From positions 1 to 40,374 of the forward strand of contig REEB01000093.1 in assembly GCA_007695295.1 (NCBI GenBank): a stretch of 40,374 bases of DNA, given 5' to 3'. Within the stretch, counting starts at the first letter, position 1; every line of letters starts with the position of its first letter. The notes under the pieces are model-generated. The model was not told the DNA's origin, made no database searches, and saw only the letters and a list, made by a program, of their open reading frames with translations. The position numbers were made by a program, and so were the translations under genes. This DNA is from Puniceicoccaceae bacterium. GTDB taxonomy: Bacteria; Verrucomicrobiota; Verrucomicrobiia; Opitutales; Opitutaceae. This document shows, piece by piece, positions 1 through 40,374 of this stretch.

Positions 1-312
1 CTCCACGCCGGGGGTGGTGCAAACCGCCGAGATTGACCTGCAATGAAGCGGCTGGCGGTGCGGGGCCATGTGTCTGGCGACAAGCCGCCGGCGCCGGCCG
101 TGGAGCCGGAACCTCCGAAAGGAAAGCGGCCGGCGTCGCGCTCGGCCGGCGGCGGCGCCAAGCAGGGGTTTCGCCTCAATGCCCGGGCCTGAATTGGCTG
201 CACAGCCGGCCCTTCGGACCGGGCTCGGGAATTTCGGCCCTTTGGGCCAGGTGCGACACCATGCAAGAGATGTGGAGCCGCGGCATGCCTGAAGCCCGGA
301 GTCGGCCGCCCC
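1..312. other. Left-edge stretch with no supported complete gene
   Basis: No convincing complete gene is seen here. On the plus strand, bases 2-46 read STPGVVQTAEIDLQ and then a TGA stop. This could be the C-terminal end of a gene that begins outside the window, but 14 residues are too few to name a family. The remaining open frames are arginine-, alanine- and proline-rich and look like chance frames in GC-rich DNA. The stretch lies downstream of the minus-strand CheX-like gene. Confidence 0.35.
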
Positions 313-843
313 TCAGTTTTCGCGCAGGACGAGGTCGGCGTAGACCGGATCGCCTTCAGCGTTGAAGCGGAGCCGGTATTGGCGGCATTCGGCCATGCTG
401 CTGAGGGAGAGTTCCTTGCCGATGACCACGGTCGGCACGCCCAAAGTGGAGGCGAGGCCGCGATCGCTGAGGCGGTTCTTGAACATACCCGAGAGCATGT
501 TGGTGAGTTCGCCGGCGACGTCGGAAAGCACTTCCCGGTCGATGTCGCCGGCGTCGAGGCCGGTGATCCGGGCCGCCATTTTCGAGCCGAAGCGTTGGCC
601 GAGAAAAAGGAAAATGACTCCGTTGATTTTGCCGGTGAAGCCGACCGAGGCGGCGATCGTGGTCTCGCCTGCTCCGCCGGGAGAAAGCTCGGGCATGAAA
701 GCCTCCTTGCCGACATAGTCCTCGAGTTTCTCGAAGGCGGCGTTGGTGCCGGCCATAGTTTTAAAGACCTCTTGGACGGCAAAGCAGAGCAGTTCCTGGA
801 CGAGGTCGACGGTTACCGAGCTGGTTTCAAATGTCGTGGACAT
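313..843 (-). CDS. CheX-like chemotaxis phosphatase-family protein
   Basis: A 176-residue single-domain protein resembling the CheC/CheX/FliY phosphatase fold. Known family members dephosphorylate CheY-P with an acidic residue and an Asn on one helix, in an ExxN arrangement. Here E112 and N115 fit, within a helix reading GELTNMLSGMF. The preceding segment (about 60-95) has the expected strand-rich pattern with a Gly-rich turn. No CheA, CheY or MCP gene lies nearby. The closest two-component genes are the hybrid kinase and LuxR regulator 3 kb away on the same strand. The gene sits 9 bases after a small membrane protein gene, so the two are probably co-transcribed. Its response-regulator partner cannot be told from the sequence. 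Confidence 0.75.
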   Translation of the reverse strand: MSTTFETSSVTVDLVQELLCFAVQEVFKTMAGTNAAFEKLEDYVGKEAFMPELSPGGAGETTIAASVGFTGKINGVIFLFLGQRFGSKMAARITGLDAGDIDREVLSDVAGELTNMLSGMFKNRLSDRGLASTLGVPTVVIGKELSLSSMAECRQYRLRFNAEGDPVYADLVLREN

Positions 844-852
844 GGGGGAAGA

Positions 853-1086
853 TCAGTTGCGGTGCGGGTCGAAGCTGGCGGGGGCGGCGAAAAAGCCGCT
901 TCGGGCGCGGCGCAGGAGTGCGGGCGGGATCTCGGCGGGGCGGACCTCGTCCTCCTTTACTTCGTGGAAACCGCGCTCGTCTTCATAGCCAACCGGGGCG
1001 CGCCGGATCTCGTTGAGCAGGAGGCAGAAACAACCGCAGTGAAAAGCCGCTGCAAGTGCGATGAGGACCAGGATGACGGTGAGCAT
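853..1086 (-). CDS. Small single-pass membrane protein, unknown function
   Basis: A 77-residue protein starting at the ATG at 1086. Residues 2-24 form one hydrophobic helix containing the Cys-rich piece FHCGCFCLLL. A charged tail follows, with an acidic stretch (YEDERGFHEVKEDE) and a basic Pro/Ala end. A longer open frame continues upstream on this strand, but it runs antisense through the QueD-like gene and is unlikely to be translated. The stop is 9 bases before the CheX-like gene, so they probably form a two-gene unit. I do not recognise a family. The paired cysteines at the membrane face could bind metal or a lipid, but this is speculation. Confidence 0.5.
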   Translation of the reverse strand: MLTVILVLIALAAAFHCGCFCLLLNEIRRAPVGYEDERGFHEVKEDEVRPAEIPPALLRRARSGFFAAPASFDPHRN

Positions 1087-1210
1087 GGAGACGTGGGGGT
1101 TCGCGTGACGGTTCGGGCTGTGCAAGCAGAGGCCGAGGAACAATATCGGCGCTTGACCTGATTTTTTTAACCTTTCATTGCGGGAAGCCTGCCAGCGACC
1201 CTGCCGACCC

Positions 1211-1645
1211 GTGTTCACCTGCGCCAAAACCTTCGACGACCTCCCCTTTGCCCACCGCCAATGGCGGCATCCCGGGCATTGCTCGCTCATCCACGGGCAC
1301 TCCTGGGCCTTTGATGTGACCTTTGCCGCCGAAGCACTCGATGCGATGGGCTTCGTGATCGACTTCGGGGATCTGAAGGAACTGCGGGAGCGGCTGCGCG
1401 AGCTTTTCGACCACACCCTTGTCATCGGAGAGGACGATCCCGAGCGAGAGCGATTTGAGGGACTCGCCGCCGCCGGTCTCTGCCGGATCGTGACGGTACC
1501 GAGCGGGTCGGCCGAAGGGCTGGCGGCGTGGGTTTTTGAACTGGCGGACACGCTCGTCACCCAACGCACGGAGGGGCGGGTGCGGGTGGTGGAAGTCACT
1601 TGTCACGAAGGGCCCCGCAACCGGGCGACCTGCCGGCGGCCATGA
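1211..1645 (+). CDS. queD: 6-carboxytetrahydropterin synthase / 6-pyruvoyl-tetrahydropterin synthase family protein
   Basis: A 144-residue T-fold enzyme of the QueD/PTPS family, cytosolic. QueD converts 7,8-dihydroneopterin triphosphate to 6-carboxytetrahydropterin, an early step of queuosine synthesis. Visible landmarks are the zinc histidines H15 (PFAHRQ), H28 and H30 (HGH), the catalytic C24 three residues before HGH, an FDH motif (LFDHTL) and a C-terminal Glu segment (VEVTCHEG). I chose the GTG at 1211 because MFTCAKTF matches the usual N terminus. A TTG at 1178 would add 11 residues. No Shine-Dalgarno is obvious. No other queuosine gene is in the window. The downstream glycosyltransferase begins 61 bases later, so it may head a three-gene unit. 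The exact substrate (QueD versus other PTPS activity) is not settled. Confidence 0.85.
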   Translation: MFTCAKTFDDLPFAHRQWRHPGHCSLIHGHSWAFDVTFAAEALDAMGFVIDFGDLKELRERLRELFDHTLVIGEDDPERERFEGLAAAGLCRIVTVPSGSAEGLAAWVFELADTLVTQRTEGRVRVVEVTCHEGPRNRATCRRP

Positions 1646-1706
1646 ACCAGCGCACGCGCCTCCCCGCCGCCTGCTCCGAGTCGTCTGCTGTGCGGCGATC
1701 CCACCC

Positions 1707-2861
1707 GTGAAGCTCGCCCTCGTCACCGAAACCTTTCCGCCGGAGATCAACGGAGTGGCCATGACGCTCAACCGGCTGGTCCGGGGACTGGCCGGGCGGG
1801 GTCACGAATTGACGGTGGTACGCCCCCGCCAGGCGGCGGATCGAGGGGCGGGGCGGGAGGAGGACTTTGCCGAGTGGCTGGTGCCGGGGCTGCCCCTGCC
1901 GAAGTATGAAGGCCTCATGATGGGCTTGCCGGTGGTGGGTCGATTGTGGAAGCGGTGGCGGGAAGTGCCTCCGGATCTCGTGCATATCGCCACCGAAGGA
2001 CCGCTCGGCTGGGCGGCCCTGGGGGCGGCACGACGCTTGGGCATCCCGGTTTCCACGAGTTTTCACACCAATTTCCACCGGTATGGCCGGCATTACGGCT
2101 ACGGCATGCTGCAGGAGGTGGCGGTGGGATTCCTGCGGAGTTTCCACAACCAGGCCGCCTGCACCTTGGTGCCGACCCGGGAGATGGTGGAGGAGCTGGC
2201 CGCGGAAGGTTTTCAGCGCCTGGGGGTACTGAGCCGCGGGGTGGACGGCGGGCTGTTTGCTCCCGGCTGTCGCGATCCCGGGCTGCGGTGTCGTTGGGGA
2301 GTGGATACGGATGGTCTGGCGGTGGTCTATGTGGGCCGTCTGGCGAAGGAGAAAAACATCGGCCTGGCGGTGGAAGCCTTTCTGGAGATCAAGCGGCGGG
2401 AACCGGTGGCGCGGTTTATCCTCGTCGGCGACGGACCGGAGCGGATGAAGCTGGAAAAGGAGTATCCGGACTTCGTTTTTTCCGGGATGCGGAGCGGGCC
2501 GGATCTGGCCGCCCACTATGCTTCCGGCGATTTGTTTCTCTTTCCCAGTGAGACGGAGACCTTCGGCAATGTCGTCACCGAGGCCTTGGCCAGCGGACTC
2601 CTGGTGCTGGCCTATGAGATGGCGGCGGCGCGGCAGTTTATCCGCTCCGGTGTCAATGGCCTCACCGTGCCGCCGGGCGATCGAGCCGCCTTCATTGCGG
2701 CGGCGGCGGGCGCGCTGGCCCAACGGGACCAGTGGGTGGCCTGGCGCCGGGCCGCGCGCGCTGCGGTCGAACCGGTCACCTGGGCGGCGGTCATCTGCGG
2801 GTTTGAGGCCCGGTTGCAGCAGGTGGCCTCCGCCGGCCACCCGCCGGCGGCGACGCTTTGA
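1707..2861 (+). CDS. GT4-family glycosyltransferase, MgtA/mannosyltransferase type
   Basis: About 384 residues with the two Rossmann-like halves of a GT-B enzyme. The N terminus (LALVTETFPPEINGVAMTL) is typical of the alpha-mannosyltransferase MgtA/SqdX branch of GT4. The C-terminal half has the donor-binding EX7E motif, E284 to E292, in SETETFGNVVTEAL, plus a GDGPER loop. The likely role is transfer of a hexose from a nucleotide sugar to a lipid or lipid-linked acceptor at the membrane face. I chose the GTG at 1707 because homologues begin there; the upstream extension reads through the end of the pterin gene in another frame. The lipid kinase gene starts 7 bases after the stop, consistent with a shared role in glycolipid or phospholipid metabolism. 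Confidence 0.85.
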   Translation: MKLALVTETFPPEINGVAMTLNRLVRGLAGRGHELTVVRPRQAADRGAGREEDFAEWLVPGLPLPKYEGLMMGLPVVGRLWKRWREVPPDLVHIATEGPLGWAALGAARRLGIPVSTSFHTNFHRYGRHYGYGMLQEVAVGFLRSFHNQAACTLVPTREMVEELAAEGFQRLGVLSRGVDGGLFAPGCRDPGLRCRWGVDTDGLAVVYVGRLAKEKNIGLAVEAFLEIKRREPVARFILVGDGPERMKLEKEYPDFVFSGMRSGPDLAAHYASGDLFLFPSETETFGNVVTEALASGLLVLAYEMAAARQFIRSGVNGLTVPPGDRAAFIAAAAGALAQRDQWVAWRRAARAAVEPVTWAAVICGFEARLQQVASAGHPPAATL

Positions 2862-2868
2862 TCTAGCC

Positions 2869-3804
2869 ATGAAGCCGTTGACGACCATACCCGCCGCCGG
2901 GCCGGAGACGACCGCGACCACCGGAGCGCGGGGTCCCTTTGTCTTCATCATCAACCCGGTATCCGGGAAGCGGGGCCGCCACCCCGGACGACTGCGCCGG
3001 CTGGAGGCCTTTCTCAAGCGGCGGCACCTGGAAGCGGAGTGGCGGGTCACCGAAGGCCCCGGGCACGCCACCCAATTGGCCCGCGAGGCGGTTGCTGCCG
3101 GGGCGGGCACGGTGGTCTCGATTGGCGGAGACGGGACGATGAACGAAGTCGCGGCCGGGCTGGTCGGCGGTCCGGCCTGCTACGGCATGATACCGACCGG
3201 CTCGGGCAACGGACTCGGCCGCCACCTCGGCCTGCCGATGGCCTTCGACCGGGCGCTGGAAACGCTTTTGGTCTGCCGGGAGCGGACCATCGACACCGGG
3301 GAGGTCAACGGGCGGCCCTTTTTCAACGTCATGGGCATGGGGTTTGATGCCGAGATCGGCCGCCGTTTCAATGCCAGCGCGCGCCGCGGCTTTCTGCCCT
3401 ACGTGACGACCACGCTGCGGTGTTATTTCACGTATCAGCCGGCGTGTTACAGGGTGGAATCGCCGGCGGGCGGCTTCGAGGGCGAGGCCTTCCTCCTTGC
3501 GGTGGCCAACTCCTCCCAGTACGGCAACAACGCCCACATCGCCCCCCGCGCCCGCCTCGACGACGGTGCGCTCGATTTGGTCGCGGTGACCTCGGGCCGC
3601 CTGCGGGATGCGCCCGTCCTGGGGGTGCGGCTCTTCGGGCGGACGATCGACCGGAGCCCGAAAGTGACCACCCTGGCCGGGCCGACCTTTGCGGTGAAAG
3701 TTTCCCGCCCGGTGGAGATGCACACCGACGGCGAGTATCACGGTTTGTCGGATACATTTGCCATCCGGGTGCGCCCGGCTTCCCTGCGGGTCCTGGCTCC
3801 CTGA
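2869..3804 (+). CDS. Diacylglycerol kinase family lipid kinase (YegS/DagK type)
   Basis: A 311-residue soluble lipid kinase of the DAGK_cat family, which phosphorylates diacylglycerol or a related lipid with ATP. Visible motifs are INPVSGK near residue 28, the nucleotide-binding SIGGDGTMNEV at 84-94 and TGSGNGLGRHL at 110-120. The C-terminal beta domain has FNVMGMGFDAEI and ends with the HTDGEY motif seen in family members. The ATG at 2869 lies 7 bases after the glycosyltransferase stop. A longer in-frame extension inside that gene was rejected because it has no family similarity. It is probably co-transcribed with the GT4 gene. The true lipid substrate is not known from sequence. Confidence 0.88.
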   Translation: MKPLTTIPAAGPETTATTGARGPFVFIINPVSGKRGRHPGRLRRLEAFLKRRHLEAEWRVTEGPGHATQLAREAVAAGAGTVVSIGGDGTMNEVAAGLVGGPACYGMIPTGSGNGLGRHLGLPMAFDRALETLLVCRERTIDTGEVNGRPFFNVMGMGFDAEIGRRFNASARRGFLPYVTTTLRCYFTYQPACYRVESPAGGFEGEAFLLAVANSSQYGNNAHIAPRARLDDGALDLVAVTSGRLRDAPVLGVRLFGRTIDRSPKVTTLAGPTFAVKVSRPVEMHTDGEYHGLSDTFAIRVRPASLRVLAP

Positions 3805-3821
3805 CCCGGGAGCAGGCGGCG

Positions 3822-6215
3822 TCAGCCGTGGCGGGCGATGGTCTCGCGGAGCTTTTCGAAAGAGACCGGCTTGCTGAGGATTTCATCCACGCCGGCGACC
3901 CGTTCGCCGCTCTGGCGCATGATCTCGCCGAAACCGGTGAGCATGATGACCGGAATCTCCGGGTGGCGCTCCTTGGAAAAGCGGGCGAACTGATCGCCGG
4001 TCATGCCGGGCATGGCGCGGTCGAGCAGGATGAGATCGAAGGGCTCCTGGTCGAGCCGGTCGAGTGCCTCGGTGGGGCGGCTGAAGCATTCCGGGTTGTG
4101 CCCCATGCTGATGAGCAACTGGGAAACGACCTCGAGCAGGAGCTGCTCGTCGTCAACCACGAGGATGCGCTTGGGACGTCCGGTTTCGATTTCCGGGCGC
4201 AGCACGGTTTGTTTCAGGCGCTTGCCCGCGGGCGGCAGCGTGAGGGTGATGCGGGTCCCTTGGCCGGGCTTCGAATCGAGGTCGAAGCTGCCGCCATGGC
4301 GCTGAATGATGCTGGCGACGATGGAGAGACCGAGGCCCGTCCCGAGCTTGCCTTTGGTGGTGAAAAACGGCTCCAGGCAGCGCTTGCGCACTTCCTCGCT
4401 CATGCCTTCACCGTCATCGATGATGCGCACGAGGACGCGGCCATCGTGCAGGATCGTCTCAATCCCGATGGTGCCTCCGCGGGGCATGGCGTCGACGGCA
4501 TTGAGGATGAGGTTGGTCAGGACCTGGCGGAGGTCGGACTCGACGCCCGCGACCGGCGGGACCGGCTGAAGGGATTCGCTGATCTGGATCTGGATGCCTC
4601 GGCTCTCGGCCTGGTTTTTCCAATGGTGGCGGGTCAGCCCGATGGCCTCGGCGACGAGGGAGGTGAAGTCGACTTCGGAAAGATCCTCGGGGTCGTTGCT
4701 GGAGCGGTAAAACTCCCGCAGGCGGGAAACGACATTGGCGCCATCCTGGGCCGCGCCGCGGATTTTTTCGAGGTAACTGACCAACTTGGTCTGATCCTGC
4801 CCCTTTTCCGGCATGGTCAGGAGCAGCTCGGTGAACCCGAGGATGGGGGCGAGCAGATTGTTAAAATCGTGGGCGATGCCGCTGGCCATCTGGCCGAGGG
4901 CGTGGAGCCGCTCTTGCTGGATGGCGACGCGCTGGGTTTTGCGCAGCTCTTCGAGGGTTTCGCTGAGGTTGCGGGAGCTTTCCCGCAGGGTGTCGGAGGC
5001 GACTTTGGTTTCGGTGACATCCCGGATGAGCAGCATCCAGACGAGGGCGCCGGTGCCGGGCTGGGGGACGGCCTTGAGGTGGAGATTGGCGTAGAAGCTG
5101 GAGCTGTCGGCCCGGAAGATGCGGCATTCGCGGGAGTGGAAGCGGTGGCCGCCGGCAAGGCGGTCGGCTCCGTGAAGCAGGCGTTGGTGGAGTCCCGAAG
5201 TGAGGATTTGCTCGACGGCCTCGGGGGATTCGAGGGTCTCGCGGTTGTAGCCGGTGAGCTTTTCGAAGGTCTGGTTGGTGAAAATGGGCAGAAGGCCGTC
5301 ACCGGTGTGCTGGAAGAGGGCGACGCCGTCGCCGACTGCGTGGATGGCGAGGTGGAGGAGACGGGTGAGGCCGTCGGCGGGCCGGGATGAATCCGAAGGG
5401 GCTGCGGTGAGAAAAATGAGGCCGGACTCCTGGCTGAAGTCGAGGAGGCAATCCAAGGAAGTTTCGTCGCCTTGGGTGGATTGAAAACCGAGGCTGATGC
5501 CGGCGGAGCAGGGATTGCGAAGCACGCTTTCGAGCAGTGCCGCGAAGCGATCGCGGTCGGCGGGAATAAGGAAGTCCATCAGTTTCCGTGACCGGCAATC
5601 CCGGGGAGAGCCGAGGAGCTGGAGCCAGTCCGGACTGAGGTAGTGGATCTGCCCGGTGCCGGTGATGGAGGCGAAGAGCGAGGCGGCCTCGGGCGCCGCG
5701 TTTAAGGCGCTGGTGCTCCAGTCTTCGGCCGAGGGCTGGAGCCGGATGAGGATGACGGAGTCGGGTTGGTTCCGCGCTTTGGGACCATGCCTGCGGATGC
5801 AGCGTGCATCGAGTAGGTACGGGAGCCTGTTGGCGCCCTGTCCGAGGAGGTGGACGAGGGTGTTGTTGGCCGGTTCCCCGCCGGCGGCCAACTCACCGAG
5901 AAAGACGCGGAGCAGGCCCCGCTCGCCGCTCGCCGCCAGTGCGGGCAGGGAGCGCCCGCGCAGGAGATCGATGGGCCAGCCGAGGAGCCGGGCGACGTTG
6001 GGGGTGCCGTCAAGAATGCGGCCCCCGGGGGTGGTGAGGAGGTAGAACGGACCGGTGCCTTGGCCGATCAGTTCGAGAAAAGAAGTTTGGGCGAGGCCGG
6101 CGAATCCGGGGAGGCTGTCCTCGGCGCCTTCGAGCAGCCGGCGGGCGGCCAGTGAAGCGCAGTGTTTTGGCGACGGCTTCGAGGACGGAGGGGGGTGACC
6201 GTTGGATCCTTCCAT
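3822..6215 (-). CDS. Hybrid sensor histidine kinase with PAS domains and C-terminal receiver
   Basis: A 797-residue predicted soluble sensor with no clear membrane helix. Three PAS-like regions occupy about 45-165, 175-275 and 285-405. A coiled-coil linker (405-435) follows, then HisKA with the phospho-acceptor H449 in GIAHDFNN. The ATPase domain has an N-box near N568/N572, DDGEG at 600-604 and GTGLGL at 625-630. A C-terminal receiver starts near 683, with acid pair D688/D689, phospho-site D732, T760 and K782. The HisKA type (ALGQMASGIAHDFNNLL) is that of NtrB-like and hybrid kinases with PAS input. It lies 71 bases after the LuxR-type regulator on the same strand, so the pair is probably one operon. 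The PAS ligand or cofactor cannot be deduced. Confidence 0.92.
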   Translation of the reverse strand: MEGSNGHPPPSSKPSPKHCASLAARRLLEGAEDSLPGFAGLAQTSFLELIGQGTGPFYLLTTPGGRILDGTPNVARLLGWPIDLLRGRSLPALAASGERGLLRVFLGELAAGGEPANNTLVHLLGQGANRLPYLLDARCIRRHGPKARNQPDSVILIRLQPSAEDWSTSALNAAPEAASLFASITGTGQIHYLSPDWLQLLGSPRDCRSRKLMDFLIPADRDRFAALLESVLRNPCSAGISLGFQSTQGDETSLDCLLDFSQESGLIFLTAAPSDSSRPADGLTRLLHLAIHAVGDGVALFQHTGDGLLPIFTNQTFEKLTGYNRETLESPEAVEQILTSGLHQRLLHGADRLAGGHRFHSRECRIFRADSSSFYANLHLKAVPQPGTGALVWMLLIRDVTETKVASDTLRESSRNLSETLEELRKTQRVAIQQERLHALGQMASGIAHDFNNLLAPILGFTELLLTMPEKGQDQTKLVSYLEKIRGAAQDGANVVSRLREFYRSSNDPEDLSEVDFTSLVAEAIGLTRHHWKNQAESRGIQIQISESLQPVPPVAGVESDLRQVLTNLILNAVDAMPRGGTIGIETILHDGRVLVRIIDDGEGMSEEVRKRCLEPFFTTKGKLGTGLGLSIVASIIQRHGGSFDLDSKPGQGTRITLTLPPAGKRLKQTVLRPEIETGRPKRILVVDDEQLLLEVVSQLLISMGHNPECFSRPTEALDRLDQEPFDLILLDRAMPGMTGDQFARFSKERHPEIPVIMLTGFGEIMRQSGERVAGVDEILSKPVSFEKLRETIARHG

Positions 6216-6286
6216 GGAAAGGGCTCAGCAAAGGGCCGCCGGACCGACGGCGGATCCCGGGTTACGGAGGGGGGAGGGGAGGAGAT

Positions 6287-6928
6287 TCAGGGGTTGAGGG
6301 CGACGAGGTCGTGTTTGATTGCGTAGCGGGTGAGGGCGGCAACATCGTGCAAGTTGAGTTTGCGCATGATATTGGTGCGGTGGTTGTCCACCGTGCGAAC
6401 GCTGATGCCCAGCCGGGCGGCGATTTCTTTGGTGGAAAAGCTTTCGGCGACGAGCTGGAGAATCTGTCGTTCGCGGTCCGAGAGGGGGATCTCCTTGCGG
6501 TCGGCTCCCGGATCGAGAATGAGCGAGCGCATCATGCTGGCCATTTTTGGTCCGATGAACGTGCCGCCGCCGGCGACGATCTCGAGGGCTTTCCGAAACT
6601 CGGAGAAGCCGTCCATTTTGTCCACGTATCCTTGGGCTCCTGCTGCGAGCAGCTCGCGGATATTGGAGGCAGTGGCGCGACCTGAGAAAATGAGCACCTT
6701 GCTGCGGGGGAGCTTGGCCGCCAGAGCGCGCAGCACTTCCGTGCCGGTGAGCCCGGGGAGGCCGACGTCCAGAATAACCACTTCGGGCTGGAGGCTGAGG
6801 CATCCTTGCAGGCCTTCCTCGCCATCCCCGTAGGCGCCCACCATCTCGAAGCCCGGAGTAAGTTTGACAAACTCCGAGACCATGTCGCGGATGGCGGTTT
6901 GATCTTCAATAATGACAACGGTTTTCAT
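6287..6928 (-). CDS. NarL/LuxR-family response regulator
   Basis: A 213-residue two-domain transcription regulator. The receiver (1-120) has acidic D9, phospho-site D54 in VVILDVGLPGLTG, S82 at the Thr/Ser position and K104. The LuxR-type helix-turn-helix covers about 147-210, with LSDRERQILQLVAESFSTKEIA and the recognition helix SVRTVDNHRTNIMRKL. It is expected to receive phosphate from a histidine kinase and bind DNA as a dimer. It precedes the hybrid kinase gene in the same direction and is divergent from the PstS-like gene, across a 246-base region that could hold its operator. Because the kinase already has its own receiver, this protein may be the output of a phosphorelay; that is inference. 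Confidence 0.92.
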   Translation of the reverse strand: MKTVVIIEDQTAIRDMVSEFVKLTPGFEMVGAYGDGEEGLQGCLSLQPEVVILDVGLPGLTGTEVLRALAAKLPRSKVLIFSGRATASNIRELLAAGAQGYVDKMDGFSEFRKALEIVAGGGTFIGPKMASMMRSLILDPGADRKEIPLSDRERQILQLVAESFSTKEIAARLGISVRTVDNHRTNIMRKLNLHDVAALTRYAIKHDLVALNP

Positions 6929-7083
6929 GGGAAACTACATCCTGTTCCCCCATTAACGGCTCTGGGTCCCGCTTCTTAAGCGGCGGGTGGCGGGAATACT
7001 CCGGGGAGGCGGGGAGCATCCTGCGGGTCTTGGTAGCGGGCATTGACGGCCGACCCGTGGCGGCAATCCTAGCTCCCATTCGG

Positions 7084-7113
7084 GGGGAACCTTCGGTTGC
7101 TGAAGGCTTTCCC
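7084..7113. repeat. Imperfect inverted repeat between response regulator and PstS-like gene
   Basis: The arms GGGAACCTTC and GAAGGCTTTCCC flank a short spacer (GGTTGCT). The CCTTC/GAAGG core is perfect, and a GGG/CCC outer pairing is offset by small mismatches. It sits about 60 bases before the ATG of the binding-protein gene. It could be an operator for the divergently encoded regulator or a leader hairpin. There is no T-tract, so it is not a standard terminator. Confidence 0.3.
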
Positions 7114-7174
7114 ATGAAAGGCGGCCCTGGTTTTTCGCTTTTCCTGAAGATCGATCCTGCCGTAAAGAACTCGT

Positions 7175-8041
7175 ATGAATCGTAGTATTACCGCCCTGGT
7201 CTGGGGCCTGCTCGGGCTGCCCCTGGCGGGTTTCTCCGCTCCGCTGACCCTCGTCGGGTCGGATCTGTTCAGTCCTGCCTTGGACAAGGCGCTGACCGTT
7301 TTCGCCGAAGAAAACGGACTCGATCTCAAGGTGGATCTCGCCGGCACCCACCCTGCCCGGCGGGCTCTTGAGCGGGGTGAAGCGAGGGTGGCGGTACTGG
7401 CCGCGCCCGCGGACTTCGAGCCGCCGATGGGGGATTGGCGGATCCTGCCGTTTGCCTATCACGCGGTCGTCTTCAGCGTCGCGCGGACGAATCCCCTTGA
7501 GCAAGCCGATCTGCCCCGCCTGCGCTCGATCTTCAGTCAGGAGGATGGTGCGGATATCCGGCGTTGGGGCGATCTCGGCCTCGCCGGGGAGTGGGCGGCG
7601 CGCAGCATTTCCCCCCAGGTGCTCTCGAGCCAGACCAGCCTGGTGGTGAACCTTTTTCGTCAGTTGGCGGGTCGGCCGGGCTCGGAACTGCGTGCGGTCG
7701 TGGTGGTGCATCAATCGCCCGCCAGCCTCCATCAGCGGTTGAGCGGCGATCCATCCGCGATCGGGTTGCTGCCCAAGGCTCCGCCGGAAGCCGCCGGCCA
7801 GAAGGTGCTGGCGGTTTCGGAACGGCCGGGCGACATCGCCTTCGGGCCGACGCTGGAAAACATTCATGCCGGGGATTATCCCCTGCGGATGCCCTTTGTG
7901 CTCGTATTCCGGAACCAGGATGCCGCCGAGTTGCGGCCTCTGCTGTCCTTTCTGCTCAGCGACGCCGGTGCGGCCGCCATTGAGGCCGCGGGGCTCCACC
8001 CGCTCCCGCCCGCGGCCCGCCGCTTGCCCGCGGGACTTTAG
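7175..8041 (+). CDS. PstS-like substrate-binding protein
   Basis: A 288-residue exported protein with a signal peptide (residues 1-22, ending GFSA). The mature part resembles the periplasmic binding proteins of the PstS/PBP-like domain: LTLVGSDLF at the start, an early Ala/Gly-Thr loop, then a two-lobe alternation with a late VFRNQDAAELRPLLSFLLS helix region, typical of the C-terminal lobe. It probably binds phosphate or another oxyanion or small solute in the periplasm. No PstC, PstA or PstB gene is adjacent. It is divergent from the LuxR regulator and kinase, so it could be their target or a sensing partner. Its stop overlaps the convergent DUF2071 gene by four bases. Confidence 0.7.
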   Translation: MNRSITALVWGLLGLPLAGFSAPLTLVGSDLFSPALDKALTVFAEENGLDLKVDLAGTHPARRALERGEARVAVLAAPADFEPPMGDWRILPFAYHAVVFSVARTNPLEQADLPRLRSIFSQEDGADIRRWGDLGLAGEWAARSISPQVLSSQTSLVVNLFRQLAGRPGSELRAVVVVHQSPASLHQRLSGDPSAIGLLPKAPPEAAGQKVLAVSERPGDIAFGPTLENIHAGDYPLRMPFVLVFRNQDAAELRPLLSFLLSDAGAAAIEAAGLHPLPPAARRLPAGL

Positions 8042-8808
8042 CGCCGGTCGACGCGCTCAAGGGGAAAGACCACCACATCGATCGTCCGTGAGAACAACGC
8101 CGACGGGTGGCGCTCCCCGAGGGGCAATCCATCAAGAAGAGTGTTCACGCGGATGTCGGCCGAGGCGTCTTCAAGCGGCCAGCGCCGATGGTGGACCTCC
8201 GCCCGGCAGAGCCTCTCCCGGCGGTCCCGGCTGTAAAGGCAATAGCGTTCGGTGGACCAGATCTCGAAAGACCCCGGCGGATAGTCTGTTTTCCCCCTCG
8301 GTCGGTAGGTGGCCTCAAAAGCCCGATGCCCCCGCCGGTGGCGGTACTCCACCTTTTCCTCCGTGCCCCTCACCCGCATCCGGGCGTTAAAGTAGGGCAG
8401 GCCGAAAAACGTCCGGGCGACCCAGACGGCCAGCGGGTTGGGAACATCGAGGCTGAAAAACCAGACCCCCGGCTTGCCACCGTGGATGACATAGGTGCGG
8501 ACGTTGATTTCGGGAAAATCACAGAGCAGGGATGGCGCGGGAAAGCCCCGCCGCGTCACTCCGGACATGGTGAACGGCACCAGCCCGATCCAGCCCTGCC
8601 CGTTGTAACAATCCGCCTCCAGCCCCGCCGGGAGTTGCTCTTGGAGCCAGTCGGGATCGACCGCCCAGTGAAGGAAAAGCAGGTCATGCCAAGACTGGCG
8701 CCAACTCCAGGGGCGGTGAGGCAGCGGCCACGGCCGGTGGTCCAGATAGTCCAGGGAAGGGTGGGGCGGTTGCACCGGTTGTTCGCTCCCGGAGAATGCC
8801 TCCTCCAT
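8038..8808 (-). CDS. DUF2071 (YqjF-like) family protein
   Basis: About 256 residues matching the DUF2071 pattern: an N-terminal WRQSWHDLLFLHW segment, then LEADCYNGQGWIGLVPFTM, then FPEINVRTYV and a GVWFFSLD piece. Homologues are cytosolic proteins of unknown function with a beta-rich fold related to acetoacetate decarboxylase. I chose the ATG at 8808, five bases after the DUF4190 stop. A start at 8886 would overlap that gene and adds only low-complexity sequence. The gene ends tail to tail with the PstS-like gene, sharing the TTAG. It is probably co-transcribed with the DUF4190 gene; no reaction can be assigned. Confidence 0.85.
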   Translation of the reverse strand: MEEAFSGSEQPVQPPHPSLDYLDHRPWPLPHRPWSWRQSWHDLLFLHWAVDPDWLQEQLPAGLEADCYNGQGWIGLVPFTMSGVTRRGFPAPSLLCDFPEINVRTYVIHGGKPGVWFFSLDVPNPLAVWVARTFFGLPYFNARMRVRGTEEKVEYRHRRGHRAFEATYRPRGKTDYPPGSFEIWSTERYCLYSRDRRERLCRAEVHHRRWPLEDASADIRVNTLLDGLPLGERHPSALFSRTIDVVVFPLERVDRR

Positions 8809-8813
8809 CCCCC

Positions 8814-9134
8814 TCAAACTGAGGCGGCGGCGGCGAAGAGGCCGAAGAGCAAGATCATGCCAAAGATGAGCAGGCCCAAAGCCCACAGCGCCAGGGAAAT
8901 GTAACCCATGACCAGTCCGGCGACCGCCATCCCGCGACCTTCCAGTGCGGGATCACGCTTGGTCTCGCCGAGGGCGAGGTGGCCGAAAATGACCGCCAGG
9001 ACCGGCGGGAGCAGAAAGGTCATGGCGCCGAGCATGCTGAGGATGCCGAGGACGAGTGAGGCGACCGCCATCCCCGAGGAGCGGCGCGACGCCACGGGTG
9101 TGGGAACTGCGGGGACGGCGGGAGGTTGGTTCAT
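8814..9134 (-). CDS. DUF4190-family small membrane protein
   Basis: A 106-residue protein with a Pro-rich N terminus and two hydrophobic helices, about 23-50 and 70-100. The repeated pattern GMAVASLVLGILSM ... GRGMAVAGLVMGYISL, with a GHLALGE loop between, is the DUF4190 signature. The family is widespread, of unknown function and probably in the inner membrane. I chose the ATG at 9134, giving the usual family length; longer in-frame extensions are Arg/Pro-rich. It is followed after five bases by the DUF2071 gene. Confidence 0.82.
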   Translation of the reverse strand: MNQPPAVPAVPTPVASRRSSGMAVASLVLGILSMLGAMTFLLPPVLAVIFGHLALGETKRDPALEGRGMAVAGLVMGYISLALWALGLLIFGMILLFGLFAAAASV

Positions 9135-9588
9135 GGCTGCGATGGCTTCAGGACTTGGAGGGCAGGTGGGCGGGGATTGCTTCCATCCTCGCCGACAGAT
9201 TTGCGGTCTGCGCTGGAGAAGGCAATGGTGAGGACGGCCTCCCCACGATCGCCTCGGGGTCTTTGGGCTGCCGGTGGCGTGGGTTGGCGCGCCCCGGGCT
9301 GGGGATGCGGCGGCCGACACTGGGGGCGTCGGCAGCACCGGGCGGCCCGCTGGCTAACCCAGTGGATTTGCCCCAGTCGAAAGCGAAAGGCATCGTCCTG
9401 GCCGCGGGGAATTTGACAATGGAATCCATCATCGGCTGGTCGGGATACTGCGGCTTCCGGAGGGCGGGGAGTCAAGCGATTCCCTATTGCGCCGGAAGAG
9501 GCCGGGATGTAGCGAAATCCAGAATACGCGAGGAAGGGAAACCGGGTCCGGGAGGAACGCGGGCCCGTCATCCGAAAGGACCGATGGG
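9135..9588. other. Gap without a convincing gene
   Basis: About 450 bases with open frames on both strands but no recognisable protein. The best candidate is a minus-strand frame 9148-9432 (94 residues, starting MMDSIVKFPAARTMPF), which ends 13 bases before the DUF4190 start and could be a small upstream gene. Its codon use is mixed and its second half is low-complexity Pro/Ser/Ala, so I do not call it as a gene. The rest probably contains the promoter of the DUF4190-DUF2071 unit. Confidence 0.4.
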
Positions 9589-9618
9589 TTGACCGGGAGC
9601 GGGTGATTGTTGTATGCT
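9589..9618 (+). promoter_or_regulatory. Candidate sigma-70-type promoter for the DsrE gene
   Basis: TTGACC at 9589-9594 and TATGCT at 9613-9618 are separated by 18 bases. Both hexamers are close to consensus and lie about 80 bases before the DsrE-family start codon. No other strong match was seen in this gap. It was assigned by eye only. Confidence 0.45.
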
Positions 9619-9696
9619 TTCTTTTCAGCGGTGGCGGGGATTTTTCAAACCTCCGCACCATCCCGCAAAACAGCTTCAACCCATAAGAAATCCACC

Positions 9697-10077
9697 ATGT
9701 CAGCCAAAACCGCCATCGTTATTTTCGCCGATCCCAAGACCGGTTCCCAAGAGGCCCTCGGGCGCGTCTTCAATGCCCTCCTGCTGGCGCGGACCCTGCG
9801 CAACAAGGGCCGCGAGTTCGTGGTCATCTTTCAGGGCACAGGCGTGCGCTGGGCTTCGGAAGTGGTCAAACCGGACCATCCCGCCCACAAGTTTTTCAAG
9901 GAAGTCGAAGAGCATGTGGTCGGTGCCTGCGCCGGTTGTTCCGCGGCTTTTGAGGCCACCGAGGCGGTCCAGAAGTCCGGCCTGCGGCTCGTTAATCAGA
10001 TGGATGTGCCCGGCACCGCCGGCTTCATCGATCTCTCCAAGTATTTGGATGACGGATACCAGCTGGTGACCTTCTGA
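9697..10077 (+). CDS. DsrE-family protein
   Basis: A 126-residue small alpha/beta protein of the DsrE/DsrF-like family. It begins TAIVIFADPKTGSQEALGRVFNAL and has a CAGC motif with cysteines at 78 and 81, where the family often carries its active or structural cysteine. Known relatives take part in sulfur relay or are small redox proteins. The segment CSAAFEATEAVQKSGLRL is shared with many uncharacterised DsrE proteins. The ATG at 9697 is preferred; an upstream in-frame start (9607) would fall on the predicted -10 element. The neighbouring isomerase gene starts 64 bases later. Whether they are co-transcribed is unclear, and the function is unknown. Confidence 0.8.
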   Translation: MSAKTAIVIFADPKTGSQEALGRVFNALLLARTLRNKGREFVVIFQGTGVRWASEVVKPDHPAHKFFKEVEEHVVGACAGCSAAFEATEAVQKSGLRLVNQMDVPGTAGFIDLSKYLDDGYQLVTF

Positions 10078-10141
10078 GAAACGTTTTCCGCCAGGTGGGG
10101 GGGATTGACACCGAAAGGTCGGGTGGCAGAACTGCTTCGGC

Positions 10142-11011
10142 ATGCCTACCCGACTGACCCTCCTCAACACCATGGCCGATCGGGAGATCGCGGCCGCGGT
10201 TCTCCGCTGCCGCGAGTGGGGCCTGCACTGGATCGATCTTAAGGATGGAATCTGGGGCGAAGCCATTCTTGATCTGGCCGACGCCGATTGCGCCCGCCTG
10301 GCCGAGCTCCTCGACCGGCACGAGGTGGGGGCCTATTGCCTTTCGAGCCCATTGCTGGGCGATCCGCTGGAAAAAGGCCGCGCCGCCTTTGAGCAGAGCG
10401 TTTCCGCAGGGGTGGAGCGGGCCCTGACGGTGGCCCGCCGCCTGCGACCCCGGTTCATCCGCCTGCTGGCCGCGCGGGCCCGTGACTGCGCCGACGGCCG
10501 CCCCGGCCGCGATGTCTGGCGCACACAGGCCCCTTGGCTGCCGGGCGTTTATGCCGAGGCGGCTCGGCGGATCCGCGAGGCGGGTTTCGAGGCGACCCTG
10601 GAAAACGAAACCCGGGGCTGTGTGCTGGCGTCGGTGGAAGACGTGGAAGCGCTATTTACCGAACTGGGGGAAACGGTTCCGCTCAGCCTGACCTGGGATA
10701 TCCAGAACCTGTGGCAATGCGGTGTATTCCCCTCCCTGGACGTTTATCGCCGCCTGCAACCCCGGCTGGCTTATGTGCACCTCAAAGGCGGACGGGCCGT
10801 AACCCCCGGCGGACCGCTGAAGTGGCGGTCGCCGTTGGAGCAGGCTTCCTGGCCGGTGCAGGCGATCGTCGAAGCGGTCATCCGCGACGGGGTCAGTCCG
10901 GTTCTTTGCCTCAACCCCTCCCATGGCGAAGCCCCTCCGGAAGGAGATCCGCCCGATGGCGTCGCCCGGGATCTTGCCTTTCTCCGCTCACTGTTCGAGG
11001 ACATTGCATGA
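10142..11011 (+). CDS. Sugar phosphate isomerase/epimerase family TIM-barrel protein
   Basis: A 289-residue protein of the AP-endonuclease-2-like/xylose-isomerase-like TIM-barrel family. Candidate metal ligands in the expected order are E154 (TLENETRG), D186 (LTWDIQNLW) and H213 (YVHLKGG). A final Glu may lie in the LNPSHGEAPPEG loop, but its position is less standard. Family members isomerise or epimerise sugars, inositols or related carbohydrates with divalent metals. The stop overlaps the start of the next gene (ATGA at 11008-11011), showing translational coupling with a Gfo/Idh/MocA oxidoreductase. This pairing is typical of inositol-like or unusual sugar catabolism. The substrate is not identifiable. 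Confidence 0.85.
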   Translation: MPTRLTLLNTMADREIAAAVLRCREWGLHWIDLKDGIWGEAILDLADADCARLAELLDRHEVGAYCLSSPLLGDPLEKGRAAFEQSVSAGVERALTVARRLRPRFIRLLAARARDCADGRPGRDVWRTQAPWLPGVYAEAARRIREAGFEATLENETRGCVLASVEDVEALFTELGETVPLSLTWDIQNLWQCGVFPSLDVYRRLQPRLAYVHLKGGRAVTPGGPLKWRSPLEQASWPVQAIVEAVIRDGVSPVLCLNPSHGEAPPEGDPPDGVARDLAFLRSLFEDIA

Positions 11012-12063
11012 TGGCCTCGTCCACCAAATCCGAACGCTCTCTGCGGGTTATCTTGATTGGCGCCGGCGGCCATGCCACCCGCACGCTCCTGCCGACGCTG
11101 CACCACCTTCCTTTCGAGTTGGTCGCGATCTGCGACCTCGACGAGGCCCGCGCCCGCCAAGCGGCCCGGAAGTGGGGTTGCTCCGCCCATACCGATTTGG
11201 CGCGGGCCCTTGATGCCGAAAAGCCGGAAGCCGTGCTGCTGGCCGCCGGCCCCGGGGCGCATCCGCCACTGGCCTGCCGGGCCTTGGAGGCCGGTGTTCA
11301 TGTCTGGATGGAAAAGCCCTCCTCCTACCGGGCGCGTGATTTGGATCCGGTCTTGGAGCGCCGCGGAGACCGGGTCGTGGTCGTGGGCTACAAAAAGGCC
11401 TTCATGCCCGCCACCGACAAAGCGATCGAGCTTCTCAGCGCCGAAGGCGGCAAGGCGCTGCAAAGTGCGCTGGCGGTGTATCCGATCGACGTTCCGGAAG
11501 ACGGCCGGCGCATCCTCGAAGAAGGCGTTTTCACCAATTGGTTGGGCAATGGCTGTCACCCGCTTTCGCTGTTGGTGGCGGTGGCCGGCGAGGTGGAGGC
11601 GCTGACGGTGCGCCGCTCGCGGCACGGTGGCGGCATGTGCCTGCTTGAGTTTGCCGGCGGCGCGGTGGGAGCCCTTCACCTGGCGGCGGGGGCGCCGTCC
11701 AGCCAGGCCGTCGAGCGCTATCACTTCGTGGCCGACGGCCGCCAGGTCGTGATCGACAACGGAAGCCGCGTCCACTTCCAGCGGGGGATTCCGTTCCGCT
11801 ACGGCCAGACCGTCTCCTTCGCTCCCGAGGGACTGGATCACGGAGCCATCGTCTGGGAGCCGCAGAACCACCTCGCCACCCTCGAGAACCGGATGGAGTT
11901 CACCCAAGGATTTTACGGAGAATTGCGGTATTTTTACGACTGCATCGTCGAGGGACGACCCGCCGTCCGCGGTTCGCTCGAATTCGCCCGCCACCTGACG
12001 TTGCTCTACGAGGCCGCGCTTCTCTCCGAGGGGCGTGAGATCCACATCGCCGATTTGGGTTAG
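11008..12063 (+). CDS. Gfo/Idh/MocA-family oxidoreductase
   Basis: About 351 residues with an N-terminal NAD(P)-binding Rossmann fold (VILIGAGGHATRTLLPTL, residues 13-30) and the EKP motif (HVWMEKPSSY) that carries the family's catalytic or cofactor-contact Lys. A GNGCHPLSLLV segment corresponds to the GGHxxD-like substrate motif, with Asp replaced by Ser or Leu. Members oxidise or reduce sugars and cyclitols. The ATG overlaps the isomerase stop by four bases, so the two proteins are made together and probably act in one pathway. A GC-rich 82-base gap with repeated CCGG blocks separates it from the MFS gene. A longer in-frame upstream extension lies inside the isomerase gene and is rejected. 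Confidence 0.88.
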   Translation: MMASSTKSERSLRVILIGAGGHATRTLLPTLHHLPFELVAICDLDEARARQAARKWGCSAHTDLARALDAEKPEAVLLAAGPGAHPPLACRALEAGVHVWMEKPSSYRARDLDPVLERRGDRVVVVGYKKAFMPATDKAIELLSAEGGKALQSALAVYPIDVPEDGRRILEEGVFTNWLGNGCHPLSLLVAVAGEVEALTVRRSRHGGGMCLLEFAGGAVGALHLAAGAPSSQAVERYHFVADGRQVVIDNGSRVHFQRGIPFRYGQTVSFAPEGLDHGAIVWEPQNHLATLENRMEFTQGFYGELRYFYDCIVEGRPAVRGSLEFARHLTLLYEAALLSEGREIHIADLG

Positions 12064-12145
12064 ACCGGGGCCGGAGCGGGGCCGGATCCGGGGCGAAGCG
12101 GAGTGACCTTGATCGGCCCTCCGACGCTGTCATGGTGGCGTTCTC

Positions 12146-13336
12146 ATGCAGGCACTCCGGAGCCAGTTTTTCATCGCCTTCGCCGTTACCGGCAGCCTGA
12201 TCCCGTTCCTCACGGTTGTTTTCAAGGAGGAGCAGGGACTGGGGGAGGAGCAGATCGGGATCATCCTGGCGGTTTCGCAGCTTTCGATCCTGCTGACGCC
12301 GGTGCTGCTGACCCTGGTGGCGGACGCACGGCGGAACAACCGCGGTTTGGTTGTCGGCATCTTTGCTCTTTGTGCACTGGCCCAGGCGGGCCTCTGGGCT
12401 TTCACGGGGTTTTGGGCCACCATGCTGTTGTTTCTGCTCCACAGCCTCGCCTTCGCACCCATGCTGCCCCTGCAGGACGGACTTTACTTCACCGCCCGGC
12501 GACAGGCTGAAATCGGCCGCCGCACCGCTCCGCCCTACCATCGTATCCGGTTGATGGGTACGATCGGCTTCATCGTACCGAGCATCGTGCTCTACCTGCT
12601 GCTCCAGGGCGGCGGTTCGCTCAAGCTGGTCTTTCATGTGGCGACGTTCTTTTGTCTCATCGGCATCATCAACGCCTGGCGGTTGCCGCGCCTGGCCGCA
12701 CCATCCCCTCAAGCCGAAGCAGCCGGAGGATCGCGCTTGCCCACCCTGGAGGCGGGCCGGGTGCTGCTCCGGCCGCCGGCGGTTTTCTTCTGCGCCGGCC
12801 TCGGGCTGACCCACTTCGCCGGCTCGGCCTACTACGGTTTTTACCCGCTCTACCTGACCGAGGTGGCCGGGGTGGACCGGCAATGGCTCGGGCTCATTGC
12901 CAACATCGGGGTTTTGGTGGAAGTCGGGTTCATGGCCGCTTTCGGGCTGCTGAGCAAGCGACTCGGGCTGCGCACCATCGTGGTGCTGGGGATGGGGGCG
13001 ATGTTTTGCCGGATGCTCCTCCTGGCCAGTTTCCCCGGGATGGCGACCGCGCTCGGGATCCAGTTCTTTCACGGCATCATCATCATCGCCACCCATGTCG
13101 CCCCCATTCTGATCCTCAACAGCCTGGCCGGGGACACCTTCCGCAATTCCATCCAGGGACTTTTCACGCTCGTCTTCATCGGAGTCCCCAGAATCACAGG
13201 CAGCCTCCTCTCGGGTTATCTTGCGGCCGTTTCCCTGCAACTGACCTTTGCGGTGGCGGCGCTGATGTGTTTCGCCGGGCTCTGTTTGATTTGGTTTGCC
13301 TTTCGCGACCGCGGCTTTGCCGGGACGGCGCCCTGA
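12146..13336 (+). CDS. MFS transporter (MFS_1-like / LacY-branch)
   Basis: A 396-residue integral membrane protein with about 12 hydrophobic helices and the LacY/nucleoside-symporter-type layout: a short N terminus entering TM1 directly (LRSQFFIAFAVTGSLIPFL), then a hydrophilic central loop near residues 185-200. Loop segments such as VADARRNNR after TM2 and SKRLGLRTIVV mark the family repeats. It is predicted to move a sugar or nucleoside-like solute with protons across the inner membrane. It lies between the isomerase/oxidoreductase pair and a DeoR regulator, so it is a likely uptake step for the substrate those enzymes handle. The substrate is unknown. Confidence 0.85.
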   Translation: MQALRSQFFIAFAVTGSLIPFLTVVFKEEQGLGEEQIGIILAVSQLSILLTPVLLTLVADARRNNRGLVVGIFALCALAQAGLWAFTGFWATMLLFLLHSLAFAPMLPLQDGLYFTARRQAEIGRRTAPPYHRIRLMGTIGFIVPSIVLYLLLQGGGSLKLVFHVATFFCLIGIINAWRLPRLAAPSPQAEAAGGSRLPTLEAGRVLLRPPAVFFCAGLGLTHFAGSAYYGFYPLYLTEVAGVDRQWLGLIANIGVLVEVGFMAAFGLLSKRLGLRTIVVLGMGAMFCRMLLLASFPGMATALGIQFFHGIIIIATHVAPILILNSLAGDTFRNSIQGLFTLVFIGVPRITGSLLSGYLAAVSLQLTFAVAALMCFAGLCLIWFAFRDRGFAGTAP

Positions 13337-13397
13337 GGTAAAACAACCTCCGGCTGAAGAAAATTACTCTCCTCTCTGAAGCCGATTCCCCCTGGCG

Positions 13398-13417
13398 ACA
13401 GCGGCAACCTCCGCTGT
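13398..13417. repeat. Perfect short hairpin between MFS and DeoR genes
   Basis: ACAGCGG and CCGCTGT form a perfect 7-base stem around a CAACCT loop. An outer CCCTG/CAGGG pair lies further out. There is no T-tract, so it could be a weak terminator for the MFS gene or an operator for the DeoR-type regulator encoded just downstream. Confidence 0.35.
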
Positions 13418-13518
13418 ATCCTTGTGGCGGCTACAGGGAAGTTTTTCAGCAAGTTGTGAATCACCATCGACTGGTCTTGATTCCGGTGTCGGCAGGGCCG
13501 ATGAGGCGGTCAGTGTCC

Positions 13519-14292
13519 ATGACTGCCGCCCGTCACCAGAGGATCCTTGATCTGCTCCACCAGCACCGGCAGGTGACCGTTGCCCACCTGCAAAGTGCGC
13601 TCGGCGGCACCTCGATGGCAGTCTGGCGCGACCTGCGGCATCTCGAAGGTCAGGGGCGACTGCTCCGCATCCCCGGTGGCGCCAGGGCCGCGGAAACCGC
13701 GCTGGAGGCAGAAGCCGCCCCATCTGAAGCCACTGGCACCGAGGAGGCGAAAAACCGCATCGCCCGCGAGGCCTGCCGGTTGTTTGTCCGCCAGGGCGAC
13801 ACCATTGCCCTGGAGGGCGGATCGACGGTGGCGGCCCTCATCGATCACCTGCCCGAAACCCATGTCACCGTGATCACGAACAGCCTGCATGTCGCCCTGC
13901 GGGTCCGGCAGGTGCGGCCCCAGTTGCCGGTCAAACTGCCCGGAGGCTGGCTGAGCGCGGCCTCGGGCAATCTCGTGGGTCCGGAGACGCTCCAGTTTGT
14001 TGCCCCTCAGCGGGCCGCGACCTGCTTTCTGAGCGCCGCCGGGCTCGATGCCGCCGTCGGTCCGACCGACCGCAATCCGCTTGAGATCGAAGTGAAACGC
14101 GCTCTCGCGGGGGCGGCCAACCGAGTCGTGCTCCTGGTGGACGCCTCGAAGTTCGGTCGCCGCAGCGCCTCGGTGCTGTTGCATCCCTGGCGGGTGAATG
14201 TGGTCGTTTGCGATGCGCCGCCGCCTCTCGCGATTGCCGAGACCCTGGCCGCCCACGCCGTGCAGATGGTCGTGGCCGAAGGAGCTTCCTGA
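13519..14292 (+). CDS. DeoR-family transcriptional regulator
   Basis: About 257 residues with an N-terminal winged helix (RHQRILDLLHQHRQVTVAHLQ, then a recognition helix containing MAVWRDLRHLE). The C-terminal DeoR sugar-phosphate sensor domain has EGGSTVAAL, TNSLHVALRV, EVKRALAGAA and LLVDASKFGRRS. DeoR proteins usually repress nearby carbohydrate genes until a phosphorylated sugar binds. I chose the ATG at 13519 (MTAARHQRIL), which has a GAGG about 12 bases upstream. In-frame starts at 13501 (ATG) and 13456 (GTG) are possible. It follows the MFS gene by about 180 bases and is a likely local regulator of that locus. Confidence 0.88.
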   Translation: MTAARHQRILDLLHQHRQVTVAHLQSALGGTSMAVWRDLRHLEGQGRLLRIPGGARAAETALEAEAAPSEATGTEEAKNRIAREACRLFVRQGDTIALEGGSTVAALIDHLPETHVTVITNSLHVALRVRQVRPQLPVKLPGGWLSAASGNLVGPETLQFVAPQRAATCFLSAAGLDAAVGPTDRNPLEIEVKRALAGAANRVVLLVDASKFGRRSASVLLHPWRVNVVVCDAPPPLAIAETLAAHAVQMVVAEGAS

Positions 14293-14352
14293 GGCATCCC
14301 TCCATCCGGGCTGGCCCCGGCCTTTCCTTTCCCGGATGATGGGAGGAACGCG

Positions 14353-15321
14353 ATGCCTGCCCCAAGCCTTCTCCATGCCCGTCCCACCCTGTCGCCGCTC
14401 GAACTCGAAGCCGGCGAAAGTTGTGACTTTGTCCTTGCGGACGGTTCCCGCCGCCGGCTCGAGCTGCTCGAAACCGGAGCCGAGATCCTGTTCACCACCC
14501 GGCCCCGGCCCAAAGAGGAGTTTCACAGCGCCCGTACCTTCTACAAATTCCACTGCCTGCTGGCCATCGACGGCGAGCCCCACCGGCTCGAGCGGGAAGT
14601 CCCGACTTGGCGCAGCTTTTATCCGCCCTGGGAGATAGCGGGCCTGCGGATTTGGTTCGACGCGGTGCGGGACATCTTTGACTTCCTCCTGGAAACACAC
14701 GGACCTTGTGCGCCGTCCGGCCAAGCGCGCTTTGCGCTCCAGGACGCGACCCTTCGAATTTGTCCCGAGCCGGTTTTCCCATGGTGCCCTCTGCGCGCGG
14801 ACGGGCTTCGAATCAATGACTGCTACAACGGCGAGGATTGTTGGCTCGGCCCCTACTTCGGAGCCAGTGCCCACGGTGGCCTCGACATCAACCACCGCCG
14901 GGGGACGCCGATCCGGGCACCGATCGGAATCGATGACCATGCCTTCTTCAACCACCTCGAAACCGGTCACAACAACAACCGCTGGCGCGGCTTTCGCCAC
15001 TGGCCCGATGGCTCCACCTGGATACTCCAATGCCACCACATGACGCGCCTGACAGTCCCCGAACACCGGCCCTTGTCACCCGGGCAGCACTACGCGGACG
15101 GAGCAGGGGTATTGAGTGGATCCCATGACCACAGCCATTTCGTCTTCAAAATCGTCCGCGAGGGCCGCACCCACCTGCTCGACCCATGGATCCTCTTCTG
15201 GCAGATGTATCAGGATCGCGACGACGGACTGGTGATTTGGGAGAAGGATGGCCGCGGCGGCTTGGCCGGGAGGCCGGCGGGGCAAGAGCCGGGGGTTTTG
15301 GATCCGGACGGGCCCGGCTGA
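14353..15321 (+). CDS. LytM/M23-like metallopeptidase-fold protein
   Basis: A 322-residue protein. The first 165 residues are unrecognised. Residues 168-265 carry the LytM/M23 pattern: H174 and D178 in HGGLDINHRRGTPIRAP, a middle histidine pair at 228/229 (LQCHHM) and the H-x-H site H260/H262 in GSHDHSHFVFKI. M23 enzymes are zinc endopeptidases of bacterial cell walls, but no clear signal peptide is visible here, so a cell-wall role is not shown. A GGGAGG Shine-Dalgarno lies just before the ATG. It follows the DeoR gene by 60 bases on the same strand. The C-terminal tail past 280 is low-complexity. Both the ligand set and the location suggest an active metal site, with the substrate unknown. 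Confidence 0.72.
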   Translation: MPAPSLLHARPTLSPLELEAGESCDFVLADGSRRRLELLETGAEILFTTRPRPKEEFHSARTFYKFHCLLAIDGEPHRLEREVPTWRSFYPPWEIAGLRIWFDAVRDIFDFLLETHGPCAPSGQARFALQDATLRICPEPVFPWCPLRADGLRINDCYNGEDCWLGPYFGASAHGGLDINHRRGTPIRAPIGIDDHAFFNHLETGHNNNRWRGFRHWPDGSTWILQCHHMTRLTVPEHRPLSPGQHYADGAGVLSGSHDHSHFVFKIVREGRTHLLDPWILFWQMYQDRDDGLVIWEKDGRGGLAGRPAGQEPGVLDPDGPG

Positions 15322-15364
15322 GGGCGGGGTAGCGGCAATCCGAAAAAGCGCGGTGAGTGAACGC

Positions 15365-15853
15365 CTATTCCGCGCCTGGAACGCCTGAGCGCAGTGCCGT
15401 TGCTACGCCGATGACCAGGCCGACGACCGCACCGAACGCGACATGGCCGGCTGCGTGGCAAACGCCTATCCTGAGGTCGGCGCGTTGAAATTCGGGCAGC
15501 GGGTGATGGTCGGAAACGACCCAGACCAAGGCGAGGCTGACGATGAGACCGTGCACCAGGCCGATGGCCAGTCCGGCGAAAACCGGCAAGGGCAATGCAG
15601 TGATGCCGGCATGCCTGAGGGCGAGGTCGTAGAGCCCGGCGAAAATCATGGCTGAAATCAGATGGATGGCCCCCCCGAGGAGGAAGGCATTTTCGCGGCG
15701 ACCGGTGATCAGGCTTCCAAGAGCGACCGGCATGCTGCCGCGGGCGAATCCGGTCCGGGTGATCAGGTGCATGACGATCAGCATCGCAATGCCTCCGGCA
15801 AGGCCGGCGAAGACGACGGTGGGGATCGATAAATCGGGCACGGTTTCGTTCAT
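15365..15853 (-). CDS. Multi-pass membrane protein, unknown function
   Basis: A 162-residue protein with about four hydrophobic helices (near 12-30, 57-77, 88-110 and 133-153). The Gly/Ala-rich helices include HLITRTGFARGS and HAAGHVAFGAVVG, with several histidines at the membrane edges. I do not recognise a named family. It is downstream of, and in the same direction as, the DUF4340 gene, but a gap of about 150 bases separates them. It is probably an independent inner-membrane protein. Confidence 0.65.
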   Translation of the reverse strand: MNETVPDLSIPTVVFAGLAGGIAMLIVMHLITRTGFARGSMPVALGSLITGRRENAFLLGGAIHLISAMIFAGLYDLALRHAGITALPLPVFAGLAIGLVHGLIVSLALVWVVSDHHPLPEFQRADLRIGVCHAAGHVAFGAVVGLVIGVATALRSGVPGAE

Positions 15854-16005
15854 GGCTGGGAAGGGGTCCAGGGTTGGTTGCGCGAAACGGATACGTTAAT
15901 CCGAAAGGGGCGTGGAACGCAAAACCGCCGTTGGATTTGGCCGGCTTGTTTGCCGAATCGTACCGGTGGGCGGCGTTGAATTCGTTGTTTCCCGGATCCG
16001 CCGGA

Positions 16006-17130
16006 TCAGGGCGGGGGGAGGGAGGGCAGGCCGAGGCTTTCCAGGGAGAACGAATCGTCGTCGCCGTCATCCTCCGCTTCCGCAGGGTCGGCGGGGCCGG
16101 CGGGCGGTGAGGGAAGGTTGAAAAACTCGAGCGGATCGGTGGGGGTGTCGAGGACGAGGGTGCTGGTGACCTCGAGGGCGCGGCGGGATTGCATGTCTGC
16201 GAGGAGGGGATTGGCGGGATCGGTTTCGATCCAGAGGAAGACGGGACCGGGCTGAGGTTGCTCGGAGGAAGCGGCGTCCGCGTTCTCGGCGGGAGCGGGT
16301 GCGGCGGGGGCGGGCCGGCGGCCGAAGGTGAGGTGGTAGGTGGCGCCGTCGGCGAGGGTGAGGCGGGCGGAGCGGGCGTGTTCGCGGGCCCCGGTGACAT
16401 CGGGATGGTCGAGGCCCCGGGTATGGGTGAAGCGGGGTGCGGTGAAGAGGTTGAGGACGCGGTTGAGGCGGTCGGTTTTGAGGGTGGCGCCGGCGGGGGC
16501 GGCGTCGGAGGACCAGGTGCCGCCGGGCTCTGGGCGGGTGAAAGCGATCGTGCCGCCGTCGGGCAGACCAAGGGAGAAGGCGACGATCTGGTCGCGCTCG
16601 ATCCGGTAAAGTTCGCGGCGGGTCCAGGACTGGGCGCTGGTGTCGAGCCAAAGGTTGAGTTCGGCGAGGTAGGCGGTGGGTTCGCCGCTGTAGCGGAGGA
16701 AGCGGCTGCCGGTGGCGGCAGTGTCGCCCAGCTCGATGGCGACGAGGACGGTGTCGTCGTCACCGAGGACGCGAATCTGGTCGCCGGCGAAGCCGAGACG
16801 CTCGATGCGTTCCGGGTTGCGGCTGACAAAGCGGAGGATTTTGCCTTCCCGGAGGTTGGTGGCGATGCGGCCGAGGCGGGGAAAGTCGATTGGGAAGTCG
16901 TGGTATTCGGCCACGCGCCAGGTGTCTCCGGAATCCTGATACAGCCGGATGGAGGCGCCGTCGCGGGAAAATTCGAAGACGCGGGCGGCGGCGAGGTGCT
17001 CCGGGGCGACGACCGGCTCGCCGATGCGCGGATCGGGCGGGGGCAGGGTGTCGCGGCGCTGCCAGAAGAAAGCCAGCAACGCCAGGAGGGCGAGGACGAG
17101 GACGGTGATGGCGGGGATCTTCAGGTTCAT
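16006..17130 (-). CDS. DUF4340 domain-containing protein
   Basis: A 374-residue protein with one N-terminal membrane helix (about 5-23) and a large periplasmic domain. The DUF4340 pattern is seen in W..VAEYHDFPIDFPRLGRIATNLREGKI, ERLGF and the repeated LTLADGATYHLTFG-type strands. The C-terminal tail is rich in Pro, Asp and Glu (AEDDGDDDSFS) and probably disordered. The gene lies 17 bases after the GldG-like gene, completing a four-gene ATPase-permease-GldG-DUF4340 unit common in Verrucomicrobiota and Planctomycetota. It is likely the outer component of that ABC-type complex. The transported molecule is unknown. Confidence 0.82.
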   Translation of the reverse strand: MNLKIPAITVLVLALLALLAFFWQRRDTLPPPDPRIGEPVVAPEHLAAARVFEFSRDGASIRLYQDSGDTWRVAEYHDFPIDFPRLGRIATNLREGKILRFVSRNPERIERLGFAGDQIRVLGDDDTVLVAIELGDTAATGSRFLRYSGEPTAYLAELNLWLDTSAQSWTRRELYRIERDQIVAFSLGLPDGGTIAFTRPEPGGTWSSDAAPAGATLKTDRLNRVLNLFTAPRFTHTRGLDHPDVTGAREHARSARLTLADGATYHLTFGRRPAPAAPAPAENADAASSEQPQPGPVFLWIETDPANPLLADMQSRRALEVTSTLVLDTPTDPLEFFNLPSPPAGPADPAEAEDDGDDDSFSLESLGLPSLPPP

Positions 17131-17147
17131 GGCGGAGGGAGGTGGGC

Positions 17148-19028
17148 TCAGCCGCGGCGGCGCCGGCTGCGGAGGGTGAAAAACCAGATGCCGGCCACGC
17201 CGACAAGGCCGGGCACGGCGAGCAGGTTGAGCAGGAGGAGGACGGTTTCGAGCCTCTCGATGTCCTCGCGGAGGGCCTTGCGGATTTCGCGGCGCTCGGC
17301 GCGCATGCGGGCCTCCTCGACGCGGAACTCCTCGATGGCCTCCTGAATCTCGGGGGAGGCGACGATTTGGCCGGCCTCGTCGCGGCGCGCCTGGAGGTTG
17401 CGGAGGTTTTCCTGGACCTCGGTGAGGCGCGCCTCCAACTCCTGGAGACGTGCTTGGTAGCGCTCCTGGGCGGCCAGCTCCATTTTGCGGACGACCTCGA
17501 AGGGACGGACGGAGGTGCCCTTGCTGCGGATGCCGATGAGATCCTCGCTGCCGCCGAGAAACTCGAGGCTGTTGGAGGCGAAACTGAGGTTGTCGTTGAG
17601 CGGTTCGAGGGCGGTCATGCCGAGGAAATTGAAGCGCCGCACGCTGTAGTCATCGAGCAGCCAATCGGTGTCGGCGACGAAGAGGAGGGTGCCGGGTCGG
17701 GCGGATTCGCGGAGGTGGGTTTCGGGCCGGGGCGGCGGTGGGCTGTCGTCATCGTCAGCGGGTGCGGGGGGGCCGTCGGGAAAGGCGGAGGAGAAGGTGC
17801 CGCGGATGAGGCCGGCGAGCGTCATGGGCGTGCCGGTGGCGGCGATCTGGGCGGCGAGTTCCTCGGGCTGGGTGAACTGGAGGAGCATGGGGTTGATGAT
17901 GCCGTTGCGGGCGGTGGCCTGGACGAGCGGGGTCAGCTCGTGGTCGGAGTCGTCGCGAAGGGAGAAATGGCCGGCTTCTACGAAGAGGAGGGAGTTGAGC
18001 AGGCTGGTGGGCGGGGCCTCATCGTTGAAATGCTCGTCGCGCAGACTGAGCCAGACCGGATAGGCGACGGTGCCCTGGCCGGTGGAGACGGTGGTGGCGA
18101 GGGCGGTGTCGCCGACGACCTCTTCGGCGCGGTAGCGGATGCCCCAGGCGGAGAGCAGCTCGGGGAGATCGCTGGAGACGCCCGGCGGCGGTCCGCCGAA
18201 CATTTGCTGCTGGCCGGCCTGGGCGCGGAAGAAGCGCGACGAAGGATCGAGGGCGAGGAAAACCGGGCGTCCCGAGAGCAGGAATTGGTCGATGGCGTAG
18301 AGGAGGCCGGGCGACAGCTCCTGCGGGTGGATGACGGCGAGCACATCGAAGCTGTCGGAAAGGGCGTCGGCCCCGGGATCGATTTCCTCGATCTCATAGG
18401 TTTGCTCCCACTCCTGGACGACGACCTGCCGGCGGGGTTGCTGGGGTTGCGGGGGCATGCCCGGCATCTGGGGGGCGCCCATCAGCGGAATGGAAGAAAT
18501 GAGGCCGAGCCGGGGCTTGTCGAACTGCTGGACCGAGTAGATGAGCTTGGAGAGATCGTATTCGAGAAACGGCTCCCGGTTGAGCACGAAAAACGGGATG
18601 GTCGCCTCCATGTCGGCCTGGATGGCGACGAGGCCGAAGTAGACGTTTTCGCCGGTGGGGGTGGTTTGGGCCTGGAGGCCGGCGCGGGCGGCGGCCTCCT
18701 CCTCGGGAGTGTCGGGCCGAGGATCGATGACTTGGAGGGTGACGGCTCCGCGGCCGCGGGCCACATACTGCCGCAGCATCTGCTCGACGCGGGTGGCGTA
18801 GTTTTTGATCGGGGTGGGGACGCCCTCGACGCTGGCGGAAAAGTAGAATTGCAGGGAGACCGGCTCCTCGATCTGGGCGAGCAGACTGCGGGTGCCGGGC
18901 GAGAGGGTATAGAGGCGGTCCTGGGTGAAATCCCAGCGGAAGGAAAGGACGCCGGCGAGGTAGTTGACGAGGACCAGACCGAGGAGAATCAGGCCAATGG
19001 CGATGGTTTTTCGGGTGGCGGGGTTCAT
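17148..19028 (-). CDS. GldG-like ABC transporter auxiliary protein
   Basis: A 626-residue protein with an N-terminal membrane helix (about 8-28). A large periplasmic region follows, resembling the GldG/ABC_transp_aux domain (FRWDFTQDRLYTLSPGTRSLL, QFYFSASVE and a CheY-like central part with LAVIHPQELS). A coiled coil covers about 505-595, and a final membrane helix precedes an Arg-rich tail (RSRRRRG). A Pro/Asp-rich insert lies near residue 425. In Bacteroidetes GldG acts with GldA and GldF in gliding, but in other phyla the same trio occurs without gliding genes, and none are seen here. It is packed between the permease (19-base gap) and DUF4340 genes and is probably part of one membrane complex. 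Confidence 0.87.
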   Translation of the reverse strand: MNPATRKTIAIGLILLGLVLVNYLAGVLSFRWDFTQDRLYTLSPGTRSLLAQIEEPVSLQFYFSASVEGVPTPIKNYATRVEQMLRQYVARGRGAVTLQVIDPRPDTPEEEAAARAGLQAQTTPTGENVYFGLVAIQADMEATIPFFVLNREPFLEYDLSKLIYSVQQFDKPRLGLISSIPLMGAPQMPGMPPQPQQPRRQVVVQEWEQTYEIEEIDPGADALSDSFDVLAVIHPQELSPGLLYAIDQFLLSGRPVFLALDPSSRFFRAQAGQQQMFGGPPPGVSSDLPELLSAWGIRYRAEEVVGDTALATTVSTGQGTVAYPVWLSLRDEHFNDEAPPTSLLNSLLFVEAGHFSLRDDSDHELTPLVQATARNGIINPMLLQFTQPEELAAQIAATGTPMTLAGLIRGTFSSAFPDGPPAPADDDDSPPPPRPETHLRESARPGTLLFVADTDWLLDDYSVRRFNFLGMTALEPLNDNLSFASNSLEFLGGSEDLIGIRSKGTSVRPFEVVRKMELAAQERYQARLQELEARLTEVQENLRNLQARRDEAGQIVASPEIQEAIEEFRVEEARMRAERREIRKALREDIERLETVLLLLNLLAVPGLVGVAGIWFFTLRSRRRRG

Positions 19029-19047
19029 CGGGAAAACAGCCGGGGGT

Positions 19048-19770
19048 TCAGCGCTCGAGGGCGAGCACGTTGAGGAAGAGGGAAAAAGCCATCAGGGAAA
19101 GAAAGTAGACCAAGCCGCGCAGATCGAGCAGGCCGCGCATCATGGACTCGTAGTGGGTGGTGAAGCTGAAGGTGGCGAGCAGATCGACCAGCCAGACCGG
19201 GAAAACCGCCCCGAGCAGGTTGGAAAAAACACCCCAGCCGAGAAAAACCAGGACCAGGCAGACGAGCGTGCTGAGGACGAAGCTGATGACCTGGTTTTTG
19301 GTCAGGGAGGAGGTCAGCGAGCAAATCGAGAGGTAGGCTCCGGCCATCAGGATGCTGCCGAGGTAACTGCATAGAATCATCCCCCAGTCCGGACTGCCGA
19401 GGTAGCCCACGGTCAGTGCCATGGGAAAGGTCAGGACCACCGCGAGGGCGACAAAGAGCCAGCCGGCGAAGAACTTGCCCGCCACGGCCTGCAGCGGCGT
19501 CAGCGGCAGGGTGAAGAGGATCTCGATCGTACCGGAGCGCTTCTCCTCCGCCCAGAGCCGCATGCCGACCGCGGGGATGAAGAAGAGGAAGAGCCACGGG
19601 TGGAAGACAAAGAAGGCGTCCAGCGAGGCTGTGTTGCCGCGGAAAAACTGGCCCACGAAAAAGGCCAGCCCCACCGCCGCAAGCAGAAAGACGATGAGGA
19701 AGACATAGGCCACCGGGCTGCGGAAGTAGCCAAAGAACTCGCGTTTGAAGAGTGCCAGGGTTGCGTCCAT
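19048..19770 (-). CDS. ABC transporter permease (GldF-like)
   Basis: A 240-residue ABC-2-type permease with about six membrane helices. The start LALFKREFFGYFRSPVAYVFL, the ALPAVGMRLWAEEKRSGTIEILFTLPL-like middle (here IPAVGMRLWAEEKRSGTIE) and the LGSILMAGAYLSICSLTSSLTKNQ segment are characteristic of GldF-type permeases. It is predicted to pair with the ATPase encoded 18 bases upstream and with the GldG-like protein encoded 19 bases downstream. The role is movement of an unknown substrate, or mechanical work at the inner membrane. Confidence 0.88.
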   Translation of the reverse strand: MDATLALFKREFFGYFRSPVAYVFLIVFLLAAVGLAFFVGQFFRGNTASLDAFFVFHPWLFLFFIPAVGMRLWAEEKRSGTIEILFTLPLTPLQAVAGKFFAGWLFVALAVVLTFPMALTVGYLGSPDWGMILCSYLGSILMAGAYLSICSLTSSLTKNQVISFVLSTLVCLVLVFLGWGVFSNLLGAVFPVWLVDLLATFSFTTHYESMMRGLLDLRGLVYFLSLMAFSLFLNVLALER

Positions 19771-19788
19771 GATTTCCGGATACAGTGT

Positions 19789-20502
19789 TCAGGTGGTGAG
19801 TTGGCGGAAGACGGTGTCGAGCCGTTTCCCCGGATCGCGGTCGCGTAGTTCGGCCGGGGTCTCGTCGACCACGACCTTGCCGCGGGCGATGATGATGACC
19901 CGCGTGCAGAGGGCGTCGACCTCCTCGAGGATGTGGGTGGAGAGGATGACGGCCTTGTCCTTGGCCATGCCGGTGATGATGGAGCGGACTTCGTGCTTCT
20001 GGTTGGGATCGAGACCGTCGGTGGGCTCGTCGAGGATGAGCACGGGCGGATCGTGAATGACGGCCTGCGCGAAGCCGACGCGCTGGCGGTAGCCTTTGGA
20101 GAGGGTTTCGATGGGCTGGTGGCGGACCTCCCGCAGGGAGCAGAGGTCGAGGACGCGCTCGACGGCCCGGCCGCGTGCGGCGCGGTCGCCGAGCCGCCGG
20201 CACTCGGCGATGAAGCCGAGGAATTCGCCCACGGTCATCTCCTGGTAGGAGGGGGAGCTCTCGGGCAGGTAGCCGATCCGGCTTTTGGCGGCGAGGGGCT
20301 CCTCGAGGATGTCGTGTCCGCCGATGCGGGCCGTGCCCGCGGTCGGCCGGAGAAAGCCGGTGACCATCTTCATGGTGGTGGATTTCCCGGCCCCATTGGG
20401 GCCGAGAAATCCGAGGATTTCTCCGCGGCGGACGGAGAAGCTGACGCGGTCGACCGCGAGGAGGTTTCCGAAGCGCTTGCTGAGTTGATCGATTTCAACC
20501 AT
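19789..20502 (-). CDS. ABC transporter ATP-binding protein (GldA-like)
   Basis: A 237-residue nucleotide-binding subunit. Walker A is GPNGAGKST at 34-42, the signature is LSKGY at 134-138, Walker B is LILDE at 155-159 and the switch histidine is H190 (LSTH). The LSKGYRQRV form is the one seen in the GldA/NosF/CcmA-like group that drives ABC-2 permeases. It is the first gene of the ATPase-permease-GldG-DUF4340 series and follows proA by 81 bases on the same strand, so it may have its own promoter or be read from proA. It is a cytosolic ATPase attached to the permease; the substrate is unknown. Confidence 0.92.
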   Translation of the reverse strand: MVEIDQLSKRFGNLLAVDRVSFSVRRGEILGFLGPNGAGKSTTMKMVTGFLRPTAGTARIGGHDILEEPLAAKSRIGYLPESSPSYQEMTVGEFLGFIAECRRLGDRAARGRAVERVLDLCSLREVRHQPIETLSKGYRQRVGFAQAVIHDPPVLILDEPTDGLDPNQKHEVRSIITGMAKDKAVILSTHILEEVDALCTRVIIIARGKVVVDETPAELRDRDPGKRLDTVFRQLTT

Positions 20503-20583
20503 GGCGGGTTGGACGGTTTTTTTGGAAGGTGATGCGGCGAAAAAGTTCCATCGGATTCGCGGCGGATGTTCCGGTCGCGGGCC

Positions 20584-21867
20584 TCAGGTCCGGATCTGGC
20601 CGTGGCCGAGGACGTGGTATTTGTAGCTGCACAACTCGGGCAGCCCCATGGGGCCCCGGGCGTGGAGCTTGTCGGTGGAGATGCCGATCTCCGCCCCCAT
20701 GCCGAACTCGTAACCGTCGGTGAAACGGGTCGAGGCATTCCAGTAGACGGCGGCGGAGTCGACCCCGGCGAGAAAGGTGCGTGCGGCGGCCTCGTCGGAG
20801 GTGACGATGGCGTCGCTGTGGTGGCTGCCGTCCGTATTGATGGCTTGGATACCCTCGGTGAGGGAGCCGACCAGGCGGACGGCGAGGACGAGGTCGAGGA
20901 ACTCGGTCCGGAAGTCATCCGGGGCCGCCGGGCGGCAGGGGACGCCGGCTTGGGTGAGGATGGCGGCGGCCTCTTCGTCGGCCCGCAGTTCGACGCCGGC
21001 GGTGGCGAGGGCGCGGCCGATGCGGGGGAGGAGGGCGGCGGCGGCGCCCCGGTGGACAAGGAGCTGCTCGGCGGCATTGCAGACGGAGGGGCGCTGGGTC
21101 TTGGCGTTGACCACGATGGCCTCGGCCATCTCCGGATCGGCGGCGTGGTCGAGGTATAGGCAGCAGATGCCCTTGTAGTGCTTGATGACCGGGATGGTGC
21201 TGGTTTCGGCGACCATGCGGATGAGGCCTTCGCCGCCGCGGGGGATGACGCAGTCGATGAGATCGTCGAGTTTGAGCAGGTGGTGCAGGGCCTCGCGGTC
21301 GGTGGTGGGCACGAGCTGGGCGGCGGTCTCCGGGAGGTTGTTTTCTGCAAGTGCCTTGGAAACAAGCGCGGCAAGGGCGGTGTTGGTGTGGAAGGCCTCC
21401 TTGCCACCGCGCAGGATGGCGGCATTGCCGGCTTTGAGGCAAAGGGCGGCGCAGTCGATGGTGACGTTGGGGCGCGACTCGTAGATGATGGCGATGACGC
21501 CGATGGGCACGCGGACCTTGCGGATTTCGAGGCCGTCGGGCCGGGTGTGGGAGTGCAGTTCGGCGCCGAGCGGATCGGGCAGGGCGGCGACTTCCTTAAC
21601 GCCGGCGCCGATCCGGTGGAGGCGCTCCGGAGTGAGGGTGAGGCGCTCGAGCAGCGGCTCGCTGAGACCGGCGGACCGTCCGGCCTCCAAATCGCGGTGG
21701 TTGGCTTCGAGGATGGAGCTGGATTCGGAGGCGAGCAGCCCGGCGAGAACCTCGAGAACGGCATTGCGCTCGGCGGTGGTGGCGACGGCGAGGCGGAGCG
21801 CCGCTTTGCGGGCTTCGCGGGCGAGGCGGTGAATGAAGTCGGAATCGACGGATGCGGTGGTGGCCAT
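20584..21867 (-). CDS. proA: Glutamate-5-semialdehyde dehydrogenase (gamma-glutamyl phosphate reductase)
   Basis: A 427-residue cytosolic enzyme of the aldehyde dehydrogenase superfamily. It reduces gamma-glutamyl phosphate with NADPH to glutamate semialdehyde in proline synthesis. Diagnostic segments are VPIGVIAIIYESRPNVT, ALCLKAGNAAILRGGKEA, IPRGGEGLI and the catalytic Cys in TQRPSVCNAAE, plus the C-terminal GMGAEIGISTDKLHARGPMGL motif. The length fits the family (about 415-430). No proB is in the window. It is upstream of, and in the same direction as, the GldA-like ABC genes, and its start faces the 308-base region before nrdB. Confidence 0.97.
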   Translation of the reverse strand: MATTASVDSDFIHRLAREARKAALRLAVATTAERNAVLEVLAGLLASESSSILEANHRDLEAGRSAGLSEPLLERLTLTPERLHRIGAGVKEVAALPDPLGAELHSHTRPDGLEIRKVRVPIGVIAIIYESRPNVTIDCAALCLKAGNAAILRGGKEAFHTNTALAALVSKALAENNLPETAAQLVPTTDREALHHLLKLDDLIDCVIPRGGEGLIRMVAETSTIPVIKHYKGICCLYLDHAADPEMAEAIVVNAKTQRPSVCNAAEQLLVHRGAAAALLPRIGRALATAGVELRADEEAAAILTQAGVPCRPAAPDDFRTEFLDLVLAVRLVGSLTEGIQAINTDGSHHSDAIVTSDEAAARTFLAGVDSAAVYWNASTRFTDGYEFGMGAEIGISTDKLHARGPMGLPELCSYKYHVLGHGQIRT

Positions 21868-21998
21868 AAGCGGATGGACGCGCCGGTTGCAGGGCGTTCC
21901 GGCGGAAGGGTTTGTGCTGGCTCGGGGGCCTTTGCGCTGTCAAGGGAAATCAGGGAAAAACTGCCGGCGACTCTTACACTTTTTTTACGAATGGAAGG

Positions 21999-22028
21999 TT
22001 GACGATTTTTCTCTGCACCCCATATCTA
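21999..22028 (+). promoter_or_regulatory. Candidate promoter for nrdBA
   Basis: TTGACG at 21999-22004 is one base from the -35 consensus. TATCTA at 22023-22028 follows after 18 bases as a weaker -10. The surrounding DNA is unusually AT-rich for this window, with a run of seven T just upstream. A start of transcription near 22035 would place the inverted repeat at 22031-22069 across the start site. Seen by eye only. Confidence 0.45.
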
Positions 22029-22030
22029 GG

Positions 22031-22069
22031 GCTCAACAACCTGCCAGACCACCAAATGTTGTGGTGAGC
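22031..22069. promoter_or_regulatory. Nested inverted repeats before nrdB, possible operator
   Basis: An outer pair GCTCAACAAC (22031-22040) and GTTGTGGTGAGC (22058-22069) is complementary apart from two bases. Inside it, ACCAC at 22048 and GTGGT at 22061-22065 bound an 18-base imperfect palindrome matching at 14 of 18 positions. NrdR normally represses nrd operons through 16-base palindromic boxes near the promoter. The resemblance here is in location more than in sequence, so the factor is uncertain. The gap 21868-22175 holds no gene. Confidence 0.4.
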
Positions 22070-22175
22070 AACTTGCGAACAACAAGGTATCGCTTTTCGG
22101 CGGGCCCTTTGCTCGATTCCACCCTCACCCAGTATTTGTGCACCCGCAGCGCTCGTTTTCGCCGCCACCATTGCC

Positions 22176-23261
22176 ATGAACAAGACTTACCAGATCGGAG
22201 CCAAAACCTTCCTCCTTGACCAGACCAAAGCCGAAGCCGCCTACCAGGCGAAAAAAGTCATTCTCGGCCGCGAGACCATGACCTTCAATCTCCTGCCCCT
22301 GAAGTACCAGTGGGCCTACGACCTCTACCGGACCATGAAAGCCAATCATTGGGAGCCGGAGGACATCCCCATGGGCAAGGATATCGAGCAGTGGAAGCAC
22401 CCGACCCTGCTGGCGGAGGTGGAGCGCTGGATCATCATGATGGGGATCGGCTATTTCAGTGCCGCGGAGGGCATTGTCGGCGACAATATCATTCACGTGG
22501 TGCGTGAGTTGGTGACCGCTCCGGAGCTCAAGCTGGTGCTCGGCCGGCACGCCCACGAAGAAAACATTCACGCCGACTCGCTCCTCTACATGATCAGTTC
22601 CCTGGGCATCAACCCCCACGAGTGCGAGGCGATGTTCGAGGACATCGAGACGATCCGCAGGAAGAACGAATTCGTGACCAAGATCTCCCGCGACCTCCGC
22701 CGGGGCATTGATCTGACCCAAGTTGAAAACAAGCAGTTGCTGGCGAAAAACATCTTCATGTTCGGCCAGTGCATGGAGGGGACTCAGTTTTACGGCCTCT
22801 TCGGGATGATCCTCTCGCTTTACCGGCAGAACAAGTTTCCCGGCATTGGCCAGATGTTCCGCTACACCCTCCGCGACGAATCCAACCACATCGAGCTGTT
22901 CCGGTGCCTCTTCATGGACCTGGTGGAGGAAAACCCGGAAATCTGGACGAGCGACTACAAAGCCTCGCTGCGGGAGGTGATGGCGGAGGCGGTGGAGTTG
23001 GAGAAGGAGTTCATCAACGACTGCCTGCCCGTGAACTCGATCGGACTGCGGTCGGAGGATTTTCTGCAGTACATCGACTACATTGCCGACCGCCGGCTCG
23101 AAGGGGTCGGCCTCAATCCGCTCGTCGGCGGCGTCAAGAACCCACTGCCCTGGCTGGCCGAGATGATGGACATCAAGAAGGAGCAGAACTTCTTTGAAGG
23201 CCGGGTCACCGAATACCAGAAGAGCTCCGCCTTGTCGGTGGCGGACGACGACGAATTGTAA
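22176..23261 (+). CDS. nrdB: Class Ic ribonucleoside-diphosphate reductase, beta subunit
   Basis: A 361-residue ferritin-like radical-generating subunit that partners NrdA to make deoxyribonucleotides. Family metal ligands can be placed by spacing: E98, E129, H132, E201, E235 and H238. In E. coli the first ligand is Asp and a Tyr sits seven residues after the second Glu. Here the first is Glu and that position is L136, not Tyr. Chlamydia trachomatis R2 has the same Glu and a Phe there, and many surrounding residues agree (IPMGKDIEQW, IADRRLEGVGL, KEQNFFEGRVTEYQ). The protein should therefore use a Mn/Fe or other tyrosine-free cofactor. The radical-path W59 and C-terminal Y347 are present. No Shine-Dalgarno is obvious. 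nrdA follows after 29 bases. Confidence 0.96.
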   Translation: MNKTYQIGAKTFLLDQTKAEAAYQAKKVILGRETMTFNLLPLKYQWAYDLYRTMKANHWEPEDIPMGKDIEQWKHPTLLAEVERWIIMMGIGYFSAAEGIVGDNIIHVVRELVTAPELKLVLGRHAHEENIHADSLLYMISSLGINPHECEAMFEDIETIRRKNEFVTKISRDLRRGIDLTQVENKQLLAKNIFMFGQCMEGTQFYGLFGMILSLYRQNKFPGIGQMFRYTLRDESNHIELFRCLFMDLVEENPEIWTSDYKASLREVMAEAVELEKEFINDCLPVNSIGLRSEDFLQYIDYIADRRLEGVGLNPLVGGVKNPLPWLAEMMDIKKEQNFFEGRVTEYQKSSALSVADDDEL

Positions 23262-23275
23262 ACCGCCCCATCGGC

Positions 23276-23283
23276 AAAGGAGG
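23276..23283 (+). promoter_or_regulatory. Strong Shine-Dalgarno before nrdA
   Basis: AAAGGAGG ends seven bases before the nrdA ATG at 23291, a near-perfect ribosome binding site. It fixes the start and contrasts with nrdB and most other genes in the window, which have weak or no visible sites. Strong initiation could help raise NrdA relative to NrdB. Confidence 0.75.
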
Positions 23284-23290
23284 AAGAACC

Positions 23291-26200
23291 ATGCGTACAC
23301 CCCAACTCGAAGAAGATCTGGCCCTGAAGCGATTTGTCTCCGTTCCCAAGGAGCAGAAGCCCAGCTACAACTGGCGCGCCATTTTTGGCGAAGCCGAGTC
23401 CGCCCCGTTGCCCGGCATCCGCGTCATCTGCCCGCACGGGGAAGAAAACTTCGACCTCTGCGAAGTCGTCGACACCATCGGCAAAGCCCTCACCAACGTC
23501 CTTCTTTCCCGCGAGGAGAAGAACATCTTCACGGATGAGAACAAGCAATGGGTGGAGCAGATCGCCCGCGCCGTGGCCGACAACCTCCAGGAACTGGCCA
23601 GCCGCGACGAGCAGGTGCGGATCGCCCTCAACGACCTTTACCTCGTCATTGAGAAAACGCTCATCGACCACCGCGCCTACGATGTGGCCAAAAGCGTCCT
23701 TCTCAGCCGGGCCCAGAAGATAACCGCCCACACCTCGGACCGCGCCGCGCTCCCGCTGCGGCTGATCCGCCGCAACGGCCAAGTCGTGCCGTGGATGCAG
23801 GAGAAGGTGGAGATCGCGGTGCGCAAGGCTTTCCTCACCCTGGAGCAGGACTCCTCCCCGGCACAGGAGATCGCCGAGGCCGTGACCCAGCGATTTCTCC
23901 AGGCCCGGCAGGCCTTCGTCCAGATCGAGGAGGTGCAGGACGCCGTCCAGGAAGAGTTGATGCGCGCCGGCCATTTCAAGGTCGCGGCCCACTACATATT
24001 GTACCGCGCACGCCGCTCGGAGCTGCGCACCGAGGCGGAGGAGCTGGCTCAAGCGGCTCCCGAACAGGGTGCCATGGTCGTGGTCAAGCGCCTCGACGGC
24101 GAAACCTATTTCTGGGACGGCCTCGATTTGAAACGCCGGATCGAATTCGCATCCATCGGCCTCGACCTCTGCCTTTCCCCGGAGGAGATCGAAACCGAGC
24201 TGCGCCGCTCGGTTTTCGATGAAATCACGCAGGCCGAGCTGAACCACACCATCATCCTCAATGCCAAGACCCTGCTGGAAAAAGACGCCGATTTCGCCCG
24301 CTTCGCCGGCCGGATCGTGCTCACCTTCATTTATGAAGAAGTTCTGGGCTGGAACATTCTCGCCGACGGCATTTCCGGCCTGAAGGAGTTTCACCAGAAA
24401 TACTTCCGCCAGTACCTCGAGCGTGGCATCGCCATCGGCCGCATTCACGCCGACTTGCTGAGCTACGACCTCGACCGGCTGACCGAAGCCCTTGATCCGC
24501 TGGCCGATCTGGAGTTCGACTTCCTCGGCATCCAGACGTTGTATGACCGCTACCTCATTGTGGACAAATCCGTCCAGCCCCACCGCCGGCTGGAGACGCC
24601 CCAGCTTTTCTGGATGCGGGTTGCAATGGGCCTCTTCCAGAAGGAAAAGGGCGACCGTGAGGCGCGGGTGATCGAGTTGTACGATCTTTACCGCAGCCGC
24701 CGCTTTTGCTCGTCCACCCCGACACTCTTCAACTCCGGCACCCAGCACTCCCAGCTCTCTTCCTGCTACCTCTACTGGGTGGACGACTCCATCGAGGGCA
24801 TCATGCAGCGCGGCATCGCTGACAACGCCTACCTCTCAAAGTGGGCCGGCGGCCTGGGCGGGAGCTGGACCTCGGTCCGCGGCACCGGCAGCTTCATCAA
24901 CGGCACCAACGGAGAGAGCCAGGGCGTGATCCCCTTTCTCAAGCTCCACAACGACCTCCTCGTCGCCGTCAACCAAGGCGGCAAGCGCCGCGGCTCCGGC
25001 TGCGCCTACTTGGAGACCTGGCACAACGACCTCTACGATTTCCTCGAACTGCGCCGCAATACCGGCGACGACCGCCGGCGGTGCCACGACATGAACACCG
25101 CCAATTGGATTCCGGATCTCTTCATGAAACGGATGGAAGCCCGGGAGGACTGGACCTTTTTCCGTTCCAGCGAGACGCCCGACCTCCATCACCTCTACGG
25201 AAAAAAGTTCGAGCAGCGCTACCTCGAATACGAGCGTCTCGCCGAGGAAGGCAAAGTCCACGGCCAGAAGGTTCCCGCCATCGACGTCTGGAAAAAGATG
25301 CTCCAGATGCTTTTCGAGACCGGCCATCCCTGGATCACCTTCAAGGATCCCTGCAACGTGCGCAGCCCCCAGGACCACACCGGGGTCGTGCACAGCTCCA
25401 ACCTCTGCACCGAGATCACCCTCAACACCGGGCCGGACGAAACCGCCGTCTGCAACCTCGGTAGTGTCATTCTCGATACGCACTTGGACAAGGACGGCAA
25501 CCTCGACTTGGAGAAACTGCGGGAAACCGTGCGTACGGCCGTGCGCGCCCTCGACAATGTCATCGACATCAATTACTATCCGACCGAGGCGGCGCGAAAA
25601 TCCAACCTCAGCCACCGGCCGGTCGGGCTCGGCGTGATGGGCCTGCAGAACGCCCTCTACATGAAAGGCGTGAGCTTCGCCTCGCAGGAGGCGGTCGAGT
25701 TCAACGACGAGTTCATGGAAGCGATCGCCTTCTTTGCCTACGAAGCCTCCAGCGACCTTGCGGCCGAGCGCGGCGCCTACCCCTCTTACCGCGGCTCGAA
25801 GTGGGACCGCGGTTTCCTCCCGCAGGACACCCTCGACCTGCTCGAGGAAGAGCGCGGAGTGCCGATTGACGTGCCCCGCGGCGGCCGGATGGACTGGGAG
25901 GCGCTCCGCGGCAAAATCGCCGCCCAAGGCATGCGTAACAGCAATGTCCTCGCGATCGCCCCGACCGCGACCATCTCCAACATCACCGGCACCTCCCCCT
26001 GCATCGAGCCCGCCTACAAGAACATCTTCGTGAAGAGCAATCTTTCCGGCGAGTTCATCGTGCTCAACGCGTTCCTTGTGAGGGATCTCAAAGCCCGCGG
26101 CCTCTGGAACCAGGAGATGTCGGACAACCTGAAGTACTTTGATGGCGAACTGGCCGAGATCGACGGCATCCCCGAGGATCTCAAACGCCGCTACCTGACC

Positions 26201-26551
26201 GCTTTTGGCATCGACTACATCTGGATCATCGAGGCGGCTTCCCGCCGCCAAAAGTGGATCGACCAATCCCAGTCGCTCAACCTTTGGATGGGCCAGCCCG
26301 ACATGAAGACCCTTTCCCACATGTACCGGGCGGCCTGGCACAAGGGATTGAAGACCACGTATTACTTGCGCACCCTCGGCGCCTCCAACATCGAAAAGGC
26401 GACCGTGGCGGTGAAGAAAGAGGTCAAGGCGAGTCTCAAGGGCACCCCGGCCGGCCCCGGCGCGGTCGCTGCCGCGGTCGAGGGGCGCCCACCGGCGGCG
26501 GCGCCCAAGGCCTGTCTGCTCGATGATCCGACTTGCGAGGCCTGCCAGTAG
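23291..26551 (+). CDS. nrdA: Ribonucleoside-diphosphate reductase, alpha subunit
   Basis: A 1086-residue catalytic subunit of class I ribonucleotide reductase, longer than the E. coli enzyme (about 760) because of its N terminus. Three ATP-cone-like regions are visible: about 43-145 (degenerate), 155-245 (canonical, RLIRRNGQVVPWMQEKVEIAV) and 262-355. Chlamydial NrdA also carries repeated cones. Catalytic residues can be placed: C492 and C721 as the redox pair, N704, C706 and E708 (NLCTEI) in the active site, a Tyr-Tyr radical pair in KTTYYLRT, and C-terminal CEAC for re-reduction by thioredoxin-like proteins. A strong Shine-Dalgarno precedes the ATG. It is co-transcribed with nrdB, and a hairpin terminator follows 46 bases after the stop. 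Confidence 0.97.
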   Translation: MRTPQLEEDLALKRFVSVPKEQKPSYNWRAIFGEAESAPLPGIRVICPHGEENFDLCEVVDTIGKALTNVLLSREEKNIFTDENKQWVEQIARAVADNLQELASRDEQVRIALNDLYLVIEKTLIDHRAYDVAKSVLLSRAQKITAHTSDRAALPLRLIRRNGQVVPWMQEKVEIAVRKAFLTLEQDSSPAQEIAEAVTQRFLQARQAFVQIEEVQDAVQEELMRAGHFKVAAHYILYRARRSELRTEAEELAQAAPEQGAMVVVKRLDGETYFWDGLDLKRRIEFASIGLDLCLSPEEIETELRRSVFDEITQAELNHTIILNAKTLLEKDADFARFAGRIVLTFIYEEVLGWNILADGISGLKEFHQKYFRQYLERGIAIGRIHADLLSYDLDRLTEALDPLADLEFDFLGIQTLYDRYLIVDKSVQPHRRLETPQLFWMRVAMGLFQKEKGDREARVIELYDLYRSRRFCSSTPTLFNSGTQHSQLSSCYLYWVDDSIEGIMQRGIADNAYLSKWAGGLGGSWTSVRGTGSFINGTNGESQGVIPFLKLHNDLLVAVNQGGKRRGSGCAYLETWHNDLYDFLELRRNTGDDRRRCHDMNTANWIPDLFMKRMEAREDWTFFRSSETPDLHHLYGKKFEQRYLEYERLAEEGKVHGQKVPAIDVWKKMLQMLFETGHPWITFKDPCNVRSPQDHTGVVHSSNLCTEITLNTGPDETAVCNLGSVILDTHLDKDGNLDLEKLRETVRTAVRALDNVIDINYYPTEAARKSNLSHRPVGLGVMGLQNALYMKGVSFASQEAVEFNDEFMEAIAFFAYEASSDLAAERGAYPSYRGSKWDRGFLPQDTLDLLEEERGVPIDVPRGGRMDWEALRGKIAAQGMRNSNVLAIAPTATISNITGTSPCIEPAYKNIFVKSNLSGEFIVLNAFLVRDLKARGLWNQEMSDNLKYFDGELAEIDGIPEDLKRRYLTAFGIDYIWIIEAASRRQKWIDQSQSLNLWMGQPDMKTLSHMYRAAWHKGLKTTYYLRTLGASNIEKATVAVKKEVKASLKGTPAGPGAVAAAVEGRPPAAAPKACLLDDPTCEACQ

Positions 26552-26597
26552 TAGTCCGGCCGCTGGCGCGGCCCGATCCGGTGGAAACTTCCAACAG

Positions 26598-26627
26598 AAA
26601 AGCGGGTGACCGAAGTCACCCGCTTTT
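26598..26627. terminator. Perfect 13-bp hairpin terminator, probably bidirectional
   Basis: AAAAGCGGGTGAC (26598-26610) pairs perfectly with GTCACCCGCTTTT (26615-26627) around a CGAA tetraloop. The stem carries a T-tract at its 3' end on either strand. It lies between the convergent nrdA and DUF3185 genes, so it can stop transcription from both sides. It is the clearest intrinsic terminator in the window. Confidence 0.93.
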
Positions 26628-26696
26628 CATCGTATCCATGTTCTTGGGAGAAAGACGACGCCCACAAGGGGCGGCACGGAGGTGCGGCCGGAATGG

Positions 26697-26894
26697 TCAG
26701 TGTTTCAGGACCAGGGAAGAGCCGCCGGCGATGAGAGCGACCAGTCCGAGCGCAAACAGCCAGATGCTGTGGTTGGAGGGCGTGCCGGTCACTGCTTCGG
26801 AAACTTCCGACTGGATGGACTCGGAGGCGTTGAAGCCGAAGAGCATGAGCACGACCCCGACAATGACCAGTGCGATGGCGATGCTTTTGGGCAT
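26697..26894 (-). CDS. DUF3185-family small membrane protein
   Basis: A 65-residue protein with two hydrophobic helices (about 4-22 and 43-62) linked by a polar loop, NASESIQSEVSEAVTGTPSNHSIW. This layout, with F(F/T)xGxPxxxSIW in the loop, is the DUF3185 pattern. The family is of unknown function and often sits near CsbD-like stress proteins, as it does here: the CsbD gene is 24 bases upstream on the same strand. It probably resides in the inner membrane and is likely part of a general or osmotic stress response, though no regulator site is certain. Confidence 0.82.
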   Translation of the reverse strand: MPKSIAIALVIVGVVLMLFGFNASESIQSEVSEAVTGTPSNHSIWLFALGLVALIAGGSSLVLKH

Positions 26895-26918
26895 GTGGAG
26901 GAGGGGTGGGAGGGTTTA

Positions 26919-27116
26919 CTAGTCAGAGGATTTGATCTCCTCCAGCTTGGATTCGATCTCCTCGCGGGTCCGACCGGTGCGTTTTTGAATGATGCCGACG
27001 GCCTGATCTTGTTGTGCGCGAATGGCGAGGAGATCATTGTCGGTGAGCTCCGCGTAGGCCGCCTTGAGCCGGCCTTTGAGCACGTTCCAGTTTCCTTTGA
27101 TGGTAAGATTGTTCAT
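26919..27116 (-). CDS. CsbD-family stress-response protein
   Basis: A 65-residue soluble helical protein with the CsbD signature KGNWNVLKGRLKAAYAELTDND and a second helix with QKRTGRTREEIESKLEEI. CsbD-like proteins are small, abundant proteins induced by general stress in many bacteria; their biochemical job is unknown. I chose the ATG at 27116, which gives the usual family length; an in-frame start at 27158 adds 14 residues with no similarity. It heads a two-gene unit with the DUF3185 gene. Confidence 0.88.
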   Translation of the reverse strand: MNNLTIKGNWNVLKGRLKAAYAELTDNDLLAIRAQQDQAVGIIQKRTGRTREEIESKLEEIKSSD

Positions 27117-27418
27117 GATTTCTGGAGTTGAAGTGGCCTTTCTCCTCGCAGTCTGCATGCCAGAGGGTGAATAATTTCATAAGTAGTTGAACAGGAATGT
27201 ATAAAGTGATTTTGCGAACTGTATCCAGACTGTCTTCCAGACTGCAATTTGCAGCCTCCGTCGTCCGAAAACTGCAGATTCCCGGACAGCACTGGCGGTA
27301 AATTCGGGTAGCCATTTTCCGTCCGACCTGAATGGATACGCTTTCATGATCGCCGCGCCTTTTCCGATTGCCGACCCCGGCCCGCACCTGCCAGCTGGTC
27401 TCGGGTTGGCATGCTGAA
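27117..27418. other. AT-richer intergenic region with short repeats
   Basis: No gene is called. The left half is distinctly less GC-rich than its surroundings and probably holds the promoter of the CsbD-DUF3185 unit. CCAGACTG occurs twice with a 12-base period (27225 and 27237), and CTGCA-ATT-TGCAG forms a perfect inverted repeat at 27242-27254. A minus-strand frame (from about 27347 down to 27177, ending SLYTFLFNYL) is open but unlike any known protein. Confidence 0.4.
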
Positions 27419-28303
27419 GTGGAAGCAAACGCATTCCTGCTCCTGCCGCTGGGGAGCGCGGTCTTGTACGCGCTCGGGGCGCTCTGCCTGAAGCGGGCGC
27501 TGGGCTTCGGAATCGGGCCGTGGCGGGTGACCTTTGTTTCCAACCTCGTGCTGGGCATCCTCTTTCTGCCGATGTTTCTGATCGGAGGCGTGGAGTGGGG
27601 GGCGGGCGGCTGGTATTGGCCGCTGGTGGCGGCGGGGACTTTCATCATCGGGCAGGTCTTCACCTTTCTGGCCCTGAACGTGGGGGATGTCTCGGTGGCG
27701 ACGCCGCTGCTGGGGATCAAAGTGGTGTTGGTGGCGTTTTTCAGCGTGCTGGTTCTGACGGAGCCGGTGCCGGGGGCGTGGTGGGGTGGGGCGGTGCTGT
27801 GCGCGGTGGCGGTGTTTCTCCTCAGCGGCCGCGGACGGATCGAACGGCGGCGGTTGTTGCCATCGGTCTTGTTTGCCTTGAGCGCGGCGGCCTCCTTCGC
27901 CCTCACGGATGTGCTGGTGCAGAAATACACGCCGCTCTGGGGTGCGGGGGCGTTCCTCCCGACGATGTTTCTGGCCGTGGCGGTGGGTTCGGTGGTTTTT
28001 GTGCCCTTCTTCTCGGGCAGCATCGGTGGGCTGGTGCGCGGTGCGGGCGTATGGATCTGGGCCGGAGCTGGGCTGATGGCGGTGCAGGCGCTGGGCATGG
28101 CTCTCGCGCTGGGACTCTTCGGGAGCGCGACGGCGGTCAACGTGGTCTACGGCACCCGCGGCCTCTGGAGCATCGTGCTGGTCTGGTTTGTCGGCCACTG
28201 GTTTGCCAACGAAGAACGCCGCGCCGGCGGGGCCGCCATGGGCCGCCGCCTGCTGGGGGCGGTTCTGATGGTGGCGGCGGTGGCGCTGGTGCTGGCGCCC
28301 TGA
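27419..28303 (+). CDS. EamA/DMT-family transporter
   Basis: A 294-residue integral membrane protein with about ten hydrophobic helices arranged as two EamA repeats. The first ends near VAVFLLSGRG, and the second begins with LLPSVLFALSAAASFALTDVLVQKYT. Small-residue-rich helices and the VATPLLGIKVVLVAFFSVLVLTEPVPG segment are typical. Family members export metabolites or drugs, or carry nucleotide sugars and amino acids. I prefer the GTG at 27419 (V-E-A-N-A-F), just before the first helix; a TTG at 27368 would add 17 polar residues. No obvious Shine-Dalgarno is seen. It stands alone, and its substrate is unknown. Confidence 0.82.
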   Translation: MEANAFLLLPLGSAVLYALGALCLKRALGFGIGPWRVTFVSNLVLGILFLPMFLIGGVEWGAGGWYWPLVAAGTFIIGQVFTFLALNVGDVSVATPLLGIKVVLVAFFSVLVLTEPVPGAWWGGAVLCAVAVFLLSGRGRIERRRLLPSVLFALSAAASFALTDVLVQKYTPLWGAGAFLPTMFLAVAVGSVVFVPFFSGSIGGLVRGAGVWIWAGAGLMAVQALGMALALGLFGSATAVNVVYGTRGLWSIVLVWFVGHWFANEERRAGGAAMGRRLLGAVLMVAAVALVLAP

Positions 28304-28622
28304 CCAGAACCCCCGACCTGTTTGAGGACGGTCAGCAGTTGAAGATGCGGTGGCTCCCGTTGAGACTTATAGGGTTTCTGCCAGTTTGTTAGAGACGCAA
28401 AGGACTAGGTCAGGCGCTGTGCTCTGTGCTGGCTCATAAGTGGACAACGAATTCCGAGAGGTGAAATCGATCCCGCCCAACGGCACGCAGGAGGGTGAAC
28501 AGACCGGGGAAGCTTTGCAGCCAGTCGTTCAGGAAAGCCTGGAAGCGCAAGAGGACCTGAACCTTCCCGTATTGAGGGGCCAGCTCGCTTGACACGGCAA
28601 GGTGAGTATCAATGATGCAATA
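28304..28622. other. Gap with two opposed small open frames, possible decayed gene
   Basis: No recognised gene. A minus-strand frame from 28595 to 28434 (GTG start, 53 residues) has a hydrophobic, protein-like core, VQVLLRFQAFLNDWLQSF. The opposite plus frame 28440-28592 (50 residues) is polar and Glu/Gln-rich. One may be a remnant, since the stretch adjoins a toxin-antitoxin patch. Neither has family support. The promoter for the VapBC pair probably lies near its right end. Confidence 0.3.
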
Positions 28623-28880
28623 GTGAGAACTACAATTGACATCAGTGATGCGCTTCTGGCGGAGCTTCGAAAGCGGGCGGGTGAGAGGGGAAAGTCGTTC
28701 CGGGAGGTGATTGAGGAAACCTTACAGATCGGCCTGGCCGGGACCGCTTTGCCAAGGTCCGGCGAGGTCCGCCTGAAAACCTATCCGGTGGGAATCAAGG
28801 CCGCCTACCGCGGCACCAGTCTCAATCAGCTTTATGATCAGCTCGAGAGCGAGGACCACCTCAGGGCATCCGAGCCATGA
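28623..28880 (+). CDS. VapB-type antitoxin
   Basis: About 85 residues beginning MRTTIDISDALLAELRKRA, the standard N-terminal ribbon-helix-helix segment of VapB-like antitoxins, followed by GKSFREVIEETLQIGL. The C-terminal part (LYDQLESEDHLRASEP) should wrap around and block the toxin. I prefer the GTG at 28623 because it gives the canonical start; a GTG at 28602 adds seven residues. Its stop overlaps the ATG of the PIN toxin gene (ATGA at 28877-28880), giving coupled translation. Such pairs usually repress their own promoter. Confidence 0.85.
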   Translation: MRTTIDISDALLAELRKRAGERGKSFREVIEETLQIGLAGTALPRSGEVRLKTYPVGIKAAYRGTSLNQLYDQLESEDHLRASEP

Positions 28881-29314
28881 TCATCCCCGACGCCAATCTC
28901 CTCATCTACGCCCACGACGAGCGCTCGGTGTTCCACCGGAAGGCGCATGCCTGGTGGAAATCCACTCTCGGAGGGACCGAGCCGATTGGCATCCCTTGGG
29001 TCGTCATTCTCGCCTTCACCCGCCTCATGACCCATCCCCAGATTTGCGAAAATCCGCTCGGCATCAAAGAGACCCGGGGCATTGTCCTGCACTGGCTGAG
29101 CTTTCCCCACGTGCGACTCCTGCAGGTCTCGGACCACGCCGTCAGCCGGTTTTTCGATCTTCTTGATCAGGCGGGCAGCGGGGGCAACTTGTCCACCGAC
29201 GCCCTCATCGCCCTCCACGCCCTGGAGCAGTCCGCCACGGTTTACAGCAGCGACCTCGACTTCGGGCGCTTCGCGGGCGTGCGACGGGTCGATCCGCTGC
29301 AAAAGGGCACCTGA
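28877..29314 (+). CDS. PIN-domain toxin (VapC family)
   Basis: A 145-residue PIN-domain ribonuclease, cytosolic, expected to cleave RNA (often tRNA) when free of its antitoxin. Acidic metal-binding residues are D5 (PDANLLIYAHDE), D108 (LSTDALIALHALE) and D126 or D128 (YSSDLDFGRF). The Glu normally found after the second strand is absent: the segment reads IPWVVILAFTRL. I recall this as common in one VapC subgroup with a PWVV-type motif. The start overlaps the antitoxin stop by four bases. The toxin end faces the end of the neighbouring PIN toxin gene on the other strand. Confidence 0.88.
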   Translation: MIIPDANLLIYAHDERSVFHRKAHAWWKSTLGGTEPIGIPWVVILAFTRLMTHPQICENPLGIKETRGIVLHWLSFPHVRLLQVSDHAVSRFFDLLDQAGSGGNLSTDALIALHALEQSATVYSSDLDFGRFAGVRRVDPLQKGT

Positions 29315-29452
29315 AACCATCCGGATTCCTTGCGAATTTATTCCATGACCGAGCGCCCGGAGCCTAATGAATGGCAAGGCCCGCTCCGGTCTCTCAGCTT
29401 CGGTGGAATCTTTTCGAGGGTGCGGAGTGGTGCCTCATTGCGTTCCCTGGGG

Positions 29453-29860
29453 TCAGGGCTCCGACTCCGGCGTGACGAGTTCGACTTCGGGAAAATAGCT
29501 TCGGTAGCGGCCCACATCCCTGGTGAGTATTGGCAGACGAAGCACGGAGGCGTGTGCGCCGATGAAGAAATCCGGCTGGGGGGCCGTGCGTTTGCCGCCG
29601 CTTCTGCGGTAGCTGACGAAAACGTGGGCGGCGTGAAACAAGGCCTCCTTCGGAAGCTCGAGGAATTCGAGGTCGAACGGGGCCAGAATCTCCTCCAGCT
29701 CCCCGACACTGGCCGCCCGGCAGGCCAGCTCCGCATAGATAATCGGATTGATGACCAGCTTCCCGAAATAGTCCAGAATCCGTGCCTCCGCCCATGGTCT
29801 CCACTGCGGATCGGCATGGATCACATCGGACAATACATTGGTGTCGATGAGCACGGGCAT
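29453..29860 (-). CDS. PIN-domain toxin (FitB/VapC type)
   Basis: A 135-residue PIN-domain nuclease with the complete acidic set: D6 (VLIDTNVLSD), E44 (INPIIYAELACR), D97 (QPDFFIGAHA) and D115 (ILTRDVGRYRSYF). The C-terminal TRDVGRYRSYFPEVELV end is typical of FitB-like toxins. It should act as a Mg-dependent ribonuclease. It lies three bases after its antitoxin gene on the minus strand. The two toxin genes in this area converge, with 138 bases between their ends. Confidence 0.9.
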   Translation of the reverse strand: MPVLIDTNVLSDVIHADPQWRPWAEARILDYFGKLVINPIIYAELACRAASVGELEEILAPFDLEFLELPKEALFHAAHVFVSYRRSGGKRTAPQPDFFIGAHASVLRLPILTRDVGRYRSYFPEVELVTPESEP

Positions 29861-29863
29861 CGC

Positions 29864-30115
29864 TCAGGTGTCGCCCCGGGTGAGCTCCATCAGCTCATCG
29901 GTGGTGCCGCGGTCATGCCACCGGCCTCGAACACCTCGAAGACGCTCCCGAAGCTCCTCCGGGGTTCGGGGCGCGGGAGGGATCGTCTCCTCCAAGGCCT
30001 TGCGCAGGATTTCCCGCGCCTCGGCCTCCATCGACCTCTGGTGGCTCGCCGCCCGAAGGCGCAATTTCTGTTTCACCGTCTGGTCAAGATTGCGGATCGT
30101 CAGCGTCGTGCCCAT
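29864..30115 (-). CDS. FitA-type ribbon-helix-helix antitoxin
   Basis: An 83-residue antitoxin starting MGTTLTIRNLDQTVKQKLRLRAASHQRSMEAEAREIL, the FitA/plasmid-stability-like ribbon-helix-helix form. The C-terminal region (LRERLRGVRGRWHDRGTTDELMELTRGDT) would bind the toxin. I chose the ATG at 30115; one at 30136 adds seven residues outside the motif. The toxin gene follows after three bases. DNA upstream (30116-30150) contains a repeated TTGCATGCATTG-like palindrome that could be its operator. Confidence 0.88.
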   Translation of the reverse strand: MGTTLTIRNLDQTVKQKLRLRAASHQRSMEAEAREILRKALEETIPPAPRTPEELRERLRGVRGRWHDRGTTDELMELTRGDT

Positions 30116-30128
30116 GAGAGAATGCTGG

Positions 30129-30143
30129 CATTGCATGCATTGC
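30129..30143. promoter_or_regulatory. Candidate operator palindrome upstream of FitA-type antitoxin
   Basis: CATTGCATGCATTG contains the perfect palindrome TGCATGCA with partial symmetry on either side. It lies just before the antitoxin start. FitA-like and other ribbon-helix-helix antitoxins bind such palindromes to repress their own genes. Assigned by position only. Confidence 0.35.
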
Positions 30144-30245
30144 TGTCAAGGTTGTGAAGAAACCAAGGTGCGGTGTGCGGTACGCACCATGCCGGGCGGT
30201 TGGAGAAGGCGGGGGTGGTGGTGACGGTGGCGCCCTGAGCGGGGA

Positions 30246-31292
30246 TCAGAGCCGGACCTCGCGGCCGGTGCGGGCGCTCTTGTAGAGGCCGTCGAGGATC
30301 TTCTGGACTCGCAGACCGTCCTCGGCATCGGCCAAGTAGGGGCGGTCTTCGCGGATGGCAGCGACCATTTCCTGGTAGGGATTGGAGGTGGCACGGCTGT
30401 CGGGATGGATCCGGCTGTGCAGCCGATGGCCGGCGCGTTCGGTGAAGCATTCGCCGACGAACTGATAACCACCACCCTCATTGCGGTGGACGAGCGAGCC
30501 TTGGGTGCCCATGACCATGGTCATCATTGACTCCGGCTCCTCCTGATGGCCCGCCCAAGAGGTCTCGAAGACCAGGCTGGCCCCATTGGCGAAGCGGACA
30601 AATCCGGTCGAGAAATCCTCCACATCGAACGTCTTGCCGGAAGCGGCGGCCCGGGCTTTGGCGATGTGGTCGTGGATGGCGCCGCTGACCGTGACCGGCT
30701 CGGGGGAGCCCATCAGCCACATGGCAAGGTCGAGGCGGTGCACCCCAAGGTCGATGAGAGGACCGCCGCCGGAGAGGGCCTTGCGGCCAAACCAACCGCC
30801 GAAGCCGGGAAAACCGTCGCGCCGCGTCCACTTGGTGACCGCGTGGTAGGGAGTGCCGAGGAAACCGTCGTCCGCGAGATCCTTGAGGGCGCGGGCCGGG
30901 GCGGTGAAGCGGTAGGAGAGATTGATGCCGAGGCGGCGGCCGGCCTTGCGGGCTTCCTCCTGCATTTTCCGGGCTTCCTTCATCGAGGTGGCCATCGGTT
31001 TTTCACAGAGGACATGGGCGCCGGCGCGGAGCGCATCGATGGTGACGCGGCCATGAAGGGCATTGGGAAGGGCGACGCTGACGAGGTCGGGCTTGAGCGC
31101 CCGGAGCATGGCGGCGTAGTCATCAAAGAGCCCCTCGTCGCCCACGGTGGCGCGCCACGGCTCGAGGCGAGCCGGATCGAGGTCGACGACTGCGACCAGT
31201 TGGGAGCCGGGGTGCTCGGCATAAGCTTTGGCATGATGGCGGCCGATGCCCATGCCGACGACCGCGCAACGCAGGGGAGAAGTCTTTTTCAT
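30246..31292 (-). CDS. Gfo/Idh/MocA-family oxidoreductase
   Basis: A 348-residue NAD(P)-dependent dehydrogenase-like protein. The Rossmann start CAVVGMGIGRHHAKAYAE is near residue 9, the motif HVLCEKPMAT carries the conserved Lys, and GGPLIDLGVHRLDLAMWLMG provides the Asp/His catalytic pair. This canonical motif set differs from the other family member in the window (at 11008), so they are not recent duplicates. The ATG at 31292 is chosen because the upstream extension runs antisense into the divergent gene. The likely role is oxidation or reduction of a sugar or cyclitol. Its immediate neighbours are unrelated genes. Confidence 0.9.
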   Translation of the reverse strand: MKKTSPLRCAVVGMGIGRHHAKAYAEHPGSQLVAVVDLDPARLEPWRATVGDEGLFDDYAAMLRALKPDLVSVALPNALHGRVTIDALRAGAHVLCEKPMATSMKEARKMQEEARKAGRRLGINLSYRFTAPARALKDLADDGFLGTPYHAVTKWTRRDGFPGFGGWFGRKALSGGGPLIDLGVHRLDLAMWLMGSPEPVTVSGAIHDHIAKARAAASGKTFDVEDFSTGFVRFANGASLVFETSWAGHQEEPESMMTMVMGTQGSLVHRNEGGGYQFVGECFTERAGHRLHSRIHPDSRATSNPYQEMVAAIREDRPYLADAEDGLRVQKILDGLYKSARTGREVRL

Positions 31293-31391
31293 CGCGCAAA
31301 CAACAGACACCCTCCGTGGCGGAAGCAAGAGCGTGGATCGGTTGGCGAATCCAGTGGAGCCGTGCCAAGCTGACCGGACTCGACCGGCGCC

Positions 31392-32819
31392 ATGACTGAA
31401 GAGCCAACTCATCCCTCTGCCAATCCCATTGCCCGGAGCGGGGCTTTCCACTACCGGCGCCGAGTGCGGCTGCCGGTGTCGGCCGCGGAAGCCTATGCCT
31501 GGCATGAGCGGCCGGGGGCGTTTGCCCGCCTGACCCCGTGGTGGGAGCCGGTGGGGGTGGAGCGGGCGACGGGCGGGATTGCCGACGGGGCGGAGGTCGT
31601 GCTGAGGGTCGGCCGGTGGCCGGTGCGTCTGCGCTGGGAGTTGCGGCACGGTCCGAACGAGCCCGGTGCAGTCTTTGTCGATCGCCAAGTGCGCGGTCCG
31701 TTCCGCTATTATCGGCATGAGCATGCGTTTGCGGATGAATCCGGAGGGAGCGGGTGCGTGCTGGAAGACCGGATCGAGTGCGGACTGCCGGGGGGTGCGG
31801 TGGGGCAATGGTTGGGCGGGAAAATCCTGCGGCGGAAATTTGAACGACTCTTCCGGTACCGCCATGCCATCACCCGGAACGATTTGTCATGCCGGCGGAG
31901 ATACGTATCCTGCGCAGCCATGAAAGTCTTGATCACCGGCGGAACCGGCTTGGTTGGCTCCGCGCTGCAACCCTTTCTCACCACCCAAGGCCATGAAGTG
32001 GCCGTGCTCTCACGCTCGGGCGGCGACGGCCGCATCGAGTGGGATCCGGAAGCGGGCCGGCTCGACGCGACGGCGTTGGAAGGCATCGACGCGGTCGTGC
32101 ACTTGGCCGGGGCGAATGTGGCGGACGGCCGCTGGACGGCGGCGAAGAAAAAAGCCATCTTGGAAAGCCGGGTGCAGGGCACGCGACTTCTGATGGAGCG
32201 CCTCGGGGCGCTGAAGCAACCGCCCCGGGTGGTGGTGTCGGCCTCCGGAATGAATTTTTATGGCGACACCGGGGATGCAGTGGTCACCGAAGATGCGCCT
32301 CCGGGCAAAGGTTTTCTGGCGGATGTCTGCCGGGCTTGGGAGGAGGAGGCGCAGGCCGCGGAGCGCTTTGGGGCCCGGCTGGTGCGGCTGCGGATCGGCT
32401 TGGTCCTGAGCGGCGAGGGCGGGGCACTGGCCAAGATGCTGCCGGCCTTCAAGACCGGTGCCGGAGGTCGGCTCGGCAGTGGTCAACAGTGGGTCAGTTG
32501 GGTGGCCTTGGACGACCTCCTCGGCATCATTCTGGCGGCCCTCCACGACGAACGTCTCACTGGACCGGTCAATGCCGTCACGCCCCATCCGGTGCGGAAC
32601 ACCGAGTTCACCGAGACCCTCGGTGAAGTGCTGCACCGGCCTGCGGTGGTGCCGGTGCCCGCTTTCGCCCTTAAGCTCATGTTCGGGGAAATGGCGAAGG
32701 AAGCGCTCCTGGCCAGCCTGCGGCTGGCGCCGGCGCGGCTGGAGGCCATCGGCCACGAGTTTGCCTTCCCCGAACTCGCCCCCGCCCTCCGTCATGCCCT
32801 CGGCAAGGATGAAGAGTAG
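31392..32819 (+). CDS. SRPBCC-TIGR01777 fusion: ligand-binding domain plus SDR-type epimerase
   Basis: A 475-residue two-domain protein. Residues about 18-165 resemble a START/SRPBCC hydrophobic-ligand domain (RRVRLPVSAAEAYAWHERPGAFARLTPWWEPV). From M177 a TIGR01777-family (YfcH/SulA-like) NAD(P)-binding domain begins with VLITGGTGLVGSAL and carries a HLAGANVADGRWT loop and SASGMNFYGDTGD. The junction (TRNDLSCRRRYVSCAA) is short and unremarkable. SRPBCC fusions to this family are known in other bacteria, but the reaction is not. An internal ATG at 31920 could give the epimerase domain alone. The flavoprotein gene follows after 18 bases. Confidence 0.87.
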   Translation: MTEEPTHPSANPIARSGAFHYRRRVRLPVSAAEAYAWHERPGAFARLTPWWEPVGVERATGGIADGAEVVLRVGRWPVRLRWELRHGPNEPGAVFVDRQVRGPFRYYRHEHAFADESGGSGCVLEDRIECGLPGGAVGQWLGGKILRRKFERLFRYRHAITRNDLSCRRRYVSCAAMKVLITGGTGLVGSALQPFLTTQGHEVAVLSRSGGDGRIEWDPEAGRLDATALEGIDAVVHLAGANVADGRWTAAKKKAILESRVQGTRLLMERLGALKQPPRVVVSASGMNFYGDTGDAVVTEDAPPGKGFLADVCRAWEEEAQAAERFGARLVRLRIGLVLSGEGGALAKMLPAFKTGAGGRLGSGQQWVSWVALDDLLGIILAALHDERLTGPVNAVTPHPVRNTEFTETLGEVLHRPAVVPVPAFALKLMFGEMAKEALLASLRLAPARLEAIGHEFAFPELAPALRHALGKDEE

Positions 32820-32837
32820 AACCTCCGGGGTGCGGCG

Positions 32838-33797
32838 ATGAACCCCCGGAGCGTGGCGGTGATTGGGGCCGGGCTTTCGGGACTGCTGGCGGCGCGGAAG
32901 CTGGCGGCGGCGGGGCTCTCCGTGGTGGTGTTGGAAAAAAGCCGCGGCCTGGGCGGGCGGATGGCGACGCGGCGGATCGGCGGGGCGGTCTGTGATCATG
33001 GGGCGCAGTTTTTCACCGTACGGGAGGAAGCCTTCGCCGCGGAAGTGCGGGAGTGGAGCGAGGGCGGGCTGGTCCGCCCCTGGTATGGCGGTCCGGGGGA
33101 GGCGGTGTCGTCGCATGTCCACTACATCTGTCCGGCGGGGATGACCGCCCCGGCCAAGCATCTCGCGAACGGCTTGGACGTGCGGCGGGAGACGCGGGTG
33201 ACGAACCTGCGGCGGGACCGGTGCTGGACGCTGGAGACGGCTGCCGGTGAACGCTTGGAGGCGGATCTTCTCCTTTGCACCGCACCACTGCCGCAGTTGC
33301 TGGAGCTGCTCGGCGGCCACCTCCCCGAGACCTCGCGGGCGGCGTTGGGTGGTATCGACTATGATCCCTGTCTAGCGGTCATGGCGGTGCTGGAGCGGCC
33401 CTCGCAGGTGCCCGCGCCCGGGTTTGTGCGGCCGGAGACCGGTCCGTTGGAGTGGGTGGCGGACAACCGGATGAAAGGCCTCGGGGAGCTTCCGGCCCTC
33501 ACCCTGCATGCCGGCTTTGCTTTCAGCCGTGAGCACTGGGAGACCGACCCGGAGGAAGTGACCCGGTTGCTGCTGGCGGCGGCGGACCCGTGGCTGGGCG
33601 GACCGGTGCGGTCGACTTCGTATCACCGCTGGCGCTACAGCAAGCCTTGCCGCACCCTCGACCGGCGTTGCTGGGAGCAATCTGCCCTCGGGCTGGTGCT
33701 GGCGGGTGATGCCTTCGGCGGACCCCGGGTGGAAGGGGCGGCGCTTTCGGGCTTGGCCGCGGCGGAGGCCCTGGCCAGAATGGCTGCTTCGTCTTAA
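32838..33797 (+). CDS. Renalase-like FAD-dependent oxidoreductase
   Basis: A 319-residue flavoprotein of the amine-oxidase/renalase-like group. The dinucleotide fold VAVIGAGLSGLLAARKL is at about 6-22, LEKSRGLGGRMATRRI binds FAD and CDHGAQFFTV is typical. The C-terminal LVLAGDAFGGPRVEGAALSGLAAAEAL closes the FAD site. Bacterial renalase-like enzymes oxidise unusual reduced nicotinamide isomers; the true substrate here is unknown. Its TAA stop overlaps the next ATG by one base (TAATG at 33795-33799), so translation is coupled to the M20 peptidase gene. Its neighbours suggest a reductive or amino-acid-linked pathway, but this is only context. Confidence 0.87.
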   Translation: MNPRSVAVIGAGLSGLLAARKLAAAGLSVVVLEKSRGLGGRMATRRIGGAVCDHGAQFFTVREEAFAAEVREWSEGGLVRPWYGGPGEAVSSHVHYICPAGMTAPAKHLANGLDVRRETRVTNLRRDRCWTLETAAGERLEADLLLCTAPLPQLLELLGGHLPETSRAALGGIDYDPCLAVMAVLERPSQVPAPGFVRPETGPLEWVADNRMKGLGELPALTLHAGFAFSREHWETDPEEVTRLLLAAADPWLGGPVRSTSYHRWRYSKPCRTLDRRCWEQSALGLVLAGDAFGGPRVEGAALSGLAAAEALARMAASS

Positions 33798-35020
33798 TGT
33801 CGGACCAAGGCAAAACCAGGGGATCCCTGCCGGCTCTTGCGGCGTGGGTGCGGGAGCACAGCGCCGGACCGGCGGCCGTCGGGATGGAGTTGCTCGAGCG
33901 CTGGTGCAAAATCGAGTCCGGCTCCAACCACGAGCCCGGCCTGGCCGCGATGGCGGCGGCGCTGGAAGCGAGTTACGGCGAGCTGCCCGCGGTGGAAATG
34001 CGGCGGCTGTGGCCGGCGGGCACCCGCGCATCGGGGGCGCCGGTGCTCAGTTTCCGCAAGCGGCCCCGGGCACCTTTCAAAGTCCTGCTCAGCGGGCACT
34101 ACGACACCGTTTATCCACCCGGCACGCTCTTTCCGGATCCACCCTTGGCCGACGGTCGCTTCAGGGCGCCGGGGGCGGCGGATATGAAAGGCGGCCTCGC
34201 CGTGCTCCGGACCGCCCTCGAAGTGGCCGAGGCACACCCTGCGGCCGCGGGGCTGGGGTGGGAAGTGCTGCTGACGCCGGATGAAGAAACCGGCTCGCTG
34301 AAGTCGCGGGCGCTGATTGAGGCGCGGGGACGCACCGCCGACCTCGCCCTCGTCTTCGAACCGGCGGCGCCGGACGGCTCCGTTATTCGCCGCCGGATGG
34401 GCGGGGGCGTCTTTGTGGCTGAAGTGGAAGGCCGGGCCGCCCATGCCGGCCGCGACTATGCCGAAGGCAGAAACGCGGTCGCGGCGCTGGCGCGTTTCAT
34501 CGCCGCGCTGGATGAGCTCAACGGCGCCCGGCGCGGGGTGATTGTGAATGCGGCCCGGATTGAAGGCGGCGGGGCGGCCAACGTGGTGCCGGACCAGGCC
34601 CGGGCGATCATCAACCTGCGGGTGGCGACGGCGGCGGGCCGGCGTTGGCTGGAGCGGGCGGTGGAACGGGCGCGGCGGCGGATCGAGCGGGAGCGCGGGG
34701 TAGAGGTGCGGTGGAGCGGAAGCTTCGCCCGGCCTCCGAAAGAGGCCAAGGCGCCCTGGGGGCGGTTCTTCGGCCGGCTGCGGACCTGCGGCCGGGCCCT
34801 TGGCCAGCGTATCACGTATATCGATACGGGCGGCGCATCGGACGGCAACCTTTTGGAAGCAGCCGGCCTCCCGGTGCTCGATGGCATGGGCATCGGCGGA
34901 GGGGAGCTGCACAGTGCGCGGGAGTTTGCCCTGCCGGAGACGCTGCGCCCGCGGGCCGAGCTGACCGCGCTGCTCCTGCTCAGCCTGGCGGCGGAGGTCG
35001 GGAGCGGAAAAATGCCATGA
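33797..35020 (+). CDS. M20-family metallopeptidase (carboxypeptidase G2-like)
   Basis: A 407-residue di-zinc hydrolase. Metal and catalytic residues fit the family: H101 and D103 (SGHYDTVYPPG), D129 (AADMKGG), E163/E164 (TPDEETGS), E188 (FEPAAPDG) and a late His in GGGELHSARE. The dimerisation domain contains GRAAHAGRDYAEGRNA. Such enzymes release C-terminal Glu or other acyl and amino groups from small N-acyl amino acids; there is no signal peptide. Its stop overlaps the start of astA by four bases (ATGA at 35017-35020). That coupling suggests a substrate in the N-succinyl amino acid field, which is inference. Confidence 0.92.
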   Translation: MSDQGKTRGSLPALAAWVREHSAGPAAVGMELLERWCKIESGSNHEPGLAAMAAALEASYGELPAVEMRRLWPAGTRASGAPVLSFRKRPRAPFKVLLSGHYDTVYPPGTLFPDPPLADGRFRAPGAADMKGGLAVLRTALEVAEAHPAAAGLGWEVLLTPDEETGSLKSRALIEARGRTADLALVFEPAAPDGSVIRRRMGGGVFVAEVEGRAAHAGRDYAEGRNAVAALARFIAALDELNGARRGVIVNAARIEGGGAANVVPDQARAIINLRVATAAGRRWLERAVERARRRIERERGVEVRWSGSFARPPKEAKAPWGRFFGRLRTCGRALGQRITYIDTGGASDGNLLEAAGLPVLDGMGIGGGELHSAREFALPETLRPRAELTALLLLSLAAEVGSGKMP

Positions 35021-36063
35021 AGCCCGACGACTCCGGACGCTTTCTCTTCCGGCCCGTGGAGGAGGGCGACCTGCCCGGGATCCGCCGGCTGGTCTCCTCC
35101 CTGCAAGACACGCTCACCACCCTGCCCAACGACGAGGCCTACCTCGAGGGCAAGGTGCATCTCTCATTGCGCAGCTTTTATCCGAAGGTGAAGACCCCGG
35201 GGGGCGAGCAGTACTTTTTCGTGCTCGAAGACCGGCGGTCCAAGTCGCCGGTGGGCACCTCGGCGATCGTGGCCCGGATCGGCGGCTTCGACCCCTTTTA
35301 TACCTACCAGATCCGCCCTGAGCCCCTCCGCCACCGTCCGCTCGGCATCGACCGCGAGCTGGAGGTTCTGCACCTCAAGATCACCCACAAAGGCCCCTCG
35401 GAGCTGTGCAGTTTGTATCTGGAAAAGGACTACAGGCGGGGCGGCCTGGGCCGGCTGCTCTCGCAGGCGCGGCTGATCTTCATGAACGCCTTTCCGGAGC
35501 GCTTCGATCCCGAGGTCCTGGCGGAGATTCGGGGCTATGTGGACGAGAACGGCCAAAGCCCCTTCTGGGAGGCGGTGGGGCGGCCGTTTTTCCAGAAGGA
35601 ATTTCTCATCGCCGATTTTCTCAGCGGCATGGGCAACAAGGACTTCATCAAGGACCTCATGCCCCGCCACCCCATCTACGTGGAGCTGCTGCCGGCTTCG
35701 GTGCGGGCGGTCATCGGCAAGGCGCACCCGCACTCCGTTCCGGCGCTTGTCATGCTGGAGCGGGAGGGTTTTCACCGGACCGACGAAGTGGATATTTTTG
35801 ACGCCGGCCCGATCCTGCGGGCGCGGTTGCGGGAGCTGGCGAGCCTGCGATCGATCCAGCGGCTGCCGGTCGCGGCGGAGCCGCCGCGCGAGGCGAGGCC
35901 GTGCCTGGTGGCGGTGCCGAGCCTGGCCTTTCGGGCGACGTTGGCCTGGGCGGAAATCGCGCCCGACGGGGTGCGCCTGGATGCACAAACGAAAGCCTGC
36001 CTGCCGGCGACACCGGCCGCGATGGTGGACGTGCTGCCCTTGGGCAACGCCGGGGCGGATTAG
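35017..36063 (+). CDS. astA: Arginine N-succinyltransferase
   Basis: A 348-residue GNAT-related enzyme that transfers succinyl from succinyl-CoA to arginine (or ornithine), the first step of the arginine succinyltransferase pathway. Strong matches include the N-terminal FRPVEEGDLPGIRRL, SELCSLYLEKDYRRGGLGRLLS, EIRGYVDENGQSPFWEAVG, FFQKEFLIADFLSG, LMPRHPIYVELLP and the HP-containing VIGKAHPHS before MLEREGF. The length fits the family. No astB, astC, astD or astE homologue is visible here; the upstream coupled gene is an M20 hydrolase instead. The gene ends tail to tail with a minus-strand gene, sharing TTAG. Confidence 0.93.
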   Translation: MKPDDSGRFLFRPVEEGDLPGIRRLVSSLQDTLTTLPNDEAYLEGKVHLSLRSFYPKVKTPGGEQYFFVLEDRRSKSPVGTSAIVARIGGFDPFYTYQIRPEPLRHRPLGIDRELEVLHLKITHKGPSELCSLYLEKDYRRGGLGRLLSQARLIFMNAFPERFDPEVLAEIRGYVDENGQSPFWEAVGRPFFQKEFLIADFLSGMGNKDFIKDLMPRHPIYVELLPASVRAVIGKAHPHSVPALVMLEREGFHRTDEVDIFDAGPILRARLRELASLRSIQRLPVAAEPPREARPCLVAVPSLAFRATLAWAEIAPDGVRLDAQTKACLPATPAAMVDVLPLGNAGAD

Positions 36064-36833
36064 TCGTAGCTGTGGTTCCGCCAGGAGCGGGTGAACATCA
36101 TCCGGCGCACGAGCCGGCCCGGGTTTCCGGAATCGGCAAATTCCTGGAAGGCGGGATCGGCGGAGACATGCAGGGAGGCGTATTCGGCGGCCATCCGGAA
36201 CTCGCGCCACATCTCCCGCTCCAGCTCGCGCAACTCCCGCCGCTCCTCGGATCCACGCTCGGCTTCGCGACGGGCGGCGCGGAGATCGCGGAGGTCGCGC
36301 ATCATGTCGCGGGCGGCGGTGTCAAAGTTCTGGAGCTCGACAGAGTTGGCGGTGGCTTCGAGCCAAGTGGAGCGAAAATCGCGGAGTTGCCGGCGGGCTT
36401 CCTGGCGGCGCTCGGCGCGTGCCTCGCGGGCGGCGGCACGCTCTTGGCGGGTGACGGCCGCGGCCTGATCGGTCAGTTCCGAAACCCGCGCCGGCGTGAG
36501 CCCAAGTTCATAGACCAAGTCGTCGCGGATGAGCACGAGGCGGTTTTGTGCGGCAATGAATTCACCCACTTCGAGGCCGAGAAAGGATTCACCGGCGGCG
36601 AGCCAGAAACCCAGATCAAGGCCGGGGCTGTGAAGGCTGAACCAAGTCTCTCCGTTGAGGGAGAAGACGGAACGAAACTCCACGTCGTCAAAAAAGGCGT
36701 CGGGCAGCGCGTCGTCTTCGAAGAGGTTCTCCCGCTCCTCTTGGAAGGCAGCGATGGCCGCCTCATCAGCGGCGCCGGCAATGGCGGTGAGCAGGACAAA
36801 AGCGAAACAGAGAATCAGCGGGGATCGGATCAT
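36060..36833 (-). CDS. Secreted coiled-coil protein, unknown function
   Basis: A 257-residue protein with a signal peptide (residues 1-21, ending IAGAAD). A mixed region follows, then a long Arg/Glu/Ala-rich helical segment (about 118-220) containing runs such as RQERAAAREARAERRQEARRQL that should form a coiled coil. No known family is recognised. The ATG at 36833 is preferred over one at 36872 because it puts the hydrophobic core at the N terminus. It is probably exported to the periplasm. It stands between astA (convergent, sharing four bases) and the PLD gene (same strand, 94 bases). Confidence 0.7.
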   Translation of the reverse strand: MIRSPLILCFAFVLLTAIAGAADEAAIAAFQEERENLFEDDALPDAFFDDVEFRSVFSLNGETWFSLHSPGLDLGFWLAAGESFLGLEVGEFIAAQNRLVLIRDDLVYELGLTPARVSELTDQAAAVTRQERAAAREARAERRQEARRQLRDFRSTWLEATANSVELQNFDTAARDMMRDLRDLRAARREAERGSEERRELRELEREMWREFRMAAEYASLHVSADPAFQEFADSGNPGRLVRRMMFTRSWRNHSYD

Positions 36834-36927
36834 GATGGAACGGATGGCGGCGGTAGACCTTTGAGTTTCCAACAGATCGGCCGGCTTTTCAAGCCGGGGA
36901 CCGCATTGGGCCGCGGCGGATCATGTC

Positions 36928-38424
36928 TCAGAGCAGCGGCGACAGGAGGCGCGCGATCCGCACCGCCAGCCGGACCGGAAAGGACCGCTGGTCCAACTCC
37001 TCGGCGGAAGCGAGTCGCGCATCCCTGAAGTCGTCTTCCAGCATTGCTTCGACGGAGCGTGCGAAAGCCGGGTCGTGGACTTCCATCGTCAGCTCGAAGT
37101 TCAGCCGGAAGGACCGGTTGTCGAAATTGGCGGAACCGATCATGGCGGAGGTGTCATCCTTGAGCAGCGCCTTGTAATGAAGAAACCCTGCGCCATGGCG
37201 ATAGATTTGGACCCCCGCCTCCTCCAGCGGAGCGACATAGGACCACCCCGCCCACTTGACGAGGGAGTTGTCGCTGTCCTCGGGAAGGAGGATGCGGACC
37301 TCGACTCCGCGGAGTGACGCCATCTGGAGGGCGCTGACGATCGCTTCGTCGGGAACGAAGTAAGGACTGGCGATCCAGAGGCGCTTGGTGGCGGTGTTGA
37401 TGGTGTCGAGGAAGTAAAGGGCACAGGCGGGAAACGCATCGGCCGGCCCTGAGGGCAGGCAGAGCACGGTCTGGTTTGCGCCATCGGGCGCCGCTTCCGG
37501 AGTCCATTCGAGGTCGAGCAGCTCGCCCTGCACCCAGAACCAATCCTCCAGAAACGAAATCTGCACCAGCTGCACCGCCGGGCCGGAAATGCGGACTTTC
37601 GCGTCCAGCCACGGAGACCAAGCCGGGTCGAGGCCGAGGTATTCATCGCCGAGATTGGCCCCGCCGGTCCAGGCGGTGCGCCCATCGACCACGACCATTT
37701 TGCGGTGGTTGCGGAAGTTGATCTGGAAGCGGCTGAAGATGCCCGTAAGGTCGTTGAAGACGCTGACCTCGATTCCGGCCTCGCGCATGCGCTCGCGGTA
37801 GGCGCCGGGGAGCTGGTAACTGCCGATGCCATCGTAGATGAAATACACCCTCACTCCGCGGGCGGCCGCATCAAGCAGCCGATCCTGCAGACGGCGGCCG
37901 AGGTCATCATCGCGCACGGTATAAAACTGTACCAGGATGTAGTCGGCGGCCGCATCGATGCCTTCCAGGATGGAGTCGAAGATTGCGTCCCCACCACGGA
38001 GCAGCTCGACGGAGTTGGCGCTGGTGGCGGGCAGATTGACGAGCGCGGATTTCAGTGCAAAGGCCTCGTCTTCGACGATGAAGCCGGCTGCTTCGATCCG
38101 GTCCACGGTGAGGGTGATGATCGGGCTGGTTTCTTGGCGACTGGCGTGGCGTTTGGTCTCGTAGCCGCGGAAATTGGAGTCTCCAAAAAACCAATACAAC
38201 GGCACGGCGACATAGGGCATGGTGTTGAGTGAGACGGCCCAGGCGATCGCACCTTGGGAGGAGCGCGGCTGCATGATGGCGTCGATTGAAGTGAACGCCC
38301 CGGCGAGGTGGGCCAAGGCGAGGAAAAAAAGCAGGAAGCGCTTCTTGCGCTCGCGCACATAGTGGCCCGAGCGGCGGGCGCCCGCACGGGTGGCTTCAAG
38401 GGATCTTCGCAAACGGGGCTGCAT
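36928..38424 (-). CDS. Cardiolipin synthase-type phospholipase D protein
   Basis: A 498-residue membrane-attached enzyme with two N-terminal helices (about 29-50 and 60-80) and two PLD HKD motifs: H240, K242, D247 (HRKMVVVDGRTAWTGGANLGDEYLG) and H416, K418, D423 (HYKALLKDDTSAMIGSANFDNRS). Cardiolipin synthases join two phosphatidylglycerols (or another phosphatidyl donor and acceptor) at the inner membrane. The layout and length match the Cls family. I chose the ATG at 38424; a longer frame starting at 38625 overlaps the divergent BrkB gene and has no similarity. It is divergent from the YihY/BrkB gene with a 120-base spacer. Confidence 0.93.
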   Translation of the reverse strand: MQPRLRRSLEATRAGARRSGHYVRERKKRFLLFFLALAHLAGAFTSIDAIMQPRSSQGAIAWAVSLNTMPYVAVPLYWFFGDSNFRGYETKRHASRQETSPIITLTVDRIEAAGFIVEDEAFALKSALVNLPATSANSVELLRGGDAIFDSILEGIDAAADYILVQFYTVRDDDLGRRLQDRLLDAAARGVRVYFIYDGIGSYQLPGAYRERMREAGIEVSVFNDLTGIFSRFQINFRNHRKMVVVDGRTAWTGGANLGDEYLGLDPAWSPWLDAKVRISGPAVQLVQISFLEDWFWVQGELLDLEWTPEAAPDGANQTVLCLPSGPADAFPACALYFLDTINTATKRLWIASPYFVPDEAIVSALQMASLRGVEVRILLPEDSDNSLVKWAGWSYVAPLEEAGVQIYRHGAGFLHYKALLKDDTSAMIGSANFDNRSFRLNFELTMEVHDPAFARSVEAMLEDDFRDARLASAEELDQRSFPVRLAVRIARLLSPLL

Positions 38425-38544
38425 GGCAGAAGGGGTTGTGGTGCGATGGAAGCAGACCTTGCAAGCGGGAGCAATCCCGTCGCGGTGGCCGGCGAAAGGG
38501 GAATAGGCGTTGCCAAGCCAGTCGGTTGCGGGGATGGTCGCGCC

Positions 38545-39471
38545 ATGCGCAAGACCCTGCGGCACCATCTCTCCCTCCTCTTCACCGCGGCGAAAAACTG
38601 GTCCGCCGACAAGGCCTTTCAGCATGCGGCGGCGCTGGCGTTTTACACCCTCTTTTCAATGGCGCCGCTGCTTATCATCGCCATCACCATGACGGGCCTG
38701 GTCTTCGGAGAGCGGGCGGCGGAGGGGCAGCTTTTGCGCACGCTCGAAGAGTGGCTGGGCCCGGAGGGAGCGGAGGCGATGGAAATGACGATTGCGGCCA
38801 CGGATCCGCGGCAGAGCGGTTGGCTGGCCACCGTGTTCGGCTTCGTGCTCCTGGCGATCGGTGCCACCACCGTTTTCGGGCAGTTGCAGATGTCATTGAA
38901 TGAAATCTGGAGAGTGACTTCCAACCCCAGCAGAAGCAGCCTCCTGCTGCTCCTGAAAACGCGCTTTCTCTCCCTCACGCTGGTGCTCACAATCGGGTTT
39001 TTGCTCTTAGTGTCACTGATGCTGACGGCGGTGCTGAGCGCGGTGGTCCGCTTCTTCCAGGACCTGATCCCCTTGCCGGGAATCCTGCTTCAGATCACGG
39101 ACATTACGGTCTCATTGATCATTATCAGCTTTCTTTTCGCGGCGATCTTCAAAGTCCTTCCGGATGTGAAAATCCCCTGGAAGGAAGCGCTCACGGGCAG
39201 CTTCATCACCGCGGTGTTGTTCATCTTCGGAAAGTATTTGATTTCCCTCTACATCACCTACACCGGAGTGACCTCGGCCTATGGGGCGGCCGGCTCGGTG
39301 GTGGCCATCCTGCTCTGGGTGAATTACTCGGGGTTGATCCTGTTTTTCGGGGTGCAGGTGACCAAAGCCTACGCCGAGGACCGGGGCGTGCCGATCGAGC
39401 CGAAACCAACCGCGGTGCGCCTGCGCTACCAGTTGCTGACCGAAGACAGTGACGACGCTCCGAGACGGTGA
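38545..39471 (+). CDS. YihY/BrkB-family membrane protein
   Basis: A 308-residue integral membrane protein with about six hydrophobic helices. The family landmarks are DKAFQHAAALAFYTLFSMAPLLIIA, VFGQLQMSLNEIWRV, LPDVKIPWKEALTGSFITAVLF and YGAAGSVVAILLWVNYSGLILFFG. YihY/BrkB proteins are widespread inner-membrane proteins of uncertain role, sometimes linked to lipid or polar-solute movement. I chose the ATG at 38545; upstream in-frame starts lie inside the regulatory space between the two divergent genes. It may share regulation with the cardiolipin synthase gene. Confidence 0.9.
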   Translation: MRKTLRHHLSLLFTAAKNWSADKAFQHAAALAFYTLFSMAPLLIIAITMTGLVFGERAAEGQLLRTLEEWLGPEGAEAMEMTIAATDPRQSGWLATVFGFVLLAIGATTVFGQLQMSLNEIWRVTSNPSRSSLLLLLKTRFLSLTLVLTIGFLLLVSLMLTAVLSAVVRFFQDLIPLPGILLQITDITVSLIIISFLFAAIFKVLPDVKIPWKEALTGSFITAVLFIFGKYLISLYITYTGVTSAYGAAGSVVAILLWVNYSGLILFFGVQVTKAYAEDRGVPIEPKPTAVRLRYQLLTEDSDDAPRR

Positions 39472-39610
39472 CCCATGATGCGGTCCGCGGGCCTGCCGGT
39501 GCTCATAGCGGAAACCATCCCGGATGGAACAGGGTGCACGACAATTTTCATCCAAGAGCCGATGCCGCAGCCCCGGCAGGGCCGGGGGAAAAGGAGTGTC
39601 GGGCGCCTCA

Positions 39611-39624
39611 GGCCCGGCCGGGCC
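39611..39624. repeat. Perfect GC palindrome after the BrkB gene
   Basis: GGCCCGGCCGGGCC is its own reverse complement over 14 bases. It lies about 140 bases after the BrkB stop, in a GC-rich stretch with repeated GGCCGG blocks, immediately before the shift to lower GC. No T-tract follows, so a simple intrinsic terminator is not supported. Confidence 0.45.
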
Positions 39625-39651
39625 GGCGGGACATGACCTCCTCATAAGGCA

Positions 39652-39789
39652 ATGAATAAATGTGCTGTTATCTTTGATGTCGATGGAGCGATTATTCAAT
39701 CCAGGCCAGTCACTTTCGCCTTGGAAAAACAGCATGGAATCTCCCGGAAAATGATGGCACCCTTCTTCGAACAGCGGTTCCCGGGATGT
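39652..39789 (+). pseudogene. Truncated HAD-superfamily hydrolase
   Basis: The first 46 residues read as the N terminus of a haloacid dehalogenase-like phosphatase: nucleophile motif FDVDGAIIQS with D9 and D11, then FALEKQHGISRKMMAPFFEQRFPGC, where the cap domain should begin. After Cys46 the frame continues into unrelated Ser/Asn-rich sequence and stops at 39885, overlapping the start of the GNAT gene. The core-fold remainder with motifs II-IV is missing from the window. An AAGG lies just before the ATG, so it may still be translated as a short peptide. Base composition is lower in GC than in the preceding genes. Confidence 0.7.
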
Positions 39790-39859
39790 AGTAGTGTGAG
39801 CAATCCTGTCCGAAACTCCAACCACTCTTCTCGTGAAGGTCTGTTCCTACTTCCAATCA

Positions 39860-40315
39860 ATGACGACAAGAGAGATTCTTTCTGATGAGCTGGAAGGCCT
39901 GCTCGCCCTCTATAAACACCTCCACACCTCCGATGATCCACTGCCGGCAGACGATGAGGTTCAAGGCATCTGGCAGGAGATTTGCGCTTCGTCTCGGTAC
40001 AGGTATTTCGGCGCCTTCGCTGGGGGTCGATTGGTGTCAACCTGCACTTTGTCGGTAACACCAAATCTTACCCGGGGATGTCGGCCCTATGGCCTCATTG
40101 AAAATGTGGTTACCCATCCCGGTTATCGACGGAGAGGGCTGGGCAGAATGGTTTTGGAGTTCGCCCTTGCGGAAGCATGGAATGCAGGTTGCTACAAGGT
40201 GATGTTGTTGACCGGAAGGATGGATGAAGGATGCTTTCGATTTTATGAATCGGCCGGCTTTCGCCGGAATGAGAAGCAGGGGTTTGTCGCGAGGCCAAAT
40301 CAAAACGAACGCTGA
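39860..40315 (+). CDS. GNAT-family N-acetyltransferase
   Basis: About 151 residues with the GNAT acetyl-CoA fold: the motif A strand and loop IENVVTHPGYRRRGLGRMVLEFAL, giving the R/Q-x-x-G-x-G/A pyrophosphate loop, followed by CYKVMLLTGRMDEGCFRFYESAGF as motif B. The substrate is unknown. The ATG at 39860 is preferred; a GTG at 39833 would add nine residues that read through the end of the HAD remnant's reading frame. Codon use is less GC-biased than elsewhere in the window, suggesting transfer with the HAD remnant. No promoter is certain. The last 59 bases of the window hold nothing I can name. Confidence 0.88.
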   Translation: MTTREILSDELEGLLALYKHLHTSDDPLPADDEVQGIWQEICASSRYRYFGAFAGGRLVSTCTLSVTPNLTRGCRPYGLIENVVTHPGYRRRGLGRMVLEFALAEAWNAGCYKVMLLTGRMDEGCFRFYESAGFRRNEKQGFVARPNQNER

Positions 40316-40374
40316 TCTTGCAACTCCGGGAAGCTGACCCATGCCCCCTAGGATTTCATCGTGGCGTTGCGCCC

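What the first reader, a model, noticed from the sequence alone, without database searches (positions are those of the whole stretch)
22176..23261. Tyrosine-free class Ic-like NrdB with Leu at the radical position
The metal ligands E98, E129, H132, E201, E235 and H238 can be aligned by spacing with E. coli and Chlamydia R2. The residue seven after E129 is L136, where E. coli has the radical Tyr and Chlamydia has Phe. The Glu first ligand also matches Chlamydia. A Leu at this position is less familiar than Phe and may mark a distinct branch of the Mn/Fe or other metal-radical enzymes.
Basis: partly seen in the sequence, partly recalled or inferred. Interest (0 to 1): 0.65.

Follow-up and report, generated by a model that had tools for sequence, protein, structure and literature searches.

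The report
Leucine-type class Ic ribonucleotide reductase subunit
This gene encodes the small subunit of a DNA-building-block enzyme that lacks the usual radical tyrosine and probably stores its oxidant on a metal pair instead; a leucine at that spot is already recorded for this known enzyme subclass, so it is a sound but fairly ordinary family member.

Summary
The ORF 22176-23261 (+) encodes a 361-residue class I RNR beta subunit, followed by nrdA. E98, E129, H132, E201, E235 and H238 align with the six ligands of Chlamydia trachomatis R2c, and L136 sits at the Phe127/Tyr122 position. It also has the published class Ic second-sphere pair (E128, D234) and the relay residues W59, Y230 and Y347.

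The novelty claim mostly falls. Published sorting rules already allow Phe, Leu or Val at this site in class Ic (PMC6370689; also PMC12918982; passages seen). What is real is the branch. Of 161 distinct sequences examined, 106 are Glu-first/Leu, 33 Glu-first/Phe and 22 Asp-first/Tyr. The Leu rows form one side of a branch at 100/100 support. Gene order differs: nrdB-nrdA in 42 of 48 Leu loci, nrdA-nrdB in 28 of 32 Phe/Tyr loci, the rest having no nrdA in the held flank.

Best reading: a functional class Ic enzyme with a metal-centred oxidant, Mn/Fe by inference only; metal identity was not testable. Side finding: four tandem or fused second R2 copies beside Leu-type nrdB, three lacking metal ligands.

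The parts
22176..23261 (+). nrdB: class I RNR beta subunit, class Ic type with Leu at the radical position (361 aa)
   Evidence: phmmer best hit C. trachomatis R2 1syy, E 6e-82; NF005550 330.8 bits over cut-off 309; PF00268
22467..22469 (+). E98, first metal ligand (Glu as in Ct E89; Asp in E. coli NrdB and NrdF)
   Evidence: alignments
22560..22571 (+). E129-N-I-H132, ligands two and three; E128 just before is the class Ic second-sphere Glu
   Evidence: second-sphere table in PMC6370689
22581..22583 (+). L136, position of the radical Tyr (E. coli Y122) or Phe (Ct F127)
22776..22778 (+). E201, fourth ligand
22863..22889 (+). Y230 (Ct Y222 equivalent), T231 (Ile in the Phe group), D234, E235 and H238 (ligands five and six)
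23214..23216 (+). Y347, C-terminal Tyr that aligns with the Tyr of Ct ...EYQ...; role in the inter-subunit radical path by homology
23291..26551 (+). nrdA: class I RNR alpha subunit, partner of the nrdB, with one clear ATP-cone (residues 159-243) and a weak ATP-cone-like match before it
   Evidence: NF005544 1269.3 bits over cut-off 965; PF02867, PF00317, PF03477; weak PF03477 match in residues 1-156, 19.3 bits under the cut-off 25.8

Best explanation
The gene encodes the radical-generating subunit of a working class Ic-type ribonucleotide reductase. With a redox-inert Leu where class Ia/Ib have the radical Tyr, the one-electron oxidant that starts catalysis is kept on the dinuclear metal site itself, most likely Mn(IV)/Fe(III) as in Chlamydia trachomatis. 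O2 would oxidise the reduced metal pair, Y230 and W59 would pass in the one extra electron, and the oxidising equivalent would leave through a conserved path that ends at Y347 and continues in NrdA, encoded next door. Shown here: the ligand set, the missing Tyr, the conserved relay residues, the predicted fold, the NrdA partner, and the Leu branch. Inferred from the Chlamydia and E. coli enzymes: the metal identity, the oxidation states, the electron path, activity.
For: All six ligands and Leu136 in register with Ct R2c. First ligand and radical site go together without exception: 106 E/L, 33 E/F, 22 D/Y of 161 distinct sequences. E128 and D234, the class Ic second-sphere pair in PMC6370689, are in 106 of 106 Leu and 33 of 33 Phe rows (one of the two scan patterns asked for EE, so E128 is partly by construction there). 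W59 in 106 of 106 and Y230 in 105 of 106 Leu rows; Y347 in 106 of 107, the other row being truncated. PMC4118035 passage: Y222 and W51 mediate the reduction step in R2c. AlphaFold2 model from 60 rows, mean pLDDT 86.4, pTM 0.85; the best seven PDB entries by VIA-align 2 are six of C. trachomatis NrdB (Z 41.8-42.4) and 6y2n (Z 41.2), above Aquifex R2 (37.4) and E. coli Ia entries (36.3 and less). Intact nrdA downstream.
Against: No experiment on any Leu-type protein was found in the searches made (listings, and passages of some papers), so Mn/Fe is extrapolated at 41% identity to the Chlamydia enzyme. The Leu branch has its own residues near the ligands (T203, Q204, T231, N130 where most or all Phe rows have I, F, I, A), so metal choice could differ. 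Six-ligand patterns alone do not fix the metal (PMC4118035, passage). The genome also has a class II RNR, so dependence on this enzyme is not shown. The Y222 counterpart is Phe in 6 of 33 Phe rows, so its conservation is not a strict mark of the class.
Confidence: 0.82

Rival explanations
1. The Leu branch is Tyr-free and metal-based, but uses a different pair (Mn/Mn or Fe/Fe) because its second shell differs from the Chlamydia type.
For: Differences beside the ligands: T231 in 106 of 106 Leu rows against Ile in 33 of 33 Phe rows; T203 and Q204 each in 105 of 106 Leu rows against Ile in 30 and Phe in 31 of 33 Phe rows. One search lists 30 further positions besides 136 that separate the two groups. 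Class Id uses a Mn2 oxidant with the same six first-sphere ligands (PMC6370689 passage; PMC8463856 passages).
Against: Class Id keeps the Tyr and has Cys at the second-sphere position where this protein has E128. E128, D234, W59 and Y230 all follow the Chlamydia enzyme.
Confidence: 0.12
2. Another residue, for example Y93 or Y138, carries a stable radical in place of residue 136.
For: Y93 is Tyr in 106 of 106 Leu rows and Phe in 33 of 33 Phe rows; Y138 is Tyr in 101 of 106.
Against: Position 93 is also Tyr in 5 of 22 Tyr-type rows, E. coli NrdB included, and lies five residues before a ligand, probably on another face of the helix (inference). Position 138 is also Tyr in 32 of 33 Phe-type rows, the group of the Chlamydia enzyme.
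Confidence: 0.04
3. The subunit is no longer catalytic, or is an R2-like oxidase (R2lox).
For: Degenerate R2 copies do exist beside Leu-type nrdB in some relatives.
Against: All ligands and relay residues are intact, nrdA follows directly, R2lox models score far below their cut-offs (best 46.7 bits against 194), and the C-terminal Tyr that R2lox lacks (PMC3824934) is present.
Confidence: 0.02

Closest known systems
Class Ic RNR beta subunit of Chlamydia trachomatis (R2c, PDB 1syy, 4d8f, 4d8g, 4m1i)
   Same: Six first-sphere ligands, second-sphere Glu and Asp, counterparts of W51, Y222 and the C-terminal Tyr, predicted fold (Z about 42), non-Tyr radical site
   Different: Leu instead of Phe at the site, 41% identity, own residues T203, Q204, T231, N130, acidic DDDEL tail, nrdB-nrdA order (PMC3019208 lists nrdA-nrdB for Chlamydia)
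RNRdb group NrdBz, subclass Ic part (NrdBzc) with Phe, Leu or Val at the Tyr site (PMC6370689)
   Same: Fits the printed residue rule
   Different: Nothing by that rule; RNRdb itself was not searched, so membership of NrdBz rests on the NF005550 score and the trees here
Tyr-bearing, class Ia-type members of the same NCBIfam model (betaproteobacterial NrdB: L119, L125, L130, L133, L137)
   Same: E128 kept; L119 scores 669.1 bits on NF005550
   Different: Asp first ligand and Tyr at 136; nrdA-nrdB order
Marine viral Ic-like clade (PMC12918982) and class O RNR (PMC9531940)
   Same: Non-Tyr residue at the radical site
   Different: The viral clade has Ile or Val; class O proteins are a separate minimal family with Phe or Leu (passages); not compared by sequence here

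Membership tests
Class Ic RNR | Phe, Leu or Val at the radical Tyr position | tested here: met
   L136; rule in PMC6370689. Some papers name Phe only
Class Ic RNR | First-sphere ligands E, E, H, E, E, H | tested here: met
Class Ic RNR | Second-sphere Glu before ligand two and Asp before ligand five (Ct E119, D226) | tested here: met
   E128 and D234; table
Class Ic RNR | W51 and Y222 counterparts for cofactor activation | tested here: met
   W59 and Y230; role from PMC4118035 passage
Class Ic RNR | Groups with class Ic sequences and apart from E. coli class Ia | tested here: met
   NF005550 over cut-off; trees. The exact place against the Phe rows is unresolved, and class Ib NrdF served only as outgroup
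Class Ic RNR | Mn(IV)/Fe(III) cofactor as the oxidant | not testable with these tools
   needs protein
Class Id RNR | Tyr at the site paired with Glu (PMC8463856); Cys at the second-sphere position (PMC6370689) | tested here: not met
   L136 and E128
Class Ia/Ib RNR | Tyr paired with Asp first ligand | tested here: not met
   L136 with E98
Class Ie RNR | Carboxylate ligands missing at sites two, four and five (PMC6370689) | tested here: not met
   E129, E201, E235 present
R2lox | Scores over an R2lox family cut-off; no C-terminal radical-path Tyr | tested here: not met
   best R2lox model 46.7 bits against cut-off 194; Y347 present; nrdA adjacent

The most novel reading that the evidence does not exclude
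The Leu branch is a separate origin of Tyr-free RNR with its own second shell (T203, Q204, T231, N130) and a metal cofactor that is not the chlamydial Mn/Fe, and in some lineages it works as a heterodimer with a metal-less second beta subunit, a bacterial parallel to yeast Rnr4.
Probability: 0.1. Interest if true: 0.6.

Novelty: new member of a known kind. Interest (0 to 1): 0.28.

Why it matters
It shows a stable branch of bacterial RNRs, mostly from Verrucomicrobiota by record title, with Leu fixed at the radical site. Only the Phe type turned up with direct biochemistry in the papers found here. A Leu-type enzyme would be a natural test of what residue 136 and its neighbours contribute to Mn/Fe selection and cofactor stability. 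The pairing of first ligand and radical residue (Glu with Phe or Leu, Asp with Tyr), without exception in the 161 sequences, is a simple annotation rule for this family; class Id, with Tyr and Glu, is known to break it and was not sampled here.

Tried and rejected
Single-sequence AlphaFold2 gave a useless model (mean pLDDT 36.0); the second job with alignment A3 was used instead. An NrdR-box search with a pattern recalled from memory gave 2 matches with up to 3 mismatches in the whole window, 0.76 expected, and 18 of 100 shuffles did as well; one of the two, with 3 mismatches, lies at 22051-22064, upstream of nrdB, and is not taken as evidence. The trees do not settle whether Leu and Phe rows lost Tyr once or twice: the quick tree puts Leu beside all Phe plus betaproteobacterial Tyr rows and warns of long branches, the careful one puts it beside one Phe subgroup at 80/95. 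Alignment A2, which includes E. coli rows, was made but not used for a structure. R2lox, class Id, class Ie and a degenerate subunit were considered and rejected on residues (membership test).

Rows and biases: of the 42 matches, 30 came with loci and 4 more were read through; 8 were not read. Of the 67 matches, 30 came with loci, 22 more were read through through; 12 were not read. The count has 168 rows merged to 161 by identical core; the degenerate copies of L102, L104 (second half) and L106 are not in it, the second copy of G164 is. The trees hold 70 and 54 of the 168 rows, chosen by me for spread; one search leaves out the long-branch rows, among them NrdF and the G164 second copy. One of the two scan patterns fixes E128, E129 and H132, the other lies near the C-terminus; neither covers residue 136 or the first ligand.

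Full report
Observation. The frame 22176-23261 (+) encodes 361 residues and is followed after 29 bases by nrdA, 23291-26551 (+). It is a class I RNR beta subunit: Pfam PF00268 at E 7.1e-69, NCBIfam NF005550 at 330.8 bits over its cut-off of 309, and best solved relatives 1syy and 4d8f, both C. trachomatis R2, at E about 6e-82.

Is Leu136 real and conserved? Yes. One search covered 57 genomes, the own one included; 40 had a match, and of the 30 loci returned (own and 29 relatives) 30 have Leu. In a draw of 193 genomes of the phylum, 65 matched the family model and 46 passed its cut-off; of the 30 loci returned, 22 have Leu and 8 Phe. Of 20 further places read, 19 of them and one, 8 have Leu with Glu first and 12 have Tyr with Asp first. 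In the named genome collection, 80 loci gave 48 Leu, 25 Phe and 7 Tyr. The scan patterns do not cover residue 136.

Pairing rule. After merging identical cores, 161 sequences remain of 168 rows: 106 have Glu as first ligand with Leu136, 33 Glu with Phe, 22 Asp with Tyr, and there is no other combination. The Asp/Tyr rows include E. coli NrdB and NrdF, other R2 types from genomes of the window's phylum, and betaproteobacterial sequences, of which L119 scores 669.1 bits on NF005550, more than the Leu rows tested. So within one family model the switch of the radical residue goes with the switch of the first ligand. Independent switches are few (3 and 2 changes on the trees), so the number of sequences overstates the evidence. 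Class Id, which pairs Tyr with Glu (PMC8463856), is not among the rows.

Class Ic criteria. PMC6370689 (passages seen) classifies NrdBz as subclass Ic by Phe, Leu or Val at the site, and lists Ct E119 and D226 as second-sphere residues. This protein has E128 and D234 there. PMC8463856 (passages and section 9 seen) describes the pairings Tyr/Asp for Ia/Ib, Phe/Glu for Ic and Tyr/Glu for Id; Leu/Glu is nearest to the Ic kind. PMC12918982 (passages) gives Phe or Leu for Ic references, PMC9531940 (passages) compares Phe or Leu of class O with class Ic, and PMC3824934 (passages) cites Hogbom 2010, which I did not read, for Leu, Ile and Val. PMC3019208 and PMC11883743 (passages) name Phe only. So the Leu is a recorded variant, though not every paper mentions it.

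Mechanistic residues. Ct W51 and Y222 are proposed or shown to take part in the one-electron reduction during activation (PMC4118035 passage). Their counterparts W59 and Y230 are in 106 of 106 and 105 of 106 Leu rows; the exception is the second copy of G164. The Tyr Y347 is in 106 of 107 Leu rows, the other row being a truncated locus. The partner NrdA has motifs that I recognise from memory as class I catalytic and radical-path motifs (NLCTEI at 704, YYLR at 1024, C-terminal CEACQ; positions).

Structure. The AlphaFold2 model from 60 rows has mean pLDDT 86.4 and pTM 0.85, with residues 335-361 under 50. Among the 1000 chains that Foldseek ranks highest, its best matches by VIA-align 2 are C. 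trachomatis NrdB, Z 42.4, 2.5 angstroms over 324 residues, then 6y2n Z 41.2, Aquifex R2 37.4, a Bacillus halodurans R2 36.5, E. coli Ia 36.3, class Id Leeuwenhoekiella 33.8; Foldseek's own order also begins with C. trachomatis entries. This shows the fold, not the metal.

The branch. With columns 98 and 136 left out, a careful tree of 54 of the 168 rows puts its 23 Leu rows on one side of a branch with 100/100 support, and 100% of 200 bootstrap trees do so; a quick tree of 70 rows also does (31 Leu rows, SH-aLRT 95). By record title 42 of the 48 Leu loci are Verrucomicrobiota; the other six are titled PVC group bacterium (L074), Planctomycetaceae (L062), Fimbriimonadaceae (L075), Patulibacter (L096), Roseithermus (L100) and Chlamydiae (L107). 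Roseithermus is a complete genome and L075 a 2.76 Mb contig, so those two are unlikely to be binning errors; the others may be. A locus of the window's own family (L005) and the named Verrucomicrobia locus L061 have the same core, so the window is probably from Verrucomicrobiota (inference). Gene order separates the groups: on the same strand, nrdA lies downstream of nrdB in 42 of 48 Leu loci and is absent from the held flank in 6; it lies upstream in 28 of 32 Phe/Tyr loci and is absent from the flank in 4. It is not always directly adjacent. One search lists 31 positions, 136 included, that separate Leu from Phe rows (over 93% and 90% conserved within each); 203, 204 and 231 are among those near ligands. 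Whether Leu and Phe share one loss of Tyr is not settled.

Genome context. The assembly (4.6 Mb, 98.55% complete) has no other match to P0001 at E 0.001, one NrdA and one class II NrdJ and no NrdD match (where 6 of 14 control genomes rang). So class I is not the only RNR here. Upstream, on the other strand, lie an aldehyde-dehydrogenase-family gene, read by me as proA, and an ABC transporter set.

Side finding. Beside Leu-type nrdB in four of the genomes read lies a second R2-like copy: Persicirhabdus sediminis L102, a Verrucomicrobiaceae MAG L104 where both halves form one open frame, a Verrucomicrobiia MAG L106, and G164 of the window's own family. Three have lost metal ligands (QEREVR, PVRKEY, GEGKEH in place of EEHEEH); the fourth keeps all six but has Asn at 230. 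All four keep an acidic tail ending in DDDL. This looks like an accessory beta subunit; function was not tested, and assembly errors in the MAGs are not excluded. One literature search gave 25 papers, 10 listed, among them Rnr4 and Liberibacter nrdB papers; only passages of PMC3824934 were read for this, so I claim nothing about whether this is in print.

Verdict. A real, conserved and probably functional class Ic-type beta subunit; the Leu is a recorded variant, the branch is well defined, the metal is unknown.

Noticed in passing
L102:3897-4865, L104:1882-2916, L106:3868-4926, L144 (G164) second frame after 3218-4327: A second R2-like copy next to (or fused to) Leu-type nrdB; three have lost metal ligands, all four keep an acidic C-terminal DDDL tail. 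Possible accessory beta subunit like yeast Rnr4.
   Followed up: partly
L061-L140: nrdA lies downstream of nrdB in 42 of 48 Leu loci (6 without nrdA in the held flank) and upstream in 28 of 32 Phe/Tyr loci (4 without).
   Followed up: yes
23291-23760: Residues 1-156 of NrdA give a weak ATP-cone match (19.3 bits, cut-off 25.8) before the clear ATP-cone at 159-243. In 38 of 42 Leu loci the nrdA match starts within the first 10 query residues, in 0 of 28 Phe/Tyr loci; the query is itself Leu-type, so divergent N-termini may be missed.
   Followed up: partly
L075, L096, L100, L062, L107: Leu-type nrdB in records titled Armatimonadota, Actinomycetota, Rhodothermota, Planctomycetota and Chlamydiota: possible transfer (most credible for the complete Roseithermus genome L100 and the 2.76 Mb contig L075) or misbinned contigs.
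   Followed up: no
L109, L110, L112, L117, L136, L139: Six Phe-type rows have Phe in place of the Ct Y222 counterpart, so that relay Tyr is not universal in class Ic-like proteins.
   Followed up: no
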